NCBI RefSeq assembly: GCF_006717095.1
Contig: NZ_VFQE01000001.1
Span: 1,674,001-1,738,000, forward strand
Direction: 5' to 3'
Source: Blastococcus colisei
Lineage (GTDB): Bacteria > Actinomycetota > Actinomycetes > Mycobacteriales > Geodermatophilaceae
DNA: 64,000 nt
A model generated the notes under the pieces. The model was not told the origin of the DNA. It ran no database searches and saw nothing but the letters and a program-made list of their open reading frames with translations. Position numbers and translations under genes: made by a program. Positions within the stretch are counted from its first letter, which is position 1. Each line of letters begins with the position of its first letter. Shown here piece after piece: positions 1 through 64,000 of this stretch.

Positions 1-16
1 TCTGCACAGTTGCTCC

Positions 17-658
17 TCAGGGTGCGGTGGCGGGGCGGTAGGCGGAGAGGAACTGGTCGATCGCGGCGTCGGTGAGCCGGCTGAAGACGCCGTCCTCGAA
101 GGATGCGCCGGGCTGGTTGGCCAGCTGCTGGGAGATCAGCCCGCTGAGCACGACGGTGTAGAGGCGGACCGCGTCGTCGGAGTCGGCCGCCGGTGCCAGC
201 TGGCCGATTCGCACCGCCTCGGCGAACTCCGTGCGCACGTCCACCATCTCGTCGACCGCCGGGGCGAAGACGGCGGGGGAGGGCTCGAAGCCGGGGACCG
301 GGCGCCAGTGCAGGAGCTGGGCGGACGCGGGGTGCTCGACCGCCCACCGCACCACGGCCCGGGCGCCGGCGCGCAGCCGCGGGAGCCCGCGGTCCACGCC
401 GTCGACCGCCGCGCGCACGGCCGCCTGCTGGGCGCCCAGTCCCCGGGCGAACAGCGCGTCGTACATGGCGTGCCGGCTGGGGAAGTACTTGTACAGCGAC
501 GGCCCGCGGATGCCCATGCGCCGGGCCACCTCCGAGACCGTCAGCGCACCGACGCCCTCCTCGGTCATGAGGGCGAGCGCGTGGTCCAGCGCCTCGTCCC
601 GCACGGCCGCGCGGCGGCGCTCGATCCTCGTCGGCGCCAGGCTTGCATCCCTAGCCAC
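17..658 (-). CDS. TetR family transcriptional regulator
   Basis: A 213-residue regulator. An N-terminal helix-turn-helix is visible (TVSEVARRMGIRGPSLYKYF, about residues 38-57), followed by an all-helical TetR-type ligand and dimer domain. I chose the GTG at 658 because the frame upstream runs into the MarR gene and does not look like protein. That GTG lies inside a 14-bp inverted repeat (651-664), which suggests autoregulation. It lies 40 bp downstream of marR on the same strand, so the two may be co-transcribed. The effector and target genes are unknown, and the window ends just after the stop codon. Confidence 0.85.
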   Translation of the reverse strand: MARDASLAPTRIERRRAAVRDEALDHALALMTEEGVGALTVSEVARRMGIRGPSLYKYFPSRHAMYDALFARGLGAQQAAVRAAVDGVDRGLPRLRAGARAVVRWAVEHPASAQLLHWRPVPGFEPSPAVFAPAVDEMVDVRTEFAEAVRIGQLAPAADSDDAVRLYTVVLSGLISQQLANQPGASFEDGVFSRLTDAAIDQFLSAYRPATAP

Positions 659-664
659 GGCTAG
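651..664. promoter_or_regulatory. Inverted repeat over the TetR start codon, candidate operator
   Basis: CTAGCC and GGCTAG flank a 2-bp centre. The site covers the GTG start of the TetR gene, a position where repressor binding would block its own expression. The assignment rests only on position and symmetry. Confidence 0.45.
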
Positions 665-698
665 AGGGTGTAGCTGAACCGATCGGCCGTCAAGAGGT

Positions 699-1127
699 TC
701 AGTCGGGCCGGGCGTTCTCCTCGAGCTGGTCGAGCAGGCGGCGCAGGTGCGCCACGTCGCTGTCGTCCAGGCCGGCGCGCAGCCGGCCGTCGAACGAGGC
801 CGCGGCCCGACGTAGCCGGAGGAACAGGTGCTCACCCGATTCCGTCACGGTGACGACCTGCACCCGCCGGTTGCCGTCTGCGCGCTCGCGGGTCACCAGG
901 CCGGCGCGCTCCATCGCATCGAGGTGGTGGGTGAGCGTCGGCTGCCGCACGCCGACGGCCGCGGCCAGGTCGGCCTGGGTGCGGTGACTGCCGGCCGCCA
1001 GTGCCCGCAGCACCTGCCAGGTGGGGGTGGAGCCGCCGGCGCCGACGAGCACGTCGTCGAACGCTCGGCTCAACTCCTTGGCCACGCGGGCGATGAGCAG
1101 GCCGAGAGAGTCCTCCGAAGAAGCCAT
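699..1127 (-). CDS. MarR family transcriptional regulator
   Basis: 142 residues with the MarR winged-helix pattern: an N-terminal dimerisation helix (SLGLLIARVAKELSRAFDD), the recognition segment TQADLAAAVGVRQPTLTHHLDAMERAGLV at about 51-79, and a wing ending in a basic RRVQVVTVT strand. The ATG at 1127 is 6 nt from a TANNNT -10 box (TAAGCT on the minus strand, 1134-1139), so the mRNA is probably leaderless. A TTAG/CTAA operator-like repeat overlaps that -10, which points to autorepression. The ligand is unknown. The TetR gene follows after 40 bp. Confidence 0.88.
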   Translation of the reverse strand: MASSEDSLGLLIARVAKELSRAFDDVLVGAGGSTPTWQVLRALAAGSHRTQADLAAAVGVRQPTLTHHLDAMERAGLVTRERADGNRRVQVVTVTESGEHLFLRLRRAAASFDGRLRAGLDDSDVAHLRRLLDQLEENARPD

Positions 1128-1133
1128 CGGATC

Positions 1134-1161
1134 AGCTTAGGCGTCTAACCGTTAGGCGTCT
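1134..1161 (-). promoter_or_regulatory. Leaderless marR promoter with overlapping direct and inverted repeats
   Basis: TTAGGCGTCT occurs twice (1137-1146 and 1152-1161, 15 bp apart). The first copy extends to TTAGGCGTCTAA, whose TTAG and CTAA ends are inverted, as in MarR-family operators. The minus-strand -10 TAAGCT (1134-1139) overlaps it and stands 6 nt before the ATG. Confidence 0.55.
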
Positions 1162-1369
1162 CATCGTCGGTGAGTGGCTCGACGCGGCGGAGGAACGACC
1201 GGATCGCCAGGTGGTGCGAGAGGGGTTCCCGGTGCACGTCGCAGGCGGCCCAGGCCTTCTCGCGGTCGGGCGTGTGCACCCGCGGGTTGTTCCAGACCAG
1301 CCGCCACCGTGCAGCGGCACGACAGCCCTTCGCCGAGCAGAGCGCATCTCCTTCGTCCTGGCCGTCCAC
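1145..1369 (-). CDS. Small conserved actinobacterial protein
   Basis: 74 residues with a CSAKGC pair near the N-terminus (Cys11 and Cys16), a tryptophan-rich RWRLVWNNP stretch, and ACDVHREPLSHHL. The spaced Cys and His residues suggest a small metal-binding fold. Similar short proteins are widespread in actinobacteria and are sometimes labelled acetone carboxylase, a label I do not trust. The GTG at 1369 follows the upstream gene by 21 bp, so it is the last gene of a three-gene operon. Its stop codon lies inside the MarR repeat region. Function unknown. Confidence 0.7.
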   Translation of the reverse strand: MDGQDEGDALCSAKGCRAAARWRLVWNNPRVHTPDREKAWAACDVHREPLSHHLAIRSFLRRVEPLTDDETPNG

Positions 1370-1390
1370 GCCGACAGTGTGGGCGTGGGC

Positions 1391-1696
1391 TCAGGGCAGG
1401 CGCTGCACGAGCGTTCGGGCAACCTCGACGGCGTGCGGATCGGGCGCACCGGCCGCGGCGCGGAGCCAGGCGGTCAGCGGGGCGGCGAGCGCGGGGGAGA
1501 GGGCGGCGATCCACGCACCGGTCCACGCCCGCGCCTCCGCTACGTGCTCGGTGCCGCCGTCCGGGGCGTGCGCGACCACCTCCGGCCGGGTGGCCAGCAG
1601 TCCGCCCAGCCGCCAGTCACCGGGCGTGGTGCGCGCGGCCAGGTGCTCGAGCCGGTCGGCCGCCGTGCGGAGCAGCGTCGCGTCGTCCACGGTCAT
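1391..1696 (-). CDS. Hypothetical protein, 101 aa
   Basis: Rich in Ala, Leu and Arg, with no signal peptide or membrane segment. It begins MTVDDATLLRTAADRLEHLA and contains TRPEVVAHAPDG and an Ala-rich amphipathic C-terminal half, so probably a small helical protein. Its ATG overlaps the stop codon of the GNAT gene in an ATGA junction (1693-1696), so the two are translationally coupled. I do not recognise a family. Confidence 0.65.
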   Translation of the reverse strand: MTVDDATLLRTAADRLEHLAARTTPGDWRLGGLLATRPEVVAHAPDGGTEHVAEARAWTGAWIAALSPALAAPLTAWLRAAAGAPDPHAVEVARTLVQRLP

Positions 1697-2130
1697 GACG
1701 CCTCACGCCGCATCGGCACGTGCGGGATGCCGTCCTCGACGTAACCGGGACCGCTGAGCCGGAAGCCGAACTGCTCGTACCAGCCCTGCAGGTGCGCCTG
1801 GGCGCCGAGCGTGATCGGTCCCTGGCAGAGGGCGATGCCCTCGTGCATCAGCCGGGCCGCGAGGCCTCTCCCGCGGAACCGGGCCGCGGTCGCGACCCGG
1901 CCGATCGCCCGGGTCGCGCCGTCGTCGAGGACCCGGATGGTGGCGGCGACCTCGCCGTCGGACTCCAGCCACAGGTGCACGGTCGCGGGCTCGGTGTCCC
2001 GGCCGTCCAGCTCGGGATAGGGGCACTCCTGCTCGACGACGAAGACGTCCACCCGCAGCCGGCAGAGGGCGTAGACCTCGAAGGGGGTCAGCTCGGCGAA
2101 CCGGGCCCGGCGCAGGGAGGGGGACGTCAT
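1693..2130 (-). CDS. ElaA-like GNAT acetyltransferase
   Basis: 145 residues, the usual length of ElaA-type GNAT proteins. The N-terminal FAELTPFEVYALCRLRVDVFVVEQECPYPELDGRD segment is diagnostic of that subfamily. The acetyl-CoA loop is seen as RVATAARFRGRGLAARLM (about 78-95). It probably N-acetylates a small amine or a protein; ElaA substrates are not settled. It is first in a minus-strand operon of three genes and diverges from the iron transporter, sharing a 116-bp intergenic region with it. Confidence 0.85.
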   Translation of the reverse strand: MTSPSLRRARFAELTPFEVYALCRLRVDVFVVEQECPYPELDGRDTEPATVHLWLESDGEVAATIRVLDDGATRAIGRVATAARFRGRGLAARLMHEGIALCQGPITLGAQAHLQGWYEQFGFRLSGPGYVEDGIPHVPMRREAS

Positions 2131-2197
2131 GCCCTAGTTGTAGCCGACGTCCCGGAGCGGGGCGCCGGGCGCGTGTCCGGCGACGGGCGCGCCGTGG

Positions 2198-2216
2198 TTA
2201 GGTGTGCCTTGCCTAC
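2198..2216. promoter_or_regulatory. IdeR/DtxR-like iron box upstream of the Fe3+ transporter
   Basis: The 19 bp TTAGGTGTGCCTTGCCTAC match the IdeR/DtxR consensus at 13 of 19 positions, including the TTAGGT and CCTA ends. The site is 30 bp before the start of the ferric-binding lipoprotein. An IdeR ortholog is encoded at 56641-57366. Iron repression is inferred, not shown. Confidence 0.65.
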
Positions 2217-2232
2217 AGCACGCGGTGGACCC

Positions 2233-2238
2233 AGGAGG
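2233..2238 (+). promoter_or_regulatory. Ribosome binding site that decides the SBP start
   Basis: AGGAGG lies 8 nt before the GTG at 2247 but 14 nt before the ATG at 2253. This favours GTG as the true start of the iron-binding protein. Confidence 0.6.
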
Positions 2239-2246
2239 AACAGCAC

Positions 2247-3272
2247 GTGACCATGTCCCGCCGGACGATCGGCAGTCTCCTGACCTCGGCCGGGGTGCTC
2301 GGCGCGCTGACGGCGTGCGGCAACTCCGCGGCGTCCGACGAGGGCGAGACGCTCACCGTCTACAGCGCCCAGCACGAGAGCCTGGTCCGCACGATGGTCG
2401 AGGGCTTCACCGAGGAGACCGGCATCGAGCTGGAGTTCCGGGATGCCAACGACTCCGAGCTGGCCAACCAGATCGTGCAGGAGGGCGAGGCCTCGCCGGC
2501 CGACGTCTTCCTCACCGAGAACAGCCCGGCGATCGACGTCGTCGACAGGGCGGGCCTGCTCGCGCCCGTCGACCCGTCGACGCTGGACCAGGTCGAGGCG
2601 CCCTACCGGCCGGAGTCGGGCAACTGGGTGGGCTTCGCCGCCCGGTCGACCGCGCTGATCCACAACCCGGCGGAGATCGCCGAGGAGGAGCTGCCGGCCT
2701 CGATGCTCGACCTCGCCGGGCCGGAGTGGGAGGGCCGGGTCGCCATCGCGCCCGGCGGCGCCGACTTCCAGGCGATCGTCAGCGCCGTCCTCGCGCTCGA
2801 GGGCGAGGACGCCACCCGCGAGTGGCTGGCCGGCCTGGAGCGCAACGGCGAGATCTACGCCAGCAACACCGCGATCATGAAGGCCGTCGACGAGGGCGAG
2901 GTCCCGGTCGGCATCACCTACCACTACTACTGGTTCCGCGACCAGGCCCAGGACGGCCTCATCGGCGACGACGCCGAGCTGCACTACTTCCGCAACCAGG
3001 ACCCGGGCGCGTTCGTCAGCGTCTCCGGTGCCGGCGTGCTCGCCTCCTCCGACCAGAAGGACGACGCGCAGCGCCTGGTCGAGTGGCTGACCAGCCCCGA
3101 GGGGCAGGAGCGGCTGGCCGACAGCAGCGCGCTGGAGTACGCCGTCGGCGTCGGCGTCCCCTCCGCCGAGGCGCTCCCGCCGCTGGCCGAGCTGCAGGCG
3201 CCCGCGGTCGACCCCGGCTCGCTCGACGCCCCGCTGGTCACCGAGCTGATGCAGGAGGTCGGGCTGCTCTGA
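2247..3272 (+). CDS. Fe3+ ABC transporter substrate-binding lipoprotein
   Basis: 341 residues. The N-terminus is a lipoprotein signal (basic MSRR, hydrophobic core, lipobox LTAC with Cys at about residue 24), so the protein is anchored outside the membrane. ETLTVYSAQHESLVRTMVEGF and the YHYYWFRDQ segment, with its paired tyrosines, match FbpA/FutA ferric-binding proteins, where such tyrosines coordinate Fe3+. It precedes permease and ATPase genes with overlapping junctions. The iron box at 2198 suggests repression in iron-replete cells. Iron is the likeliest substrate, though some relatives bind other ligands. Confidence 0.9.
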   Translation: MTMSRRTIGSLLTSAGVLGALTACGNSAASDEGETLTVYSAQHESLVRTMVEGFTEETGIELEFRDANDSELANQIVQEGEASPADVFLTENSPAIDVVDRAGLLAPVDPSTLDQVEAPYRPESGNWVGFAARSTALIHNPAEIAEEELPASMLDLAGPEWEGRVAIAPGGADFQAIVSAVLALEGEDATREWLAGLERNGEIYASNTAIMKAVDEGEVPVGITYHYYWFRDQAQDGLIGDDAELHYFRNQDPGAFVSVSGAGVLASSDQKDDAQRLVEWLTSPEGQERLADSSALEYAVGVGVPSAEALPPLAELQAPAVDPGSLDAPLVTELMQEVGLL

Positions 3273-4879
3273 CCACACCCACGCTGCCGGTCCCGGGGCC
3301 CGGGGCGCCGGTCGTCCCGGCGGCCCGGGGCTCCCGGCCGTCCGCGTTCCCGGCCCGCCGGCTGCGCCGGTCGCCGGTGACGCTGGCACTGGCCGTGGGC
3401 GTGGCCGCTCTCGCGCTGCTGCCGCTGGGCTACATCACCTGGTACACCGCCGACCTCGGCTGGGACGGGGTCCGCGAGCTCGTGCTGCGGCCGCGGGTCG
3501 CGGAGCTGCTCTGGAACACCACCAGGCTGGTCCTGGGCACGGTGGTCTGCTGCGCGGTGCTCGGGGTCGGGGCGGCCTGGCTCGTCGAGCGCTCGTCGGT
3601 GCCGGCCCGCCGGATCTGGCACGTGCTGCTGGTCGCCCCGCTGGCGGTGCCGGCGTTCGTGAACAGCTACGCGTGGATCTCGCTGCTGCCCGGCCTGGAC
3701 ACCTACGCCGGCGCGCTGCTGGTCGTGACGCTCTCCTACTTCCCGTTCGTGTACCTGCCGGTCGCCGCGGCGTTCCGTGGGCTGGACCCGGCGCTCGAGG
3801 ACACCGCCCGCGGGCTGGGCCTGTCCACCTGGGCGGTGTTCCGCCGGGTTCAGCTGCCCCAGCTGCGCGTGGCGCTGCTGGGCGGAAGCCTGCTGGTAGC
3901 CCTCCACCTGCTCGCCGAGTTCGGCGCGCTGCAGATGCTGCGCTACCCCACCTTCACCACCGCCATCTACGACCAGTACCGCGCCACGTTCAACGGGCCG
4001 GGCGCCACGATGCTGGCCGGGATCCTCGTCCTGCTCTGCCTGGGCCTGCTGCTGGCCGAGATCCGGCTGCGCGGACGGCGCGGCTACGCGCGCACCGCCC
4101 GCGGCGCCGCCCGCCCCGTCCGGCCGGTGGACCTCCGGGGCCTCACCGCGCCGGCCCTGCTCGCGCTGGGCGCGCTCGTCGGGCTCGCCCTCGTCGTGCC
4201 CCTGGTCAGCCTCGGCTACTGGATGACCAGCGGCCGCGCGGCGACGTTCGAATGGGCGGCGCTGACCACCACCACGGGGACGACGCTGGCGCTGGCCACC
4301 GCGGCGGCCGCCGTCACCACCGCGATGGCGCTGCCCACCGGCTGGCTCGCCGTCCGGGCTCGCGGCCGCATCTCGACCCTGCTCGAGCGGAGCACCTACC
4401 TCGGCAGCTCCGTCCCCGGCATCGTCGTCGCCCTGGCGCTGGTGACCCTCAGCATCCGGGCCACGCCGTGGCTCTACCAGACCGTCCCGGTGCTGCTGGC
4501 CGCCTACGCGATCCTGTTCCTGCCGCGGGCGATCGTCACCGTCCGATCCGCGGTCGAGCAGGCGCCGCCGCTGTACGACGACGTCGCGTCGTCCCTCGGG
4601 TCGTCGGCGCCCGACCGGCTGCGCCGGATCACGCTGCCGCTGCTGGCGCCGGGCATCGGCGCCGGCGCCGCGCTGGTCTTCCTCGCCGTCGTCACCGAAC
4701 TCACCGCGACCCTGCTGCTGGCCCCGACCGGAACGACCACCCTGGCGACGGCGTTCTGGTCGGCGAGCAGCGCCCTGGAGTACGGCGCGGCGGCGCCCTA
4801 CGCCGTGATCATGGTGCTGCTCTCCGCGCCCGCTACCGTGCTGCTGTCCCGAGATGCCCGACGAGGTCTGACCCCATGA
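3269..4879 (+). CDS. Fe3+ ABC transporter permease (FbpB type, two fused halves)
   Basis: A 536-residue integral membrane protein with two repeated permease halves. Each half carries an EAA-type cytoplasmic loop: LEDTARGLGLSTWAVFRRV in the first and YDDVASSLGSSAPDRLRRI in the second. About twelve membrane segments are expected. The start is unusual: the only start-like codon at the junction is CTG at 3269, overlapping the preceding TGA (CTGA), with AGGAGG 10 nt upstream. The next standard start is GTG at 3377, which would give 500 residues beginning at the first membrane helix. The ATGA overlap at 4876 couples it to the ATPase. Confidence 0.88.
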   Translation: MTTPTLPVPGPGAPVVPAARGSRPSAFPARRLRRSPVTLALAVGVAALALLPLGYITWYTADLGWDGVRELVLRPRVAELLWNTTRLVLGTVVCCAVLGVGAAWLVERSSVPARRIWHVLLVAPLAVPAFVNSYAWISLLPGLDTYAGALLVVTLSYFPFVYLPVAAAFRGLDPALEDTARGLGLSTWAVFRRVQLPQLRVALLGGSLLVALHLLAEFGALQMLRYPTFTTAIYDQYRATFNGPGATMLAGILVLLCLGLLLAEIRLRGRRGYARTARGAARPVRPVDLRGLTAPALLALGALVGLALVVPLVSLGYWMTSGRAATFEWAALTTTTGTTLALATAAAAVTTAMALPTGWLAVRARGRISTLLERSTYLGSSVPGIVVALALVTLSIRATPWLYQTVPVLLAAYAILFLPRAIVTVRSAVEQAPPLYDDVASSLGSSAPDRLRRITLPLLAPGIGAGAALVFLAVVTELTATLLLAPTGTTTLATAFWSASSALEYGAAAPYAVIMVLLSAPATVLLSRDARRGLTP

Positions 4880-5952
4880 GCTCCCTGACCGTCACAGCGC
4901 TGACCAAGGCCTTCGGCACCACTCCGGTCCTCACCGGAGTCGACCTGCACGTCCCCGGGGGGAGCTTCACCGCGCTGCTGGGCCCGTCCGGCTGCGGCAA
5001 GACGACGCTGCTGCGCCTGATCGCCGGCTTCGACGACCCCGACTCCGGCACCGTGGCCCTGGGCGACCGCGTCGTGGCGGGGGAGGGCCGCAGCGTGGCC
5101 GCCCGCCGGCGCGGCATCGGCTTCGTGCCCCAGGAGGGCGGGCTGTTCCCGCACCTGACCGTGGCCGGCAACATCAGCTTCGGGCTGCCCCGCCGGCAGC
5201 GGCGCGACGGCGGCCGGGTCCGGGAGCTGCTCCAGCTGGTGGGGCTGGACACCGTGCTCGCCGACCGCTCGCCGCACCAGCTCTCGGGCGGTCAGCAGCA
5301 GCGCGTCGCCCTCGCCCGGGCCCTGGCGCCCGCGCCCTCGCTGGTGCTGCTCGACGAGCCGTTCTCCTCCCTGGACGCGGGGCTGCGCGAGGAGACCCGG
5401 CTGGCGGTCTCCTCGGCGCTGGAAGCCACCGGCGCGACCGCCGTGCTGGTCACCCACGACCAGGCCGAGGCGTTGTCCATGGCCGACCAGGTGGCGGTGC
5501 TCCGCGACGGGCGGCTCGTGCAGCTCACCGATCCGCGCACGCTGTACCGCAGCCCGCGCGACCTCGACGTCGCCACCTTCGTCGGCGAGGCGGTCGTGCT
5601 CGACGCCGACGTGCACGGCGGGACGGCGCACTGCGCGCTGGGCGCCGTGCCCTGCCAGGGTGCCGTGGCCGACGGCCCGGCCCGCGTGCTCCTGCGCCCC
5701 GAGCAGCTCCGGCTCTCGACGCCCGGCCGGGCCGGTGCCGTGGTGGCCCGCGTCCGCAGCGTCGACTTCTACGGGCACGACTCGCGCGTCTGGCTGGCCC
5801 TTCCCGACGGCGGCACGGTGAGCGCGCGGCTCGACGGCGCGGACCTGCCGTCGGTCGGCGACGACGTCGCGGTGACCGTGCGCGGCACGGCGCTCGCCTT
5901 CCCCGTGAGCGGTCCGGCCGAGGTGACCGCGCCCCTGCAGCCCTCCGCCTGA
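4876..5952 (+). CDS. Fe3+ ABC transporter ATP-binding protein
   Basis: 358 residues. Walker A is GPSGCGKTT (36-44), the signature is LSGGQQQR (136-143), Walker B is LVLLDE (156-161), and the H-loop is VTHDQAEALSMAD. A C-terminal TOBE-like domain (about 240-358) fits the Fbp/Pot family. It energises the permease encoded just upstream and starts in an ATGA overlap with it. No terminator is evident before the aldolase operon 99 bp downstream, so read-through is possible, but that operon has its own promoter. Confidence 0.93.
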   Translation: MSSLTVTALTKAFGTTPVLTGVDLHVPGGSFTALLGPSGCGKTTLLRLIAGFDDPDSGTVALGDRVVAGEGRSVAARRRGIGFVPQEGGLFPHLTVAGNISFGLPRRQRRDGGRVRELLQLVGLDTVLADRSPHQLSGGQQQRVALARALAPAPSLVLLDEPFSSLDAGLREETRLAVSSALEATGATAVLVTHDQAEALSMADQVAVLRDGRLVQLTDPRTLYRSPRDLDVATFVGEAVVLDADVHGGTAHCALGAVPCQGAVADGPARVLLRPEQLRLSTPGRAGAVVARVRSVDFYGHDSRVWLALPDGGTVSARLDGADLPSVGDDVAVTVRGTALAFPVSGPAEVTAPLQPSA

Positions 5953-6027
5953 CCGCGCCTGCCCGACCGCCGGCCGGATCCGGACGCCGCCGATCCACCA
6001 CGCCGGGACCACTGCGCAGCGATCACG

Positions 6028-6046
6028 TTAGGGAAGCCTAAGCTTC
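6028..6046. promoter_or_regulatory. IdeR-like box over a leaderless promoter
   Basis: TTAGGGAAGCCTAAGC contains a perfect TTAGG-N4-CCTAA inverted repeat and matches the IdeR consensus at 12 of 19 positions. The -10 hexamer TAAGCT (6039-6044) lies within it, and the aldolase GTG follows after 7 nt, the spacing of leaderless actinobacterial genes. A bound repressor would cover the -10. Confidence 0.55.
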
Positions 6047-6051
6047 GCGCC

Positions 6052-6849
6052 GTGGACCTCTTCCTCTTCACGGTGGACCCTTCCTGGGGGCGCGACGTGG
6101 TCGCCGCCGGAGCGGCCGGGATCGTCGTCGACTGGGAGCGCCGGGGCAAGGCGCGTCGGCAGCAGGGCGAGAACACCCAGATCAACGACGACACCCCCGA
6201 GGACCTGACCCGCATGCGGGCGGCCACCGACGGGCGGCTGGTCTGCCGGATCAACGGGTACGGGCCCTGGACCCCGGCGGAGGTGGACGAGGCCGTCGCC
6301 CGCGGCGCCGACGAGATCCTGCTGCCCATGGTCCGCACGGTCGACGAGGTGGACCGCACCCTCGACCTGGCCGCCGGCCGGTGCGGCGTCGGCATCCTCG
6401 TGGAGACGCAGGACGCGGTCGACCGGTCGGCCGCCCTCGCCCGGCGTCCGCTGTCGCGGATCTACGTCGGCCTCAACGACCTGCGCATCGACCGGGGCTC
6501 CGACGAGCTGTTCCGGCCGCTGGTCGACGGCACGGTCGACGCCGTGCGTGCGACGGTCTCCCAGCCGTTCGGGGTGGGCGGCCTGACGCTGCCCGGCAGC
6601 GGATTCCCCGTGAGCGCCGGCCTGCTCGCGGCCGAGCTGGTCCGCCTGCGCACCGACTTCACCTTCCTCCGGCGGTCGTTCACCGCCGACATGGCCGGCC
6701 GCGACCCGTTCGTCGAGGTCCCGCGGCTGCTGGACTCCCTCGCCGCGCTCCGGCGCAACGATGCCGCCGAGGCGGCCGTGCACCGGTCCCTGTTCGTCGA
6801 CGCCGTGACCGGGCGGCCGGTCGCAGCGGCGGTGACGGCGCCGGCGTGA
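6052..6849 (+). CDS. HpcH/HpaI-type aldolase / citrate lyase-like protein
   Basis: 265 residues with the PEP/pyruvate-binding TIM-barrel pattern: CRINGYG with Arg66, VETQDAV with Glu118, and YVGLNDL with Asp143. Glu118 and Asp143 are likely the Mg2+ ligands. Family members cleave or form 2-keto acids, malyl-type or citryl-CoA compounds; the substrate here is unknown. It is first in an operon with an epimerase and a GT2 enzyme, joined by GTGA and ATGA overlaps, a very unusual partnership for this fold. The GTG at 6052 is probably leaderless and lies under an IdeR-like box. It may make or modify a carboxylated sugar precursor. Confidence 0.8.
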   Translation: MDLFLFTVDPSWGRDVVAAGAAGIVVDWERRGKARRQQGENTQINDDTPEDLTRMRAATDGRLVCRINGYGPWTPAEVDEAVARGADEILLPMVRTVDEVDRTLDLAAGRCGVGILVETQDAVDRSAALARRPLSRIYVGLNDLRIDRGSDELFRPLVDGTVDAVRATVSQPFGVGGLTLPGSGFPVSAGLLAAELVRLRTDFTFLRRSFTADMAGRDPFVEVPRLLDSLAALRRNDAAEAAVHRSLFVDAVTGRPVAAAVTAPA

Positions 6850-7709
6850 GGGCGCTCGTCACCGGCGCCGGCGGCTTCGTCGGCCGGCACCTCGTGGACC
6901 GGCTGACCGCCGACGGCTGGGACGTCGTCGGCCTCACCCGGGACCGGGTCGACCTGGCCGATCCCGTCGCCGGCGCGGCCGCGGTGCGCGCCGCCGACCC
7001 CGACGTGGCGTTCTCGCTGGCCGCCGGCCGGGCCAAGGCCACCGCGGCGGAACGGGCGGCGACGACGGCGGTGAACACCAGCCCGTGGCTGGTCGACGCG
7101 CTGCCCGACCGGTGCCGCGCCGTGGTCCGGCTGGGATCCTCCACCGAGTACGCCGCGTCGCCGCGTCCGCTCACGGAGGAGGCGGCGCTGGAGCCGCGCG
7201 GCTTCTTCGGCGCCACCAAGGCCGCCGGGTCCCTGCTGCTGCTGGGCGCCGCGGCCGAGCGGGGGGTCCGGGCGGCCGTGCTGCGTGCGTTCCAGGTCTA
7301 CGGCCCCGGTGACCATCCCACCCGGCTGGTCCCGGTCGTCCTCTCCGCCGCCCGCACCGGCGGGACCGTGCCGCTGCCGGCCCGGCTGAGCCGGCGCGAC
7401 TGGGTCTGGGTCGGCGACGTCGTCGACGCGTGCGTGCGGGCCGCCACCGACGACAGCCTGCCGGCAGGGACGGTCCTCAACATCGGCACCGGCGTGCAGA
7501 CCAGCACCGAGGAGCTGGTCGAGACGGCCGCGCGGGTGACCGGCCGGCCGATCGCCACCGCCGCCGGCGCGCACCCGGGCCGCGCCTGGGACAGCGCCGA
7601 CTGGGTCAGCGACCCGTCGGCTGCCCGCCGCCTGCTGGGCTGGACGCCGACGGTGGACCTCGCCGAGGGCCTGGCCCGCACCTGGGCGGTGGAGGGCGGA
7701 GCGGCATGA
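6846..7709 (+). CDS. NAD-dependent epimerase/dehydratase with altered active site
   Basis: 287 residues of extended SDR fold. The nucleotide-binding loop is TGAGGFVG (6-13) and the serine region is LGSSTEYAAS (about 97-106). The normal YxxxK catalytic motif reads FGATK (121-125), so the usual tyrosine is Phe121. Either chemistry is altered or the protein works as a binding or reductase-like partner. A sugar-nucleotide substrate is likely from the C-terminal VYGPGDHPTRLVP and the RDWVWVGDVVDA segment. It overlaps the aldolase (GTGA) and the GT2 gene (ATGA), so one mRNA makes all three. Confidence 0.85.
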   Translation: MRALVTGAGGFVGRHLVDRLTADGWDVVGLTRDRVDLADPVAGAAAVRAADPDVAFSLAAGRAKATAAERAATTAVNTSPWLVDALPDRCRAVVRLGSSTEYAASPRPLTEEAALEPRGFFGATKAAGSLLLLGAAAERGVRAAVLRAFQVYGPGDHPTRLVPVVLSAARTGGTVPLPARLSRRDWVWVGDVVDACVRAATDDSLPAGTVLNIGTGVQTSTEELVETAARVTGRPIATAAGAHPGRAWDSADWVSDPSAARRLLGWTPTVDLAEGLARTWAVEGGAA

Positions 7710-8407
7710 CCGGGGAACGGGGTCCCGAGCTGGGGGTCGCGGTCGTCGTCCCCGTGCACGGCAACGAGGCCACCCTCCGGCCACTGGCCGAGCGGCTCGC
7801 CGCCGCCCTGTCCGGCCGGGACTGGCGGCTGCGGTTCGTCATCGACGCCTCGCCCGACGACAGCGCCGCCGTCGCCGGGACGCTGGCCGCCGAGGAACCG
7901 CGGATCGCGGTCACCGGGCTCTCCGTCAACGTCGGCCAGCACGCCGCCCTCGCCCACGGCCTGGCCGCCGAGCCGGACGCCGACGCGTGGGTCTGCCTCG
8001 ACGCCGACCTGCAGGACCCGCCCGAGGCGGTGCCGCTGCTGCTCGACCGCCTGGCCCGAGGCGACGTCGCCGCCGTCTTCGCCGGACGGCGGGGCCGCTA
8101 CGAGTCGCCCGTGCGGCGGCTGACCGGCACCGTCCACCGGCTGGTCGTCGCCCGGCTGACCGGACTGCCGCCGGACGCAGGCGCCTTCTTCGCCATGGAC
8201 GCGCGGGTGCGGGACGCCGTCGTTCCCGCCGTCCGCGACGAGGGGGCGCCGAGCGTCGTCCTCGCCGTGGCCCGGGCCGGACGGCCGGTGACCAGCGTCC
8301 CGGTTCCGCGCGACCGGCGGACGGAGGGCCGGTCGTCGTGGAGCGGGCGCTCCCGCGTGCGGCAGTCGGTGCGGTCGCTGGTGTGGGCGGTCCGCTCCGG
8401 GCGCTGA
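7706..8407 (+). CDS. GT2 glycosyltransferase, polyprenyl-phosphate sugar synthase-like
   Basis: 233 residues with a GT-A fold. VVVPVHGNEATL opens the nucleotide-binding domain, and CLDADLQDPPE carries the metal-binding DxD (99-101). The DLQDPPE form is typical of dolichyl/undecaprenyl-phosphate hexosyltransferases such as GtrB and DPM1. Unlike GtrB it has no C-terminal membrane helices. It would transfer a sugar from a nucleotide donor to a lipid phosphate carrier. The neighbouring convergent GT39-like enzyme is the type that uses such lipid-linked sugars. It starts in an ATGA overlap with the epimerase. Confidence 0.85.
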   Translation: MTGERGPELGVAVVVPVHGNEATLRPLAERLAAALSGRDWRLRFVIDASPDDSAAVAGTLAAEEPRIAVTGLSVNVGQHAALAHGLAAEPDADAWVCLDADLQDPPEAVPLLLDRLARGDVAAVFAGRRGRYESPVRRLTGTVHRLVVARLTGLPPDAGAFFAMDARVRDAVVPAVRDEGAPSVVLAVARAGRPVTSVPVPRDRRTEGRSSWSGRSRVRQSVRSLVWAVRSGR

Positions 8408-8408
8408 G

Positions 8409-9857
8409 TCAGCGCTCCCAGAGCTGCAGGACCAGATCGGTCTTGCTCGCCGAGAAGTTGTGCACGTCGGTCATGCGCAGACCCGCCTCGCGCATGATCT
8501 CGTCGTCGTCGGTGGGCTCGGGGACGCCGTCGATCAGCCGGCGGACCAGCCAGACCCGGTCGGCGCCGGCGGGGGCGTCGTCCGGCGGCAGCACCACGTC
8601 GGGGCGGAGCTGCGGGGCGATCGTGCGCACGTAGTGGTCCAGCCCCATCGCCGAGCGCTGGTCGGCGGCGACGATCGGCTCGCCGGCCCGGTGGACCTCG
8701 GCGAGCGTCGCGACGAGCTCGTCGGAGCGTTCCCGTGGTCCGCGGTCGGCCATCGGCGCGCTGGTGAGCAGCGTGCAGGCCAGCAGCAGCCCCGCCATCG
8801 GCACCCGGGCAGGGCGCGGCAGGGCCAACGCGCCGGCCGCCGCCAGGACACCCACACCCAGCAGCCCGGCGAGCAGATAGCGGGGCAGGTAGACCGGGCG
8901 CACGAGCTCGACGAGGACGAGCAGCAGCAGCGGCACGACCGCCCACGCCGTCGCGACGACCCGGACGCCGCGCGCGCGGCCCGCGCCGACGACGGCGAGG
9001 CCGACGGTGAGAGCCAGGAGGGGGCCCCAGCCACCGGCCCAGGCCCGGACGGCCAGGGCCGGGAATTCGCCGCCGGTGCCGGTCAGGTGCTCGGCGTTGC
9101 GCCCGCCGGTCCCGTTGAGCAGGTTCAGCAGGACCATCCCGGCCGCGGGCAGGACGGCGAGGGCGCCGACCAGCAGCAGCGGCCACGCCCGCCGGCCGCG
9201 CAGCACCACCGCGGCGACCACGAAGGCGGCCAGGACGGTGACCGCGTACCAGTGCATGAGCCCCATGCCGGCACCGGCCAGACCGAACAGCACCAGGCCC
9301 CGCGGCGGCTCCTGCAGCCATCGGACGAGCCCCAGCAGCGCGCCACCGGTGGCCAGCATCGCGAGCCCGTAGCTGCGCGCCTCCACGGACTGCTCGAGCA
9401 CCAGCGGGCTGGCCGCCAGGACCAGCCCGGCGAGGACGCCGGTCGCCCGGCCCGCCGGCCGGCTGATGGCCCGCGTGATCAGCGCCATCCCGCCGGCCGT
9501 CGCGAGCAGGGAGAGCACCCGCAGCGACGTGTCGCTCCCGATCCCGGGCAGCGACATCCAGGCGTGCGCGACCACGTAGTACGGCGCGTTGTACGACGGC
9601 GGGACGGTCGCCAGGTAGTCGGTGGTGCCGCGTCCGGAGACGACCGCCGAGAGGATGTCGCCCAGCGGCAACCGGCCCACCTCGGCGGTGAACAGCTCGT
9701 CGAACCACAGGCCGTGCCCGGGGCGGAGCAGCACCATCCCGAGGACCAGCACCAGGACCGGCGGCAGCAGCTCGACCGGCGACCAGCGGGACGCGACCGG
9801 GCGGGCCTCCTCGGGGGCAGGGCTGCGGGCGTCGTCCCGGATCGCCGTGGTGGTCAC
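8409..9857 (-). CDS. GT39/ArnT-like membrane glycosyltransferase
   Basis: 482 residues with about ten membrane segments and a soluble C-terminal tail. The first periplasmic loop contains LWFDELFTAEVG, with the Asp53-Glu54 pair characteristic of PMT/ArnT-type GT-C enzymes. VEARSYGLAML is a further loop common in this group. It should move a sugar from a polyprenyl phosphate to a surface acceptor. The GTG at 9857 is 7 nt from the -10 TAACCT, inside an IdeR-like box, so it looks leaderless and iron-controlled. It is convergent with the GT2 gene, 1 bp apart. Confidence 0.85.
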   Translation of the reverse strand: MTTTAIRDDARSPAPEEARPVASRWSPVELLPPVLVLVLGMVLLRPGHGLWFDELFTAEVGRLPLGDILSAVVSGRGTTDYLATVPPSYNAPYYVVAHAWMSLPGIGSDTSLRVLSLLATAGGMALITRAISRPAGRATGVLAGLVLAASPLVLEQSVEARSYGLAMLATGGALLGLVRWLQEPPRGLVLFGLAGAGMGLMHWYAVTVLAAFVVAAVVLRGRRAWPLLLVGALAVLPAAGMVLLNLLNGTGGRNAEHLTGTGGEFPALAVRAWAGGWGPLLALTVGLAVVGAGRARGVRVVATAWAVVPLLLLVLVELVRPVYLPRYLLAGLLGVGVLAAAGALALPRPARVPMAGLLLACTLLTSAPMADRGPRERSDELVATLAEVHRAGEPIVAADQRSAMGLDHYVRTIAPQLRPDVVLPPDDAPAGADRVWLVRRLIDGVPEPTDDDEIMREAGLRMTDVHNFSASKTDLVLQLWER

Positions 9858-9862
9858 CTGCG

Positions 9863-9881
9863 AAAGGTTAGGCGACCCTTG
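9863..9881. promoter_or_regulatory. IdeR-like box over the GT39-like gene promoter
   Basis: AAAGGTTAGGCGACCCTTG matches the IdeR consensus at 13 of 19 positions, including a continuous 9-base core. On the minus strand its TAACCT (9870-9865) is a -10 hexamer placed 7 nt before the GTG at 9857. Confidence 0.55.
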
Positions 9882-9882
9882 C

Positions 9883-10404
9883 TCACTCCTCCGCGCGGTC
9901 GTCCAGCGGGTCCTGCGGGTTGTGCGCCCGCTGCCAGTAAGGGACGGCGAGCCACCACCAGACCAGCAGCGCTGCGAGCACGCCGGCCGTCGCCCAGGCC
10001 AGCGCCCGCGAGTAGAGGACGTCGACGACCAGGAGGACCGCCGCGGTGATCGCCACGGCCAGGACGAGCAGCCCGACGAACGCCGAGCGGTTGCTGCGGT
10101 GGAGCAGTTTCTCCTTGTCGCGCTGCCGGAACAGCACGCGGTGCTGGGCCGCCGGGGCGATGAGCATCGCCGTGGCGACCGCTGCCGCCCCCAGCGCGAC
10201 GAAGTAGACGGCCCGCTGGAAATCCGTGATCGACTCGACGGTGGGCTGGAACGGGACGATCAGCAGGAACGCCAGCAGGAACTGGACGCCGGGCAGGGCG
10301 ACCCGGAGCTCGTTGAGCAGCTCGATCAGCTCGCGGTTGACCCGCTCCTGCCTCGTCTCGCCGTTCCCCGCGCTGCCGGCGGGACGGCCGTCCGCCTGGG
10401 ACAT
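9883..10404 (-). CDS. DUF6328-like four-helix membrane protein
   Basis: 173 residues. After a polar N-terminus, ETRQERVNRELIELLNELRVALPGVQFLLAFLLIVPFQ leads into the first of four predicted membrane helices, and the pattern fits DUF6328 proteins of actinobacteria. The C-terminus (PYWQRAHNPQDPLDDRAEE) is acidic and cytoplasmic. I chose the ATG at 10404 because GGGGGTG precedes it and the frame upstream is not protein-like. Function unknown. Its upstream region holds two CGACATGTCG palindromes. Confidence 0.75.
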   Translation of the reverse strand: MSQADGRPAGSAGNGETRQERVNRELIELLNELRVALPGVQFLLAFLLIVPFQPTVESITDFQRAVYFVALGAAAVATAMLIAPAAQHRVLFRQRDKEKLLHRSNRSAFVGLLVLAVAITAAVLLVVDVLYSRALAWATAGVLAALLVWWWLAVPYWQRAHNPQDPLDDRAEE

Positions 10405-10508
10405 GGGCACCCCCGGTCGCGGGCCGGGGCCCGGCGCCCCGGCGACCACCGGGGTATGCCCGCCGGCACCGGTTCTCGACACGGACGCGCCGCGAACGGG
10501 TGACGTCC

Positions 10509-10545
10509 CGACATGTCGACCAGTCGATCCGGCGACATGTCGACC
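10509..10545. repeat. Twin CGACATGTCGACC repeats
   Basis: CGACATGTCGACC occurs at 10509-10521 and again at 10533-10545, 24 bp apart. Each copy contains the perfect 10-bp palindrome CGACATGTCG. They lie between the stop of the PGPGW-like gene and the start of the DUF6328-like gene on the same strand, so they may be operator sites of the latter. Confidence 0.6.
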
Positions 10546-10550
10546 CCGGA

Positions 10551-11036
10551 TCAGAGGCCCAGGGCGGTCTTCGTCCCGTCCACGAGCTCGAAGTGGCCGA
10601 CGGCCCAGAACGCCACGCCGGCGGCGGCGAGCCCGCCCACCGTCACGGCCGCGGACGAGACCGGGTGCTGCTTCGCGTGCTGCCAGGCGTCCTGCGCCTT
10701 GCGCTTGAAGACGGCGAAGAACCGCGCGGCCCACTCGAACTCGCTCGACCAGACCCAGAGGCCGAGGAGCACCGGCGGGATCGTGAGCGGTCCGGGGAGT
10801 GCGGTGAGCGCGACGCCGAGCAGCACCAGCAGCAGGCCGGCTGCGAAGACGGCGATGCGGAAGGGCAGCACGAGCCCGGGCTTGCCGTGGATGCGCTCCC
10901 GCAGCGACCCCGGCTTCGCCGGCCGCGGCTTGCCGAGCCCGTCGGTGCAGTGGGGGCAGCGGGTGGCGCCCATCGACGGGGGTGCGGCGGGGTCGGCCGC
11001 GGGATGATCAGTGGGCGCTGTGCGGGTCTGCGTCAT
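10551..11036 (-). CDS. PGPGW-family membrane protein
   Basis: 161 residues. A polar N-terminus with a CPHC pair is followed by a membrane hairpin containing GVALTALPGPLTIPPVLLGLWVWSSEFEWA, which matches the PGPGW transmembrane family (its final Gly-Trp is degenerate here). A basic, Lys-rich helix (FKRKAQDAWQHAKQHPVSS) and a further hydrophobic segment follow. No known function. The ATG at 11036 was preferred; the frame further upstream is a shadow. Confidence 0.75.
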   Translation of the reverse strand: MTQTRTAPTDHPAADPAAPPSMGATRCPHCTDGLGKPRPAKPGSLRERIHGKPGLVLPFRIAVFAAGLLLVLLGVALTALPGPLTIPPVLLGLWVWSSEFEWAARFFAVFKRKAQDAWQHAKQHPVSSAAVTVGGLAAAGVAFWAVGHFELVDGTKTALGL

Positions 11037-11094
11037 GAGGTTTCTCTCTGCGGATGTCGGTCGAGGTGAGCCGTCGGCGGCTGCCTGCGGCTGC

Positions 11095-11643
11095 TCACGC
11101 GGCGGTGATGCCCGCGGCCACCTCGGACGGGCGCTGCTGCTCGCCGGCGTAGGAGCTGATCGCGACGAGGGCGCCGGTGAGGGCCGGGATGACCCACTGC
11201 AGGGTGTCCAGCTGCTGCTGGGCGACGGCGACGTCGGCCTGGAGCGCCTTGGTGCGCTTGCTGGGCTTGGTGCCCCGCTTGGACGGCGGGTTCCCGGCCG
11301 CGGACACCCGCTGTCCGAGCACCCGGCTGTAGGCGGTGGCACCGAGGGCCGCGGCGGTCAGCAGCGTCTTGAGCATCGACATGCCGGCGACGCCCTGCTG
11401 GGCCGCGACGCGCTCCTTGTCGGCGCGCAGCTGCCCGACGCTGCCGACGAGGTGGGCCCCGATGGCGGCGGCGTTGACCGGAGTCCAGCGGTCCCAGCCG
11501 GCGTTGGCCACGCGGCCGGTGGCCGAGTCGCTCCCGGCCTCGCCGGCGGCGGCGTTGAGGGCGACGGCGTTGGCGAGCGTGCCGCCGAACCAGGCGGACA
11601 GGCCGAGGTCGTGCAGCGTGCGCGAGAGGGTGTGGCGGGCCAT
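11095..11643 (-). CDS. Hypothetical protein with hydrophobic segments
   Basis: 182 residues starting MARHTLSRTLHDLGLSAWFGGTLANAVALNAAAGEA, an N-terminal helix followed by a weakly hydrophobic stretch. A second hydrophobic region, MLKTLLTAAALGATAYSRVLG, precedes a Lys-rich patch (PPSKRGTKPSKRTK), and LQWVIPALTGALVAISSYAG lies near the C-terminus. Probably membrane-associated. The ATG at 11643 begins the protein-like sequence. I do not recognise its function; it lies in a run of same-strand membrane and stress-type genes. Confidence 0.65.
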   Translation of the reverse strand: MARHTLSRTLHDLGLSAWFGGTLANAVALNAAAGEAGSDSATGRVANAGWDRWTPVNAAAIGAHLVGSVGQLRADKERVAAQQGVAGMSMLKTLLTAAALGATAYSRVLGQRVSAAGNPPSKRGTKPSKRTKALQADVAVAQQQLDTLQWVIPALTGALVAISSYAGEQQRPSEVAAGITAA

Positions 11644-11727
11644 GACGGGGCTCCTCAGCAAGTGGACGGGCCCGGGTCCTACCCCCTGCCGGTCGGCGTC
11701 ATGCCGGTTGTGCGCAATGCAGCGGGC

Positions 11728-11997
11728 TCAGGTGCCGTAGCGCAGGGCCGCACGCTCGCGGGCCTTGGCCGCCTCGATCTCGCGGTCCTTCGGCGGGGCG
11801 CTGGTCAGGAGCGAGTCCAGCAGCCGCGTCGATGCGGCGGCGACCTCGGCCACGGCGCGGTCGAACGCCTCGGCGTTGACCCGGGAGGGCTTCGTCGTCC
11901 CGCTGATCTTGCGCACGTACTGGAGGGCCGCGGCCTGGATCTCGTCGTCGGTGGCCGGCGGCTCGAAGTTGGAGAGCGGGCGGATGTTGCGGCACAT
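11728..11997 (-). CDS. DUF2277 family protein
   Basis: 89 residues starting MCRNIRPLSNFEPPATDDEIQAAALQYVRKISGTTKPS, which is the DUF2277 pattern of a small helical protein with a conserved N-terminal Cys. Many relatives carry a heading DNA- or nucleotide-binding suggestion, but no function is proven. The ATG at 11997 gives the conserved MCRNI start. It is a single gene between two membrane protein genes. Confidence 0.85.
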   Translation of the reverse strand: MCRNIRPLSNFEPPATDDEIQAAALQYVRKISGTTKPSRVNAEAFDRAVAEVAAASTRLLDSLLTSAPPKDREIEAAKARERAALRYGT

Positions 11998-12046
11998 GCC
12001 GGCAGCGTAGGAGGGGCGGCCGGTCGTGGACAGCGCTCGGCGTGGA

Positions 12047-12727
12047 TCAGGCGTCGACGCCGGCCCGGTCGATCGTGCGGTGGTAGCGCTCGCCGAGCGT
12101 GCCGCCGAGCAGCGCACCGAGCAGCGTGACCAGGAGGATGGCCACCAGCGTGACCATCGCGGCGGTGGTGGCGGTGCCCTCGTCGATCGGGATGCGCGGC
12201 AGGTTCAGCTGCTGCAGCACGTTGTACTGGGCGCCCAGGATCGCGCCCGCGGCGGCCAGCACGAGGACGACGACGAGGCCGATCAGCCACACGGCGACGC
12301 CCTGCCGGGCACCGTCGAACCGGGACATCCGGCCGGCCACGTAGCCGCCGGCCAGATAGGCGAGGAAGAGGACGACGAGGATGGCGATGCCGCTCCCGAT
12401 GCCCAGGGTCTCGACCTGCGCGGCGGCCTCGTCCGCGGTGTCGACGCCCTGGGCGAGGCCGAGGGCGACGCCGGCCGCCGACAGCAGCGCGACCAGCAGC
12501 ACCGCCAGGCCGTTGGCCGACAGCCAGCCGAAGAACGCCGCGCCCCACTTGATCCCGCCGAAGACGGCGCGCTGGGCGGCCACGGCATCCCGGGGCGTGC
12601 CGCGCGACACGGTGGTGCCCTCGGTCCGGATCGGTGCGGTGGACTCGCGACGAGCCGCCTGCCCGGTGTCGATCTGCCGGGTGGCGTCGTCGTGCTGAGA
12701 TCCGTCGTGCCTCGTGTGCTCGGCCAT
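12047..12727 (-). CDS. Four-helix membrane protein, unknown function
   Basis: 226 residues. The polar N-terminal 60 residues are followed by a VFGGIKWGAAFFGWLSANGLAVLLVALL helix, a second hydrophobic segment, GGYVAGRMSRFDGARQGVAVWLIGLVVVL, and a C-terminal helix ending GGTLGERYHRTIDRA. The conserved GGYVAGRMSR and LGERYH motifs resemble a common actinobacterial membrane family of unknown role. The ATG at 12727 follows AGGGAC. It diverges from the NYN-like gene across 140 bp that hold a long dyad. Confidence 0.7.
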   Translation of the reverse strand: MAEHTRHDGSQHDDATRQIDTGQAARRESTAPIRTEGTTVSRGTPRDAVAAQRAVFGGIKWGAAFFGWLSANGLAVLLVALLSAAGVALGLAQGVDTADEAAAQVETLGIGSGIAILVVLFLAYLAGGYVAGRMSRFDGARQGVAVWLIGLVVVLVLAAAGAILGAQYNVLQQLNLPRIPIDEGTATTAAMVTLVAILLVTLLGALLGGTLGERYHRTIDRAGVDA

Positions 12728-12829
12728 GATGGGTGTCCCTACTGCCGGTGGTCTGCGCGGATCCCCCTGCGATCCGGAACCCGGTGTCCGCCGCGGCACC
12801 CGGCAAACGGACCCCGCCCGCCGGTCGCC

Positions 12830-12857
12830 CGTCCGGGTGACGTGCGTCACCCGGACG
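12830..12857. promoter_or_regulatory. 28-bp perfect dyad before the NYN-like gene
   Basis: Arms CGTCCGGGTGACG (12830-12842) and CGTCACCCGGACG (12845-12857) are exact inverted copies around TG. The right arm ends at the ribosome binding site GGAGG (12857-12861) of the gene at 12868. It could be an operator or an RNA hairpin that hides the ribosome site. Confidence 0.7.
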
Positions 12858-12867
12858 GAGGACGACG

Positions 12868-13281
12868 GTGACCGTGCTGCTGGTCGACGCGGCCAACGTC
12901 GTCGGCTCCCGCCCGGACGGCTGGTGGCGGGACCGTGCCGGGGCCACCACCCGGCTGCTCGTCCGCCTGGCGCAGCTGCCGGAGCGCCGCCTGTCCGGGC
13001 CCGACGGTGGCGTCGTGGTGTGCGACGGGGTGGTCGCCGTGGTCGAGGGGAAGGCCCGGGACGTGCCGGCCCCGGACGGCGTGCGGGTCGAGCGCGCCGG
13101 GGGCAGCGGGGACGACGCCCTGGCCGCGTGCGCCGCCCGCCTGGCCCAGGAGGGGACGCCGCTGCTCGTCGTCACCGCCGATCGCGGGCTGCGCGCACGG
13201 TTGCCGGCCGGGGCCGCGGTCGCCGGGCCGGGCTGGCTGCTGGCCGCCCTCGACGAGACGGGTTGTGTGCCACCCGCATGA
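12868..13281 (+). CDS. NYN/PIN-like domain protein
   Basis: 137 residues. LLVDAANVVGSRPDGWWRD at the N-terminus and VVTADRGLRARL near the end, with GSGDDALAA between, place acidic residues as in NYN/PIN-like nucleases (Asp7, Asp86 and Asp87, Asp112 or nearby). Such proteins cleave RNA, though this family is often mislabelled as NTP pyrophosphohydrolase. The GTG at 12868 has GGAGG upstream. A strong dyad overlaps that ribosome site, so expression may be regulated at translation or by a repressor. No toxin partner is visible next to it. Confidence 0.7.
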   Translation: MTVLLVDAANVVGSRPDGWWRDRAGATTRLLVRLAQLPERRLSGPDGGVVVCDGVVAVVEGKARDVPAPDGVRVERAGGSGDDALAACAARLAQEGTPLLVVTADRGLRARLPAGAAVAGPGWLLAALDETGCVPPA

Positions 13282-13354
13282 CCCGATCGGCGGCCGGGTA
13301 GCGGGGACGCCAGGTCGGCCGACCCTCGCCGTCCCGCCCCGAGGAGCTGAGCCC

Positions 13355-14254
13355 GTGCCCACACCCACCGATCCCGACGGCCCGCAGCGGGTCCTGATCA
13401 CCGGTGCCTCCAGCGGTATCGGCCGGGCGACCGCCGTCGAGCTCGCCGGGCGCGGAGCCCGGCTGGTCCTGGTCGCCCGGGGACGGGAGCCGCTGGAGGA
13501 GACCGCCGCCGAGGTCCTGGCCGCCGGCGCCCGGGCCGCGCTGGTGCGCCCGGCGGACGTCACCGACGAGGACGCGGTGCAGGCCGCCGTCGCCGATGCC
13601 GTCGCCGAGCTCGGCGGCCTCGACGTCGTCGTGCACGCCGCCCAGGTGATGGCCTACGGCCGCATCGAGGACGTGCCGACGGAGGTCTACGAGCACGTCG
13701 TCGACGTGTCGCTGCACGGGACGGCGAACGTGGCGCGCGCCGTCCTCGCGGTGTTCCGGAAGCAGGGCGCCGGGCACCTCGTGGTCGTGAACTCCCTGCT
13801 GGGGAACATCGCCACCCCCTTGCTCGGCAGCTACGTGACCGCCAAGTGGGGTCAGCTCGGACTCATCCGGGTCCTGCAGCAGGAGACCCGCGACGAGCCG
13901 GGGATCTCGGTCTCGGCCGTCCAGCCGGGCGGGGTGGACACCCCGATCTACTACCAGGCCGGGTCGTGGACCGGCAGCACCGGCCGGCCGCCGCCGCCGG
14001 TGTACTCGCCGCAGCGGGTCGCGCGGGCGGTGCTGTCCACCATGGACCGACCGCGCCGGATCGTGCAGGCGGGGCTGCTCAACCCGCTGATCACCACGGC
14101 CTTCCGGCTGGTGCCCGGGGTGTTCGACGCCCTGGTCGAGCCGCTGCTGCGACGCATGGCCATCGCGGACGACGACGTCGCGCCCACCGAGGGCAACGTC
14201 TTCGAGTCCCAGCCGGCCGGCAACGCCACCGAGGGGCGCTGGCGCAGCATCTAG
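13355..14254 (+). CDS. Short-chain dehydrogenase/reductase
   Basis: 299 residues of classical SDR type. The cofactor loop is TGASSGIG (about 13-20), the serine segment is VVVNSLLG, and the active Tyr-Lys pair is YVTAK. The GAG-GAG ribosome site at 13341 supports the GTG at 13355. A long C-terminal extension (about 230-299: NPLITTAFRLVPGVFDALVEPLLRRM) is usual in a subfamily annotated as SDR oxidoreductase acting on bulky alcohols. Substrate unknown. It is convergent with the next SDR, 10 bp apart, with no clear terminator. Confidence 0.88.
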   Translation: MPTPTDPDGPQRVLITGASSGIGRATAVELAGRGARLVLVARGREPLEETAAEVLAAGARAALVRPADVTDEDAVQAAVADAVAELGGLDVVVHAAQVMAYGRIEDVPTEVYEHVVDVSLHGTANVARAVLAVFRKQGAGHLVVVNSLLGNIATPLLGSYVTAKWGQLGLIRVLQQETRDEPGISVSAVQPGGVDTPIYYQAGSWTGSTGRPPPPVYSPQRVARAVLSTMDRPRRIVQAGLLNPLITTAFRLVPGVFDALVEPLLRRMAIADDDVAPTEGNVFESQPAGNATEGRWRSI

Positions 14255-14264
14255 TCAGTGGCGG

Positions 14265-15047
14265 CTACAGCGGCGTGACGTACGCGCCGCTGATCCCGCC
14301 GTCAACCAGGAACTCCGACGCGGTGAGGAACGACGAGTCGTCCGATGCCAGGAAGGCGACGGCCGCGGCGATCTCCTCGGGCTCGGCGAACCGGCCCATC
14401 GGGACGTGCACCAGCCGGCGCGCGGCCCGCTCCGGGTCCTTCGCGAAGAGGTCCCGGAGCAGGGGCGTGTTCACCGGTCCCGGCGACAGCGCGTTGACCC
14501 GGATGCCTTCGCGCGCGAACTGCACCCCGAGCTCACGCGACATCGCGAGCACGCCGCCCTTCGACGCCGTGTAGGAGATCTGCGACGTCGCCGCGCCCAT
14601 CCGGGCCACGAAGGACGCGGTGTTGATGATCGAGCCGCGACCACGCGCCTGCATGTGCGGGATCGCGGCCTTGCAGCAGAGGTAGACCGACGTCAGGTTC
14701 ACCTCCTGGACCCGGCGCCATGCGTCGAGCCCGGTGACCAGGATCGAGTCGTCGTCCGGCGGTGAGATCCCCGCGTTGTTGAACGCGATGTCCAGCCCGC
14801 CGTAGGTCTCGACGGCGGCGGCGAACAGCCCGTCGACCTGCTCGGGCGAGGTGACGTCCACCTGGACGAACAGCCCGCCGACCTCCTCGGCCGCGGCCTT
14901 GCCGCTGGCCGGGTCGACGTCCCCGACGACGACGTGCGCGCCCTCCGCGGCGAACCGGCGGGCGGTCGCCAGCCCGATCCCGCTCGCCCCGCCGGTCACC
15001 ACCGCGACCCGGTCGACCAGCCGCCGCACCACTGCCTGCTCGCTCAC
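14265..15047 (-). CDS. SDR family oxidoreductase (3-oxoacyl reductase-like) in the amine cluster
   Basis: 260 residues with TGGASGIG (18-25), NNAG, a TAS serine motif and YTASK. Its start GTG at 15047 directly abuts the aldehyde dehydrogenase stop codon (0 bp), so both lie in one minus-strand operon with the glutamine-synthetase-like gene. The C-terminus (FLVDGGISGAY) is classical. In this context it probably oxidises or reduces an intermediate of amine catabolism, for example an aldehyde or hydroxy acid derived from the gamma-glutamyl conjugate. The exact substrate cannot be read from sequence. Confidence 0.88.
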   Translation of the reverse strand: MSEQAVVRRLVDRVAVVTGGASGIGLATARRFAAEGAHVVVGDVDPASGKAAAEEVGGLFVQVDVTSPEQVDGLFAAAVETYGGLDIAFNNAGISPPDDDSILVTGLDAWRRVQEVNLTSVYLCCKAAIPHMQARGRGSIINTASFVARMGAATSQISYTASKGGVLAMSRELGVQFAREGIRVNALSPGPVNTPLLRDLFAKDPERAARRLVHVPMGRFAEPEEIAAAVAFLASDDSSFLTASEFLVDGGISGAYVTPL

Positions 15048-16418
15048 TCAGTCCTCCGTCGCGATGAAGACGTTCTTCTCGTCGGTGAACGAGTGCAGCG
15101 CGTCCGGCCCGAGTTCGCGGCCGAGCCCGGACTGCTTGAAGCCGCCGAAGGGCGTCGAGTAGCGCACCGACGAATTGCTGTTCACCGACAGGTTGCCGGC
15201 CTCGATGCCGCGGGAGACGCGGAGCGCCGTGCCGAGGTCCCGGGTCCAGATGGACCCCGACAGGCCGTACTCACCGTGGTTGGCGATCCGCACCGCGTCG
15301 TCCTCGTCGTCGAAGGGGACGACGGCGACGACCGGACCGAAGATCTCCTCGGTGACCGCGGGCGCCTTCGGGTCGACCGGGGCGAGCACCGTCGGCGGGA
15401 ACCAGAAACCCGGGCCGTCCGGCACGCTGCCGCGGAAGGCCACCGGGGCGTCGTCCGGCACGTAGGCACGGACCCGCTCCCACTGCGTGCGGCTGATCAG
15501 CGGCCCCATCTCCGCGGTGTCCAGGGCCGGGTTCTCGACCCGCAGGCTCCGCACCGCGGGCTCGAGCAGTTCCAGGAACCGGTCGTAGGCCGAGCGCTGC
15601 ACCAGGATCCGGGACCGCGCGCAGCAGTCCTGCCCGGCGTTGTCGAAGACGGCGTAGGGCGCGGACGCGGCGGCCCGCTCCAGGTCGGCGTCGGCGAAGA
15701 CGACGTTGGCGCTCTTGCCGCCGAGTTCGAGCGTCACCCGCTTGACCCGGTCGGCGCAGCCGGCCATCACGCCCTTGCCCACCGCGGTGGAGCCGGTGAA
15801 GACGATCTTGCGGACGTCCGGGTGCTCGACGAGCCGCTGCCCGACCACCGACCCCTTGCCGGGGAGGACGGTGAGGACGTCCTCGGGGAGCCCGGCCTCG
15901 AGGGCGAGCTCCGCCAGCCGGAGGGCGGTCAGCGGCGTGAGCTCGGCGGGCTTGAGCACCACGGTGTTCCCGGCGGCCAGCGCGGGGGCGAACCCCCAGC
16001 CGGCGATGGGCATCGGGAAGTTCCACGGCACGATGACGCCGACGACCCCGAGCGGTTCGTGGAAGGTGATGTCGACGCCGCCGGCCACGGGGATCTGCCG
16101 GCCGAACAGCCGCTCGGGCGCTGCGCTGTAGTAGGTCAGGACGTCGCGGACGTTGCCGGCCTCCCAGCGCGCGTTGCCGATCGTGTGGCCGGCGTTGCGC
16201 ACCTCCAGCTGGGCGAGCTCCTCGACGTGCGCGTCGACGACCTCGGCGAAGCGGCGCAGCAGCCGCCCCCGGTCGGCCGGAGCCACGTGCCGCCAGGTGT
16301 CGAAGGCCCGGCGGGCCCGGGCCACGGCGGCGTCGGTCTCCGCGGCGTCGGCCAGGGCGACGGTGGCGACGACCTCTTCCGTGGCCGGGTCGATCACGTC
16401 GTGGGACATGCTGCTCAC
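15048..16418 (-). CDS. NAD-dependent aldehyde dehydrogenase
   Basis: 456 residues, a little short for the family. PWNFPMPIAGWGFAPALAAGNTVVLKPAE binds the cofactor, ELGGKSANVVF contains the general base Glu, and FDNAGQDCCARSR carries the catalytic Cys. The GTG at 16418 overlaps the synthetase stop in a GTGA junction; ATG at 16409 is an alternative three codons later. In the gamma-glutamylation route for amines, an enzyme of this class oxidises the gamma-glutamyl aldehyde, so it likely acts after the neighbouring ligase and an oxidase that is not seen here. Confidence 0.92.
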   Translation of the reverse strand: MSSMSHDVIDPATEEVVATVALADAAETDAAVARARRAFDTWRHVAPADRGRLLRRFAEVVDAHVEELAQLEVRNAGHTIGNARWEAGNVRDVLTYYSAAPERLFGRQIPVAGGVDITFHEPLGVVGVIVPWNFPMPIAGWGFAPALAAGNTVVLKPAELTPLTALRLAELALEAGLPEDVLTVLPGKGSVVGQRLVEHPDVRKIVFTGSTAVGKGVMAGCADRVKRVTLELGGKSANVVFADADLERAAASAPYAVFDNAGQDCCARSRILVQRSAYDRFLELLEPAVRSLRVENPALDTAEMGPLISRTQWERVRAYVPDDAPVAFRGSVPDGPGFWFPPTVLAPVDPKAPAVTEEIFGPVVAVVPFDDEDDAVRIANHGEYGLSGSIWTRDLGTALRVSRGIEAGNLSVNSNSSVRYSTPFGGFKQSGLGRELGPDALHSFTDEKNVFIATED

Positions 16419-17779
16419 AGCCGTTCGAACCCCCGGAACCGCTCCCAGTCGGTGACCGCCCGCCCGAAGGCCGCCAGCTCGACGGCGGCCATGTTGGCGT
16501 AGTGGTCGACCACGTCGTCGCCGAATGTACGGCGGGCGAAATCGCTGCTCCGCCACAGGTCCAGGGCCCCGGCCAGGCTCGTCGGTACGCGGTCGGCGTC
16601 CGGGTCCTCGTAGGCGTTCCCCTCGTACGCCGGCTCGAGCTCCAGTTCCTCCTCGATGCCGGCCAGACCTGCCGCGACGACCGCCGCGGTGGCGAGGTAG
16701 GGATTCACGTCCCCACCCGGGATGCGGTTCTCCAGCCGCAGCGACGCGCCGTGCCCGACCAGCCGGAAGGCGCAGGTGCGGTTGTCGCGCCCCCAGCGCA
16801 TCGCCGTCGGTGCGAACGAGCCCTCCACGAACCGCTTGTAGGAGTTGATGTTGGGCGCGAGGAACAGCGTCAGCTCGCGCATGTACCGGAGCTGCCCGGC
16901 GACGAACGACCTGCCGACGTCGGAGAGGCCGTTCCCGTCGGCCAGCACCAGTTCGCCGTCGGTGCCCCGGAAGCTGCAGTGGATGTGGCACGAGTTGCCC
17001 TCGCGCGCGTCGAACTTCGCCATGAAGGTCAGCGCCATGCCCTCCTGGGCGGCGATCTCCTTGGCCCCGTTCTTGTAGACGACATGGCCGTCGCAGGCGC
17101 GGCACGCCTCGTCGTACAGGAAGGCGATCTCGTGCTGCCCCAGGTTGCACTCGCCCTTGGCGGACTCGACGACGAGTCCGGCGCCGGTCATGTCGTTGCG
17201 GATGCGCCTCAGGAGGGGCTCGATCCGAGCCGTGCCCAGCACGGAGTAGTCGACGTTGTACTGGTTGGCCGGCGTCAGGTCGCGGTAGCCGGCGGTCCAG
17301 GCCTGCTCGTAGGTGTCGCGGAAGACGAGGAACTCGAGCTCGGTACCGACGTAGGCGGTCATCCCGGCGTCGGCCAGGCGGGCCGTCTGCCGGGCGAGCA
17401 CCTGGCGCGGCGAGGCGACGACCGGGCTGCCGTCCTCCCAGCGGAGGTCGGCCAGCACCATCGCCGTGCCGGGATTCCAGGGCACGGGCCGCAGCGTCGC
17501 CAGATCCGGTTGCATCACGAAGTCGCCGTATCCGCTGGACCACGACGACATCGCGTAGCCCTCGACGGTGTTCATGTCGACGTCGACGGCGAGCAGGTAG
17601 TTGCACCCCTCGGTGGCGTGCTCCAGGACGACGTCCAGGAAGTACCGGGCGTGCAGGCGCTTGCCCTGCAGGCGGCCCTGCATGTCGGTGAACGCGACGA
17701 GCACGGTGTCGATCTCGCCGGACTCGACGTGCCGGCTGAGGTCCTCGACGGTCAGGACGGGGTCGTGTCGGTCGGGCAC
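16415..17779 (-). CDS. Glutamine-synthetase-like gamma-glutamyl-amine ligase
   Basis: 454 residues of type I glutamine synthetase fold. TELEFLVF and ESAKGECNLGQHEIAF are metal- and glutamate-site strands, NSCHIHCSF replaces the usual NGSGMHVH-type loop, and RLENRIPGGDVNPYLATAA is the C-terminal core. It lacks the general synthetase adenylylation loop context, as do PuuA and the actinobacterial GlnA3/GlnA4 enzymes. Beside an ethanolamine-type permease, gamma-glutamylethanolamide synthetase (the GlnA4 activity known in Streptomyces) is the likely role; polyamine ligation is an alternative. The start GTG at 17779 follows GGAGGAAGGG. Confidence 0.85.
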   Translation of the reverse strand: MPDRHDPVLTVEDLSRHVESGEIDTVLVAFTDMQGRLQGKRLHARYFLDVVLEHATEGCNYLLAVDVDMNTVEGYAMSSWSSGYGDFVMQPDLATLRPVPWNPGTAMVLADLRWEDGSPVVASPRQVLARQTARLADAGMTAYVGTELEFLVFRDTYEQAWTAGYRDLTPANQYNVDYSVLGTARIEPLLRRIRNDMTGAGLVVESAKGECNLGQHEIAFLYDEACRACDGHVVYKNGAKEIAAQEGMALTFMAKFDAREGNSCHIHCSFRGTDGELVLADGNGLSDVGRSFVAGQLRYMRELTLFLAPNINSYKRFVEGSFAPTAMRWGRDNRTCAFRLVGHGASLRLENRIPGGDVNPYLATAAVVAAGLAGIEEELELEPAYEGNAYEDPDADRVPTSLAGALDLWRSSDFARRTFGDDVVDHYANMAAVELAAFGRAVTDWERFRGFERL

Positions 17780-18079
17780 GGTGTTCCCTTCCTCCGGAAC
17801 CTGCCCCCGAGGAGGGGCCGGCGACCGGACCCTAGGGTCCCGCCGCTGCACGCCACAAGCCGCGGCCACGCATGTCACCTGCTCGTTTGCTGCGCTGCAC
17901 CGATCCGGGAACGGTCGCGCCACGGAGGCGCATCCCTCTTGACCTGCAGCTGATCACCCACGACCCTGACCGCCCACCGAGTCCACCGACGTTCCGACCC
18001 GCATCACGACAGCCAGCTGGGCGCAGACCCTCGCACCGTGCGTCCCGCGGGCCCGTCGTCCGGTCCTCAGGAGACGCGC
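17780..18079. other. Divergent promoter region between ligase and permease
   Basis: 300 bp without a gene. It holds the perfect palindrome GGACCCTAGGGTCC (17827-17840), whose minus-strand TAGGGT is a candidate -10 for the ligase operon, a CCCC/GGGG hairpin in that leader, and TTGACC near 17939 as a possible -35 for the permease. No clear regulator gene is next to it. Confidence 0.5.
17827..17840. promoter_or_regulatory. Palindrome GGACCCTAGGGTCC, candidate operator
   Basis: A perfect 14-bp palindrome 48 bp upstream of the ligase start. The minus-strand TAGGGT within it could be the -10, so a bound protein would block the ligase-aldehyde dehydrogenase-SDR operon. Confidence 0.4.
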
Positions 18080-19615
18080 ATGTCCGCACCCCACCCCCGC
18101 GGCGCCTCGGGCGTCACCTACACCCACGCGGCGGAGGGCTACTTCGACAAGCGCGGGCTGACCCGCACCGCGGGGTTCTGGGGACTGTGGGGGCTGGGGG
18201 TCGCCGCGGTCATCTCCGGTGACTTCTCCGGCTGGAACTTCGGCATCGGCGGCGCCGGCTGGGGCGGGTTCCTCATCGCCACGGTGGTCGTCACGCTGAT
18301 GTACGTCGCGATGATCGCCAGCATCGGTGAGATGGCGTCGGCCATGCCGCACACCGGCGGCGCCTACTCGTTCGCGCGGTCGGCGATGGGTCCGTGGGGC
18401 GGGTTCGTGACGGGGCTCGCCGAGACGATCGAGTACGTCGCGACGACGGCGGTCATCGTCTACTTCTCGGCGTCGTACGCCGACAGCATCACCGCTGAGC
18501 TGTTCGGCCTGTCGATGCCGGGCTGGGTGTGGTGGATCATCCTCTACGCGATCTTCCTGCTGCTCAACATCGCCGGCGCGGAGGTGTCCTTCCGATTCGC
18601 CGTCGTCGTCGCCGTCCTCTCCCTGGCGGTGATCGCGCTGTTCGCCGTCATGGCGCTGTTCTCCGGCGCCCTCGACTTCGGCAAGCTCTTCGACATCGAG
18701 CCCGAGAACGGCAACAGCACCTTCGTGCCGTTCGGCTGGTGGCAGGTGGTCCTGGCCATGCCGTTCGCGATGTGGCTCTACCTGGGCATCGAGGAACTGC
18801 CGCTGGCCGCGGAGGAGTCCCACATGCCGGCCCGCGACATCCCCCGAGCGGGGCTGTGGGGACTGGGGACGCTGATCATCAGCGGCGCCCTGGTGCTGGT
18901 CCTCAACCCGGCCGTCGTGGGTGCCTCGGCGATCGGGGAGTCCGGTGAGCCGCTGCTCGACGGTTTCCGGGCGATCCTGCCGAACAGCGACGTGGCGGCG
19001 ATCCTCTCCGCGTTCGCGCTGATCGGTCTGTTCGCCTCGCTGCAGGGCATCATGTACGCCTACGGCCGCAACATCTACTCGCTGTCCCGCGCCGGCTACT
19101 ACCCGAAGGCGCTGTCCCTGACCGGTGCCCGCAAGACCCCGTGGATCGCTCTGCTGATCGGCGCGGTCATCGGCATCGTCGCGCTCGTCCTCGTCGACAC
19201 CGGCGGCGAGACGGCCGGGGCCATCGTGCTGAACATCGCCGTGTGGGGGGCCGTCCTGGCCTACCTGCTGCAGATGGTGTCGTTCGTGCTGCTCCGCCGG
19301 AAGTTCCCGAACGCGGGCCGCCCCTATCGCAGCCCGTTCGGCGTGGGCGGGGCCGTGTTCGCCGGCGCGATCGCCGCGCTGATCTTCGTCGGCGTGATGC
19401 TCAACGAGGACTACCGGCCGGCGATCGTCGCCATCGTCGTCATCTACGTCGTCGCGCTCGCCGGCTTCGCCGCCTTCGGCCGGCACCGGCTGGTGCTGTC
19501 GCCGGAGGAGGAGTACGCGATGTCCGGCGGGCTGCACGGGGATCCGCAGGAAGAGGGCTACGGCGCCATCGACGTCGAGGACATCGACCCGGAGGCGCGC
19601 TCCCGTACCACCTGA
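18080..19615 (+). CDS. APC-family permease, ethanolamine-type
   Basis: 511 residues with about twelve membrane segments. GFWGLWGLGVAAVISGDFSGWNFGIGGAGWGGF and ASAMPHTGGAYSFARSAMGPWGGFVTGLAETIEYV match the ethanolamine permease (EAT) branch of amino acid/amine transporters. The ATG at 18080 has AGGAG upstream. It diverges from the ligase operon and converges with the gamma-glutamyl hydrolase. It likely imports ethanolamine or a related amine for conjugation to glutamate. Substrate assignment is by similarity of motifs and by neighbours only. Confidence 0.85.
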   Translation: MSAPHPRGASGVTYTHAAEGYFDKRGLTRTAGFWGLWGLGVAAVISGDFSGWNFGIGGAGWGGFLIATVVVTLMYVAMIASIGEMASAMPHTGGAYSFARSAMGPWGGFVTGLAETIEYVATTAVIVYFSASYADSITAELFGLSMPGWVWWIILYAIFLLLNIAGAEVSFRFAVVVAVLSLAVIALFAVMALFSGALDFGKLFDIEPENGNSTFVPFGWWQVVLAMPFAMWLYLGIEELPLAAEESHMPARDIPRAGLWGLGTLIISGALVLVLNPAVVGASAIGESGEPLLDGFRAILPNSDVAAILSAFALIGLFASLQGIMYAYGRNIYSLSRAGYYPKALSLTGARKTPWIALLIGAVIGIVALVLVDTGGETAGAIVLNIAVWGAVLAYLLQMVSFVLLRRKFPNAGRPYRSPFGVGGAVFAGAIAALIFVGVMLNEDYRPAIVAIVVIYVVALAGFAAFGRHRLVLSPEEEYAMSGGLHGDPQEEGYGAIDVEDIDPEARSRTT

Positions 19616-19619
19616 CCGG

Positions 19620-20306
19620 TCACCCTGCGGCGGCCACGTGGGCCGCGAAGAGGCGGTGGTCCAGTCCTTCCTCGGGGTGCCACTGGACCGCGAGGCAGAA
19701 CCGCCGTCCGACCGCCTCGACCGCCTCGACGACGCCATCCTCCGCCCATGCCGACGGCGTCAGCTCCGGAGCGATCCGGCCCAGCGCCTGGTGGTGGTGG
19801 CAGGCCACGGCCGCGGTCGGGCCGAGGAGGCGGTGCAGTTCGCTGCCCGGCTCCGTGCGCACCTCCCGCCCCTGGTACCGGCCCGGCCCGGGGTCGTGGA
19901 TCCCGGTGTCCTCGACGTCCGGGAGGTGCTGCACGAGATCGCCGCCGAGGGCGACGTTGAGCAGTTGCATGCCCCGGCAGATGGCCAGCAGGGGGAGGTC
20001 GCGGTCCAGGGCTGCCCGGAGGGCGAGAAGTTCGGACTCGTCCCGTTCCGGGCGCAGGACGGTCGTCCGGGGGCCGGCCGGTTGCCCGTACCGGGCGGGA
20101 TCGACGTCGGCCCCGCCCGACACGACGAGCCCGTCGAGCCGCGCGACCACCTCGGAGCCGATCGCACCGGTCGGCAACAGCACCGGCTCGCCGCCGGCTC
20201 CGGCGACGGCGTCCGCGTACGCCGCGGGCAGCAGGATCGCCGGCACGTCCCAGGTTCCCCACCGTGCCTGCTCGCGATAGGTGGTGATGCCGATCAACGG
20301 GCGCAC
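19620..20306 (-). CDS. Class I glutamine amidotransferase-like gamma-glutamyl hydrolase
   Basis: 228 residues. The nucleophile elbow LAICRGMQLLN carries the catalytic Cys, and AVQWHPEE supplies the His-Glu pair, as in PuuD (gamma-glutamyl-GABA hydrolase). The HHHQALG loop fits this group. It would release glutamate from the oxidised gamma-glutamyl conjugate, closing the cycle started by the ligase. The GTG at 20306 is preceded by GGAGGTCGC. It is on the opposite strand from the permease, four bp away, so regulation is separate. Confidence 0.9.
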   Translation of the reverse strand: MRPLIGITTYREQARWGTWDVPAILLPAAYADAVAGAGGEPVLLPTGAIGSEVVARLDGLVVSGGADVDPARYGQPAGPRTTVLRPERDESELLALRAALDRDLPLLAICRGMQLLNVALGGDLVQHLPDVEDTGIHDPGPGRYQGREVRTEPGSELHRLLGPTAAVACHHHQALGRIAPELTPSAWAEDGVVEAVEAVGRRFCLAVQWHPEEGLDHRLFAAHVAAAG

Positions 20307-20395
20307 GCGACCTCCAGCTCCCCACCGCGATCCATGCCGGTCAGTCTGCCCCCGACGGGGACGGCGTGGTCCTGTCGACCGCGGTCGACGGGGAC

Positions 20396-20788
20396 TCAGG
20401 TCAGGAAGCGGTCCATCGTGTCCTCGTCGGTGGAGGTGTCCCAGAACTCGGCGACGAGTCCGTCCTGGAACCGGACGAGGTGCACGTTCAGCACCTCGAG
20501 GTGCCGGTCGCCCCGGTGGGCGCTGACGGTGACCGGTGTCGCGCCGTAGTCGTCGTCCGCCAGGTAGGCCCGGGGCTCGACCTTCAGGCTGCCCTCGGTG
20601 AGCTCGAAGAGCCGCCCGAAGAGACCGAAGATCGCGTCGGGCCCTTCGTAGGTCCCCGCCAGGTCGGAGTGCCCGCTCTCGTGCCACCGGACGTCGCCGG
20701 TCCACAGCTGTCGCAGCGCGTCGAGGTCGCCCTTGGCGAAGGCCTCGTAGCCCTGGCGCATGCGGGCGACGTTGGGGTGCTCGGACAT
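20396..20788 (-). CDS. SnoaL-like NTF2-fold protein
   Basis: 130 residues. NVARMRQGYEAFAKGDLDALRQLWTGDVRWHESGHSDLAG is the N-terminal helix and sheet of the SnoaL/NTF2 fold, and LEVLNVHLVRFQDGLVAEFWD forms the pocket strands. This fold houses isomerases, hydratases and simple ligand binders; key catalytic residues cannot be assigned here. It stands alone between the gamma-glutamyl hydrolase and qsuB on the same strand, with 90- and 137-bp gaps. Confidence 0.8.
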   Translation of the reverse strand: MSEHPNVARMRQGYEAFAKGDLDALRQLWTGDVRWHESGHSDLAGTYEGPDAIFGLFGRLFELTEGSLKVEPRAYLADDDYGATPVTVSAHRGDRHLEVLNVHLVRFQDGLVAEFWDTSTDEDTMDRFLT

Positions 20789-20911
20789 GGCTGCCTCCTC
20801 GGAGCCGGTCCCCCGTGGCGCGAGGAGTGTCGGCCGAGGAGTTCGTGCACCGGTAGGCCTCCGGAGACGACGGCGGTCCGGGCCGTCCGGTCCCCGTGTG
20901 GCGGTCGCCCT

Positions 20912-20925
20912 CCGTTCCGGAACGG
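20912..20925. terminator. Palindrome at the end of qsuB
   Basis: CCGTTCCGGAACGG is a perfect 14-bp palindrome directly after the qsuB stop codon (minus strand). It is short and lacks a U-tract, so a weak terminator or processing site is possible. Confidence 0.3.
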
Positions 20926-22800
20926 TCAGCCGGCGTCAGCGGCCGCGGCGGCGGCGAGCCGTGCCCGCCGGTGCGCGGCCATCCGCACGGGTGCGTCCAC
21001 CGCGCCGTAGGCGTCGTAGTCCCCGATCCGCTGGACCACCTCGACGTAGACGCGGTCGCCGAGCACCGGCGTGCACAGGTGGAGGTAGGCACCCTGCTCG
21101 TCCTCGTCGTAGAGCAGACCGTGCTCGCGCATGTCAGCGAGCAGTCGCGGGTCGAGGTCGAACCGCGCGTCGAGGTCGTCGTGGTAGTTCGCCGGGATGG
21201 GCAGGAGGGGGGCGCCGGCGGCACGCAGCGCGCGGGCGGTGGCGACGACGTCCGCGGTGGCGAACGCGACGTACTGCGGCGCCGGCACGCCCGGGGACCA
21301 CCCGCCGCGACGCAGCAACGACACCGACAGCGCCAGCCGCACCGTGCGCTCGGGATTGGTGACCGCCCGGTTGCGGACCAGCCCGTACGGCGCGGGGATC
21401 TCGGTCACGGCCCCGGTCCGGAGGCCGAGCACCTCGCGGTAGAACAGTCCGGCCTCGTCGAAGGAGTCGAACGGCTGGGTCAGCCCGACGTGGTCCACGC
21501 CGGTGATGCCCGCCCCCGCCCCCGGTCCGGTGGCGGTGCCGGTCGGCAGGAAGTCGGCCGGCCAGCCCTCGGGGCCGGTCCTCGTGAAGAACACCTGCGT
21601 GCCGTCGGGCGCGGCGACGGCGGAGAGCTCGGCCTCGGCAGAGCCCCGGGTGCGGGGGAGCACCGGGGCGAGGAGCGCCGTCGCGCGGTGCGCCGACCGG
21701 GTCGGGTCCTCGCTCTCCAGCCCCAGGGCGGTCACCTCGGCCGTGCCCGCGGCCGCCGGCCGGACGACGGAGGCGTTGACCAGGACACGGGCCTCGCCCT
21801 GCTCCCACAGCTGCACCGGCTTGGAGCGGTGCTGGCCGGTGTGGCTGAACCCGAGCCCCGCCAGCAGGGCTCCGACCTGCGGGCCCGAGACCCCGTCCAC
21901 GGCCAGCTCGGCGAAGGAGTACCCGGTCAGACGCGGTGCGGGTGGGGGAGCGGCCAGCCCCAGGTCGGGACGGCGACCGGCCAGCTGCTCCTCCAGCCAG
22001 AGCAGCGAGCGCATTGCGTCGACCGCCGTCCGGCCGGGATCGGCCTGCCGGAAGACGTCGTTGAACACCTCCAGCGACAGGGGCCCCGAGTAGCCGGCGT
22101 CGAGCACCGCGGCCAGGAAGCCGGGCAGGTCGAAGGCGCCCTGGCCGGGGAAGAGCCGGTGGTGGCGGCTCCACTGGAGGACGTCCATCTGAAGCTGCGG
22201 TGCGTCGGCAAGCTGGAGGAAGAACAGCTTCTCGGCGGGCACCGCCGCGAAACCGGCCGGATCGCTCTGCCTGGACAGCACGTGGAAGCTGTCCAGGCAG
22301 AGGCCCAGAGCGGGGTGGTCGGCCCGTCGGACGGCGTCCCACGAGCGGTCCCAGGTGGACACGTGCCGTCCCCAGGCCAGGGCCTCGTAGGCGAGCTGCA
22401 GCCCGCGGGCGGCCGCGCGGTCGGCCGCCGCGGCCAACTGCTCGGCGAGGTGGTCGGGGTCGGCGACGGCGTCCGGGGCGACCGAGGAGCAGACGAGGAT
22501 CGTCGAGGTGCCCAGTGCCGCCATGACGTCGAACTTCCGCTCGGCCCGGCGGAGGTTGCGGGCGAACCGGTCGGGGTCGGTCGAGTCGAGGTCGCGGAAG
22601 GGCTGGTAGAGGTCGATCGACAGGCCGAGGTCGGCGCACCGCAGCGCGACCTCGGCGGGCGACCACGGCGAGGCGAGCAGATCCGGCTCGAACACCTCGA
22701 TCCCGTCGAACCCGGCGCCGGCCGCCGCGGCGAGCTTGTCCTCGAGGGTGCCGGACAGGCAGACCGTGGCGATCGAACGGCGGACGGGCGTCGACGTCAT
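20926..22800 (-). CDS. qsuB: 3-dehydroshikimate dehydratase, QsuB-type fusion
   Basis: 624 residues. The N-terminal half (about 8-280) is a xylose-isomerase-like TIM barrel with AYEALAWG, CLDSFH and LEVFND segments providing the metal ligands. The C-terminal half (about 300-610) is a VOC-type domain related to 4-hydroxyphenylpyruvate dioxygenase (GVDHVGLTQPFD, YVAFATAD, YVEVVQR). This is the architecture of QsuB/QuiC1, which turns 3-dehydroshikimate into protocatechuate. The ATG at 22800 overlaps the LacI gene stop (ATGA), so LacI and QsuB share one mRNA. The role of the C-terminal domain is unsettled in the family. Confidence 0.9.
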   Translation of the reverse strand: MTSTPVRRSIATVCLSGTLEDKLAAAAGAGFDGIEVFEPDLLASPWSPAEVALRCADLGLSIDLYQPFRDLDSTDPDRFARNLRRAERKFDVMAALGTSTILVCSSVAPDAVADPDHLAEQLAAAADRAAARGLQLAYEALAWGRHVSTWDRSWDAVRRADHPALGLCLDSFHVLSRQSDPAGFAAVPAEKLFFLQLADAPQLQMDVLQWSRHHRLFPGQGAFDLPGFLAAVLDAGYSGPLSLEVFNDVFRQADPGRTAVDAMRSLLWLEEQLAGRRPDLGLAAPPPAPRLTGYSFAELAVDGVSGPQVGALLAGLGFSHTGQHRSKPVQLWEQGEARVLVNASVVRPAAAGTAEVTALGLESEDPTRSAHRATALLAPVLPRTRGSAEAELSAVAAPDGTQVFFTRTGPEGWPADFLPTGTATGPGAGAGITGVDHVGLTQPFDSFDEAGLFYREVLGLRTGAVTEIPAPYGLVRNRAVTNPERTVRLALSVSLLRRGGWSPGVPAPQYVAFATADVVATARALRAAGAPLLPIPANYHDDLDARFDLDPRLLADMREHGLLYDEDEQGAYLHLCTPVLGDRVYVEVVQRIGDYDAYGAVDAPVRMAAHRRARLAAAAAADAG

Positions 22801-23831
22801 GAGTGGTCCTCTCGGGGGGTGGAGCCGGGGCTGCCGGTGGAGTCGCGGAGGACCAGTTCCGAGGGCAGGGCGACCTCGGGCACCGGGCGCAGGTCCCGGG
22901 GGGCGCCGATGCTCTCGAGCAGGATCTCGACGGCAGCACGACCGACGTTGGCGTGGGCCCCGCCGAGCGTGGTCAGCCTCGGCGAGCACAGGTCGGCGGC
23001 GAAGATGTCGTCGAAGCCGACCACGCTCACGTCGCCGGGGACGCGGACCGAGCGGTCGGCCAGCCGGCGGAGCACTCCGATGGCGAGCAGGTCGTTGTGC
23101 GCGATGATCCCGGTGGCGCCGGTCCGGATCGCCGCGTCGGCCGCGGCGCCGCCGTGCCCGACGGTGGGGGTGAAGGGGCCCGCGCGGACGGCCGTCAGGC
23201 CGTACTCCGCCGCTGCGTCGCGGATGGCGGCCCAGCGGCTGGCCGCCATCCAGGAGTTGGGCGGACCGGCCAGGTAGACCACGGAGGTGTGCCCGAGCGA
23301 GGCCAGGTGCGCCACCATCTGCCGGCAGCCCTCGGTGTGCTCGACCACCACGCTGGCCAGGCCCGGCACCTGGCGGTTGACCATGACCACGGGATGCTCG
23401 GCGGCCACCTTCACCAGGTTCTCCGCCGGCTGCCGGCTGGCGGCGAGGAGGAAGCCGTCGACCGACCGCGACAGTCGCTGCACCTGCTCCAGCTCGATCC
23501 GCGGTGACTCCTCCGCGTTGACCAGCACGAGGGTGTACCGGGCCGCCTTGGCCCGCATCTCCGCCCCGCGGATGAGCTCGAAGAAGTGCGGGTTCGTGAT
23601 GTCGGAGACCACCATCGCCAGCGTCTGCGTCCGGCGCGAGGTCAGCGCCCTGGCATGCGGATTGGGCTCGTACCCCAGCTCGCGGGCGGCGTCCAGCACG
23701 CGGGCCCGCGTGGCCTCGCCGATCCGGCCGGGGGTGCTGAAGGCGCGCGAGACCGTGGAGGTCGCCACGCCGGCCCGGCGAGCGACGTCGTAGATGGTCG
23801 GACTGCTCACGACGTCATCGAACCGTGACAT
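22797..23831 (-). CDS. LacI family transcriptional repressor
   Basis: 344 residues. TIYDVARRAGVATSTVSRAF is the classical LacI helix-turn-helix, with the hinge helix ALTSRRTQTLAMVV after it and a periplasmic-binding-like ligand domain. The ATG at 23831 is chosen; GTG at 23810 or GTG at 23858 (with AGGAG 11 nt upstream) are also possible. Its own upstream region carries a LacI-type palindrome with central CG. It probably represses both the qsuB operon and the divergent TRAP operon until a shikimate/quinate-type ligand binds. Its gene overlaps qsuB (ATGA). Confidence 0.9.
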   Translation of the reverse strand: MSRFDDVVSSPTIYDVARRAGVATSTVSRAFSTPGRIGEATRARVLDAARELGYEPNPHARALTSRRTQTLAMVVSDITNPHFFELIRGAEMRAKAARYTLVLVNAEESPRIELEQVQRLSRSVDGFLLAASRQPAENLVKVAAEHPVVMVNRQVPGLASVVVEHTEGCRQMVAHLASLGHTSVVYLAGPPNSWMAASRWAAIRDAAAEYGLTAVRAGPFTPTVGHGGAAADAAIRTGATGIIAHNDLLAIGVLRRLADRSVRVPGDVSVVGFDDIFAADLCSPRLTTLGGAHANVGRAAVEILLESIGAPRDLRPVPEVALPSELVLRDSTGSPGSTPREDHS

Positions 23832-23855
23832 TGGCAACTTTGGCAACCGCTTGCC
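23831..23855. promoter_or_regulatory. LacI-type operator in the divergent shikimate/quinate promoter
   Basis: GGCAACCGCTTGCC (23842-23855) is a palindrome with central CG, the LacI-family hallmark; only one symmetric pair mismatches. TTGGCAAC occurs twice 9 bp apart (23831-23838, 23840-23847), adding a half-site. It lies between the LacI and TRAP starts. Confidence 0.65.
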
Positions 23856-23934
23856 CACATCGTCTGCCGGCTCCTACGGTCGCCGGCATGGCTGTGACCG
23901 TCGGCACAAGGGCCGGAACCGGGAGGAGGGCGCG

Positions 23935-24474
23935 GTGAGCGAGCGAGCCGGGTTCCAGGCGCCACCGCGCTGGTGGACGCCGTGGGTGCGGTGGATCACC
24001 AGGTTCGAGCTGGCCCTCGGCGCGGTGGCCCTGGTGATCATGTTCGTCCTGGTGCTCGTCCAGGCGGCCCAGCGCTACCTGCCCGTCGGCGGGTGGTCGT
24101 GGACCGGGGAGCTGTCGCGCTTCAGCCTGGTCTGGCTGACCTTCACCGTGGCCGGCGTCCTGGTCACGACCGACTCCCACATCGCGCTGCAGCTGGTCGA
24201 CTCGCTGAAGAAGCCGCTCGTCGTCCGGGCGGTCCGGGTCTTCGCCTGCGCGACCGTGGCGGTCATCGGCGTCGGGTTCGCCGTCGAGGCGTGGGAACTG
24301 GTGTCGACCCAGGGAGACCTGCGTTCGCCGTCGCTGCGCATGCCGCTGGCGGTGCTCTACTTCTTCCCGTTCCTGGGCTTCGTCAGCACCGCCGTCCGCG
24401 GCGCCGTGGCCGCGGTCGTGTTCGCGGTCCGGGGCGTTCCCGCGGCGGCCGAGCCCACCGAGGTGCACGCCTGA
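23935..24474 (+). CDS. TRAP transporter small permease (DctQ-like)
   Basis: 179 residues with four membrane segments. RFELALGAVALVIMFVLVLVQAAQRYLPVGGWSWTGELSRFSLVWLTFTVAGVLVTTDSHIALQL is the DctQ pattern. The GTG at 23935 has GGGAGGAGG ahead. It opens the plus-strand operon and overlaps the large permease by one base (TGATG). It joins DctM to form a Na+-driven importer of a carboxylate, here probably shikimate or quinate. Confidence 0.88.
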   Translation: MSERAGFQAPPRWWTPWVRWITRFELALGAVALVIMFVLVLVQAAQRYLPVGGWSWTGELSRFSLVWLTFTVAGVLVTTDSHIALQLVDSLKKPLVVRAVRVFACATVAVIGVGFAVEAWELVSTQGDLRSPSLRMPLAVLYFFPFLGFVSTAVRGAVAAVVFAVRGVPAAAEPTEVHA

Positions 24475-25748
24475 TGGAACTCCTGCTGCTGACGATCGCC
24501 ATCGTCGTCCTCCTCGTGCTGCGGGTGCCCGTCGCCTTCGCCTTCCTCGGCCCGTCGCTGGGCTACATGTGGCTCACCGGCCAGTCGGTGGGGCTGGCGC
24601 TGCGGCTGATCATCAACGCGACGGCGAGCTTCCCGCTGCTGGCCGTGCCGTTGTTCGTCCTGCTCGGCGTCATCGCCAACCGGGGCGGCATCGCCGACCG
24701 GCTCTTCGACTTCGCCCTGGCGCTGCTGGGCCGGATGCGGGGCGGGCTGGGCTACGTCAGCGTCGGGGTCAGCCTGGGCTTCTCCTGGATGAGCGGGTCG
24801 GCGGTCGCCGACGCCGCGGCCCTGGGCAAGGTGCAGATCCCGGCCATGCTCCGCAACAGTTACCCGCTCACGTTCGGGGTCGGCGTCACCGGTGCCGCGT
24901 CGCTGATCGCGCCGGTCATGCCACCGAGCATCCCCGCGGTCATCTTCGCCGGGCTCGCCGCCGTCTCCACCGGTGCCCTCTTTGCCGCGTCCGTCATCCC
25001 CGCCGTCCTCATGGCGGTCGGGCTGTGCATCGTGGTGTTCTTCCTGGTCCGCCGGATGCCCGACATCCGCCGCACCCCGTTCTCGATGCAGCGGGTGGTG
25101 CAGACCGGCCGGCGGGTGATCGGTCCGCTCCTGGCGCCGGTGATCATCCTCGGCGGCATCCTGGGCGGCTTCTTCACGCCGACCGAGGCGGCGGCGGTGG
25201 GCGCCGCCTACATGCTGCTGCTCTGCCTCGTGTACCGGAGCCTGCACGTCCGCGAGCTGCCCAAGGTGCTCGGTGAGACCGTCACGACGACGGCGGCGAT
25301 CATGCTGATCGTCTCCTCGGCCTCGCTGCTGGGCTACATCCTGGCCCGCGAGCGGGTGCCCCAGCTGCTGGCCGAGAACGTCTTCGGGTTCACCGAGAAC
25401 GGCACGGTCTTCCTGGCCATGACCGCCGTCCTGATGCTGATCCTCGGCACGGTCATCGACCCCACCGCGGTCCTCGTGCTGGTCGTGCCGATCCTGCTGC
25501 CGATCAGCGCCGGCTTCGGGGTGGACCCCATCGTCCTCGGCGTCCTGATGATCGTCGCGCTGATGATCGGGCTCCTCACGCCGCCGGTCGGGACCGTGCT
25601 CTACGTCCTGAGCCACGTGGCCGAGACCAAGGTGAGCGTCGTCTTCCGCGGCTCGCTGCCGTTCATCGTGCCGCTGCTGGTGATCTGCGTGCTGATCGTC
25701 CTCTTCCCGGAGGCGGTCCTGTGGCTGCCGGAGGTGCTCGGGCTGTGA
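24474..25748 (+). CDS. TRAP transporter large permease (DctM-like)
   Basis: 424 residues, nearly all membrane helices. SGSAVADAAALGKVQIPAM and PPVGTVLYVLSHVAETKVS are DctM family marks, and PVMPPSIPAVIFAG is the typical substrate-domain stretch. It forms the transport pathway with the small subunit. The ATG at 24474 shares a base with the preceding stop; the last codon overlaps the dehydrogenase start (GTGA at 25745-25748). Substrate specificity comes from the separate DctP protein further down. Confidence 0.9.
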   Translation: MELLLLTIAIVVLLVLRVPVAFAFLGPSLGYMWLTGQSVGLALRLIINATASFPLLAVPLFVLLGVIANRGGIADRLFDFALALLGRMRGGLGYVSVGVSLGFSWMSGSAVADAAALGKVQIPAMLRNSYPLTFGVGVTGAASLIAPVMPPSIPAVIFAGLAAVSTGALFAASVIPAVLMAVGLCIVVFFLVRRMPDIRRTPFSMQRVVQTGRRVIGPLLAPVIILGGILGGFFTPTEAAAVGAAYMLLLCLVYRSLHVRELPKVLGETVTTTAAIMLIVSSASLLGYILARERVPQLLAENVFGFTENGTVFLAMTAVLMLILGTVIDPTAVLVLVVPILLPISAGFGVDPIVLGVLMIVALMIGLLTPPVGTVLYVLSHVAETKVSVVFRGSLPFIVPLLVICVLIVLFPEAVLWLPEVLGL

Positions 25749-26629
25749 GGGATCGCTCCTACCTCGCCGGCCTGTTCGGCCAGGGCATCGGGCCCTCGCT
25801 CTCCCCGGAGCTGCACGAGCGCGAGGGACGCCGTCAGGGCCTGCGCTACGTGTACAGGACGGTCGAGCTCGACGACGCCCAGCTGGCTCCCGACCGGTTG
25901 CGCGAGCTGCTCGCGCACGCGGTGGAGCTGGGCTTCGACGGCCTCAACGTCACCCATCCGGTCAAGCAGGTGATGACGCCGCTGGTCGATGACCTGTCCC
26001 CGGGCGCCGCGGCCATCGGGGCGATCAACACGGTGGTGATCCGCGACGGCACGACCACCGGCCACAACACCGACGTCACCGGTTTCGCGGCGGCGATGCG
26101 CGACGGTCTCCCGGGTGCCGACCTGGGCGAGGTCGTGCTCGTCGGCGCCGGCGGTGCCGGGACCGCCGTCGCCCACGCCCTGGCCGACCTGGGCGCCGGC
26201 GCCCTGCACGTCGTCGACACCGACGCGGCGCGCGCCGAGCGGCTCGTCCGCTCGCTCGGGCCCGGCCTGGCCGGCCGCAGCACGACCGCCACCCCGGACC
26301 GGCTCGGCACGGTGCTCGCCCGGGCCACCGGCGTGGTCAACGCCACCCCGGTCGGGATGGCCGCGCACCCGGGGACGCCGGTCGCCGCCGAGCTGCTCTC
26401 CGACCGCGTCTGGGTGGCCGACATCGTCTACCGCCCGCTGGTGACCCAGCTCGTGCGCCTCGCCACCGAGCGGGGCTGCCGGGTGCTGACGGGTGCCGGG
26501 ATGGCGGTCAACCAGGCCGCGGACTCCTTCGAGCTCTTCACCGACCGGCCCGCCCACCGGGCGGCGATGGTCACCGACTTCGACGAACTCGTCGCCGACG
26601 AGATCGGACGAACCGGCGGGTCCCCGTGA
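25745..26629 (+). CDS. qsuD: Shikimate/quinate dehydrogenase
   Basis: 294 residues of AroE-type fold. SLSPELHE binds the substrate carboxylate, and NVTHPVKQ carries the catalytic Lys (about residue 72) before GAINTVV. VLVGAGGAGTAVAHAL is the nucleotide loop; the following VVDTDAARAERL lacks the basic residues often seen in strict NADP enzymes, so NAD use is likely, as in QsuD. It oxidises shikimate to 3-dehydroshikimate or quinate to 3-dehydroquinate. It starts in a GTGA overlap with the TRAP permease, tying transport and catabolism together. Confidence 0.88.
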   Translation: MRDRSYLAGLFGQGIGPSLSPELHEREGRRQGLRYVYRTVELDDAQLAPDRLRELLAHAVELGFDGLNVTHPVKQVMTPLVDDLSPGAAAIGAINTVVIRDGTTTGHNTDVTGFAAAMRDGLPGADLGEVVLVGAGGAGTAVAHALADLGAGALHVVDTDAARAERLVRSLGPGLAGRSTTATPDRLGTVLARATGVVNATPVGMAAHPGTPVAAELLSDRVWVADIVYRPLVTQLVRLATERGCRVLTGAGMAVNQAADSFELFTDRPAHRAAMVTDFDELVADEIGRTGGSP

Positions 26630-26679
26630 CCGCCCGGGCAGCAGCACGACCGACCCAGTCCTCGACGAAGGGAAATCCC

Positions 26680-27711
26680 ATGTCCGCTCGTGCACGGCGC
26701 CGTCACCCGCTCCTCGCGGTGGCGGTCCTGACCCCGCTGGTCCTCACCGCCTGCGGTGGCGGCGACGGCGACGGAGGCGGTGGTGACGCCGGAGGCGGTG
26801 GCGACGTCGAGCTCACCCTCGCGCACAGCTACACCGAGCAGCAGCCGCAGCACCGCTGCGGCGCCCAGGTGATCGCCGACGAGGTCGAGGCCGCCGACGT
26901 CGGGATGACCGTCGAGATCTTCCCGAGCAGCCAGCTCGGTGGCGACGCGGACCGCATCCAGTCGGTGATCTCCGGGGACATCGACATCGACATCCAGGGC
27001 GCCTCGGCCCTCGGCGCGGTCCACGAGCCCATGAGCGTGGTGGACGCCGCCTACGCCTTCGACGACGGCGAGCACCTCGCCCGCTTCTTCGGCAGCGAGG
27101 CCTCCGACGAGCTGAAGGAGGGGTTCGCGGCGGAGACCGGCGTGAACGTGCTCGGCGCCTGGTCGGCCGGGGCCCGCCACTTCACGGCGAACCAGCCCAT
27201 CCGCACGCCGGAGGACCTGGAGGGCCTGCGGATGCGGTTCCCGAACTCGCCGCAGTTCCTCATGAACGCCGAGGCGCTGGGCGCCGACGCCACCGAGGTG
27301 GCCTACGAGGAGCTGTACCTGGCGCTCCAGCAGGGCATCGTCGACGGTCAGGAGAACCCGATCGTCAACATCTCGGCCTCCAACCTCGGTGAGGTGCAGG
27401 ACTACCTCAGCCTCTCCGGGCACCAGGAGAACTCCAACCTGGTCATCGTCGGACCGGTGTGGGAGGAGCTGTCCGGCGAGCAGCAGGAGGCCCTGAGCGC
27501 CGCCATCGACACCGCGGTCGAGCAGGTGCCCGAGTGCGTCGCGGAGGACGAGCAGCAGATCCTGGACGACTGGGAGGCCGCCGGCGACTTCGAGATCGTC
27601 GACGACGTGGACACCGACGCCTTCCGCACCCAGGCGGAGGAGTACCTCCGGGCCAACTTCAGCGACGAGCAGCTGGCCGTCTACGAGGCGATCCGCGGCT
27701 CCGCCGAGTGA
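26680..27711 (+). CDS. TRAP transporter substrate-binding lipoprotein (DctP-like)
   Basis: 343 residues. A lipobox LTAC follows a basic and hydrophobic signal, then a glycine-rich linker. ARHFTANQPIRTPEDLEGLRMRFPNSPQF is the DctP family motif with the carboxylate-binding Arg, and LYLALQQGIVDGQENPIVNI is the conserved hinge segment. The ATG at 26680 sits after GAAGGG. It captures the organic acid for the DctQM pair upstream and overlaps the next gene by GTGA. The Arg-based site fits a carboxylated cyclitol. Confidence 0.9.
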   Translation: MSARARRRHPLLAVAVLTPLVLTACGGGDGDGGGGDAGGGGDVELTLAHSYTEQQPQHRCGAQVIADEVEAADVGMTVEIFPSSQLGGDADRIQSVISGDIDIDIQGASALGAVHEPMSVVDAAYAFDDGEHLARFFGSEASDELKEGFAAETGVNVLGAWSAGARHFTANQPIRTPEDLEGLRMRFPNSPQFLMNAEALGADATEVAYEELYLALQQGIVDGQENPIVNISASNLGEVQDYLSLSGHQENSNLVIVGPVWEELSGEQQEALSAAIDTAVEQVPECVAEDEQQILDDWEAAGDFEIVDDVDTDAFRTQAEEYLRANFSDEQLAVYEAIRGSAE

Positions 27712-28733
27712 CCGACCGCACCACCGCACCCGACCGGGGCGGCCGCGACGGCGGCCGCCCCGGCGGCGTGGTGCAGACCTTCCGCGGCCCGGTGAGCCCC
27801 GCGGCGCTGGGCCGCACGCTCATCCACGAGCACGTCTTCGTCGGCAGCACCGAGCTGGACGTCAACCACCCCCACCCGGAGTGGGACGAGTCCGCCGCGA
27901 TCGCCCGCGCCGCCCGGCAGCTCACCGAGCTCTACCGGCTCGGGGTGCGCACCGTCGTGGACCTGACCGTGCTCGGGCTGGGCCGCGACGTCGCCCGCGT
28001 GGCCCGCGTCGCGCAGCAGGTTCCCGTCCACCTCGTCGCCTCGACCGGCTACTACACGAGCAACGTCCTGCCGCCGTTCTTCGGCACCCACGGACCGGGC
28101 CGCCTGGTGGGCGGCCCCGATCCGCTGGTGGAGTTCTTCGTCGGCGACATCGAGGTGGGCATCGCCGGCAGCGGCGTCCGTGCCGGGATGCTCAAGGTGG
28201 TCACCGACGCCGAGGGGATCACCGAGGACGTCGCGCGGGTGATGACCGCGGCGGCCGTGGCCCATCAGCAGACCGGCGTCCCGATCACCACCCACAGCCG
28301 CCCCGACCTGCGCAACGGCCTCGACCAGCAGGCCTTCCTGCGTGCTGCGGGCGTGGACCTCTCCCGGGTCGTCATCGGGCACTGCGGCGACTCCGAGGAC
28401 ATCCCGTACCTGCGCGGGCTCATGGACGCCGGCTCGACGATCGGCATGGACCGGTTCGGGATGGAGCACGTGCTGCCCGACGAGCGCCGGGTGGCGGTCG
28501 TGCTCGAGCTGCTGCGGCTGGGCTATGCCGACCGGATGGTGCTCTCGCACGACGCGGCGTCGTTCAGCCGCGTCACGCCGCCCTCGTGGCGTGCGGTGCA
28601 CGCGCCGAACTGGAACTTCGGGAACATCCCGCGGCGCATCGTGCCGATGCTGCTCGAGGGCGGCGCCTCCCCGGAGGACGTCGACCGGATGATGATCGAC
28701 AACCCGGCCCGGCTGCTCGGGAGCGCGCGGTGA
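27708..28733 (+). CDS. Phosphotriesterase-like metal-dependent hydrolase
   Basis: 341 residues. The amidohydrolase fold ligands are visible: HEH in LIHEHVF, the carboxylated-Lys candidate in GMLKV, THSRP, VIGHCGD and SHDAA. These are all binuclear-metal residues of the phosphotriesterase/lactonase group. It begins in a GTGA overlap with the TRAP lipoprotein and ends in one with the next gene, so it is firmly inside the shikimate/quinate operon. Such enzymes usually open lactones; a quinide-type lactone or ester of a cyclitol acid is a reasonable guess. The family includes true organophosphate hydrolases, which I consider less likely here. Confidence 0.85.
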   Translation: MTDRTTAPDRGGRDGGRPGGVVQTFRGPVSPAALGRTLIHEHVFVGSTELDVNHPHPEWDESAAIARAARQLTELYRLGVRTVVDLTVLGLGRDVARVARVAQQVPVHLVASTGYYTSNVLPPFFGTHGPGRLVGGPDPLVEFFVGDIEVGIAGSGVRAGMLKVVTDAEGITEDVARVMTAAAVAHQQTGVPITTHSRPDLRNGLDQQAFLRAAGVDLSRVVIGHCGDSEDIPYLRGLMDAGSTIGMDRFGMEHVLPDERRVAVVLELLRLGYADRMVLSHDAASFSRVTPPSWRAVHAPNWNFGNIPRRIVPMLLEGGASPEDVDRMMIDNPARLLGSAR

Positions 28734-29782
28734 ACGGTGCGCGGGTCCGGATCGTCGTCGTCGGCGCGGGACTGATCGGCCGCCGGCACATCGACCTGGT
28801 GCGGGCCGGAACGCGGTGCGAGCTGGCGGCGATCGTCGACCCGGCACCTGCGGCCGGAGAGCTCGCGGCCCGCCTCGACGTGCCATGGAGCCCGTCCCTG
28901 ACCGACCTGCTCGCCGAGCCGCTCGCCGAGCGGACCGGGGTGATCGTCGCGACGCCGAACCGGCTGCACGTGGGGCACGGCCTGGCGTGCATCGCTGCGG
29001 GCGTCCCGGTGCTGGTCGAGAAGCCCCTCGCCGACTCCGTGGCCGACGGCGTCCGCCTCGTCGAGGCCGCCGAGGCGGCCGCCGTGCCCCTGCTCGTGGG
29101 TCACCACCGGCGGCACAGCCCGCTCGTGGAGTCGGCCCGTCGCCTGGTCCACGACGGAACCCTCGGTCGCCTCGTCGCGGTGCAGGGCAGCGCCCTGTTC
29201 CACAAGCCCGACGAGTACTACGACGCCGCGCCCTGGCGGCGGGAGCCCGGCGGCGGCCCCCTCCTGATCAACCTGGTGCACGAGGTGGACGTCATGCGGG
29301 CGATCTGCGGGGACGTCGTGGCGGTCCAGGCCATGGCCGCGAGCACCATCCGCGGCTTCCCGGTCGAGGACACCGCGGCCGTGAGCCTGCTCTTCGCGAA
29401 CGGGGCGATGGGCAGCTTCCTCCTCTCCGACGCCGCCGCGTCTCCGCGGAGCTGGGAGCAGACGTCGCGCGAGGACCCCCGGTACCCGACCCACCCGGAC
29501 GAGGACTGCTACCTCGTCGCGGGCACCACCGGGTCGGTCGAGGTGCCGACGATGCGGCTGCGGACCTACGCCGGCACCCGCTCGTGGGAGGAGCCGTTCG
29601 AGTCCACGATCGTCGACGTGCCGAGGGACGATCCGCTGGTCCGCCAGCTCGACCACTTCTGCGACGTCGTCCTGGGCGCCGCCGCGCCCCTGGTGAGCGG
29701 GCGCGACGCGCTGGAGACGCTGCGCGTCACGCAAGCGATCGCGGAGGCCGCTCGCACGGGCCGGCTGGTCGAGCTGGGCTGA
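28730..29782 (+). CDS. Gfo/Idh/MocA family oxidoreductase
   Basis: 350 residues. IVVVGAGLIGRRHIDLV is the nucleotide fold, VEKPLADS the family signature with the catalytic Lys, and NLVHEVDVMRAICGDV the substrate helix with its His. Members oxidise sugars and cyclitols such as inositol. Overlapping the hydrolase by GTGA, it is the last gene of a six-gene operon. In this setting it could act on a quinate- or inositol-like ring. No terminator is visible before the convergent small gene 12 bp downstream. Confidence 0.88.
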   Translation: MNGARVRIVVVGAGLIGRRHIDLVRAGTRCELAAIVDPAPAAGELAARLDVPWSPSLTDLLAEPLAERTGVIVATPNRLHVGHGLACIAAGVPVLVEKPLADSVADGVRLVEAAEAAAVPLLVGHHRRHSPLVESARRLVHDGTLGRLVAVQGSALFHKPDEYYDAAPWRREPGGGPLLINLVHEVDVMRAICGDVVAVQAMAASTIRGFPVEDTAAVSLLFANGAMGSFLLSDAAASPRSWEQTSREDPRYPTHPDEDCYLVAGTTGSVEVPTMRLRTYAGTRSWEEPFESTIVDVPRDDPLVRQLDHFCDVVLGAAAPLVSGRDALETLRVTQAIAEAARTGRLVELG

Positions 29783-29793
29783 CGGCGAACCGG

Positions 29794-30027
29794 TCAGCCG
29801 CGGCGGAACAGGCGGGCGAGCCGGTGGGTGCGGCCGGCCGTCAGCTCGGCCGGCGTCGCCGGGGCAGGCGTCGCCGGGATCTCGATCGCGGCCACCCGCT
29901 CGTGCAGCCGGGCGCGGACGTCGTCGGGGGCGTAGGCGCGGCGCTGCCGCTCGTTGCGGGCCAGCACGACGCTGCCGGCCGCGACTCCCGCGAGCCCGGC
30001 CACTCCCAGCAGCTTCCAGAGGCGCAC
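29794..30027 (-). CDS. Small membrane-anchored protein, 77 aa
   Basis: LWKLLGVAGLAGVAAGSVVLARNERQRRAYAPDDVRARLHERVA: one N-terminal membrane helix, then a positively charged, cytoplasmic helix. No known domain. The GTG at 30027 follows TAGGTT by 7 nt, the leaderless pattern, and shares a mirrored promoter with the plus-strand gene. Probably a small membrane-associated protein of unknown role. Confidence 0.6.
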   Translation of the reverse strand: MRLWKLLGVAGLAGVAAGSVVLARNERQRRAYAPDDVRARLHERVAAIEIPATPAPATPAELTAGRTHRLARLFRRG

Positions 30028-30033
30028 GGTCCG

Positions 30034-30040
30034 TAACCTA
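30034..30040. promoter_or_regulatory. Mirrored divergent leaderless promoters
   Basis: Plus-strand -10 TAACCT (30034-30039) stands 7 nt before the GTG at 30047. Minus-strand TAGGTT (30040-30035) stands 7 nt before the GTG at 30027. The two -10 boxes almost coincide, so polymerases starting in either direction would compete. Confidence 0.55.
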
Positions 30041-30046
30041 TCGCCC

Positions 30047-30700
30047 GTGCCCGACCTCTCGCTCGACGCCGCGGTGGACCTCACCCGCACCGGCGACGTC
30101 TGGGTGTTCCGCGGCCCGTCGCTGGCCGACCGTGCGATCCGCGCGCTGACCAACGCGCCGGTCAACCACGTCGGCATGGCCGTCGTGCTGGAGGACCTGC
30201 CCCCGCTGCTCTGGCACGCCGAGCTCGGGAAGTCGCTGCCCGACGCCTGGACCGGCGAGCACCAGCGCGGCGTGCAGCTGCACGACCTGCGCGACGCCGT
30301 CCTGACCTGGCGCCGTCGGTACGGGCAGCAGGCCTGGTTGCGGCAGCTGATCGGGCCCGCCGAGGACGGCGGGGTGACCGCCGCGATGGAGGACGCCGTC
30401 CTGCGCACGATCGCCCGCCTGGACGGGCGGCCGTTCCCGACCACCCGCGGCCTGGTCCGGGGCTGGGTGAACGGCCGCCTGCGCCGGCAGACCGCGGCCG
30501 AGACGGTGTTCTGCGCCGAGCTGGTCGCGGCCACGTACACCGCGATGGAGCTGCTTCCCGGCGACCGGCCGCTCAACGCCTACGACCCGGGCAGCTTCTG
30601 GTCCGGCGACGACCTCGAGCTCCTGCAGGGCGCCAGGTTGGGCCCCGAGATCCCCGTCGAACTGTCACTATCCGATGGCACTCTGCCTGCTGAGGAATAG
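30047..30700 (+). CDS. Permuted NlpC/P60-type cysteine hydrolase-like protein
   Basis: 217 residues. ALTNAPVNHVGMAVVLEDLPPLLWHAELG supplies a His after a Leu/Ala-rich strand, and ETVFCAELVAATYTAMELL has the Cys of the FCAELV motif, in the reversed order seen in permuted papain-like (YiiX/YaeF) enzymes. There is no signal peptide, so the activity, probably on an amide or lipid ester, would be cytoplasmic. The GTG at 30047 is likely leaderless. Confidence 0.65.
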   Translation: MPDLSLDAAVDLTRTGDVWVFRGPSLADRAIRALTNAPVNHVGMAVVLEDLPPLLWHAELGKSLPDAWTGEHQRGVQLHDLRDAVLTWRRRYGQQAWLRQLIGPAEDGGVTAAMEDAVLRTIARLDGRPFPTTRGLVRGWVNGRLRRQTAAETVFCAELVAATYTAMELLPGDRPLNAYDPGSFWSGDDLELLQGARLGPEIPVELSLSDGTLPAEE

Positions 30701-30764
30701 GGCATCAACAGCGTGTTCCGGGTGTTGGAACCAGGGCACGGGAGGTCCGCACAGGAGGGCCGTC

Positions 30765-31082
30765 ATGGACGAGGCCACCGTCAGCCGGGAACCGTCGTCG
30801 GACCGGAACGCACAGCACAGGCACTGGGGCCGGCCGGATCCCGTGGGAGACATCCTCGCTATCGCCTGGAGTCCCACCGCGGCAGAGCCGCGGGAGATCC
30901 GGGTGCGCCCCGAGGTCTACCACTCCATCCTCGCGGAGCTCGACGCCGCCGAGCGGGCGCTCGTCGAGGAGCGCGGCATGCTCGGATCGCCGATCGCCAT
31001 TCCGCTCCTGGTCGACGCCGAGCTGCCCCTGCTCCCCGGATTCGAGATCGTGCGCGCCCGGCCGCACGCGGCTGCGGCCTGA
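30765..31082 (+). CDS. Hypothetical protein, 105 aa
   Basis: A small soluble protein, MDEATVSREPSSDRNAQHRHWGRPDPVGDILAIAWSPTAAEPREIRVRPEVYHSILAELDAAERALVEERG, with one long acidic/basic helix in the middle and LLPGFEIVRARPHAA near its end. AGGAGG at 30752 precedes the ATG. I do not recognise a family. It may be a binding or adaptor protein. Confidence 0.55.
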   Translation: MDEATVSREPSSDRNAQHRHWGRPDPVGDILAIAWSPTAAEPREIRVRPEVYHSILAELDAAERALVEERGMLGSPIAIPLLVDAELPLLPGFEIVRARPHAAAA

Positions 31083-31114
31083 CGACGGGCGGCCTGACCG
31101 ACGACGGGACAGCG

Positions 31115-31675
31115 TCAGACGTTCCGGCGCACCCGGTACGTCGTCTGGACCATCCCGCCGGGGAAGGTCTGCGTGCGCACGTGCTCCAGCGGGATGTCGG
31201 CCGCCAGCTCGCCGAACGGCGTGTGCCCCGTCCCGATGAGGATCGGCACCCGTGACAGCGTGAGCTCGGCGACCAGCCCGGCGCGCAGGAAGGCGTGCAC
31301 CGTCCGGCCGCCGTCCACGTAGACCCGCCGGTACCCGGCCGCGGTCCCCGCCGCGACCGCCTCGTCCAGTGACCGGTGCACGGTGATGCGCGGGTCGGCG
31401 CCGGGCTCCAGGGTCGTGCTCAGCACGTGCACCGGCCTGCCCTCGTAGGGCCAGTCGTCGAACGGGGCGATGAAGTCGTAGGTGCTGCGGCCCATGACGA
31501 TCGCGTCGATGCCGGCCACGAACTCGGCGAAGCCGAAGTCACCGCCCGCGCCGTCGTCCGGCGCGCCCCCGGCGTCGTTCCCGTCGGTCAGCCAGGAGAG
31601 GTCGCCGTCGAGGCGGGCGATGAACCCGTCGACGCTCATGCCGAGGAAGACCGATCCGGTGAAGGAAGCGTCCAT
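31115..31675 (-). CDS. Dihydrofolate reductase-like (RibD C-terminal) protein
   Basis: 186 residues. SVFLGMSVDGFIARLDGDLSWL and DAIVMGRSTYDFI, then VYVDGGRTVHAFLRAGLVAELTLSRVPILIGTG, match the RibD C-terminal/DHFR-like fold that binds NADPH. Stand-alone members are annotated as dihydrofolate reductase family, but their real substrates are rarely known. The ATG at 31675 has AAGGTGG ahead; GTG at 31684 is a possible alternative. It lies downstream of cydDC on the same strand, 31 bp away, perhaps in the same transcript. Confidence 0.85.
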   Translation of the reverse strand: MDASFTGSVFLGMSVDGFIARLDGDLSWLTDGNDAGGAPDDGAGGDFGFAEFVAGIDAIVMGRSTYDFIAPFDDWPYEGRPVHVLSTTLEPGADPRITVHRSLDEAVAAGTAAGYRRVYVDGGRTVHAFLRAGLVAELTLSRVPILIGTGHTPFGELAADIPLEHVRTQTFPGGMVQTTYRVRRNV

Positions 31676-31706
31676 GCCGGCCACCTTGGCGCAGGGGTAC
31701 GACGAT

Positions 31707-34700
31707 TCACACTCCCGCCGGCACGGCGCTGAGCCGGACGATCGTGTCGCCGGGGCGCTCCAGCTCGTCGTGGGTCACGCACACCACCACGCGTCCGGCG
31801 AGGGCCTCCCGCAGGTCGTCGACGAGCGCGTCGGCCGTCGGTGCGTCGAGGTGGGCGGTCGGCTCGTCGAGCAGGACGACGTCCCGGTCGGCGAGCAGGG
31901 CCCGGGCCGCGGCCAAGCGCCGGCGCTCGCCGCCGGACAACGCGGTGCCACCGGCGCCGACCGGGGTGTCCAGTCCGTCGGGGAGCCCGGCCAGCAGGGT
32001 GCCGAGGCCGGTGGCGGTCAGCGCCGCCCGCATGCGGGCCTCGCCCTCCGGGCCGGTCAGCTCGCCGCGAGGCGCGGCCATCGCCAGGTTCGCGCGGATG
32101 CTGGAGGCGAAGACGTGGGCCTCCTGCGGCAGCCAGGCGATGCGCGACCGCACGTCCTCGCCGGGCAGCCGGGCGGTGTCGGTCCCGTCCATCGCGCAGC
32201 TGCCCGAGCGGGGCCGCAGGGCGGCCATGAGGACGGCGAGGAACGTCGACTTCCCCGACCCCGACGGGCCGCGGACGACGAGCCAGCCGTCGCCGGCGCG
32301 GGCGGTGGCGGCGAGCCCCCGGAGGACGTCGGGGCCGCCCGGCCAGCCGGCGGTGAGGTCCCCGACGGCGAGTTCCCGCACCGCGGCCGGGGCGGGCAGC
32401 GGGTCGGCCGGGTCGGCCGGCACCGGGGCGGTGAGGACGACGTCGATGCGAGCTTGCGCGTCGGCGAGCGCGCCGCGCCGCTGGAGGGCGCCGACCATCC
32501 CGGCGAGCGGCTCGGCCAGCGCCAGCGGGGCCAGCGCGAGGACGGCGAGCGCCGGTCCGGCGAGGCCGCTGCCGGCGCCGACCGCCGTCGCCAGGACCGC
32601 CGCCAGTCCCGTGCCGAGCACGACCAGGCCGGTGCAGATCGCGGCGGCCCGGGTGCCGGTCCGGGCGGCCGAGGTCTGCCGGTCGGCCAGCCGGTCGAGG
32701 TCGCCGGCCACCCGGCTCGCGAGCCCGTGCGCCCGGAGGTCCGGCACCCCGTGCAGCACGGCCGTCGTCTCCTGCAGCGCGGTGACCCGGAGCGCGCTGT
32801 CGGTGCGTGCGGCCCCGGCGTCCACCCGGCGGTGCACCAGCAGCACCAGCCCGACCGTGACGCCGAGGACGAGCGCCACCGCTCCGGCGGCGGCCGGGTC
32901 GACCAGCGCGAGCGCGGACACCGTGAGAGCCGTGACGACCCCGGCCACCAGGATCGGCGGCCGAACCCGGACGGTGAGGTCCTGGACGACGCCGACGTCG
33001 CCGACCACCCGGGCCAGCGCCGAACCGGGGGTGCGGTCGGCGGCGATGCCCTGCGCGGCGAGCGCGGCCCACACCCGCACCCGGGTGGCCGCCGCCAGGC
33101 GGAGCGCGGCGTCGTGCGCGGTCAGCCGCTCCACCCAGCGCAGCACCGCGCGGCCCATCCCGAAGAAGCGGACACCCACGATCGCCACCAGCAGCGTCAG
33201 CACCGGCGGCATCTCTGCGGCCCGGACGATCAACCAGCCGGAGACCGCGGTCAGCGCGACCCCGGCGCCCGAGGAGAGGGATCCCGCGAGCACCGCGCGG
33301 CGCAGCGCCCGGCCGGCCGCCCGCGGTTGGGCCGTCGAGGGCGCCACATCGGCGATGTGGTCGCCATGGGTGGCTGGTGGCGACGAGATCGGCGATGTGG
33401 TCGCGACGGGGGCGTCGGGGGCGGGTGGGGGTGCCAGCTCGACGGTGCGGTCGGCCAGGGCGGCCAGCAGGGGGTCGTGGGTCACCAGAACGGTCGTGAC
33501 GGTGCCCCGCAGCCCGAGCAGCGCCTCCGCGATGAGGGCCCGGGCGTCGTCGTCCAGGTGTGCCGTGGGCTCGTCCAGGAGCAGCAGCCGCGCGCCCCGC
33601 CGGATCCGCACCAGCGCCCGGGCGAGGGCGACCTTCTGCAGCTCGCCGGGGGAGAGGGATTCCGGCGTCCGCCCGGCCAGCCCGGAGGCGCCGACGCGCG
33701 CGAGCGCCTCGACGACGTGGGCCTCGCCGGCGATCTCGTCGGCCCCCGGCTCGGAGTCCGCGTGCCGGCGGAGCTCGTCGGCGACGGTGGCGCCGGTGGT
33801 CCGCGGGAACTGCGGCACGGAGGCCACGGCGCCGGGCACGCCGTCGACGTCTCCGCCGACGACCGCGTCCGGCCCGACCAGGCCGGCGAGGGCGGACAGC
33901 AGGGTCGACTTGCCCGAGCCGCTGGGACCACGCAGTGCGACCAGTTCACCGGGGCGGACGGCGAGGTCCACCGGGGGGAGCGCCGGTACCGACCGCCCGG
34001 GGTAGCCGACGGTCAGCCCGCGAACGGCGACGTCGGCGCCGCGCGGGTCGTCGGCCGTGGTCGGTGCCGGGGGAGCGGACACCGGCGCCGCGAGGACCGC
34101 CCGCGCCTCGGCCGCGGCCAGCGCGGCGTCCTCCGAGGCGTGGTGGGCCGAGCCGAGTGCCCGCAGTGGCGCGAAGGCCTCCGGCGCCAGGACCAGCGCC
34201 GTCAACCCGACCGCGAGCGCCATGTCCCCGTGCACCAGGCGGAGGCCGACGGTGACGGCCACCAGGGCGACCGAGAGCATCGCGATCAGCTCGAGCACCA
34301 GGGCGGAGAGGAAGGCGATCCGCAGCGTGGCGAGCGTGCGCGTGCGGTGGGCCTCGCCGAGGGCGGCGAGCGCGGCGGCCTGGTCGGCGGCGCGGCCCAG
34401 CCCGACCAGCACCGGCAGGCCGCGGACCAGCTCGGCGACGTGCGCGGCGATCCGGTCCAGCGCGCGGGCCGAGTCGACGGTGGCGCTCTGCGTGTACTTC
34501 CCGACCAGCACCATGAACACCGGCACGAGCGGCAGCGTCATCGCGACCAGCACCGCCGACAGGAGGTCGGTCCAGGCGAGCACCAGCAGCAGCGCGGGCG
34601 GGACGACGAGCGTCTGTGCCAGCGCCGGGAGGTAGGTGCCGAGTGCCGGGCCGAGATCGTGCAGCCGGGTGGTGGCGAGCACGGCGGCGGGGCCGGGACC

Positions 34701-35060
34701 ACCGGCGGCGGTCACCGCTGCCGGGGAGGAGGCGAGGCGCTCCAGCAGCGCGCGGCGCAGCCGGTCCTCGGCCCGGCGGGCGTCGCGGGCGGCGAGCACC
34801 TCGCCGGCGGTCCCGGCGACCGCCCGCAGCACGACCCCGGCGGCGGCGAGGAGGAGCGGGGTGCCGATCCCGCCGTCGGCGTGGCCGGTCACCCGCGCGA
34901 CGGCGTGCGCCAGCCCCGCGGCGAGCAGCACCAGCCCGGTGGTCTGGGCGAGCGCGGCCGTCGCCGCCCGCACCAGCGCGCCGGTCAGCCCGGGGACGCC
35001 GGCCAGCGCCCCCAGCGGCCCCCGCCCCCGAGCGGCAGTCATGGCCATATCTGTCGTCAT
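31707..35060 (-). CDS. cydDC: Fused CydD-CydC heterodimer-type thiol ABC exporter
   Basis: 1117 residues: a CydD half (about 1-540) and a CydC half (about 570-1117), each with six membrane helices and an ATPase. Walker A is GPSGSGKST in both; the signatures are LSPGELQK in the first and LSGGERRR in the second. The usual two genes are fused, as in many actinomycetes. It exports cysteine/glutathione-type thiols needed to assemble cytochrome bd. The ATG at 35060 overlaps the cydB stop (ATGA). A Pro-rich linker of about 35 residues contains a duplicated DNA segment. Confidence 0.93.
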   Translation of the reverse strand: MTTDMAMTAARGRGPLGALAGVPGLTGALVRAATAALAQTTGLVLLAAGLAHAVARVTGHADGGIGTPLLLAAAGVVLRAVAGTAGEVLAARDARRAEDRLRRALLERLASSPAAVTAAGGPGPAAVLATTRLHDLGPALGTYLPALAQTLVVPPALLLVLAWTDLLSAVLVAMTLPLVPVFMVLVGKYTQSATVDSARALDRIAAHVAELVRGLPVLVGLGRAADQAAALAALGEAHRTRTLATLRIAFLSALVLELIAMLSVALVAVTVGLRLVHGDMALAVGLTALVLAPEAFAPLRALGSAHHASEDAALAAAEARAVLAAPVSAPPAPTTADDPRGADVAVRGLTVGYPGRSVPALPPVDLAVRPGELVALRGPSGSGKSTLLSALAGLVGPDAVVGGDVDGVPGAVASVPQFPRTTGATVADELRRHADSEPGADEIAGEAHVVEALARVGASGLAGRTPESLSPGELQKVALARALVRIRRGARLLLLDEPTAHLDDDARALIAEALLGLRGTVTTVLVTHDPLLAALADRTVELAPPPAPDAPVATTSPISSPPATHGDHIADVAPSTAQPRAAGRALRRAVLAGSLSSGAGVALTAVSGWLIVRAAEMPPVLTLLVAIVGVRFFGMGRAVLRWVERLTAHDAALRLAAATRVRVWAALAAQGIAADRTPGSALARVVGDVGVVQDLTVRVRPPILVAGVVTALTVSALALVDPAAAGAVALVLGVTVGLVLLVHRRVDAGAARTDSALRVTALQETTAVLHGVPDLRAHGLASRVAGDLDRLADRQTSAARTGTRAAAICTGLVVLGTGLAAVLATAVGAGSGLAGPALAVLALAPLALAEPLAGMVGALQRRGALADAQARIDVVLTAPVPADPADPLPAPAAVRELAVGDLTAGWPGGPDVLRGLAATARAGDGWLVVRGPSGSGKSTFLAVLMAALRPRSGSCAMDGTDTARLPGEDVRSRIAWLPQEAHVFASSIRANLAMAAPRGELTGPEGEARMRAALTATGLGTLLAGLPDGLDTPVGAGGTALSGGERRRLAAARALLADRDVVLLDEPTAHLDAPTADALVDDLREALAGRVVVCVTHDELERPGDTIVRLSAVPAGV
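33348..33404. repeat. Duplicated palindromic unit within the CydDC linker
   Basis: ATCGGCGATGTGGTCGC occurs at 33348-33364 and 33388-33404 (40 bp apart). The first copy lies in CACATC-GGC-GATGTG, a perfect hairpin, with outer GGCG/CGCC arms. It encodes the flexible linker between the two ABC halves, so it is tolerated in coding DNA. It resembles a REP-type unit inserted in frame. Confidence 0.5.
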
Positions 35061-36076
35061 GATGCGGGGACCTCGGCCGGCTCCTCGTGCACCGGCTCGG
35101 CGGTCAGCCGCTTCCGGAACACCCAGTAGGTCCACGCCTGGTAGCTGAGGACGACCGGCAGCCCGAATCCGGCGGCCCAGGTCATGACGGTGAGCGTGTA
35201 GTCGCTGACCGAGGCGTCGGCGACCGTCACGTCGAAGGCCGCGTCGATCGTCGAGGGGACGACGACGGGATACGCCGCGCCGAAGACCGTGGCGGCGGCC
35301 GCGACGAGCATCGCGCCCCAGGCGGCGAATGCCTGGCCCTCCCGGCCGACCACGATCTGCGCCCACGCGACCACCAGGGCCAGCGCCGCGACCAGCCACA
35401 GCACCGCGGTCACCGTCGTCCCGTACCGCAGGTGCACCACACCCGCCCAGGCGAGCAGCGGCAGGGCCGCCACCGGCGCCCACCGCCGGGCGAAGGTGCC
35501 CGCGGCGGCGCGCAGCGGGCCGTCGGTCTTGAGCGCCAGGAACATCGCGCCGTGGACCAGCGAGAACGCCAGGACCGCCACCGCACCGAGCAGCGCCGGC
35601 CAGCCCAGTCCGGCGAACGCGCCCCCGACCCGGTTGCCGTCCGCGTCGATCGGCAGCCCGAGCGTGGTGGCGCCCAGTGCGGCGCCGATGCCGAGGGCGG
35701 CGATCAGCGAGCCGGTGGTGATCACCCAGGTCCAGCTCGAGTCCCACGCCGGGGTGTGGTGCGAGTGCCGCCACTCGAAGGCGACCGCCCGGATGATCAG
35801 CCCGAACAGCACCAGCACGAACGGCAGGTAGAGCGCCGGCAGCCAGGTGGCGTACCAGCCGGGGAAGGCGGCGAACACCGCGCCGACGGCGGTGATGAGC
35901 CAGACCTCGTTGCCGTCCCAGAGCGGACCGATGCTGCGCAGCATCAGGTGCCGGTCGGAGGGACGCCGGCCGAGCACCGGGAGCAGCGCGGCCACGCCGA
36001 AGTCGAACCCCTCGAGCAGGAGGAAGCCGGTCCAGAGCACCGCGACGGCGGCGAACCAGAGGGTCTGGAGATCCAT
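35057..36076 (-). CDS. cydB: Cytochrome bd ubiquinol oxidase subunit II
   Basis: 339 residues, with about eight to nine membrane helices. FLLLEGFDFGVAALLPVLGR, GPLWDGNEVWLITAVGAVFAAFPGWYA and RYGTTVTAVLWLVAALAL are CydB motifs. It forms the quinol oxidase with CydA, using O2 at low concentration. It follows cydA by 15 bp and overlaps cydDC. The C-terminus is acidic. Confidence 0.95.
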   Translation of the reverse strand: MDLQTLWFAAVAVLWTGFLLLEGFDFGVAALLPVLGRRPSDRHLMLRSIGPLWDGNEVWLITAVGAVFAAFPGWYATWLPALYLPFVLVLFGLIIRAVAFEWRHSHHTPAWDSSWTWVITTGSLIAALGIGAALGATTLGLPIDADGNRVGGAFAGLGWPALLGAVAVLAFSLVHGAMFLALKTDGPLRAAAGTFARRWAPVAALPLLAWAGVVHLRYGTTVTAVLWLVAALALVVAWAQIVVGREGQAFAAWGAMLVAAAATVFGAAYPVVVPSTIDAAFDVTVADASVSDYTLTVMTWAAGFGLPVVLSYQAWTYWVFRKRLTAEPVHEEPAEVPAS

Positions 36077-36091
36077 GGTGAGCGTCCGTTC

Positions 36092-37642
36092 TCAGTAGGC
36101 GAACGAGAGGACGTCGTCAGTGCGGTCCCGCCCGTCGGGCAGGTCGTCGTCCGGCGTCCCCTCGGGCGGCGAGCCGGGGACCGGTGCGCCGTCCCCGGTG
36201 GTGATCCCCGCACGGACGAACCGGGTGAGCAGCCACAGCTCGACCACCGCGAGCGCGCCGTAGACGAGGGTGAGGGAGATCAGCGACGTCCAGACCTCGC
36301 CGGCCGAGACGCCGGGGGAGACGGCCTGGGCGGTGAAGAACCAGACCTGGTCCTCGACGGGGACGTCGGGGTTCGGGTACACGACGAACGGCTGGCGGCC
36401 CATCTCGGTGAAGATCCAGCCGGTCGCGTTGGCGACGAAGGGCGCCGCCACGGCCAGCAGCGAGCCGTGGACGCCGACCCGCGACGTCGGCACCCGGCCC
36501 TTGCGCGTGGCCCGGAGCGCGTAGGCCGCCACGCCCGCCGAGACCGCCCCCATACCGATCATGAGCCGGAAGCTCCAGTACGTGACCGCGAGGACCGGCG
36601 TGTAGTCGATCGGCTCGCCCGCCTTGTCGCCGAACGACGGGTCGTCGGGGTAGGTCTCGCCGTAGACCGCGGCGTACTCCTCCTGGAGCTGGTTCACGCC
36701 GGGGACGGCGGTCGAGAAGTCGCCGTGCGCGAGGTAGGACAGCAGGTACGGGACGGTGATCGAGTGGACGTCGTCGCACTCGTTGGAGCCGAGCTTGCCC
36801 CAGGCGAGGATCGAGAACGACGCCGGCGCCTCGGTCTCGCAGAGCGCCTCGGCCGAGCTCATCTTCAGCGGCTGCTGCTCGTACATCAGCTTGCCCTGCC
36901 AGTCGCCGGTGAGCGCGACCAGCACGAACGCGACCAGCGAGACCCAGCCGCCCAGCCGGACCGAACGGAACCACACGGCGTGTTCCGCGTCGGTCGTCGG
37001 CGCGCCGGCCAGCTTCCGCTTCCGCAGGTGCCACAGGCCGATGCCCACCAGCAGCGCGCCCGCGACCATGAGCGCGGCCACGATCGCGTGGCTGAAGGCG
37101 GCCAGCGCGGTGTTGTTGGTCAGGACGGCGAGGAAGTCCACCTGCACCGGACGGCCCGTCTCGTCGTCGGTGACGACGCCGACCGGGTGCTGCATCCAGG
37201 AGTTCGCCGCGATGATGAAGTAGGCGCTGACGATCGAGCCGATGACCGCGGCCCAGAGCGTGGCCAGGTGCACCTTCTTCGGGATGCGGCCCCAGCCGAA
37301 GATCCAGAGGCCCAGGAAGGTCGACTCGAGGAAGAACGCGAGCAGCGCCTCGAGGGCCAGCAGCGAGCCGAAGACGTCGCCGACGAAGCGTGAGTACTCG
37401 CTCCAGGCCAGGCCGAACTGGAACTCCTGCACGAGGCCGGTCGCCACGCCGAGCACGAAGTTGATCAGGTAGACCCGGCCCCAGAAGCGGGTCATGCGCA
37501 GCCACTCGGGCTTGTCGGTCCGCACCCACATGGTGTGCATGACCGCGACCAGGACCCCCAGCCCGATGGTCAGCGGGACCATCAGGAAGTGGTAGACGGT
37601 CGTGATCCCGAACTGCCAGCGCGCGATGTCCAGGACGTCCAC
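36092..37642 (-). CDS. cydA: Cytochrome bd ubiquinol oxidase subunit I
   Basis: 516 residues. RWQFGITTVYHFLMVPLTIGL holds the first haem histidine, SHAIVAALM the next, and GWIFTEMGRQPFVVY the GRQP quinol-oxidase signature (GRQPF instead of the more common GRQPW). LGSNECDDVHSIT lies in the Q-loop region, which is short, as in Gram-positive enzymes. It is first of the cydAB-DC operon. The region up to the divergent blaI gene holds two BlaI-type operators, so transcription is probably repressed by that regulator. Confidence 0.95.
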   Translation of the reverse strand: MDVLDIARWQFGITTVYHFLMVPLTIGLGVLVAVMHTMWVRTDKPEWLRMTRFWGRVYLINFVLGVATGLVQEFQFGLAWSEYSRFVGDVFGSLLALEALLAFFLESTFLGLWIFGWGRIPKKVHLATLWAAVIGSIVSAYFIIAANSWMQHPVGVVTDDETGRPVQVDFLAVLTNNTALAAFSHAIVAALMVAGALLVGIGLWHLRKRKLAGAPTTDAEHAVWFRSVRLGGWVSLVAFVLVALTGDWQGKLMYEQQPLKMSSAEALCETEAPASFSILAWGKLGSNECDDVHSITVPYLLSYLAHGDFSTAVPGVNQLQEEYAAVYGETYPDDPSFGDKAGEPIDYTPVLAVTYWSFRLMIGMGAVSAGVAAYALRATRKGRVPTSRVGVHGSLLAVAAPFVANATGWIFTEMGRQPFVVYPNPDVPVEDQVWFFTAQAVSPGVSAGEVWTSLISLTLVYGALAVVELWLLTRFVRAGITTGDGAPVPGSPPEGTPDDDLPDGRDRTDDVLSFAY

Positions 37643-37690
37643 GGCACCTGTCCCCTCGTCGTCGAGGCCGACGTACTATCGACACATCCT

Positions 37691-37730
37691 TTCTACGCCG
37701 AGTAGAAGACTTCTTCTACGACACGTAGAA
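37691..37730. promoter_or_regulatory. Two TTCTAC-N5-GTAGAA operators (BlaI-type candidate)
   Basis: TTCTACGCCGAGTAGAA (37691-37707) and TTCTACGACACGTAGAA (37714-37730) are both perfect 6-bp inverted repeats with 5-bp centres, 23 bp apart. They are in the 121-bp gap between cydA (minus) and blaI (plus), so one set can control both directions. Confidence 0.75.
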
Positions 37731-37763
37731 GAGTGGGGTGTGAGACGGACGACAGGAGGGCCG

Positions 37764-38141
37764 ATGGCCTCGCTCGGGGACCTGGAGCGCGCGGTCATGG
37801 AGCGGCTGTGGGCCGCGGACGGGCCGGTCGCCGCGACCACGCTGCGCGATCAGCTCGCCGACCGCGGAGTGGCACTGACGACCGTGCACACCGTGCTGAC
37901 CCGGCTGGAGCAGAAGGGCTTCGTCGTCCACGACGACGCCCGCCCGCGGGGGTTCTCCGCCCGGTCCAGCCGGGCCGACCACGCCGCCGAGCTCATGCGC
38001 GAGGTCCTGGGCCAGGCGGGGGACCGGCAGGCCGTGCTGGCCCGGTTCGTCGGGAGCGTGGACGCCGAGGAGGCACGGATGCTGCGCGATCTGCTCCGCG
38101 GCGCGGACGACGCTCCGTCGGCCACGCTACCGGCCCGCTGA
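37764..38141 (+). CDS. blaI: BlaI/MecI family transcriptional repressor
   Basis: 125 residues. LGDLERAVMERLWAADGPVAATTLRDQLADRGVALTTVHTVLTRLEQKGFVVHDD is the winged-helix domain, and EEARMLRDLLRGAD the dimerisation tail. AGGAGG (37754-37759) fixes the ATG at 37764. It is followed after 31 bp by a BlaR-like M56 peptidase gene; such peptidases cleave the repressor when a signal is sensed. The operators upstream suggest it represses itself and cydABDC. Confidence 0.9.
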   Translation: MASLGDLERAVMERLWAADGPVAATTLRDQLADRGVALTTVHTVLTRLEQKGFVVHDDARPRGFSARSSRADHAAELMREVLGQAGDRQAVLARFVGSVDAEEARMLRDLLRGADDAPSATLPAR

Positions 38142-38172
38142 ACCCGTAGCCGACCCGACTCCCGCCGACCCC

Positions 38173-39105
38173 GTGCTGCCCGCGACCGCGGCCGCCCTCG
38201 CCGTCCTGGCGGCGCTGCTGGCCTGGCCGGCGCCGGCGCTGCTGGCCCGGGCACGCTGGCCGCGACGGGATCCACTGGTCGCGCTCGTCTGCTGGCAGGC
38301 GATCGGGCTGGCGGGCGGCCTGTCGATGATCGGCGCGCTGCTGGTGCACGGTCTGGCGCCGTGGGGGCACTCGCTGCCCGAGGCGGCGTGGTCGGTCGCC
38401 ACCGGCTCCCCCGCGACGGAGCCGATCCGCGGTGACCACTGGGTCGCGCTCACGCTGGCCGGGGTGCTGGCCGTCGAGCTGCTCGGGGTCCTGGCGCTGT
38501 CCTGGGTGCGGACGGCGCGGGCGCGACGCCGGCACCGGGAGCTGCTGGAGCTGGTCGTCCAGCCGTCGGCGGAGCTGCCCGACACCCGGCTGCTGGAGCA
38601 TCCCGCGCCGGTCGCCTTCTGCATCCCCGGAGCCCGGCCGTTGCTGGTGCTCTCGTCGGGGATGGTCGCCGAGCTCGACGAGGACCAGCTGGCCGCGGTC
38701 GTCGCGCACGAGCGGGCGCACCTGGCCGAGCGCCACCACCTGCTGCTGCTGCCGTTCGTGGCGTGGGAGGCCGCGCTGCCCGTGCTGCCGGCGGCCGGAC
38801 GGGCGCACGCCGCGGTGCGGGAGCTCGTGGAGATGCGGGCCGACGACGTCGCTCTCGCCTCGCTGTCCGGGTCGGCGCCGCGGCGCACGCTGGCGCAGGC
38901 GATCGTGGCGGCGGCCGGCGGAGCCGGGGGAGCGGGCGTGCCCAACGGCGCGCTCGCCGTCAGCGGAGGCGCGACCGCGGCGCGGGTGGTGCGGCTGCTC
39001 GAGCCGCCGTCCCCGCTGCCCGCCGCCGCGCGGTGGACGGTGCTCGCGGCGGCCGGCCTGCTGCTGCTCCTGCCGACCGCGCTGCTGCTGTTGCCGGCGC
39101 TCTGA
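38173..39105 (+). CDS. M56-type membrane zinc peptidase (BlaR1-like)
   Basis: 310 residues with four to five membrane helices. The metal site is VAHERAHL (HExxH) with the third ligand in ELVEMRADDVAL. The sensor domain found in BlaR1 is absent, so only the protease part is present. It pairs with the BlaI-like repressor encoded just upstream and could cleave it in response to a membrane stress or a redox signal. GTG at 38173 is the start. Confidence 0.85.
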   Translation: MLPATAAALAVLAALLAWPAPALLARARWPRRDPLVALVCWQAIGLAGGLSMIGALLVHGLAPWGHSLPEAAWSVATGSPATEPIRGDHWVALTLAGVLAVELLGVLALSWVRTARARRRHRELLELVVQPSAELPDTRLLEHPAPVAFCIPGARPLLVLSSGMVAELDEDQLAAVVAHERAHLAERHHLLLLPFVAWEAALPVLPAAGRAHAAVRELVEMRADDVALASLSGSAPRRTLAQAIVAAAGGAGGAGVPNGALAVSGGATAARVVRLLEPPSPLPAAARWTVLAAAGLLLLLPTALLLLPAL

Positions 39106-39108
39106 GGC

Positions 39109-39474
39109 TCAGCGCCGCGGTGCGACTCCCAGCGCGACCGCCGCGTACGCCGCCGCCACGCCACCGCTGATCCGGGCCGCACGGCCGTACCGGGGCGAGG
39201 CGACGAACGGCACCATGCTGGCGGCGTGCACCAGGTCGACGGCCGAGCTCAGCCGGACCAGCCGCGGGCTCGCCGACACGAGCACCGCCCCGTGCTGCAC
39301 GACCAGCCGGGCGCCGAGCGCGCGCACGAGCCACAATCGGTCGCTCGGGAACGCGGGCGCCACCGCGTCGACCACTCGCTGCGGACGGGCCAGCAGCACG
39401 GCTCCGGAGGCTGCGCCGGCTCCGACCATCGCCCGGGTCACGGCTCGCTGCCGACGCACACTTCGCGGGCGCAT
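39109..39474 (-). CDS. Hypothetical membrane protein
   Basis: 121 residues with weakly hydrophobic stretches (AMVGAGAASGAVLLARP and GGVAAAYAAVALGV). RLVRLSSAVDLVHAASMVPF separates two of them. GAGGA sits 6 nt before the ATG at 39474, preferred over the GTG at 39480. It lies downstream of copA on the same strand with an intervening pair of hairpins. Function unknown. Confidence 0.6.
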   Translation of the reverse strand: MRPRSVRRQRAVTRAMVGAGAASGAVLLARPQRVVDAVAPAFPSDRLWLVRALGARLVVQHGAVLVSASPRLVRLSSAVDLVHAASMVPFVASPRYGRAARISGGVAAAYAAVALGVAPRR

Positions 39475-39495
39475 GGTCACTCCTCGAGCGGATCC

Positions 39496-39517
39496 GAGGT
39501 CGCCTGCTTGCGACCTC
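39496..39517 (-). promoter_or_regulatory. Hairpin overlapping the copA terminator
   Basis: GAGGTCGC (39496-39503) and GCGACCTC (39510-39517) form an 8-bp stem with a 6-nt loop. Its outer part shares CCTC with the adjacent 15-bp stem, so the two cannot form fully together. It lies in the leader of the gene at 39109-39474, so a switch or attenuator is possible. Confidence 0.45.
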
Positions 39518-39551
39518 GTGCTCTGCTTACAGGAGGAAGCAGAGCACGAGG
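39514..39551 (-). terminator. Strong hairpin after copA
   Basis: CCTCGTGCTCTGCTT and AAGCAGAGCACGAGG form a perfect 15-bp stem with an 8-nt loop, 28 bp after the copA stop on the minus strand. There is no U-tract, as is common in actinobacteria. It probably ends or stabilises the copper operon mRNA. Confidence 0.65.
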
Positions 39552-39579
39552 ACGCCGATGGCCTCCTGGCGGGAGACCG

Positions 39580-41895
39580 TCAGCGGCGGGTGGGCTGCGT
39601 CGCGCGCTCGGCGGGCCGGCCGGCGGGAAGGGCCGTCGTCGCGTCGCGGTTCTCCGCCAGCGGGGCGAAGCCGCGCAGCCGCAGGCTGTTGGTCACCACG
39701 AACACCGAGCTGAACGCCATCGCCGCCCCGGCGATCATCGGGTTGAGCAGCCCGGCCGCGGCCAGGGGGATCGCCGCGACGTTGTAGGCGAAGGCCCAGA
39801 ACAGGTTGCCCTTGATCGTCGACAGCGTGCGCCGGGACAGCCGGATCGCGTCGGCGGCCACCCGGAGGTCGCCGCGCACGAGGGTCAGGTCGCTCGCCTG
39901 GATCGCGACGTCCGTGCCGGTGCCCATCGCCAGCCCGAGGTCGGCCTGCGCCAGAGCGGGGGCGTCGTTGACGCCGTCGCCCACCATGGCCACCGTGCGG
40001 CCCTCGCCCTGCAGCCGGCGCACCACGTCGACCTTGTCCTGCGGCAGCACCTCGGCGATCACGGTGTCGATGCCCACCTCGGCCGCCACCGTGCGAGCCA
40101 CCGACTCGTTGTCACCGGTGAGCAGGATCGGGGTGAGCCCGAGGTCGCGCAGCTGTCGGACGGCGGCGGCCGAACCCGGCTTCACCGCGTCCGCGACGAC
40201 CAGGACCCCGCGCGCGGCGCCGTCCCAGCCGACGGCGACCGCGGTCCGGCCGGCGGCCTCGGCGGCGGCCGCCGCCCGCTCGAGGGCGGGGGAGAGCGCC
40301 AACGACCAGTCGGCGAGCAGGCGCCGGCGGCCGACCACGACGGCAGAACCGTCGACGACGCCGGTCACCCCGAGGCCTTCGGCGTTGGCGAAGCCCTCGA
40401 CCGGCGGCAGCGCACCCACGCGCTCGGCCGCGCCGCGGGCCACCGCCTGCGCGATGGGGTGCTCCGAGGCCGACTCCAGGGCGCCCGCGAGCCGCAGCAG
40501 TCGCTCGGCGTCCTCCCCGTCGGCGGCGACGACGTCGACCAGCGACATCCGGCCGGTGGTGACGGTGCCGGTCTTGTCGAGGACGACCGTGTCCACCCGG
40601 CGGGTGTCCTCCAGCACCTCCGGCCCCTTGATCAGGATCCCGAGCTGGGCGCCGCGCCCGGTGCCGACCATGAGCGCGGTCGGCGTGGCCAGGCCCAGGG
40701 CGCAGGGGCAGGCGATGATCAGGACGGCGACCGCGGCGGTGAACGCGGCCGGCAGTCCCGCGCCGGCGCCGATCCAGAAGCCCAGGGTCGCGACGGTGAG
40801 CGCGAGGACGACCGGCACGAAGATCCCGGAGATCCGGTCGGCCAGCCGCTGCACCTCCGCCTTGCCGTTCTGGGCGTCCTCGACCAGCCGCGCCATCTGC
40901 GCCAGCTGGGTCTCCGAGCCGATGCGGGTGGCGCGCACCACCAGCCGGCCACCGGCGTTCACGGTCGCGCCGGCCACCGTGTCGCCCGGCCCGACCTCGA
41001 CGGGCACCGACTCCCCGGTGAGCATCGAGGCGTCCACGGCCGAGGACCCCTCGGTGACCTCGCCGTCCGCCGCGATCTTCTCGCCCGGCCGGACGACGAA
41101 CTCCTCGCCCACGGCCAGCTCGTCCACCGGGACGCGCCGTTCGGCGCCGTCCCGCAGGACCGAGACCTCCTTGGCGCCCAGCTCCAGCAGTGCGCGCAGG
41201 GCCGCGCCGGCCTGGCGCTTGGACCGGGCCTCGAAGAAGCGGCCGGCGAGGATGAACGTGGTCACCCCGGCGGCGGCCTCGAGGTAGATGTTCGCGCTGC
41301 CGTCGCTCCGCGCGATCGTGAACTCGAACGGGTGCGTCATGCCCGGAACCCCGGCGGTGCCGAGGAACAGCGCGTACAGCGACCAGCCGAACGCCGCCAG
41401 GGTGCCCAGCGACACGAGCGTGTCCATGGTTGCGGCGCCGTGCCGGAGGTTGGTCCAGGCGGCCCGGTGGAACGGAGCGCCGCCCCACACCACGACCGGC
41501 GCGGCGAGGGTGAGCGACAGCCACTGCCAGTACTCGAACTGCAGCGCGGGGACCATCGCCATCGCGACGACCGGGACGGTCAGCGCCGTCGACACCAGCA
41601 GCCGCTGCCGGAGCGGGCGCACGGCGTCGGCAGGTTCCTCGGCCGGCTGCTCCGCCCGCGGCGGCCGGGGGAGCTCGGCCGTGTACCCGGTCTTCTCGAC
41701 GGTGGCGATCAGGTCCTCGGGCGTCACGCCCTCGCCGAAGGTGACCTTCGCCTTCTCCGTCGCGTAGTTCACCGTCGCGGTCACGCCGTCGAGCTTGTTG
41801 AGCTTCTTCTCGATCCGGTTCGCGCAGGACGCGCACGTCATGCCGCCGATCAGCAGCTCCATGTCGGTCGTGGAGTTGTCGGTGGGGGTGCTCAT
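39580..41895 (-). CDS. copA: Cu+-transporting P1B-type ATPase
   Basis: 771 residues. An N-terminal heavy-metal domain has GMTCASC; the transmembrane Cys-Pro-Cys motif is in [15 protein letters not shown] carries the phosphorylated Asp; SEHPIAQ is the P1B His-Pro; GDGVNDAP binds Mg2+. It exports Cu+ from the cytoplasm. It is the last gene of the csoR-copZ-secreted protein-copA operon and overlaps the preceding gene (ATGA). CsoR, upstream, likely controls it. Confidence 0.95.
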
Positions 41896-42812
41896 CCGTG
41901 GCCCTCCTCGTGCGCGCCGGTGTCGACCGTGAAGGCCGCCGTCCGCACGACGCCGTCGTGCTGGAAGTCGAGGAACAACCGGTAGCTGCCGGCCGACGGT
42001 GCGGTGGTGGCGAACCGGACGTGCGGACCCGGCACGGGCGGGGCGCCGCCCGGCTCGTCGACCGGGTGGGCGTGCAGGTAGCCGAGGTCGCCGTCGCGCA
42101 GCACGACCAGGTGGCCGAAGGCGCCCAGATAGGGCTCCAGGTCGGTGACCGGCACGCCGTCGCGGCTCACGCTCAGGGTCAGCTCCGACTCCCGGCCGGG
42201 TTCCAGCGAACCGGTCAGGACGACGGTGAAGCCGTCGACCTCGGCGGTCACCGACTCGGCCGGGAGAGGGGCCGGCACGAACTCGCCCGGGACGGCGAGG
42301 TCGGCGCCCAGCGTCAGGTTCTCGCCGAGCGCGGTGGGCGTGAAGTCGGCGAAGAGCCGCCAGGCGCCCGGGTCCAGGGCCAGCGGCACCCGCCAGGTCC
42401 CGTCCTGCCCCAGCTCCGGGTGGACGTGCTGGAAGCCGGTGAGGTCGCGACGGACGGCGATGAAGTGCAGCTCGACGTCGTGGTCGACGTCGTAGTCGGT
42501 GACGGCCTCGCCGTCGGGGCCGAGGACCCGGAAGGCGACCGGCGTCGCACCGCCCGCCGGGAGCGAGCGCTCGGCCAGTTCGAGGGTGTAGCCGCTCCGG
42601 GAGACCACCAGCCCGCCGGGCAGGTCGGTGGATGCCGTCTCGTGACCGGCGTCGTCGTGACCCGCGGCCGGCCCGGGGCCCATGTCGTGCTCGTCGGCGG
42701 CGGCCTCGGCGGTGGGCCCGACCGGGCCGACCACGCTGCCGATGCCCACGGCGGCCCCGAACGCGGCGACCAGCGCGACGCCGAATCCGGCGAGCTTGAG
42801 CGGGGTGTTCAT
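41892..42812 (-). CDS. Secreted His-rich protein of the copper operon
   Basis: 306 residues. A signal peptide or anchor ([23 protein letters not shown]) is followed by a His/Asp/Met-rich segment ([19 protein letters not shown]). Two beta-rich repeats with [22 protein letters not shown] and [10 protein letters not shown] follow. Such HxH and Met-rich motifs bind Cu+ outside the membrane. It is sandwiched between copZ and copA, whose ATG it overlaps (ATGA). A periplasm-like copper chaperone role is inferred; I know no exact family name. Confidence 0.75.
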
Positions 42813-42852
42813 GACGTGCCCTTCGGCTGGAGTGCGGGACGGGGCGCCGGTG

Positions 42853-43062
42853 TCAGGCGCCGGCCACCTCGTAGCCGGCTTCCTCGACGGCGGCACGGAC
42901 GGCGCTCTCGTCGACCGGGGCGTCGCTGGTGACGGTCAGGCCGCCGCTGCTGAGGTCGACGTCGACGCCGGTGACGCCGGGTACCTGGGAGACCTCCTCG
43001 GTCACCGCGTTGACGCAGTGGCCGCAGGTCATGCCGACGACGGTGTAGGTGCTGGTGCTCAT
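42853..43062 (-). CDS. copZ: Copper chaperone CopZ
   Basis: 69 residues. One heavy-metal-associated domain: YTVVGMTCGHCVNAVTEEVSQVPGVTGVDVDLSSGGLTVTSD, with CxxC at Cys13 and Cys16, and the ending EAGYEVAGA. It delivers Cu+ to CopA. It lies 46 bp after csoR and 40 bp before the secreted protein gene. Confidence 0.95.
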   Translation of the reverse strand: MSTSTYTVVGMTCGHCVNAVTEEVSQVPGVTGVDVDLSSGGLTVTSDAPVDESAVRAAVEEAGYEVAGA

Positions 43063-43107
43063 GATCGGTGCCTCTCGGACGGTTCGGGTGGGTTCAGGCG
43101 TGCACGG

Positions 43108-43449
43108 TCACGATCGGACGAGGCGGGCGATGGCGTCGGAGGCCTCGCGCACCTTGTCCTCGGCCTCGCGACCGCCGGCTGCCGCCGCCTCCACGAGGCA
43201 GTGGCTCATGTGCTCCTCGAGCAGGCCCAGCGCGACCGACTGCAGTGCCTTCGTCATCGCCGAGACCTGGGTGAGGATGTCGATGCAGTACTTCTCGTCC
43301 TCGACCATGCGCTGCAGCCCGCGGGCCTGACCCTCGATGCGGCGCAGCCGCTTGAGGTAGTCGTCCTTGCGGTGGATGTAACCGTGCTGGTGGTCGGGGG
43401 CAGCGTGATCCTGGGTAGTGGCGGGACTGTCGTGCTCGACGGTGTCCAT
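43108..43449 (-). CDS. csoR: Copper-sensing repressor CsoR
   Basis: 113 residues. YCIDILTQVSAMTKALQSVALGLLEEHMSHCL gives the Cys-His-Cys copper site (C, then H-x3-C), and YLKRLRRIEGQARGLQRMVED is the DNA-binding helix. AGGAGG stands 7 nt before the ATG. The 5' operator at 43493-43513 has TACCC/GGGT arms, as CsoR sites do. It would leave DNA when Cu+ binds, de-repressing its own operon. Confidence 0.93.
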   Translation of the reverse strand: MDTVEHDSPATTQDHAAPDHQHGYIHRKDDYLKRLRRIEGQARGLQRMVEDEKYCIDILTQVSAMTKALQSVALGLLEEHMSHCLVEAAAAGGREAEDKVREASDAIARLVRS

Positions 43450-43492
43450 GCCGATCCTCCTGTCCGCCACGCGGCTCGCGGCGCGACAGGAA

Positions 43493-43513
43493 CTATACCC
43501 CCCTAGGGTTTAT
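43493..43513. promoter_or_regulatory. CsoR-type operator
   Basis: CTATACCCCCCTAGGGTTTAT has ATACCC and GGGT arms around a 5-bp centre. It is 44 bp upstream of csoR and overlaps the end of the MerR gene. Confidence 0.6.
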
Positions 43514-43920
43514 TTGCCCAGTGGGGCCGGTGGTGCTCCCGGCGGGTCCGTGCGCAGCCGGGCGACGTCGGAACGGAGCCGGTCGGCGGTCGTGCGGAGT
43601 CGTTCGGCATCCGCACGGGCAGAGGCGAGCTCGTCCTGCAGGCCGACGATGGTCTCGGCCGAGGCGAGGGAGTGGCCGTCGTCGAGGAGGCCGCGCATGC
43701 GCGCGGCGAGGTTCAGCTGGTGTCGCGAGTACCGGCGGTGGCCGCCGGGGGAGCGGTGCGGCTCGAGGACGCCGGAGGTGTCCAGGCTGCGGAGGAAGGC
43801 CGCCTGCACGCCGAGGAGTTCGGCGGCCTGGCTCATGGTCAGCGCCGGGAAGTCGGGGTCGTCGAGCCGGCTCACCGGGTCGGGCCCCGGGGTGCCGGGC
43901 CGGCGTGCGTCGGTGGTCAT
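43510..43920 (-). CDS. MerR family regulator (HspR-like)
   Basis: 136 residues. LTMSQAAELLGVQAAFLRSLDTSGVLEPHRSPGGHRRYSRHQLNLA is the MerR DNA-binding domain, then LQDELASARADAERLRTTADRL is a coiled coil for dimerisation. It lies 80 bp downstream of the Hsp20 gene on the same strand and could regulate heat-shock genes; HspR plays that role with dnaK and clpB. It is followed by csoR, whose operator overlaps its stop codon. Confidence 0.85.
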   Translation of the reverse strand: MTTDARRPGTPGPDPVSRLDDPDFPALTMSQAAELLGVQAAFLRSLDTSGVLEPHRSPGGHRRYSRHQLNLAARMRGLLDDGHSLASAETIVGLQDELASARADAERLRTTADRLRSDVARLRTDPPGAPPAPLGK

Positions 43921-43955
43921 CGACGTCCCTCCTGTCGGCCGGCGAAGACGCCCGA

Positions 43956-43984
43956 GGGCCGGGCCCGCGGTCGGGACCCGGCCC
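43956..43984 (-). terminator. GC hairpin between hsp20 and merR
   Basis: GGGCCGGG (43956-43963) and CCCGGCCC (43977-43984) form an 8-bp stem with a 13-nt loop between the Hsp20 stop and the MerR start. It could lower expression of the regulator relative to the chaperone. Confidence 0.4.
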
Positions 43985-44000
43985 CCGGGTGAGGAGTCGA

Positions 44001-44501
44001 TCAGCTCTCGACCGCCTTGCGCTCCTGCGGTGAGGACTCACCGTCGATGGTGCGGCTCTCCACGGCGGCCGGCACGTCCGCCCGGGTCACCGAGATCTTG
44101 CGCGCCTTCGCCTTCTCGGCGACCGGGATGCTCAGGGTCAGGACGCCGTCGTGGTAGCTGGCCTCGAGCCGGTCGGTGTCGAGGCTGCGTCCGAGCACCA
44201 GCTGGCGGGTGTAGCTGCCGAACGGGCGCTCGGCGATCGCCCACTCGGCGTTCTCGAGCTGCGGCACCGAGCGCTCGGCGCTCACCGTCAGCGTGGTGCC
44301 CTCGACCGACAGGTCGATCGAGCCGGGGTCGACGCCGGGCAGGTCGAAGTGGGCGACGAAGTTGTCGCCGACCCGGTAGGCGTCCATCGGCATGCCCGAG
44401 AGCGGGCGGGCGGTGCTCGAGCCCGTGCGGCCGGTCAGCTGGTCCAGCGCGCGGAAGGCGGCGGACGTGGCGGCGAACGGGTCGTAGGCGGTCAGCATCA
44501 T
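44001..44501 (-). CDS. Hsp20/alpha-crystallin small heat-shock protein
   Basis: 166 residues. DAYRVGDNFVAHFDLPGVDPGSIDLSVEGTTLTVSAERS and EASYHDGVLTLSIPVAEKAKARKISV are the ACD core, with the YDPF N-terminal segment. It binds unfolding proteins in the cytoplasm. AGGAGG lies 8-10 nt before two adjacent ATGs (44501 and 44498). A MerR-type regulator follows it. Its upstream region has a GAGGT-ATA-ACCTC repeat. Confidence 0.92.
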   Translation of the reverse strand: MMLTAYDPFAATSAAFRALDQLTGRTGSSTARPLSGMPMDAYRVGDNFVAHFDLPGVDPGSIDLSVEGTTLTVSAERSVPQLENAEWAIAERPFGSYTRQLVLGRSLDTDRLEASYHDGVLTLSIPVAEKAKARKISVTRADVPAAVESRTIDGESSPQERKAVES

Positions 44502-44543
44502 GGCCTCCAACCTCCTGGATGGTTCTGTCGAGTTCACTGCCCC

Positions 44544-44556
44544 GAGGTATAACCTC
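44544..44556. promoter_or_regulatory. GAGGT-ATA-ACCTC repeat upstream of hsp20
   Basis: Perfect 5-bp arms with 3-bp centre. A further GAGGTAA lies about 20 bp upstream on the minus strand, next to TTTACC-17 bp-TAATCT, a candidate promoter. MerR proteins use GAGG/CCTC arms, so the neighbouring regulator is the suspect. Confidence 0.4.
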
Positions 44557-44680
44557 TATCGGCGACTGGAGATTACCTCGTCCAATTGCTCCGGTAAACA
44601 TCCGGCGCGACGGAATTTTTGGCAACGCGGCGCAACGGCTCGGGCGCGTGAAGTCGGTCTGCTCGGGGCAGTGACCGTCC

Positions 44681-45043
44681 GTGGAGGAGACGACCGGCCC
44701 CGCTGCCGCAGAACCCGAGGTGACCCACCACGTCGAGGACGGCGTCGCCCGCCTCTCGCTGGCCGGTGAGCTGACCGATGCCGCTCGGCGCCCCCTGGTC
44801 CGGGTGGTCACCGAGCTGCTGCTGGCCCAGCCTGCGCCGAGCCGCGTCGAGCTCGACCTCTCGGCGACGACGTTCATGAACTCGGCCGGCATGGCCGTGC
44901 TCGTCCAGCTCCAGCGCCTCGCCGCGCCGCGCGGGATCGAGGTCGTGCTGATCCACCCGACCCCCGCGGTCGTCCGTCCCCTGCAGTTGAGCGGGCTGTG
45001 GCACCGCTTCCCGATCGAGGGGGCCGCGACCGGCGGGTCGTAG
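44681..45043 (+). CDS. STAS domain protein (anti-sigma factor antagonist-like)
   Basis: 120 residues. VARLSLAGELTDAARRPLVRVV and SRVELDLSATTFMNSAGMAVLVQLQRLA match SpoIIAA/RsbV-type STAS domains; the Ser in FMNSAGMAVL corresponds to the phosphorylated serine. It likely frees a sigma factor by binding its anti-sigma partner. None is next to it. GTG at 44681 is the start; a weak site GGGGCAG precedes it. Confidence 0.75.
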   Translation: MEETTGPAAAEPEVTHHVEDGVARLSLAGELTDAARRPLVRVVTELLLAQPAPSRVELDLSATTFMNSAGMAVLVQLQRLAAPRGIEVVLIHPTPAVVRPLQLSGLWHRFPIEGAATGGS

Positions 45044-45092
45044 TCCGCGGTGTCGGCGGTACGGCCGACGCGACACCTCCTAGCCTGACCCG

Positions 45093-46367
45093 GTGCCGCC
45101 CACCCACGACCACAGCCACGGACCGGACCCCGACGCCCCGCCGCCCAGCCCTGAGGCGGTGGCCAGACGCCGGCGCGCGGTCTGGCTCATGCTGCTGCTC
45201 CTGGTACCGGTGGGCCTGGCGACGGTCATCGGACTGTTCGCCCTCTGGCCCGACGGCGAGCCCACCCGGGCCGAGCAGGCGGCCGCGGTCGCCCTGCCAC
45301 CGGGCATCACGTATCCCGACGGACGGGTCGTCTCGGTGGAGAGGTTCGACTGCGGCATCGATCCCTCCGCCGCGCCGCAGACGTGCGCCACTGCGGTGAT
45401 GGAGGTCCTCGACGGCGAGGGCGCCGGGGACTTCCAGCAGCTGGAGCTCCCGCCGGAGGTGGTCGCGGCCGGCGTCTCCGAGGGGGACACGTTCGTGCTC
45501 ACCCGCGACGTCGGCGCCGAGGGCGGGCTCGTCTACGGCTTCTACGACTACGAGCGGGACACGCCGATCATCGTCCTGGCCGTCGCCTTCGCCGTCGTCG
45601 TCGGACTGGTCGCCCGGCTACGCGGACTGGCGTCCCTGGTCGGGCTGGCGTTCGCCTTCTTCGTCCTGCTGCAGTTCGTGCTGCCGGGATTGCTGGCCGA
45701 GAACTCGCCGACGCTGGTCAGCCTGGTCGGATCGGCGGCGATCATGTTCGTCGTCCTCTACCTGGCGCACGGGTTATCCGCCCGGACGACGACGGCCCTG
45801 GTCGGCACGCTGTTCGGGCTCACCCTGGTGGCCGTCATGGGCTCGATCGCGGTCTCCGCCGCCCGGCTCACCGGACTGACCAGCGAGGAGACGGTCCAGC
45901 TCCAGGGATTCGACCCCACGCTGAACTTCTCCGGGCTGGTGCTCGCCGGCATCGTCGTCGCAGGGCTCGGCGTGCTGAACGACGTGACGATCACGCAGGC
46001 GTCGGCGATCTGGCAGCTGCACGAGGTATCGCCGGAGATGACCTGGCGCGAGCTGTACAGCCGTGGGATGGCCGTCGGCCGCGACCACATCGCCTCGACC
46101 GTCTACACGATCGTCTTCGCCTACGCGGGCGCCGCCCTGCCGCTGCTGCTGCTGTTCGAGGTCTACACGACGCCGGCCTGGACGCTCATCACCAGCTCCG
46201 CGCTGGCCGAGGAGGTCATCCGCACCCTGGTCGGCGCCATCGCGCTGGTGCTCGCCGTCCCGGTCACGACGGCGGCCGGAGCGTTCTTCGCGAAGGCCGC
46301 GGACACCGGGGCGGGTACGGCGACCGAGCGCCGGGTGACCGCCCTACGGGCCCGGTTCGCCCGATGA
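45093..46367 (+). CDS. YibE/F family membrane protein
   Basis: 424 residues. A His/Pro-rich N-terminus, one membrane anchor (about 30-50), an extracellular beta-like domain with a Cys pair (FDCGIDPSAAPQTCA), then about six to seven helices beginning DTPIIVLAVAFAVVVGLVARLRG. GRDHIASTVYTIVFAYAGAALPLLL is the YibE/F family motif. The role is unproven. TAGCCT 6 nt before the GTG suggests leaderless mRNA. It overlaps the methyltransferase gene (ATGA). Confidence 0.85.
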   Translation: MPPTHDHSHGPDPDAPPPSPEAVARRRRAVWLMLLLLVPVGLATVIGLFALWPDGEPTRAEQAAAVALPPGITYPDGRVVSVERFDCGIDPSAAPQTCATAVMEVLDGEGAGDFQQLELPPEVVAAGVSEGDTFVLTRDVGAEGGLVYGFYDYERDTPIIVLAVAFAVVVGLVARLRGLASLVGLAFAFFVLLQFVLPGLLAENSPTLVSLVGSAAIMFVVLYLAHGLSARTTTALVGTLFGLTLVAVMGSIAVSAARLTGLTSEETVQLQGFDPTLNFSGLVLAGIVVAGLGVLNDVTITQASAIWQLHEVSPEMTWRELYSRGMAVGRDHIASTVYTIVFAYAGAALPLLLLFEVYTTPAWTLITSSALAEEVIRTLVGAIALVLAVPVTTAAGAFFAKAADTGAGTATERRVTALRARFAR

Positions 46368-47002
46368 GCGAGGCTGTGCGGGTGAGCAGCCACCTTCTCG
46401 ACGCCGCGCAGGCCGCCCCCGGGTTCATGCCCGACGACGAGGGCCGTGCCCTGTACGAGGCCGCGCGGACCGTCGCCGTCCCGGGGCCGCTGCTCGAGGT
46501 GGGCAGCTGGATGGGCAGGTCCGCGCTGTACCTGGCGGCCGCGGCGCGGGAGTCCGGACGCCAGGTGGTGACCGTCGACCACCACCGCGGGTCCGAGGAG
46601 CACCAGCCGGGCTGGGAGTACCACGACCCGTCGCTGGTCGACCCCGCGGTGGGCCGGATCGACACCCTGCCGCACTTCCGCCGGACCATCGCCGACGCCG
46701 GCGCCGAGGACGTCGTCGTCGCCGTCGTCACCCGGTCGGAGACCCTGGCGCCGCTGTGGAGCACGCCGCTGGCACTGCTCTTCCTGGACGGCAGCCACAC
46801 CGAGGAGTCCGCCCGCCGTGACCAGGACGCCTGGGTGGCCAAGCTGGCCGTCGGCGGCACCCTGGCCATCCACGACGTCTTCCCGGATCCGGCCGACGGC
46901 GGGCAGGCGCCCTACGGCGTCTACCGGCGGGTGGTGGGGTCCGGCGACTTCGAGGAGCTGCCCGGCACCGGCTCGCTGCGGCTGCTGCGCCGGCTCCGGT
47001 GA
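46364..47002 (+). CDS. Class I SAM-dependent methyltransferase
   Basis: 212 residues. LLEVGSWMGRSALYLAAAARESGRQVVTVD is motif I with the Asp for SAM, and ALLFLDGSHTEESARRD plus GGTLAIHDVFPDPADGG are of the Methyltransf_24 type. The substrate is not evident. It sits between a YibE/F protein and a TraR/DksA protein with ATGA and GTGA overlaps, so it is one transcript. Confidence 0.85.
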   Translation: MSEAVRVSSHLLDAAQAAPGFMPDDEGRALYEAARTVAVPGPLLEVGSWMGRSALYLAAAARESGRQVVTVDHHRGSEEHQPGWEYHDPSLVDPAVGRIDTLPHFRRTIADAGAEDVVVAVVTRSETLAPLWSTPLALLFLDGSHTEESARRDQDAWVAKLAVGGTLAIHDVFPDPADGGQAPYGVYRRVVGSGDFEELPGTGSLRLLRRLR

Positions 47003-47343
47003 CGCGACGGGTGGGTGAGGAGGACGCATTGGCCGGGGAGCGGGCGGCGGCGCTGGCCCGGATCGAGGCGCTGACCCGCGAGTTCGACGGCGTGGTCGCT
47101 GCCTCGAGGGCGTCCAACGCCGACGACGAGCACGACCCGGAGGGTGCGACCATCGCCTTCGAGCGACAGCAGGTCGTGGCGCTGCTGGACCAGGCCCGGA
47201 GACGGCTGGCCGACGTCGAGGCGGCGCTGGCCCGCCGGAAGGCCGGGGGCTACGGAATGTGCGAGGGCTGCGCCCGGCCGATCGCGGCCGAGCGGCTGGC
47301 CGCCCGCCCTGCCGCGCGGACCTGCATCGACTGCGCCCGCTGA
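46999..47343 (+). CDS. TraR/DksA-type zinc-finger protein
   Basis: 114 residues. A long coiled-coil N-terminus is followed by GMCEGCARPIAAERLAARPAARTCIDCAR with four Zn-binding Cys. DksA-like proteins modulate RNA polymerase. It overlaps the methyltransferase (GTGA). The coiled-coil tip lacks an obvious DxxDxA motif, so its action may differ from DksA; relatives are common in actinobacteria. Confidence 0.88.
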   Translation: MTRRVGEEDALAGERAAALARIEALTREFDGVVAASRASNADDEHDPEGATIAFERQQVVALLDQARRRLADVEAALARRKAGGYGMCEGCARPIAAERLAARPAARTCIDCAR

Positions 47344-47366
47344 CTCACCGCCCCTCGCCGCACCCG

Positions 47367-48311
47367 TCAGCTGACGTAGCGGCGGGCGGTGGAGCGGCGT
47401 TGCGCCTCCTCGAGCGCGGCGAACCGCGCCTCCGCGTGTGGCGGCAGCACCCGTCGCTCGCGCAGCACCCATGGGAGGCCGCGGACGGCCTCGAGCAGAC
47501 CGCGGGCGGTCACCCGGTCCCGGGGCACGGTGCGCAGGAGGTGGGCCGTCCGGCGCAGTGCGGCGCGCATCGGGCGCCGCAGCCACGTCGTCCACAGGGT
47601 GTTGCGGATGCCGTCGCGACGGCGCCGGTGCGGATCGCGGGCGCGACTGGCCTGGTGGTGCACGGTGAGCTGCGGCAGGTAGCACAGCTCCCAGCCGGCC
47701 GCGGCGAGGTCGCCGGCCATCAGCTCCTCCTCCCCGCCCAGCCACAGGCGCTCGGAGAAGCCGCCGACCTCCAGGAACGCCTCCCGGCGCAGCACCGATG
47801 CGCCGGCGAGGAACGACCCGAGCGCCGGTCCGGGGAGCCAGTCGGGGCCGCGCACGGGAGAGTCCCGCAGTTCGGTCACGATCGGGTCCTCGGTGCCGCC
47901 GGGCTCGACGAGGATGCCCGCGGTGACGACGGCGAGCCGCGGGTGGGCGTCGAGCACGTCGGCGGCGACCGTCAGCGACCCGGGTTCCCACCACGTGTCG
48001 TCGTCGCAGAAGGCGACGTAGGGGGTGTCCAGCAGGGCGACTCCGACATTGCGGCCCACGGCGCCCAGGTTCTCCGGGCTGGCGACGAGCTCCACCTGCG
48101 GGAACCGGGTCCGGACGGCGTCGGCCGTGCCGTCGGTCGAACCGTTGTCCACCACGACGACGCGGGGCTGCTCGGGCAGGACCAGCAGCCGGTCCAGGGC
48201 CTGGACCAGCTCGTCCCTCCGCTGGTGGGTGATGACGACGACGGCGACCCGCGGGTCGCCCCCCACCGTGCGGTCGCCGGTCGCACGATCGTCGTGTCCT
48301 GCCGTCGTCAC
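47367..48311 (-). CDS. GT2 family glycosyltransferase (second)
   Basis: 314 residues. VAVVVITHQRRDELVQALDRLL and VVVVDNGSTDGTADAV are the donor-binding start; CDDDTWW is the DxD. GGEEELMAGDLAAAGWELCYLP is the acceptor-site ED-type motif. No membrane helices. It is last in a five-gene minus-strand operon, starting in a GTGA overlap with another GT2. Donor and acceptor sugars unknown. Confidence 0.88.
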   Translation of the reverse strand: MTTAGHDDRATGDRTVGGDPRVAVVVITHQRRDELVQALDRLLVLPEQPRVVVVDNGSTDGTADAVRTRFPQVELVASPENLGAVGRNVGVALLDTPYVAFCDDDTWWEPGSLTVAADVLDAHPRLAVVTAGILVEPGGTEDPIVTELRDSPVRGPDWLPGPALGSFLAGASVLRREAFLEVGGFSERLWLGGEEELMAGDLAAAGWELCYLPQLTVHHQASRARDPHRRRRDGIRNTLWTTWLRRPMRAALRRTAHLLRTVPRDRVTARGLLEAVRGLPWVLRERRVLPPHAEARFAALEEAQRRSTARRYVS

Positions 48312-49159
48312 TGCTTCCCCCCGGCCAGGGTCCGCAGGTCGGCGCGTACCTGCTCGGGGATCGGGCGGCGCCGGCGGAGGGCGGCCGGCAGGTCCGGAAG
48401 GGCGCGCAGGAGCCCTTCGACGCCGGGCCGGCCGGACCGGACCGCGGTTCCGACGACACCCGCGACGTCCGGGACCTGGTGCCGCATGACGGCCGTGAGC
48501 ACGCGGCTGCGCCAGATCCCCGCCCGCCGCCGTCCCGGGTCGTCCCGTCGGGTCGACGGGTGGTGGTGCACGGTGACGGAGTCGACGTAGGCGAGCCCCC
48601 AGCCGGCCGCCGCCAGGTCGAGCGCCAGGCGCTCCTCCTCGCCGGGGAACCGGACCACGGGATCGAAGCCGCCGACGGACTCGAACGCCTCGCTCCGCAC
48701 GAGGGCCCCGCAGGCGATGAAGCCCAGCAGCGACGGGCCGGGCAGGTCGGCCGCCGTGCCCAGCGGGCTGTCGGCCATCTCCGCGCACACCGGGTCGAGA
48801 CGCTCCTCCGGGCCGACCAGGATGCGGGCGTTCAGCACCGCGAGCCGGGGGTGGGCGCGCATGACCTCGACCGCGCGCGCCAGGTCGCCCGGCGCCCACC
48901 ACGAGTCGTCGTCGGCGAACGCCACGAACCGGGTAGCCGCCCGGGCCACACCCAGCGTCCGGCCGTGGGCCCCCTCGTTGGTGGGCAGCGCCAGTACGTC
49001 GACGTCGGGGTGCGCGGCCCGCACGGCATCGACGGTGCCATCGGTGGAGGCGTTGTCCACGAGGAGGACCGGGGCCTCGTGACGCGGGAGGGTGGCGAGC
49101 AGGTCGGTGCGCCGGTTCCGGCTGGCGACGACCACGGTCAGGTCGGGGGCGAGAGTCAC
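48308..49159 (-). CDS. GT2 family glycosyltransferase (first)
   Basis: 283 residues. VVVASRNRRTDLLATLPRHEAPVLLVDNASTDGTVDAV and FADDDSWW (DxD) mark the GT-A domain, with PGEEERLALDLAAAGW the acceptor motif. It closely resembles its downstream neighbour in layout, so the pair probably arose by duplication. It overlaps the upstream toroid gene by GTGA and the second GT2 by GTGA. Confidence 0.88.
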   Translation of the reverse strand: MTLAPDLTVVVASRNRRTDLLATLPRHEAPVLLVDNASTDGTVDAVRAAHPDVDVLALPTNEGAHGRTLGVARAATRFVAFADDDSWWAPGDLARAVEVMRAHPRLAVLNARILVGPEERLDPVCAEMADSPLGTAADLPGPSLLGFIACGALVRSEAFESVGGFDPVVRFPGEEERLALDLAAAGWGLAYVDSVTVHHHPSTRRDDPGRRRAGIWRSRVLTAVMRHQVPDVAGVVGTAVRSGRPGVEGLLRALPDLPAALRRRRPIPEQVRADLRTLAGGKQ

Positions 49160-50304
49160 GGAAGTGCCGTGCCCGCTCCTTCCGTCAGCGAACCGGCCGA
49201 CGGCACACCGCCGTCCGGCATGCCGGGGGCGGGCAGGGCCGCCGGGTCGATGAACAGGCCGGAGGCGGGCGTCGTACCGGACAGGGCGTCGGCGGCCAGG
49301 ACGACGGCGGCGGCCGTCCAGGTGGTCCGCTCCACCGGCCAGCGCGCGTCGTCGGCGAAGACGTAGCCGGTCCAGTAGGAGCCGTCGTCGTGCCGCAGGT
49401 GCTGCATGGCGGCGACCTGCTCGGTCGCGGCGTCCGGCTGGTCGGCCGCGGCGAGGGCGAGGGCGAGCTCGCACGTCTCGGCACCGGTGACCCACGGGCG
49501 GTCCGACACGCACCGGGCGCCCAGTCCGGGGACGACGAAGCGGTCCCAGTCCGCGGCCAGCCGGTCCCGGGCCGCCGCCCCGGCGACCGCGCCGCCCAGG
49601 ACCGGGTAGTACCAGTCCATCGAGTAGCGCGACCGGTCGGCGAAGGCGTCGGGACGGGTCCGCAGCGCCGTCCCCAGATCGGCCACGGCGACCTCCCAGT
49701 CCGGCTGGACCTCGCCGAGCAGGCCGGCGAGCGCGATGCCGCAGCGCAGCGCCTGGAAGAGGCTGGCGTTCCCGGTCAGCAGCGCCGTGTCGTCGACCGT
49801 CCCGTCCGGTCGCAGCGCCCAGCCGATGGCCCCACCGGGCAGCTGCATGCGCGTCACCAGGTCCAGCCCGCGGCGCACCGCCGGCCACAGCGCGGTGACC
49901 AGTTGCTCGTCGCCGGTCAGGAGCCAGCTGTGCCAGGCGCCGACGGCCAGGTAGCCGGCGTGGTTGCTCTCCGCAGCCGGCGCCGTCTCGCCGCCGTCGC
50001 GGTACTCGGCGGCCCAGGAGCCGTCCGGCCGCTGGCGTGCGGCCAGCCACCGGTAGGCGGCCACGGCCCGGTCGTGGGCGCCACCGATGTCGAGCGCCAT
50101 GGCCGCCTCGACGGAGTCCCAGGGGTCGAGCTGCTCGCCCCGGGACCACGGCAGCGCGCCGTCCGGGTCCTGTTGGCCGGCGATCCACGAGACCGTGGCG
50201 CGCACCTGCTCCGCGGTCAGGACACCGGGCAGCTCCGGCAGCGTCCCCCGGTCAGCGCGCGGCAGCGGTCTGCTCCCGCGTCGCGTGGACCGCGCCGCCG
50301 GCAC
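49156..50304 (-). CDS. Alpha/alpha-toroid protein (prenyltransferase/cyclase-like)
   Basis: 382 residues. Repeats such as ATVSWIAGQQDPDGALPW, YRWLAARQRPDGSWAAEY and MQHLRHDDGSYWTGYV have the QxxDGSW pattern of squalene-cyclase-like toroids, although proteins of this kind also include glycan hydrolases. No catalytic DxDD motif is clear. The GTG at 50304 overlaps the methyltransferase gene by 53 bp; GTG at 50205 is a later option. It lies between methyltransferase and GT2 genes. Confidence 0.75.
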   Translation of the reverse strand: MPAARSTRRGSRPLPRADRGTLPELPGVLTAEQVRATVSWIAGQQDPDGALPWSRGEQLDPWDSVEAAMALDIGGAHDRAVAAYRWLAARQRPDGSWAAEYRDGGETAPAAESNHAGYLAVGAWHSWLLTGDEQLVTALWPAVRRGLDLVTRMQLPGGAIGWALRPDGTVDDTALLTGNASLFQALRCGIALAGLLGEVQPDWEVAVADLGTALRTRPDAFADRSRYSMDWYYPVLGGAVAGAAARDRLAADWDRFVVPGLGARCVSDRPWVTGAETCELALALAAADQPDAATEQVAAMQHLRHDDGSYWTGYVFADDARWPVERTTWTAAAVVLAADALSGTTPASGLFIDPAALPAPGMPDGGVPSAGSLTEGAGTALP

Positions 50305-51052
50305 CGGCCCCGCGCAGGCCGACCGCCGTCCCGGGCTTGTCGGCGTACACGATCAGGCTCTTGCCGAGGAGCGGGTCCAGGATCCGCTCGGCGGTCCTCG
50401 TCAGCCGCGGCCGCTTCGTGAGGTCCCAGACCAGCAGCCGGTGGTAGGCCCGGACGACCGCGGAGTCCCGCTCTACCCCCACCGCGCACTTGAGCCACCA
50501 GTAGGGCGCGTGCAGGGAGTGCGCGTGGTGCGTGGCGCCGGGCACCAGACCCACCGACGCGAGCCGCGTGCGGACCACCGGCTGCGTGTAGATCCGGATG
50601 TGCCCGCCCTCGTTGGCGTGGTACTCGTCCGACAGGGCCCAGCAGATCCGCTCGGGCCCGTAGCGCGGCACGGTGACCGCCACCCGCCCACCGGGCTTGA
50701 GCACGCGGAAGATCTCGGCCATCGCGGCGACGTCGTCGTGGATGTGCTCGAGCACCTCCGACGCCATGACGCGGTCGACGCTGGCGTCGGGGAAGGGCAG
50801 GTGCAGGAGGTCACCGCGCACGACCTCGTAGCGGGCGGCCGTACCGTCGCCCGCCCGCCCGGCCTCGCCGGCCTCGGCGATGGCGCCCAGCCAGCGCTTC
50901 GTCGTCTCGACCTCGGACACGCCCCAGTCGACGGCGATCACGTCCGCGCCCCGGCGGTAGGCCTCGAAGGCGTGCCGGCCCTCGCCGCAGCCCAGGTCGA
51001 GGACGGTCATCCCCGGCCGCAGGTCCAGGCGGTCGTAGTCGACGGTCAGCAA
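50252..51052 (-). CDS. Class I SAM-dependent methyltransferase in glyco-operon
   Basis: 266 residues. VLDLGCGEGRHAFEAYRRGADVIAVDW is motif I, followed by DLLHLPFPDASVDRVMASEVLEHIHDD and FRVLKPGGRVAVTVPRY. TTG at 51052, with AAGGGG ahead, overlaps the GT4 gene stop by 7 nt. The C-terminus (YWWLKCAVG, LLVWDLTKRPRLTRTAE) resembles methyltransferases that act on lipid-like or glycan substrates, but this is a guess. Confidence 0.85.
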   Translation of the reverse strand: MLTVDYDRLDLRPGMTVLDLGCGEGRHAFEAYRRGADVIAVDWGVSEVETTKRWLGAIAEAGEAGRAGDGTAARYEVVRGDLLHLPFPDASVDRVMASEVLEHIHDDVAAMAEIFRVLKPGGRVAVTVPRYGPERICWALSDEYHANEGGHIRIYTQPVVRTRLASVGLVPGATHHAHSLHAPYWWLKCAVGVERDSAVVRAYHRLLVWDLTKRPRLTRTAERILDPLLGKSLIVYADKPGTAVGLRGAGAGGAVHATREQTAAAR

Positions 51053-52299
51053 GTGATCCCCTTGCGGTCGAGGGTCTCGGCGTACCAGTCGGCGGTGCGC
51101 TGCGCCGTCGACCGCCAGGTGAACATGTCCAGGACCCGCCGGCGGCCGGCCCGGCCCAGCTGCTCGGCCAGCGACGGCGAGTCCAGCACCAGCGCGAGCG
51201 CGGCGGTCAGCTCGCCGACGTCGCCGGCCCGCACGCGCAGACCCGCCCTGGTGCCGACGACCTCGGGGAGCGCCCCGGCGTCGGTCGTGACCAGCGGCGT
51301 GGCGCAGGCCATCGCCTCGATGGCCGGCAGCGAGAAGCCCTCGTAGAGGGAGGGGATGGCCACGACCGTCGTCCGCTGCAACAGCTCCACGAGCTCGGTC
51401 TCCGGCACGGGACCGGTGAACCGCACGGCGTCCCGGAGCCCGAGGCGGTCCAGCGCGGCCTCGGCCGGGCCGCCCGCCCGCGCGGTGCCGACGACGGTCA
51501 GCCGCACCGGCCGCTCCGTGCGCAGCTTGGCCAGCGACTCCAGGAGGTGCACCAGGCCCTTGAGGGCGACGTCGGCGCTGGTGATGACGAGGATGGAGTC
51601 GGGGTCGCGCGGCTGCCCCGCGGGCGGCGGCCGGAACTCCTCGGGGTCGATCCCGACCGGGATGACCGCGATCCCCGAGGCCGGCAGCCCCATGTGGGTG
51701 GCGATGTCGCGCCGGGAGTTCTCCGACACGGTGGTGACGGCGTCCAGCCGGCGGGCCACCTGGGCCTGCATGCCGGTGAACCCGTACCAGCGCCGCAGCG
51801 TGAGCTTGCGGCGCAGCGACGGCGCGGCGGCGAGCTCGAGCTGCCGGTCGATGGCGATCGGGTGGTGGACGGTCGCGACCGTCGGGATCCCGGCCCTGGT
51901 GAGCCGCAGCAGGCCCCACCCGAGCGACTGGTTGTCGTGGACGATGTCGAACTCCCCGGCTCGGGGCAGCAGGTGCCGGGCCGCCCGCAGGCTGAAGGTC
52001 ATCGGCTCGGGAAAGCCCGCCGTGCACATCGCCGACCACTCGGCGACGTCGATCCAGTCGCGGAACTCCGAGGGCCGGGGCGTGCGGAACGGGTCGGGCT
52101 CGCGGTAGAGATCCAGGCTGGGCAACGGGGTCAGCGGGACACCCGTGTCCAGCTCCGGGTAGGGCTGGCCGCTGAAGACTTCGACCCGGTGGCCCAGCTC
52201 GGTGAGCTCCCGGGAGAGCGCCCGGACGTAGATGCCCTGGCCGCCGCTGTGCGGCTTGCTCCGGTAGGACAGCAGTGCGATGCGCAACGACCGTCCCAT
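51046..52299 (-). CDS. GT4 family glycosyltransferase
   Basis: 417 residues. LRIALLSYRSKPHSGGQGIYVRALSRELTELGHRVEVFSG binds the donor in the first Rossmann domain; IPVGIDPEEF and PSLYEGFSLPAIEAMACATPLV with the EX7E motif mark the second. A retaining enzyme of mannosyl- or glucosyltransferase type. The ATG at 52299 follows TAGAGT by 7 nt, so the five-gene operon begins with a leaderless transcript. It diverges from a lipoprotein gene. Confidence 0.9.
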   Translation of the reverse strand: MGRSLRIALLSYRSKPHSGGQGIYVRALSRELTELGHRVEVFSGQPYPELDTGVPLTPLPSLDLYREPDPFRTPRPSEFRDWIDVAEWSAMCTAGFPEPMTFSLRAARHLLPRAGEFDIVHDNQSLGWGLLRLTRAGIPTVATVHHPIAIDRQLELAAAPSLRRKLTLRRWYGFTGMQAQVARRLDAVTTVSENSRRDIATHMGLPASGIAVIPVGIDPEEFRPPPAGQPRDPDSILVITSADVALKGLVHLLESLAKLRTERPVRLTVVGTARAGGPAEAALDRLGLRDAVRFTGPVPETELVELLQRTTVVAIPSLYEGFSLPAIEAMACATPLVTTDAGALPEVVGTRAGLRVRAGDVGELTAALALVLDSPSLAEQLGRAGRRRVLDMFTWRSTAQRTADWYAETLDRKGITC

Positions 52300-52306
52300 G
52301 CGACGG

Positions 52307-52312
52307 ACTCTA
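52307..52312 (-). promoter_or_regulatory. Leaderless -10 (TAGAGT) of the GT operon
   Basis: TAGAGT on the minus strand stands 7 nt before the ATG at 52299, the common actinobacterial leaderless spacing. Confidence 0.5.
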
Positions 52313-52413
52313 ACGAGCCGCGCCGGGGCTCCGGCTACCAGCCGGTAACCCGCCCCTGCCGGGCCACTCGGCCTGCCGGCGGCCGACGGGTCGTGGGCCA
52401 CCCGGACAGCGGT

Positions 52414-52419
52414 TAGCTT
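52414..52419 (+). promoter_or_regulatory. -10 box TAGCTT of the lipoprotein gene
   Basis: TAGCTT ends 6 nt before the ATG at 52426; no ribosome site is seen, so the mRNA is likely leaderless. Confidence 0.45.
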
Positions 52420-52425
52420 CGGTGG

Positions 52426-53187
52426 ATGCGCAGCTCAACCCCCCGCAGCAGGAGCGCCCTCGCGCTGGTGGCCTCCGTCGCGCTCGTCGCCGCCTGCGGC
52501 GGCGGGGACACCGAGCAGGAGGACGCCGCCTCGACGCAGGCCGTCTCCTCCAGCGCCGAGCAGACCCCGGCGCCCGATCTCGCCTCCGGTCTGCTGCCGG
52601 CCGACGCGTTCGGGCCGGATGCCTCGGTCGTGGCGGTCGCGCCGGAGCAGCTGGAGCAGGGCGCGGGCCTGGCGGCGGCGAGCGCGGAGGACGTTCAGAT
52701 CCAGCCGGAGGCGTGCGCGGCCGCGGTGGAAGGCACCCAGCCGCAGTTCGACCACTTCGACGACATCGCGGCGCAGAGCGCCACCACAGGATCGGCCACC
52801 ACCGTCGAGGTGCTGGTGCGGGGCGGCCCCACGAAGGGCACGGTCAGCCAACTGGAGGCCGCCGCCGACCGCTGCCCGCAGGCCATGATCACCGCGCCGC
52901 AGTTCGGGCAGGCGGCGATCACCTTCGAGGCGCTTCCCGTCGACGAGCTCGGGGACGCCGCGGCGCTGCTCCGCTACACGACGACCGTGACCCTGCCCGA
53001 CGGCACGCAGGCGACGATCCCCGCGCTCGTCGGCGCCGTGCAGGACGGCGACCGGCTGCTCGTCCTGATGCACCTGGACGCCTCGGCCCTGGTCGCCGGG
53101 GCGCCGCCCGGCGCACCTGCCGATCCGGCGGCGTTCGCCGACCTGCTGGAGCAGGCGTACGAGACACAGGCCGACGCGCTCGACTGA
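52426..53187 (+). CDS. Lipoprotein of unknown function
   Basis: 253 residues. Signal with lipobox VAAC (Cys about residue 24), a Gly-rich and acidic linker, then a beta/alpha domain of about 170 residues with two Cys (EACAAAVEG, DRCPQAM) probably in a disulphide. The layout resembles extracytoplasmic sensor-type lipoproteins of actinomycetes (PknH-sensor-like). It stands alone. Function unknown. Confidence 0.75.
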   Translation: MRSSTPRSRSALALVASVALVAACGGGDTEQEDAASTQAVSSSAEQTPAPDLASGLLPADAFGPDASVVAVAPEQLEQGAGLAAASAEDVQIQPEACAAAVEGTQPQFDHFDDIAAQSATTGSATTVEVLVRGGPTKGTVSQLEAAADRCPQAMITAPQFGQAAITFEALPVDELGDAAALLRYTTTVTLPDGTQATIPALVGAVQDGDRLLVLMHLDASALVAGAPPGAPADPAAFADLLEQAYETQADALD

Positions 53188-53285
53188 TCGGCGTTCGTGC
53201 TGCGCCGCCGTCCACAACCGGCGGGCGCGTCCACAGATCATCCGGACGGGTCCTGACCGACCGTGTCCGCGGTCAGGGTTCCGGC

Positions 53286-54359
53286 ATGGACGCACGCACC
53301 GGCCGGCCCGCCCACCCCGATCCCGGACGCATCGACGTCCGGCTCTCCGACCTCGGCGAGCTCGCGGCCTCGATCCCGCACCTGCTCGGGTTCGTGCCGC
53401 ACGAGTCGGTGGTGCTGGTCAGCCTCACCGGTCCGAGCGGGAGCCGCGTCGGACTGACGATGCGCGCCGACATCCCGCCCCCCGAGTACGGCCGTGCACT
53501 GGCGGCCGACCTGGCGCAGAAGGTGCTGACCGACCGGCCGCGCGGGGTGATCGTCGCCGTCTGCTCCGAGGCCCCGGACCCGGGCGACGGCACGCTCCCG
53601 CACCAGCAGGTGGTGGGGGACGTGCTGGTCGCCCTGGCCGCGCACGCCGTCCCGGTGCCCGACGTCCTCCTGGTCCGTGCGGGGCGGTGGTGGTCCTACG
53701 ACTGCCCCGATCCCTGCTGCGCGCCCGGCGGGGGCACCCCGCTACCCGCCGGCGTGACGGAGCTGGAGGTCGCCGCCGTCGCCACCGGTGTGGTCGTGGA
53801 GCCCGACCGCAGCGCGCTCGCGGCCCGGATCGGGCCGCCCGGCGCGCTCGACCGCAGCGCGATGGCGGCGGCATGCGCACAGGCCGCCGGGGAGTGCGCC
53901 GACGCGATCATCGAGCGCGGCTGGGACGCGGTGGCCGAGGAGTCCTGGACGGCGGTCCTCGACGCGCTGGCCCGGTCCCGTCCCGGAGCGCCCACCGCCG
54001 CGGCGCGGCTGACCGACCGTGAGGTCGCCCGGCTGCTGTGGGGTCTGCGCGACGGCGATGTCCGCGACCGGGCCCTCGGCCTGGCGCTCGGGGCGGACGC
54101 CCCCGCCGCGGAGCAGCTGTGGACCGAGTGCACACGGCGGGCGCCGGCTCCGCTGGACGCCGCGCCCGCGACGCTGCTCGCGGTCAGCAGCTGGCTGCGC
54201 GGTGACGGCGCGATGGCCGACATCGCCCTCACCCGCGCCCTCGCCGGTGCACCGGACTACGCGCTCGCGCGCCTGCTGGCCCAGGCGCTCGCGGCCTGCA
54301 TGCGCCCGGCGGAGCTCCGGGACCTCATCCGGCGGACCGCATCCGACCGGGTGGGATGA
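53286..54359 (+). CDS. DUF4192 family protein
   Basis: 357 residues. IDVRLSDLGELAASIPHLLGFVPHESVVLVSLTGPSGSRVGLTMRADIPP is the DUF4192 hallmark. CPDPCCAPGGGTPLP has three Cys and may bind a metal. A C-terminal helical half follows, rich in Ala and Leu. Common in actinobacteria, no known role. It is convergent with the S9 peptidase gene 13 bp away. Confidence 0.88.
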   Translation: MDARTGRPAHPDPGRIDVRLSDLGELAASIPHLLGFVPHESVVLVSLTGPSGSRVGLTMRADIPPPEYGRALAADLAQKVLTDRPRGVIVAVCSEAPDPGDGTLPHQQVVGDVLVALAAHAVPVPDVLLVRAGRWWSYDCPDPCCAPGGGTPLPAGVTELEVAAVATGVVVEPDRSALAARIGPPGALDRSAMAAACAQAAGECADAIIERGWDAVAEESWTAVLDALARSRPGAPTAAARLTDREVARLLWGLRDGDVRDRALGLALGADAPAAEQLWTECTRRAPAPLDAAPATLLAVSSWLRGDGAMADIALTRALAGAPDYALARLLAQALAACMRPAELRDLIRRTASDRVG

Positions 54360-54372
54360 CGCCGTGCCGAGG

Positions 54373-56445
54373 TCAGAGCAGCTCGGGTCGCTCCCACTCC
54401 TCGCCCAGCACGTGCTCGGCGAGGAAGGCCAGCACCGTCGAATACCAGATCTGGCTGTTCCCCGGGGTGAGCACCCAGTGGTTCTCGTCGGGGAAGTACA
54501 GGAACCTCGACGGGACGCCGCGCTTCTGCAGGTCGTACCAGAGGCGCAGCGCCTCGCTGATGGGCACGCGGTAGTCCTTGTCGCCGTGGACGACGAGCAT
54601 GGGCGTCCGGATGGCGTCGGCGTACCGGTGCGGAGAGTTCTGCTCGTAGCGCTTCGGGTCGCGCAGCGGGTCGCCCCACTCCTTCTCCCAGTAGTACGCC
54701 GCATCCGTCGTGCCGGTGAAGGAGTCGAGGTCCCAGAGGCTGGCATGGGTCACGATCGCGCGGAACCGGTCGGTCTGCGTCGCGATCCAGTTGGCCATGT
54801 AACCGCCGAAGGAGCCGCCCATCGCGGCGGTGCGGGAGGCGTCGATGTCCGGCCGCTGGACCGCTGCGTCGACGACGGTCATCAGGTCGGTGTACGGCGC
54901 GCCGCCCCACTCGCCCCAGCCGCGGCGCACGAAGTCCTGGCCGAAGCCCTGCGAGAGGGCGGGGTTGGGCAGCAGGACCGCGTAGCCCCGCGCCGCCAGC
55001 ACCCACGGACACCACCGCCACGACCAGGAGTTCCAGCTCATCAGCGGGCCGCCGTGGATCCACAGGACCAACGGCGCGGGCTGCTCCGCCGAGGCGCCCT
55101 CGGGAAGGACCAGCCACGACTGGATCCGGGCTCCGTCCGCCGCGGTGGCCACCACCTCGTGCAGGGTTCCGGGCAGGCCGTCCAGCGTGCCGGGGCCGGG
55201 CAGCGCCGGCGGCTCCTGTCGCGGCGTCTCCGGCTCGAGCCGGACCGGCACCGGCGGGGAGTCGTAGGCCGATCGCAGCGCGTAGAGGGCGCTGCCGTCC
55301 CGGGCCACCTGCAGGTCGCTGTAGGCGCCGTCGCCGGTGAGGCGGACCGGTGTCCCGCCGTCCACCGGGACGCGGAAGAGCGCGTGCCGGCCGTCGTCGT
55401 CGGCGAGGAAGAACACCGCCGAGCCATCGGCGCTGAACTGCGGGGCGCTGGGCCACCGGTCGAAGCCAGGGGTCAGCTCGCGGGTGGTCCCGTCGGAGAC
55501 GTCGACGAGCAGCACCGTGTAGTCCGGAGGCTCGGCGTAGGTCGACAGCGCCTCCCGCACGCAGACCAGGGCGGTGCCGTCGGGGGAGAAGCGGGGCGCG
55601 TAGACGTCGGCCAGCGGGTCGTCGACGAGCGGCCTCGTGTGCCCGTCGGCCGTCGTGGTGACCACCACCCGGGTGCGGCGGCCCGCCGGGCCATGGGGCA
55701 CGTCCTCCGCGCGGGCGAGCAGCCGGCCGTCGGGGGAGAGGGTGAACTGGTCGCCGGCGCCGTTCGGCGGCGCGGCGTCCGGGGTCAGGTCGCGCAGGTC
55801 GGCGGGGCCGGCACCTGGCTCGTCGGCAGGCAGCGGGCCGACCCAGAACAGGTGCGCCGACGCCGGTCCGAGGTCGTGGTCCCAGTAGCGCACCGGATAG
55901 GCCTCGTGCAGCACCGCCGTCACCCCGGCGTCCGCGCGCTTCTTCCGGCGCTCGGTGTCCGCATCGGTCGCCGAGCCGCTGGGCATCGTCGCCGCCGAGA
56001 CGACGACGTCGCCGGTCCCGGCCGCGACCCTCACCCCGGAGATGCCGCCCGGCCGGGAGAGGACGAGGCGCGCCTCGCCGCCCTCGCCGGGAAGGGACCA
56101 CAAGGCGGGGACGGGATCGCCGTCGTCGGCCGTGTCCGGGTCGGGGCGCGCGGACGTGAACAGCAGCGACCCGTCGGGCGCCCACGTCGGCGACGACTCA
56201 CCCGGGGCGCTGCGGGTCAGCCGGCGGGCCGGCCGGCGGCCCGCCGGGTCGACCTCCCAGAGCGCCGACTGCCACTTCTTCTCCTGCGGGTCCAGCGTCT
56301 GCACGGAGACGGCGAGCCGCGTGCCGTCCGCCGACAGCGCCAGCCCGCCGATCCGGGGCAGGGCCACGAACCGGGCGAGGTCCTCGAACGGGCCGGCCGG
56401 CCTCTCGCCGGTGGAGTGGCCGGAGGCAGGGGCGGTCGGGCTCAC
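54373..56445 (-). CDS. S9 family prolyl oligopeptidase-like serine peptidase
   Basis: 690 residues. The N-terminal beta-propeller has WD40-like TolB repeats (PTWAPDGSLLF, TLSPDGRLLAR, PQFSADGSAVFF). The C-terminal alpha/beta hydrolase has GGSFGGYMAN with Ser545, HGDKDYRVP with Asp624, and ENHWV with His656: an intact triad. No signal peptide, so it is cytoplasmic. It would cleave small peptides, probably acyl-peptides or dipeptides. It stands alone. Confidence 0.92.
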   Translation of the reverse strand: MSPTAPASGHSTGERPAGPFEDLARFVALPRIGGLALSADGTRLAVSVQTLDPQEKKWQSALWEVDPAGRRPARRLTRSAPGESSPTWAPDGSLLFTSARPDPDTADDGDPVPALWSLPGEGGEARLVLSRPGGISGVRVAAGTGDVVVSAATMPSGSATDADTERRKKRADAGVTAVLHEAYPVRYWDHDLGPASAHLFWVGPLPADEPGAGPADLRDLTPDAAPPNGAGDQFTLSPDGRLLARAEDVPHGPAGRRTRVVVTTTADGHTRPLVDDPLADVYAPRFSPDGTALVCVREALSTYAEPPDYTVLLVDVSDGTTRELTPGFDRWPSAPQFSADGSAVFFLADDDGRHALFRVPVDGGTPVRLTGDGAYSDLQVARDGSALYALRSAYDSPPVPVRLEPETPRQEPPALPGPGTLDGLPGTLHEVVATAADGARIQSWLVLPEGASAEQPAPLVLWIHGGPLMSWNSWSWRWCPWVLAARGYAVLLPNPALSQGFGQDFVRRGWGEWGGAPYTDLMTVVDAAVQRPDIDASRTAAMGGSFGGYMANWIATQTDRFRAIVTHASLWDLDSFTGTTDAAYYWEKEWGDPLRDPKRYEQNSPHRYADAIRTPMLVVHGDKDYRVPISEALRLWYDLQKRGVPSRFLYFPDENHWVLTPGNSQIWYSTVLAFLAEHVLGEEWERPELL

Positions 56446-56640
56446 CGAGGCCTTCTCTCGAGGTCGCGGGCGGATCGGGCGCGGTGCGGCCCCACAGTAG
56501 TGAGCCCCGGCGACGTCCCCGATCGGCGTGGCCCGCTCAGGCCGACGGCGGGAGCGCCGACCAGCCCCTCAGGAAGGTCTCGGCGTCCAGGCGCTCCACC
56601 TCGTCGTTCCGGCCGTCGTCGCCGGTGCTCCCGCTGCCGC

Positions 56641-57366
56641 TCAGAGCAGCGGCGCGGCTTCCAGCGGGGAGAGCCTGTCGTCCACGGCGCTGACGAAGAG
56701 GTGCTGCGCGACGCCGACGGGGAGGACCTGGTCGTCCAGGGCGACCGATCCCTCCACCAGGCGCGCGGTCATGGTGACGCCCGGGCGGACTCCCACCTCG
56801 GCCAGCTGGCGCAGCAGGTCGGTGTTCTCCTGCAACTGCTCGCTGATCCGGCGGACCACCACCGGCCGGCCCTCCGCCGTGGCCGTCGTGCTCAGCAGCG
56901 TGAGCGAGTCGAGGACCGCTGCGGTCTCGCCGCCGAGCGGCTCCTCGCCGCGGAGCGCGTCGAGGCCGGGGATCGGGTTGCCGAAGGGCGAGACCGACGG
57001 GTTGCCGAGCAGGGTCAGCAGCTTGCGCTCCACCGCCTCGCTCATGACGTGCTCCCAGCGGCAGGCCTCCTCGTGGACGTCGGCGTAGTCCAGCCCGATG
57101 ACGTCCACGAGCAGGCACTCGGCCAGCCGGTGCTTGCGCATGACCGCCGTCGCGAGCTGGCGCCCCTCGTCGGAGAGCTGCAGGTGCCGGTCGCCCTCGA
57201 CGCTCAGCAGGCCGTCGCGCTCCATCCGGGCCACCGTCTGGCTCACCGTCGGGCCGCTCTGGTGGAGCCGCTCCGCGATGCGCGCGCGCAGCGGGACGAT
57301 TCCCTCTTCCTCCAGCTCGAAGATCGTCCGGAGGTACATCTCGGTCGTGTCGATGAGGTCGTTCAC
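56641..57366 (-). CDS. ideR: Iron-dependent repressor IdeR (DtxR family)
   Basis: 241 residues, with strong identity to mycobacterial Ide[19 protein letters not shown] and [19 protein letters not shown] form the DNA-binding domain. Every metal ligand is present: Met10, His79, Glu83, His98, Cys102, Glu105 and His106. The C-terminal SH3-like domain follows. Fe2+-bound IdeR represses iron uptake genes; the candidate boxes at 2198, 6028 and 9863 are likely targets. It is divergent from acuC, and sigB lies 4 kb away. Confidence 0.96.
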
Positions 57367-57529
57367 AGGTACTCCTCCGTGTCGGGAGCGAGTCTACGGG
57401 GGCGGACGTCCCGAGCCGGTCAGCCGGACGGATGACGCCGTGAGGAGCCCGCGGCAGACCCAACCGGTAGCGTCCCGGGCCAGGGTGGGCGCTCCGACTC
57501 ACGTCCGGCGGCGGTGCTGAGGAGGTTCC

Positions 57530-58711
57530 GTGAGTGACTCCATCACCGTGGTCTGGGACGACTCGCTCCTCGGCTACACGATGGGCGGCGACCACCCGCT
57601 GCACCCGGTGCGCCTCGACCTCACCATGCGCCTGGCCGACAGCCTCGGCGTGCTGGCCAGCGACCGGCTCGAGGTGCTCGAACCCACGCCGGCCGACGTC
57701 GATCTGCTCACCCTCGTGCACGACCCCGCCTACCTGGAGGCCGTCCGCCGCGCCCCGTCCGACCCCGAGGTCGGCCACGGCCTCGGCACGGCGGACAACC
57801 CCATCTTCGAGGGCATGTACGACGCAGCCGCGCTGATCACCGGTGGCAGCGTGCTCGCCGCCCGGCGGGTGCACGAGGGCAGCGCGCAGCACGCGGTCAA
57901 CATCTCCGGCGGTCTCCACCATGCGATGCGCGACGCCGCGTCGGGTTTCTGCGTGTTCAACGACGCCGCGATCGCCATCGCGTGGCTGCTGGGCCAGGGC
58001 TACGAGCGGATCGCCTACGTCGATCTCGACGTCCATCACGGCGACGGCGTCCAGACGGCGTTCTACGAGGACCCGCGCGTGCTCACGGTGAGCATCCACC
58101 AGACCCCGCTCACGCTGTTCCCGGGGACCGGCTACCCGGAGGAGACCGGCGACGCCGACAAGGCCCTGGGCAGCGCCGTCAACCTCGCCCTGCCCAACGG
58201 CACCGACGACTCCGCCTGGCTGCGGGCGTTCACCGCCGTCGTCCCCAGCGTGCTGCGGACGTTCCAGCCGCAGATCATCGTCACCCAGTGCGGCTGCGAC
58301 GCCCACCACGAGGACCCGCTCGCCGATCTCGCCCTCACCGTCGACGGCCAGCGGGCCAGCTACAAGGCGATGCACGAGCTGGCCCACGAGCTCTGCGACG
58401 GCAGGTGGGTGGTCCTCGGCGGCGGGGGCTACGGGCTCGTGCGCTGCGTCCCGCGCGCCTGGACGCACCTGCTGGCCGAGGTCGCCGGCAGCCCGCTGGA
58501 CCCCGCGACCGAGATCCCCGAGTCCTGGCGCGAGGACGTCGGCCGCCGAGGACTGCGCGCCCGCCCGCCGACGCACATGACCGAGGGCGGGTACACCGGC
58601 TTCTCGCGGTGGGACAGCTTCACCGAGTCCCGGGTCGACCGGGCGATCATGCGTACCCGGCGCGCGGCGTTCCCCTACTTCGGCCTGGACCCGGACGATC
58701 CCCGTGACTGA
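57530..58711 (+). CDS. acuC: AcuC-type protein deacetylase
   Basis: 393 residues of the class I histone deacetylase fold. GGLHHAMRDAASGFCVFNDAAIAI, DLDVHHGDGVQTAFYEDPRVLTVSIH and GCDAHHEDPLADL give the zinc and catalytic residues. It removes acetyl groups from lysines of enzymes such as acetyl-CoA synthetase. It has GAGGAGG ahead of GTG 57530 and overlaps the acetyltransferase gene by 8 bp, so writer and eraser are co-expressed. Confidence 0.93.
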   Translation: MSDSITVVWDDSLLGYTMGGDHPLHPVRLDLTMRLADSLGVLASDRLEVLEPTPADVDLLTLVHDPAYLEAVRRAPSDPEVGHGLGTADNPIFEGMYDAAALITGGSVLAARRVHEGSAQHAVNISGGLHHAMRDAASGFCVFNDAAIAIAWLLGQGYERIAYVDLDVHHGDGVQTAFYEDPRVLTVSIHQTPLTLFPGTGYPEETGDADKALGSAVNLALPNGTDDSAWLRAFTAVVPSVLRTFQPQIIVTQCGCDAHHEDPLADLALTVDGQRASYKAMHELAHELCDGRWVVLGGGGYGLVRCVPRAWTHLLAEVAGSPLDPATEIPESWREDVGRRGLRARPPTHMTEGGYTGFSRWDSFTESRVDRAIMRTRRAAFPYFGLDPDDPRD

Positions 58712-61415
58712 GCCGACGACGACCGACCCGGGCACCACCGAGGAGGACCGGCCGCTGCCGCCCCCGCACTGGGAGGCCGACATCGTGGCCGCCGACGGGG
58801 GGACGGTCCACCTGCGCCCGATCTGCCCCGAGGACGGCGAGGCGCTGACCGGCCTGATGGACCGCAGCAGCGACCAGACCCGCTACTACCGGTTCTTCGG
58901 CCCCATGAAGCGGCTGTCCGACAAGGACCTGCACCGGTTCACCCACGTCGACCACGTCGACCGGGTGGCCTTCGTCATCCTGCTGGGCGACCAGATCGTC
59001 GCGGTCGGCCGCTTCGACCGGTACCCCGGCACCGACGACGCCGAGATCGCCTTCCTGGTCGAGGACGCCCACCAGGGCCGCGGCCTCGGGTCGGTCCTGC
59101 TCGAGCACCTCGCCGCGGCCGGCCGGGAGCGGGGGATCAAGAACTTCGTGGCAGAGGTGCTGGCCCAGAACAGCAAGATGGTGCGGGTCTTCCAGGACGC
59201 CGGCTACGAGTCCGAGCGTTCCTTCGAGGACGGCGTCGTCCACCTGACGTTCCCGATCGAGCAGACGGAGGACGCCCTCGCCGTCGCCTACGAGCGGGAG
59301 CAGCGCAGCGAGTCCCGGTCCATCGCCCGGCTGCTCCGGCCGTCCTCGGTCGCCGTCGTGGGCGCCAGCAACGACGACGGGAAGATCGGCAACGCGCTCC
59401 TGCGGCACCTGCTCGACTACGGGTTCGCCGGCCCGGTGTACCCGGTCAACCCCGGCGCCCGGCACGTGCGAGGTGTCCCCGCCTACGCCGACATCGAGTC
59501 CATCCCCGACGACGTCGATCTCGCCGTGCTCGCCGTGCCCGCCGACGAGGTCGCCGGCGTGGTCGAGGCCTGCCGGCGCAAGCGGGTGCGTGGCCTGGTG
59601 GTCGTCTCCGGCGGGTTCGGCGAGACCGGTCCGGAGGGGCGGGACGCCGAACGCCGGCTGGTGGCCGCGGCCCGCGCCTCGGGGATGCGGGTCGTCGGCC
59701 CCAACTGCCTCGGCATGGTGAACACCGACCCCGAGGTCCGGCTGAACGCCAGCCTCGCCCCGATGGTCCCCGGCCGCGGGCGGGTGGGCTTCTTCGCCCA
59801 GTCCGGGGCGCTGGGGGTGGCGCTGCTGGAGAACGCGCGCAGCCGCAACCTGGGCCTGTCCACCTTCGTCTCCGCGGGCAACCGCGCCGACGTCAGCGGG
59901 AACGACCTGCTGCAGTACTGGGCGACCGACCCCGGCACCGAGGTCGTCCTCCTGCACCTGGAGAGCTTCGGCAACCCCCGCAAGTTCGCCCGGCTGGCCC
60001 GCAGCGTCGGGCGCACGAAGCCGGTCGTCGCGGTGAAGAGCGGCCGGCACGTCAACGTCACACCCGGCCTGGCCGGGACGTCGGTCGCCGTGCCCGAGCA
60101 GTCGGTGGCCGCGCTGTTCTCCTCCGCGGGGGTCATCCGCGTCGAGACCGTGGCCCAGATGTTCGACGTCGGCACCCTGCTGGCCCACCAGCCGCTGCCG
60201 GAGGGCTCGCGGGTCGCGGTGGTGGGCAACTCCACGGCGATCGGGGTGCTCGTGGCCGACGCCGTCCTGGAGGAGGGCCTGGAGCTGGCGCAGGACGCGC
60301 CGGTCGACATCGGGGTGGCGGGCTCGGTGGAGGAGTTCCGCGCCGCCCTGCAGGCAGCGGTCGACGACGACACGGTGGACGCCGTCGTCGCGGTGTTCCT
60401 CCCGCCGCTGCGGGCCGGCTCCCAGGAGTACGGCCCCGCGCTCCGCGACGTCGCCCGGAGCTCCGCCAAGCCGATCGTGGCGAGCTTCCTCTCCACCGAG
60501 GGCATCCCGCCCGAGCTCGCCGTCCTCGACGAGGACGGCATGCCGGCGCGCGGCTCGGTGCCCTCCTACTCCACCCCGGAGCGGGCGGTCATCGCGCTGG
60601 CCAAGGTCGCGGAGTACGCCCGGTGGCGGCGACGCCCGGTGGGCGAGCTGCCCGAGCTGTCCGACGTCGACGACACCGGCGTCGAGGCGCTCGTCCGCAC
60701 GGTGCTCTCCGACGCCCCCGCCGGCCGCGAGCTGACCGACGACGAACTGATCGCCCTGTTGGCGGCCTACGGCATTCCGCTGCTCGGCACCCGGACGGTG
60801 ACCGACGCCGAGGAGGCCGTCGCCGCCGCGGACGCGGTCGGCTACCCGGTCGTGCTCAAGTCGACCGCCTCGTGGCTGCGGCACCGCTCCGACCTGGGCG
60901 GCGTGCGCCTGGACCTCGTCGACGCCGACGCCGTGCGGACCGCCTTCGCTGCCATCCCGTCCGGTGACCCGGTGATCGTCCAGGAGATGGCCGCACCGGG
61001 GGTGGCGACGGTGGTGGAGATCGTCGACGACCCGTCGTTCGGTGCGCTGGTCAGCTTCGGCCTCGGGGGAGTGGCGACCGACCTGCTCGGCGATCGCGCC
61101 TACCGGACGCTGCCGCTGACCGACCTGGACGCCGCCGAGCTGGTCCGGGCCCCGCGGGCGTTCCCGCTGCTGAACGGCTATCGCGGTTCCGAGCCGGTCG
61201 ACCTCGAGGCGCTGGAGGACCTGCTGCTGCGGGTCGCCCGGCTGGCCGACGACCTGCCGGAGGTGCTGCGACTGACCCTGGAGCCGGTCATCGTCGGCCC
61301 GGCCAACCCCTGGCACGGCGGGCGGTCGCTCGTCGTCGCCGGGGGGAGCGCGCACGTCGGCCCCCCGACCGCCCGCGTCGACCCCGGCCCGCGGAGGATG
61401 CGCTCGCCGGTCTGA
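58704..61415 (+). CDS. Pat-type protein acetyltransferase with inactive acyl-CoA synthetase domain
   Basis: 903 residues. A GNAT domain at the N-terminus (about 35-190; acetyl-CoA loop QGRGLGS) is followed by the CoA-binding and ligase domains of NDP-forming acyl-CoA synthetase (SVAVVGASNDDGKIGNALLRHL onwards) and an ATP-grasp region near the C-terminus. Where active enzymes have SHTG with the phosphorylated His, this protein reads VTPGLAG, so synthetase activity is probably lost. That is the Pat layout, N-terminal GNAT as in Streptomyces. It acetylates lysines; acuC upstream reverses it. Confidence 0.9.
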   Translation: MTEPTTTDPGTTEEDRPLPPPHWEADIVAADGGTVHLRPICPEDGEALTGLMDRSSDQTRYYRFFGPMKRLSDKDLHRFTHVDHVDRVAFVILLGDQIVAVGRFDRYPGTDDAEIAFLVEDAHQGRGLGSVLLEHLAAAGRERGIKNFVAEVLAQNSKMVRVFQDAGYESERSFEDGVVHLTFPIEQTEDALAVAYEREQRSESRSIARLLRPSSVAVVGASNDDGKIGNALLRHLLDYGFAGPVYPVNPGARHVRGVPAYADIESIPDDVDLAVLAVPADEVAGVVEACRRKRVRGLVVVSGGFGETGPEGRDAERRLVAAARASGMRVVGPNCLGMVNTDPEVRLNASLAPMVPGRGRVGFFAQSGALGVALLENARSRNLGLSTFVSAGNRADVSGNDLLQYWATDPGTEVVLLHLESFGNPRKFARLARSVGRTKPVVAVKSGRHVNVTPGLAGTSVAVPEQSVAALFSSAGVIRVETVAQMFDVGTLLAHQPLPEGSRVAVVGNSTAIGVLVADAVLEEGLELAQDAPVDIGVAGSVEEFRAALQAAVDDDTVDAVVAVFLPPLRAGSQEYGPALRDVARSSAKPIVASFLSTEGIPPELAVLDEDGMPARGSVPSYSTPERAVIALAKVAEYARWRRRPVGELPELSDVDDTGVEALVRTVLSDAPAGRELTDDELIALLAAYGIPLLGTRTVTDAEEAVAAADAVGYPVVLKSTASWLRHRSDLGGVRLDLVDADAVRTAFAAIPSGDPVIVQEMAAPGVATVVEIVDDPSFGALVSFGLGGVATDLLGDRAYRTLPLTDLDAAELVRAPRAFPLLNGYRGSEPVDLEALEDLLLRVARLADDLPEVLRLTLEPVIVGPANPWHGGRSLVVAGGSAHVGPPTARVDPGPRRMRSPV

Positions 61416-61434
61416 CCGGCGTCCTGCCGCACGA

Positions 61435-61478
61435 AAACGGGTCCTCCCTCACCGTCGACGGTGAGGGAGGACCCGTTT
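61435..61478. terminator. Perfect bidirectional hairpin between pat and sigB
   Basis: Two 20-nt arms (61435-61454 and 61459-61478) are exact inverted copies around TCGA, starting AAACGGGTCC and ending GGACCCGTTT. The A-run before and T-run after the stem allow termination on both strands, fitting the convergent pat and sigB genes. Confidence 0.9.
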
Positions 61479-61512
61479 CGATCAGCGACGCTGATCACGC
61501 TGGAGCCGTGGA

Positions 61513-62499
61513 TCAGGCCAGGTAGTCGCGCAGCGCGTCGGCGCGCTCCGGGTCGCGGAGCTTGGCCATCGTCTCGCGCTCGATCTGCCGGACCCGCTCG
61601 CGGGACAGGCCGAACTGCTTGCCGATCTGCTCCAGCGTCCGCGGCTGGTGCCCGTCCAGGCCGAAGCGCAGGACGACGACATCGCGCTCGCGGTCCTCCA
61701 GCGTGGAGAGCACGCTGCGGACGTCGCCCTTCATCATCTGGAAGGCGACGGCGTCCTCGGCGACGGCGGCGTCGGCGTCCTCGATGAAGTCACCGAGGCG
61801 GGACTCCTCGTCGGCGCCGACGGTCTGGTCGAGGCTGACCAGGTCGCGGCTGTACTCCAGCAGCTCGGAGATGCGGGCCTCGGGCAGGTCCAGCTCGAGA
61901 CCGAGCTCCTCGGCGGTGGGCTCGCGCTCCAGCTCCTGGTGCATGCGCCGGCGGGTGCGGACCACCTTGTTGACCTGCTCGGCCAGGTGGACGGGCAGCC
62001 GGATGGTGCGACCGGAGTCGGCCATCGCCCGGGTGATGGCCTGGCGGATCCACCACGTGGCGTAGGTCGAGAACTTGAAGCCCTTGGTGTAGTCGAACTT
62101 CTCGACCGCGCGGATCAGGCCGACGTTCCCTTCCTGGATGAGGTCCAGGAACGTCATGCCGTGGCCGGTGTAGCGCTTGGCCACGGAGACGACGAGCCGG
62201 AGGTTGGCCTCCAGCAGGTGCGCCTTGGCGGCCTTGCCGTCGATGGCGAGGGTCTTGTAGTCCCGCTTCTTGGCGGGGGTGAGGTCCGGCTTCTCGGCGA
62301 GGAGGCGCCCGGCGTAGAGGCCGGCCTCGATCCGCTTGGCGAGCTCGACCTCCTGCTCGGCGGTCAGCAGCGCGGTCTTGCCGATGGTGTTGAGGTACAC
62401 GCGCACCAGGTCGGTGGACACCAGGCCAGTGGTGTCGGGCTCACGCCGCGGTGAGCGCACCTCGAGGGTGTCGTTGGGGGAAGACTGCAGCAGCGTCAC
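61513..62499 (-). CDS. sigB: Group 2 sigma factor SigB
   Basis: 328 residues. [31 protein letters not shown] is region 1.2, [37 protein letters not shown] regions 2.4-3.0, and [31 protein letters not shown] region 4.2. No long acidic region 1.1, so not the primary sigma. GTG at 62499 overlaps the stop of a possible small ORF upstream. A SigE/SigH-like promoter lies about 140 nt upstream. Confidence 0.93.
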
Positions 62500-62720
62500 G
62501 ATGGGTCTTCGTCCTTGCCTTCGGTTCGGATGCATCCGCCGCGTCTTCGCGGGCCGTAGCGGTGCATCCAGGCGTCAAGTGCGGGCGGTGTCCGGGTTCT
62601 CCGGACCGGTCCCTGCCTCTTCTGTCCGATGTGGTACGCCCTGCACAACGGCTCGGACGGGGTCCCGTGTTCCACGATTCGGTCGTTCACAGCAAACCGA
62701 CAGGGAGTGTCTTCGGTCAC
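62496..62720 (-). other. Possible leader ORF before sigB
   Basis: 74 codons from GTG 62720 (MTEDTPCRFAVNDRIVEHG...), ending in a GTGA overlap with sigB. Its codon use is less GC-rich at third positions than real genes here, and no ribosome site is clear. The transcription start from the promoter at 62647 would lie inside it, so it may be only chance. Confidence 0.25.
62647..62673 (-). promoter_or_regulatory. SigE/SigH-type ECF promoter of sigB
   Basis: On the minus strand GGAACA (62673-62668) and CGTT (62650-62647) are 17 bp apart, matching the mycobacterial SigE/SigH consensus GGAAC-N16-17-CGTT form. It would start the mRNA about 140 nt before sigB. Confidence 0.55.
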
Positions 62721-62753
62721 CCACGCATACCCGCCCGGGCGTCCCGTCTCACC

Positions 62754-63209
62754 TCATGAGGGACGCGAGTGTGGTTCTCCGACCTCCAGCAGCAGCGTCA
62801 TCGGGCCCTCGTTGACCGACGACACCCGCATCCGGGCGCCGAAGACCCCGGTCGCGACGGTGCACCCGCGACGTCGCAGTTCGGCGCAGACCTCGTCGAC
62901 CAGCGGCTCGGCCACTTCCCCCGGAGCGGCGTCCTGCCACGAGGGACGGCGCCCCTTGCGGGTGTCGGCGTAGAGGGTGAACTGGCTGACCACGAGCACA
63001 GGAAGCCCCAGGTCCGCGGCCGAGACCTCTCCGTCGGGGCCGGGGAAGATGCGCAGCTCGTGGATCTTGCGGGCCAGCGCCCGGGCGGTTCCCGTGTCGT
63101 CGCCGTGGGTCGCTCCGACCAGTGACAGCAGTCCCGGTCCGATCTCGCCGACGACGACCTCATCAACGGTTACAGCCGCTGTACTGACCCTGCTGACCAC
63201 CGCGCGCAC
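62754..63209 (-). CDS. dtd: D-aminoacyl-tRNA deacylase
   Basis: 151 residues. [32 protein letters not shown] is the Dtd N-terminus. [17 protein letters not shown] is the first active-site motif and [12 protein letters not shown] the second (GPMT in place of GPVT). It hydrolyses D-aminoacyl-tRNAs, proofreading translation. GTG at 63209 gives the conserved start; ATG at 63221 would add four residues. Confidence 0.93.
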
Positions 63210-63264
63210 CAAGCCATTCAACCGGACAGTGGCCGACGGCGAGCTGGTCGAGGGTGCGCTCGAG

Positions 63265-63981
63265 TCACGCCCGGAGGAAGGCCTCGGCGAGTCCGGCCGG
63301 CTGGGTGAAGCAGGCCTCGTGGCTGCCGGGTGCGGGCTGGACGGGCACGCCGAGCCGCTCGGCGAACCGCGCCCAGCCGTACTCGCCGGGCGGCAGCGCG
63401 ACGTCGTGTTCGCTGAGCACGTAGGCCAGTGGCACCCCGAGCTGGTCCGGCTCGATCGGGTCCACGATCTCGGTGAAGTACTGGTACGGCTGGGGCACCA
63501 TCAGCGAGTGGACGATGCGCTGTGCCTCCTCGGCGGCGTCGTTCATGAACGCCGCCTGCCAGACCTCGAAGGGCAGGGCCACCGAGTTGTCGCCGGACGC
63601 CTCGGCCAGCGAGGCGAACAGCTGCTGGTACTGGGGCGGGACCTCGTCGTGCAGTGACCGGCCGGCGGCCGGGACGAAGGCGCTCCAGTAGACGACCTTG
63701 CGGAGCCGGGATGCGAGCGCTGGGGCCGCGCCGGTGATGGGGTAGCCGCCCCAGCTGTGCCCCACCAGCGTCACGTCCTGCAGGTCCTCGCGCTCGACGA
63801 GCTCGACGATCGCGCGGACCACGTCGGACAGGGAGTGCCGGGTCCGGTCGTCACCGTCGGCCAGTCCGGGCAGCGTGGGCGTGTGGACGGTGTGGCCGGC
63901 GGCGCGCAGGTGCTCGGCGACGGGGTGCCAGGCCCAACCGCCGTGCCAGGCGCCGGTGACGAGGACGAAGGGTGCGGACAT
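63265..63981 (-). CDS. Alpha/beta hydrolase
   Basis: 238 residues. The nucleophile elbow is GHSWGG (Ser about residue 75), the oxyanion region is [17 protein letters not shown], an Asp candidate lies in [11 protein letters not shown], and [11 protein letters not shown] carries the His. Such enzymes hydrolyse esters or lactones, and plant-type methylesterase relatives share the GAWHG segment. It is last in the window, with a GAGGAGCACACC site just upstream of the ATG. Substrate unknown. Confidence 0.88.
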
Positions 63982-64000
63982 GGTGTGCTCCTCTGCGTGG

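Follow-up and report, generated by a model that had tools for sequence, protein, structure and literature searches.

A predicted IdeR-controlled Fe3+ importer linked to a putative lipid-linked sugar module in Blastococcus colisei and other Geodermatophilaceae

Described counterparts and layout of the locus

The targets known for iron control by IdeR/DtxR are mostly genes for siderophores, transporters, haem use and storage. In the Corynebacterium and Mycobacterium regulons, 19-bp boxes of the same consensus as those described here lie on or near the -10 element of iron-uptake genes and are read by an orthologous regulator. The importers FbpABC, SfuABC and HitABC also resemble our system in combining a binding protein carrying a tyrosine pair with a permease and an ATPase, whereas the linkage to a glycan module, the lipobox on the binding protein and the IdeR-type boxes set the present locus apart. 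ArnC–ArnT serves the lipid A aminoarabinose pathway and PpgS–Rv3779 the mycobacterial galactosamine pathway; both pair a GT2 polyprenyl-phosphate-sugar synthase with a GT-C transferase, as seen here, but our sugar-making genes encode an HpcH-fold protein and a short-chain dehydrogenase/reductase (SDR) lacking its catalytic tyrosine, and boxes of the iron type are present. SbnG of S. aureus, an iron-regulated citrate synthase with the HpcH fold that acts in staphyloferrin B synthesis, likewise places an HpcH/HpaI fold within an iron-acquisition unit; it is not, however, the nearest barrel in sequence or structure, and the partners here are glycosyltransferases rather than siderophore synthetases. 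In the main texts of three DtxR/IdeR regulon papers (PMC1382209, PMC12327846, PMC13001254) the terms glycosyl, aldolase and epimerase do not occur, nor do glycosyl and aldolase in that of another (PMC5784534). PMC524172 gives one predicted box before the putative glycosyl transferase DIP0168. Among the papers found in literature searches, none had a title or abstract describing an iron-controlled module of this kind.

The window is a 64,000-nt stretch of Blastococcus colisei (GCF_006717095.1, NZ_VFQE01000001.1, 1,674,001-1,738,000, forward strand), and all coordinates refer to it. A sequence-only reading had proposed three IdeR-like boxes, each of which was recovered exactly where it had been placed; the order and strands of the genes also agree with its description.

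1693..2130, minus: GNAT acetyltransferase (ElaA-like; Pfam/NCBIfam), a possible accessory, divergent from the binding-protein gene
2198..2216, unstranded: box 1, TTAGGTGTGCCTTGCCTAC, 14/19 to consensus, between the divergent GNAT and Fe3+-binding-protein genes
2247..3272, plus: Fe3+-binding lipoprotein, FbpA/SfuA/YfuA type (phmmer 8k7n, 1xvy, 1xvx; E ≤ 2.8e-108)
3296..4879 (start approximate), plus: Fe3+ ABC permease (Pfam BPD_transp_1, two stretches in one protein)
4876..5952, plus: Fe3+ ABC ATPase (Pfam ABC_tran and TOBE_2)
6028..6046, plus: box 2, TTAGGGAAGCCTAAGCTTC, 14/19 to consensus, overlapping the -10-like TAAGCT of the leaderless-looking gene 6052
6052..6849, plus: divergent HpcH/HpaI-type barrel protein (‘aldolase’)
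6846..7709, plus: extended-SDR protein resembling NDP-sugar epimerases/dehydratases
7706..8407, plus: short GT2 (233 aa) of the ArnC/dolichyl-phosphate-mannose-synthase type
8409..9857, minus: GT-C membrane glycosyltransferase (GT39/ArnT-like)
9863..9881, minus: box 3 (weaker), CAAGGGTCGCCTAACCTTT, 13/19 to consensus, overlapping the -10-like TAACCT of the GT-C gene
56641..57366, minus: IdeR

Predicted IdeR boxes and their regulator

Matches were counted against the 19-bp consensus TTAGGTTAGSCTAACCTAA, which reached at least 13/19 at 12 positions in the window and 20 stretches of 20 kb from the B. colisei genome. For scoring, an independent matrix was built on 31 DtxR sites of C. glutamicum (PMC1382209, Table 1), and the scan covered about 0.46 of the 5.16 Mb of the genome. 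Among the 463,622 sampled positions, box 1 ranked third, box 2 sixth and box 3 eighth to ninth. Boxes 1 and 2 thus stand clearly above background as predicted regulon sites, as had been proposed, whereas box 3 is marginal and clearly weaker than both. Further top-scoring boxes precede a ferritin gene, a siderophore-binding protein/SIP pair and an Fe ABC locus. The motif TTAGGNNNGCCT by itself was not enriched genome-wide (7 matches versus 10 for its reversed control).

Because two boxes overlap TANNNT elements, they could be by-products of -10 sequences and coincidence, and the block just a conserved neighbourhood. Among 51 leaderless-like starts, gene 6052 scored 14.4 and gene 9857 scored 9.7, while the next reached 2.3 and the median was -8.9; these being the only two genes above 2.3, mere leaderless -10 elements were ruled out as the source of the boxes. 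A composition artefact was likewise dismissed, since no shuffled version of the sequences before the binding-protein, aldolase or GT-C genes reached 8; only shuffles of the family ATPase set did so (fraction 0.0068). Together with the matrix ranks, internal-gene controls and phylogenetic conservation, these results contradict such an origin for boxes 1 and 2, and we regard it as very improbable, the least credible of the explanations weighed, even though box 3 is best kept on its -10 side.

Box 1 scored at least 8 in 48/48 Geodermatophilaceae loci (window included), and box 2 did so in 47 of 49 aldolase upstreams from the family, all 49 reaching at least 5; 8 of 19 outgroup aldolase upstreams fell below 8. 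Some family members have a degraded box 3, which scores at least 5 in 31 and at least 8 in 13 of 46 loci, with 0/14 among outgroup loci. When upstreams were aligned with no use of the motif, the 19 columns of highest conservation coincided with box 1 before the binding-protein gene (1.51 bits per column versus 0.84 elsewhere) and with box 2 before the aldolase gene (1.58 versus 0.58); before the GT-C gene, the best-conserved window comprised the -10 side and the start codon, not the whole of box 3. Upstreams of the GNAT gene, the intended control, share box 1 in 27 of 43 cases. Box 1 does precede the Fe3+ transporter as the sequence-only reading held, with the correction that it also fronts the divergent GNAT gene (2130-1693). 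Of 58 loci with the binding protein, 30 have the GNAT gene divergent and no more than 600 bases from the binding-protein gene and 13 have it farther away; in 15 it was not found. Among upstreams of MarR genes, 1/10 scored above 8.

The IdeR gene gives the only PF02742 (Fe_dep_repr_C) match in the genome, excluding a second regulator of the DtxR family specifically. Its product scores 324.2 bits against the actinobacterial DtxR equivalog NF053665 (cut-off 290) and carries M10, S37, P39, Q43, H79, E83, H98, C102, E105 and H106, plus E176 and Q179 in the SH3 region. The claimed ortholog with all metal ligands, encoded on the minus strand, is thereby borne out. The DNA-contact residues, which are named in PMC10317159, are likewise present. 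The independent matrix, the deep conservation, the controls and the single DtxR-family match give good support to the prediction that IdeR controls both the Fe3+ importer and the aldolase-epimerase-GT2 operon. The proposal of iron control over all three units is thus supported for these two; for the GT39-like (GT-C) gene, predicted IdeR control is only partly supported.

Enzymes of the module and linkage across genomes

The Fe3+-binding protein contains the lipobox LTAC and a YY pair, its alignment running through the HYY region; this homology to solved Fe3+-binding proteins, together with the tyrosine pair, makes it a clear SfuA/YfuA/FbpA relative and upholds the assignment of an Fe3+ ABC transporter. 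The ‘aldolase’ is predicted (pLDDT 91.5) to form a barrel matching pyruvate kinase and HpaI structures in the PDB. It scores 19.8 bits against PF03328 (gathering cut-off 25), compared with 30.7 for one MAG ortholog and 19.8 and 21.3 for two other relatives; we therefore describe it as sharing the HpcH/HpaI fold without filing it as a member. E118 and D143, invariant in 25/25 sequences, align by profile match to the HpaI metal ligands E149 and D175. The residue after the invariant DxE, placed by eye at the HpaI catalytic-histidine site (His45), is R, N, C, H or T. The aldolase label thus survives as a barrel with its metal ligands and falls short of the Pfam family. SbnG as its nearest relative was not supported. 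The neighboring SDR (Pfam Epimerase, 128 bits; best PDB match MoeE5) retains the Rossmann glycine motif (GAGGFVG in the window protein), but by-eye alignment places FxxxK instead of YxxxK at the catalytic pair, with Phe replacing Tyr in 21 of 22 rows and YxxxR in Hoeflea. Since the SDR lacks this Tyr and the ‘aldolase’ family is divergent, the sugar-making step is only proposed.

The GT2 domain matches ArnC-type structures (9bhc, 8vxh) and DPM synthase and contains the DXD and QDPPE elements. The DLQDPPE motif of polyprenyl-phosphate-sugar synthases had been noted in it, and the longer DADLQDPPE proved invariant in 17/17 aligned sequences. The membrane enzyme was modeled with a pLDDT of 79.9; Foldseek related the model to OST, ALG12 and ArnT (probability 1.00, TM about 0.5), AftA/AftD were also among its matches, and the acidic WFDE motif in the first loop is invariant in 20 rows. 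Because its Pfam PMT_2 score (21.0 bits) lies below the gathering cut-off (26.1), we assign it to GT-C and treat the suggested GT39 membership as putative. In Geodermatophilus, genes intervening between GT2 and GT-C were rejected as module parts, as they differ between the two genomes compared: a DUF222-HNH and a tRNA-synthetase-like protein in one (L103), an ABC ATPase in the other (L109).

Of 96 Geodermatophilaceae genomes, an identical set of 45 carries the aldolase-like, the GT-C and the Fe3+-binding-protein gene (sets compared by eye), and the module is absent from the remaining 51. These identical sets exclude random neighbours, and three different arrangements link the importer with the module; scattering of the block away from iron genes within the family, which would have counted against the sequence-only reading, was not seen. 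A strong box also precedes the importer alone in 4/4 close module-less loci examined (6 known). Beyond the family, seven of seven module-bearing MAG loci from related lineages that show no importer keep the aldolase box (14-16/19). All eight module-bearing genomes of the same order outside Geodermatophilaceae, a set overlapping the seven MAGs, encode an FbpA-like protein elsewhere, and in 6/8 a box scoring at least 10 lies within 200 bases before that match. An Acidimicrobiales locus preserves the importer-module linkage with no box before the binding protein, and in Hoeflea, in Actinoplanes and on a short contig (L252) the trio has neither iron genes nor boxes nearby.

Proposed mechanism and competing explanations

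We consider it probable that IdeR represses both the FbpA-type importer and the polyprenyl-phosphate-sugar module, and that the module decorates the envelope under iron starvation. With iron plentiful, Fe2+-IdeR would cover box 1 at the importer and box 2 at the aldolase-epimerase-GT2 operon, as well as box 3 at the GT-C gene in some family members, blocking transcription in vivo; at boxes 2 and 3 the block would consist in covering the -10 element. Under iron scarcity, the Fe3+ lipoprotein importer and the lipid-linked sugar module would be produced together. An activated sugar may be produced or altered by the HpcH-fold enzyme and the SDR; the GT2 would load it onto polyprenyl phosphate, and on the outer side of the membrane the GT-C enzyme would pass it to an acceptor in the envelope, possibly a wall polysaccharide, glycolipid or lipoprotein. 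The sequence itself shows the boxes, the regulator, the conservation, the co-occurrence and linkage and the enzyme folds, whereas repression in vivo, the direction of the pathway, the sugar, its acceptor and any benefit of the modified surface for iron acquisition are inferred.

A smaller but appreciable likelihood attaches to IdeR controlling the module while its sugar serves general envelope remodelling or an iron-sparing swap, the linkage to the importer reflecting shared regulation only. A review (PMC9132128) describes envelope changes in M. tuberculosis under iron limitation, and both the MAG loci that keep the box with no visible importer and the Hoeflea trio without iron genes are consistent with such a role. 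Shared regulation, however, does not require adjacency, yet one importer type stays linked through all three arrangements and the three gene sets are identical within the family. Alternatively, the module might act as protein mannosyltransferases of actinobacteria do and glycosylate the Fe3+-binding lipoprotein itself or some other iron protein of the surface; the lipobox, the GT-C gene following the importer genes on the same strand in the Acidimicrobiales MAG, and the resemblance of the GT-C model to OST, ALG12 and Pmt4 as well as ArnT would fit. We judge this improbable, because the importer occurs without the module in the four family loci examined, with binding proteins 61-66% identical, and a dedicated sugar-making pair for a single protein would be unusual. 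Very unlikely is a role in making or modifying a small iron chelator for secretion, for which the HpcH-fold enzyme would provide a citrate-like acid in the way of SbnG: SbnG (4tv5) shares the fold and appears among the PDB matches, but other HpcH/HpaI barrels and those of pyruvate kinase rank ahead of it, the block contains no synthetase gene, and such GT2 and GT-C enzymes use lipid-linked sugars in the membrane.

Returning to the predicted IdeR-repressed envelope module, its product is plausibly a surface glycan or an iron scavenger. In this family of soil and stone bacteria, iron-import genes and genes that seem to attach a sugar to the cell surface lie together under what is apparently one iron-sensing switch, an arrangement pointing to cells that alter their surface when iron runs low. 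More speculatively, and rather doubtful in our view, iron-starved cells might build an iron-binding surface sugar, unusual and perhaps acidic given the HpcH-fold enzyme and the Tyr-less SDR, which would be carried on polyprenyl phosphate, fixed to the envelope and gather Fe3+ for the FbpA-type lipoprotein; if so, such a sugar would stand in, bound to the wall, for secreted siderophores. This small gene set bears on the product of an HpcH-fold enzyme that has a Tyr-less SDR as partner and on the way in which Gram-positive cells collect Fe3+ at their surface when they use FbpA-type importers. With a conserved glycan-transfer module under an IdeR switch, linked to a single type of Fe3+ importer in three arrangements, the iron response of environmental actinobacteria would come to include a defined modification of the surface.

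Block layout, importer and module enzymes

The block (2198-9881), carried by a genome of 5.16 Mb, is organized around an Fe3+ ABC importer (a binding lipoprotein, a two-stretch permease and an ATPase) and a putative glycan module whose first three genes (the trio) are followed by a GT-C gene on the opposite strand, with box 3 at its start.

Features of the block and its candidate regulator
2198-2216, box 1, IdeR-like site
2247-3272 (+), Fe3+-binding lipoprotein
3296-4879 (+), permease
4876-5952 (+), ATPase
6028-6046, box 2, IdeR-like site
6052-6849 (+), aldolase-like protein
6846-7709 (+), NDP-sugar epimerase-like SDR
7706-8407 (+), GT2
8409-9857 (-), GT-C
9863-9881, box 3, IdeR-like site
56641-57366 (-), IdeR

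The Fe3+-binding protein matched SfuA and YfuA in a homology search (E ~1e-108), aligns with them across the HYY region, and contains a lipobox and the YY pair. An ElaA-like GNAT acetyltransferase gene (1693-2130, -) is oriented opposite to the binding-protein gene, with box 1 common to both. This gene is divergent and <600 bases away in 30/58 binding-protein loci, farther off in 13 and not found in 15, and may be part of the same unit in some of the family.

The sequence-only reading had assigned the first module enzyme as an HpcH/HpaI-type aldolase. Its model (pLDDT 91.5) displays a barrel of HpcH/HpaI and pyruvate-kinase type, its profile matches HpaI, and E118 and D143, invariant among aligned relatives, fall on HpaI metal ligands, but the window protein lies below the Pfam cut-off. 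The SDR retains the glycine motif, with Phe at the catalytic Tyr position in 21/22 rows of the SDR alignment (A6); the Hoeflea SDR keeps Tyr and has Arg in place of Lys. The short GT2 resembles the catalytic domains of ArnC and DPM synthase, and the GT-C model (pLDDT 79.9) matches OST, ALG12, ArnT and arabinosyltransferases at TM ~0.5. Judged from sequence and models, this pair is predicted to act in the familiar way, as a polyprenyl-phosphate-sugar synthase and its extracytoplasmic transferase.

IdeR and the IdeR-like boxes

The only PF02742 (DtxR metal-binding domain) match in the genome is IdeR, encoded within the window on its minus strand. The earlier claim of an IdeR ortholog with all metal ligands held: the protein exceeds the NCBIfam equivalog cut-off and possesses M10, H79, E83, H98, C102, E105 and H106 at metal-ligand positions, as well as E176 and Q179 at positions taken as SH3-domain ligand sites. 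S37, P39 and Q43 are also present, the DNA-contact residues being named after PMC10317159.

Boxes 1, 2 and 3 match the consensus at 14/19, 14/19 and 13/19 positions, and at least 13/19 is reached at 12 positions in 464 kb of this genome. With the first 31 C. glutamicum sites in Table 1 of PMC1382209 turned into a scoring matrix, they rank 3rd, 6th and 8-9 among 463,622 positions, ranks that are conservative, if anything, because 2 of 20 sampled stretches contained strong matches already known beforehand. The margin of box 3 over the best unrelated positions is slight, one of these scoring higher in 1 of 2 scorings. Boxes 2 and 3 overlap -10-like elements of leaderless-looking genes; the sampled DNA contains 51 leaderless-like starts, of which these two have matrix scores of 14.4 and 9.7 and the next 2.3, the median being -8.9.

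Conservation was examined across loci, with the window locus included in family (Geodermatophilaceae) counts. A score of at least 8 is attained by box 1 in 48/48 family and 7/9 outgroup loci, by box 2 in 47/49 (49/49 at a score of at least 5) and 11/19, and by box 3 in 13/46 (31/46 at at least 5) and 0/14. Given these counts, boxes 1 and 2 of the three originally claimed are well supported, and box 3 is only partly conserved and limited to certain lineages. At the same threshold, upstream regions of the permease, ATPase, epimerase and GT2 genes gave no hit in 48-49 family loci each, those of a neighboring DUF6328 gene 0/26 and those of a MarR gene 1/10. GNAT upstreams reached it in 27/43 family loci, because this gene may lie divergently next to the binding-protein gene and then has box 1 in its own upstream region. 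In upstream alignments built motif-free, with 19-column windows ranked by bits per column, the best-kept columns coincided with box 1 for the binding protein (1.51 vs 0.84 elsewhere; n=48), box 2 for the aldolase (1.58 vs 0.58; n=49), and the -10 side of box 3 plus the start codon for GT-C (1.37 vs 0.57; n=46). Three Geodermatophilus-type genomes (loci L103, L108, L109) have TTAGGTGTGCCTAAGCTCA as the aldolase box, its first twelve bases identical to box 1 of most genomes.

Four other top-scoring sites were found in the sampled DNA: one adjoins a ferritin gene, another lies between genes for a siderophore-binding and a siderophore-interacting protein, and another is 5' of an ABC-locus gene for a siderophore-type binding protein. 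The fourth, TAAGGTGAGCCTAACCAAA, the best IdeR-like box in this DNA, stands just 5' of a second ribosomal protein S4 gene (locus L133, 11005-11607, -) on C3, a small contig of the window's genome; such paralogs are usually tied to zinc, so an iron-type box here is odd. Inside the window there is a fourth IdeR-like position, 41737-41755 (matrix score 8.9); it lies 28 bases upstream of a possible minus-strand start at 41727 and may be chance. At C1:1766335-1766359 (L137, L138) of the same genome, ~28 kb past the window, a pair of TTAGGNNNGCCT half-boxes, one on each strand, points toward each other.

Co-occurrence of importer and module

Among 96 family genomes, searches for the aldolase, the binding protein (at least 70% identity) and GT-C (at least 68%) each retrieved 45 genomes, identical sets when compared by eye; the GT-C gene is on a separate contig in 3. 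The other 51 yielded no aldolase and no close GT-C match; 6 possess a binding protein at 63-65% identity, and in the 4 inspected the importer genes stand without the module and have a strong box in every case. Seven-gene order was kept in 20/20 first-examined relatives, some with extra DNA separating GT2 from GT-C.

A GTDB genome scan provided 67 loci, 48 from Geodermatophilaceae and 19 from others. The importer is oriented away from the aldolase operon in eight Actinomycetospora loci; in an Acidimicrobiales MAG, importer genes and then the GT-C gene on the same strand face this operon, and no box (score at least 10, within 200 bases upstream) was found before the binding-protein gene. Seven Frankiales, Mycobacteriales and Actinomycetota MAG loci lack an importer in the available stretch (two contigs <5 kb), and a 14-16/19 box begins 23-29 bases 5' of the aldolase start in 7/7. 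An FbpA-like protein (33-40% identity) is encoded elsewhere in 8/8 module-bearing same-order genomes outside the family, partly the same MAGs as these importer-less loci, and a box scoring at least 10 lies within 200 bases upstream of the match in 6/8.

The module is rare, since the aldolase (E <= 1e-10) was detected in 3/396 genomes of a phylum-wide sample that includes the window's own; another of the three has the trio genes in the same order, 30-41% identical, on a 3.9-kb contig (L252). The core trio is not confined to the iron setting, as loci of Hoeflea, Actinoplanes and a Phycisphaerae MAG showed no importer in the stretch examined and no box of at least 12/19 before the aldolase. In Hoeflea marina (L233, 6120-12637), the trio is flanked by two methyltransferase genes and precedes a gene whose 502-aa product has no Pfam match. 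No binding-protein match was found at this locus and no box near the trio, so this is probably a glycan locus not controlled by iron. SPQJ01000027.1 (L175), recorded as Bacillus sp. AZ43 (unverified), has the complete actinobacterial block.

Prior reports and proposed mechanism

The terms "glycosyl", "aldolase" and "epimerase" are absent from the main texts of the DtxR regulon papers PMC1382209, PMC12327846 and PMC13001254, as are the first two from that of PMC5784534. For C. diphtheriae, PMC524172 predicts one box 5' of a putative glycosyl transferase gene, and a review (PMC9132128) describes envelope changes in iron-limited M. tuberculosis. A title/abstract search, with subscription journals largely outside its coverage, found no iron-controlled module of this kind.

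In the proposed mechanism, iron-loaded IdeR would repress the importer and glycan genes, and iron starvation would release both sets. The HpcH-fold protein and the SDR may take part in making a sugar, which GT2 would load onto polyprenyl phosphate and the GT-C enzyme would transfer outside the membrane. That the glycan itself binds iron seems unlikely; functional coupling of the module to iron acquisition is the reading toward which we lean, and regulation of both the importer and the glycan genes by IdeR is very probable.
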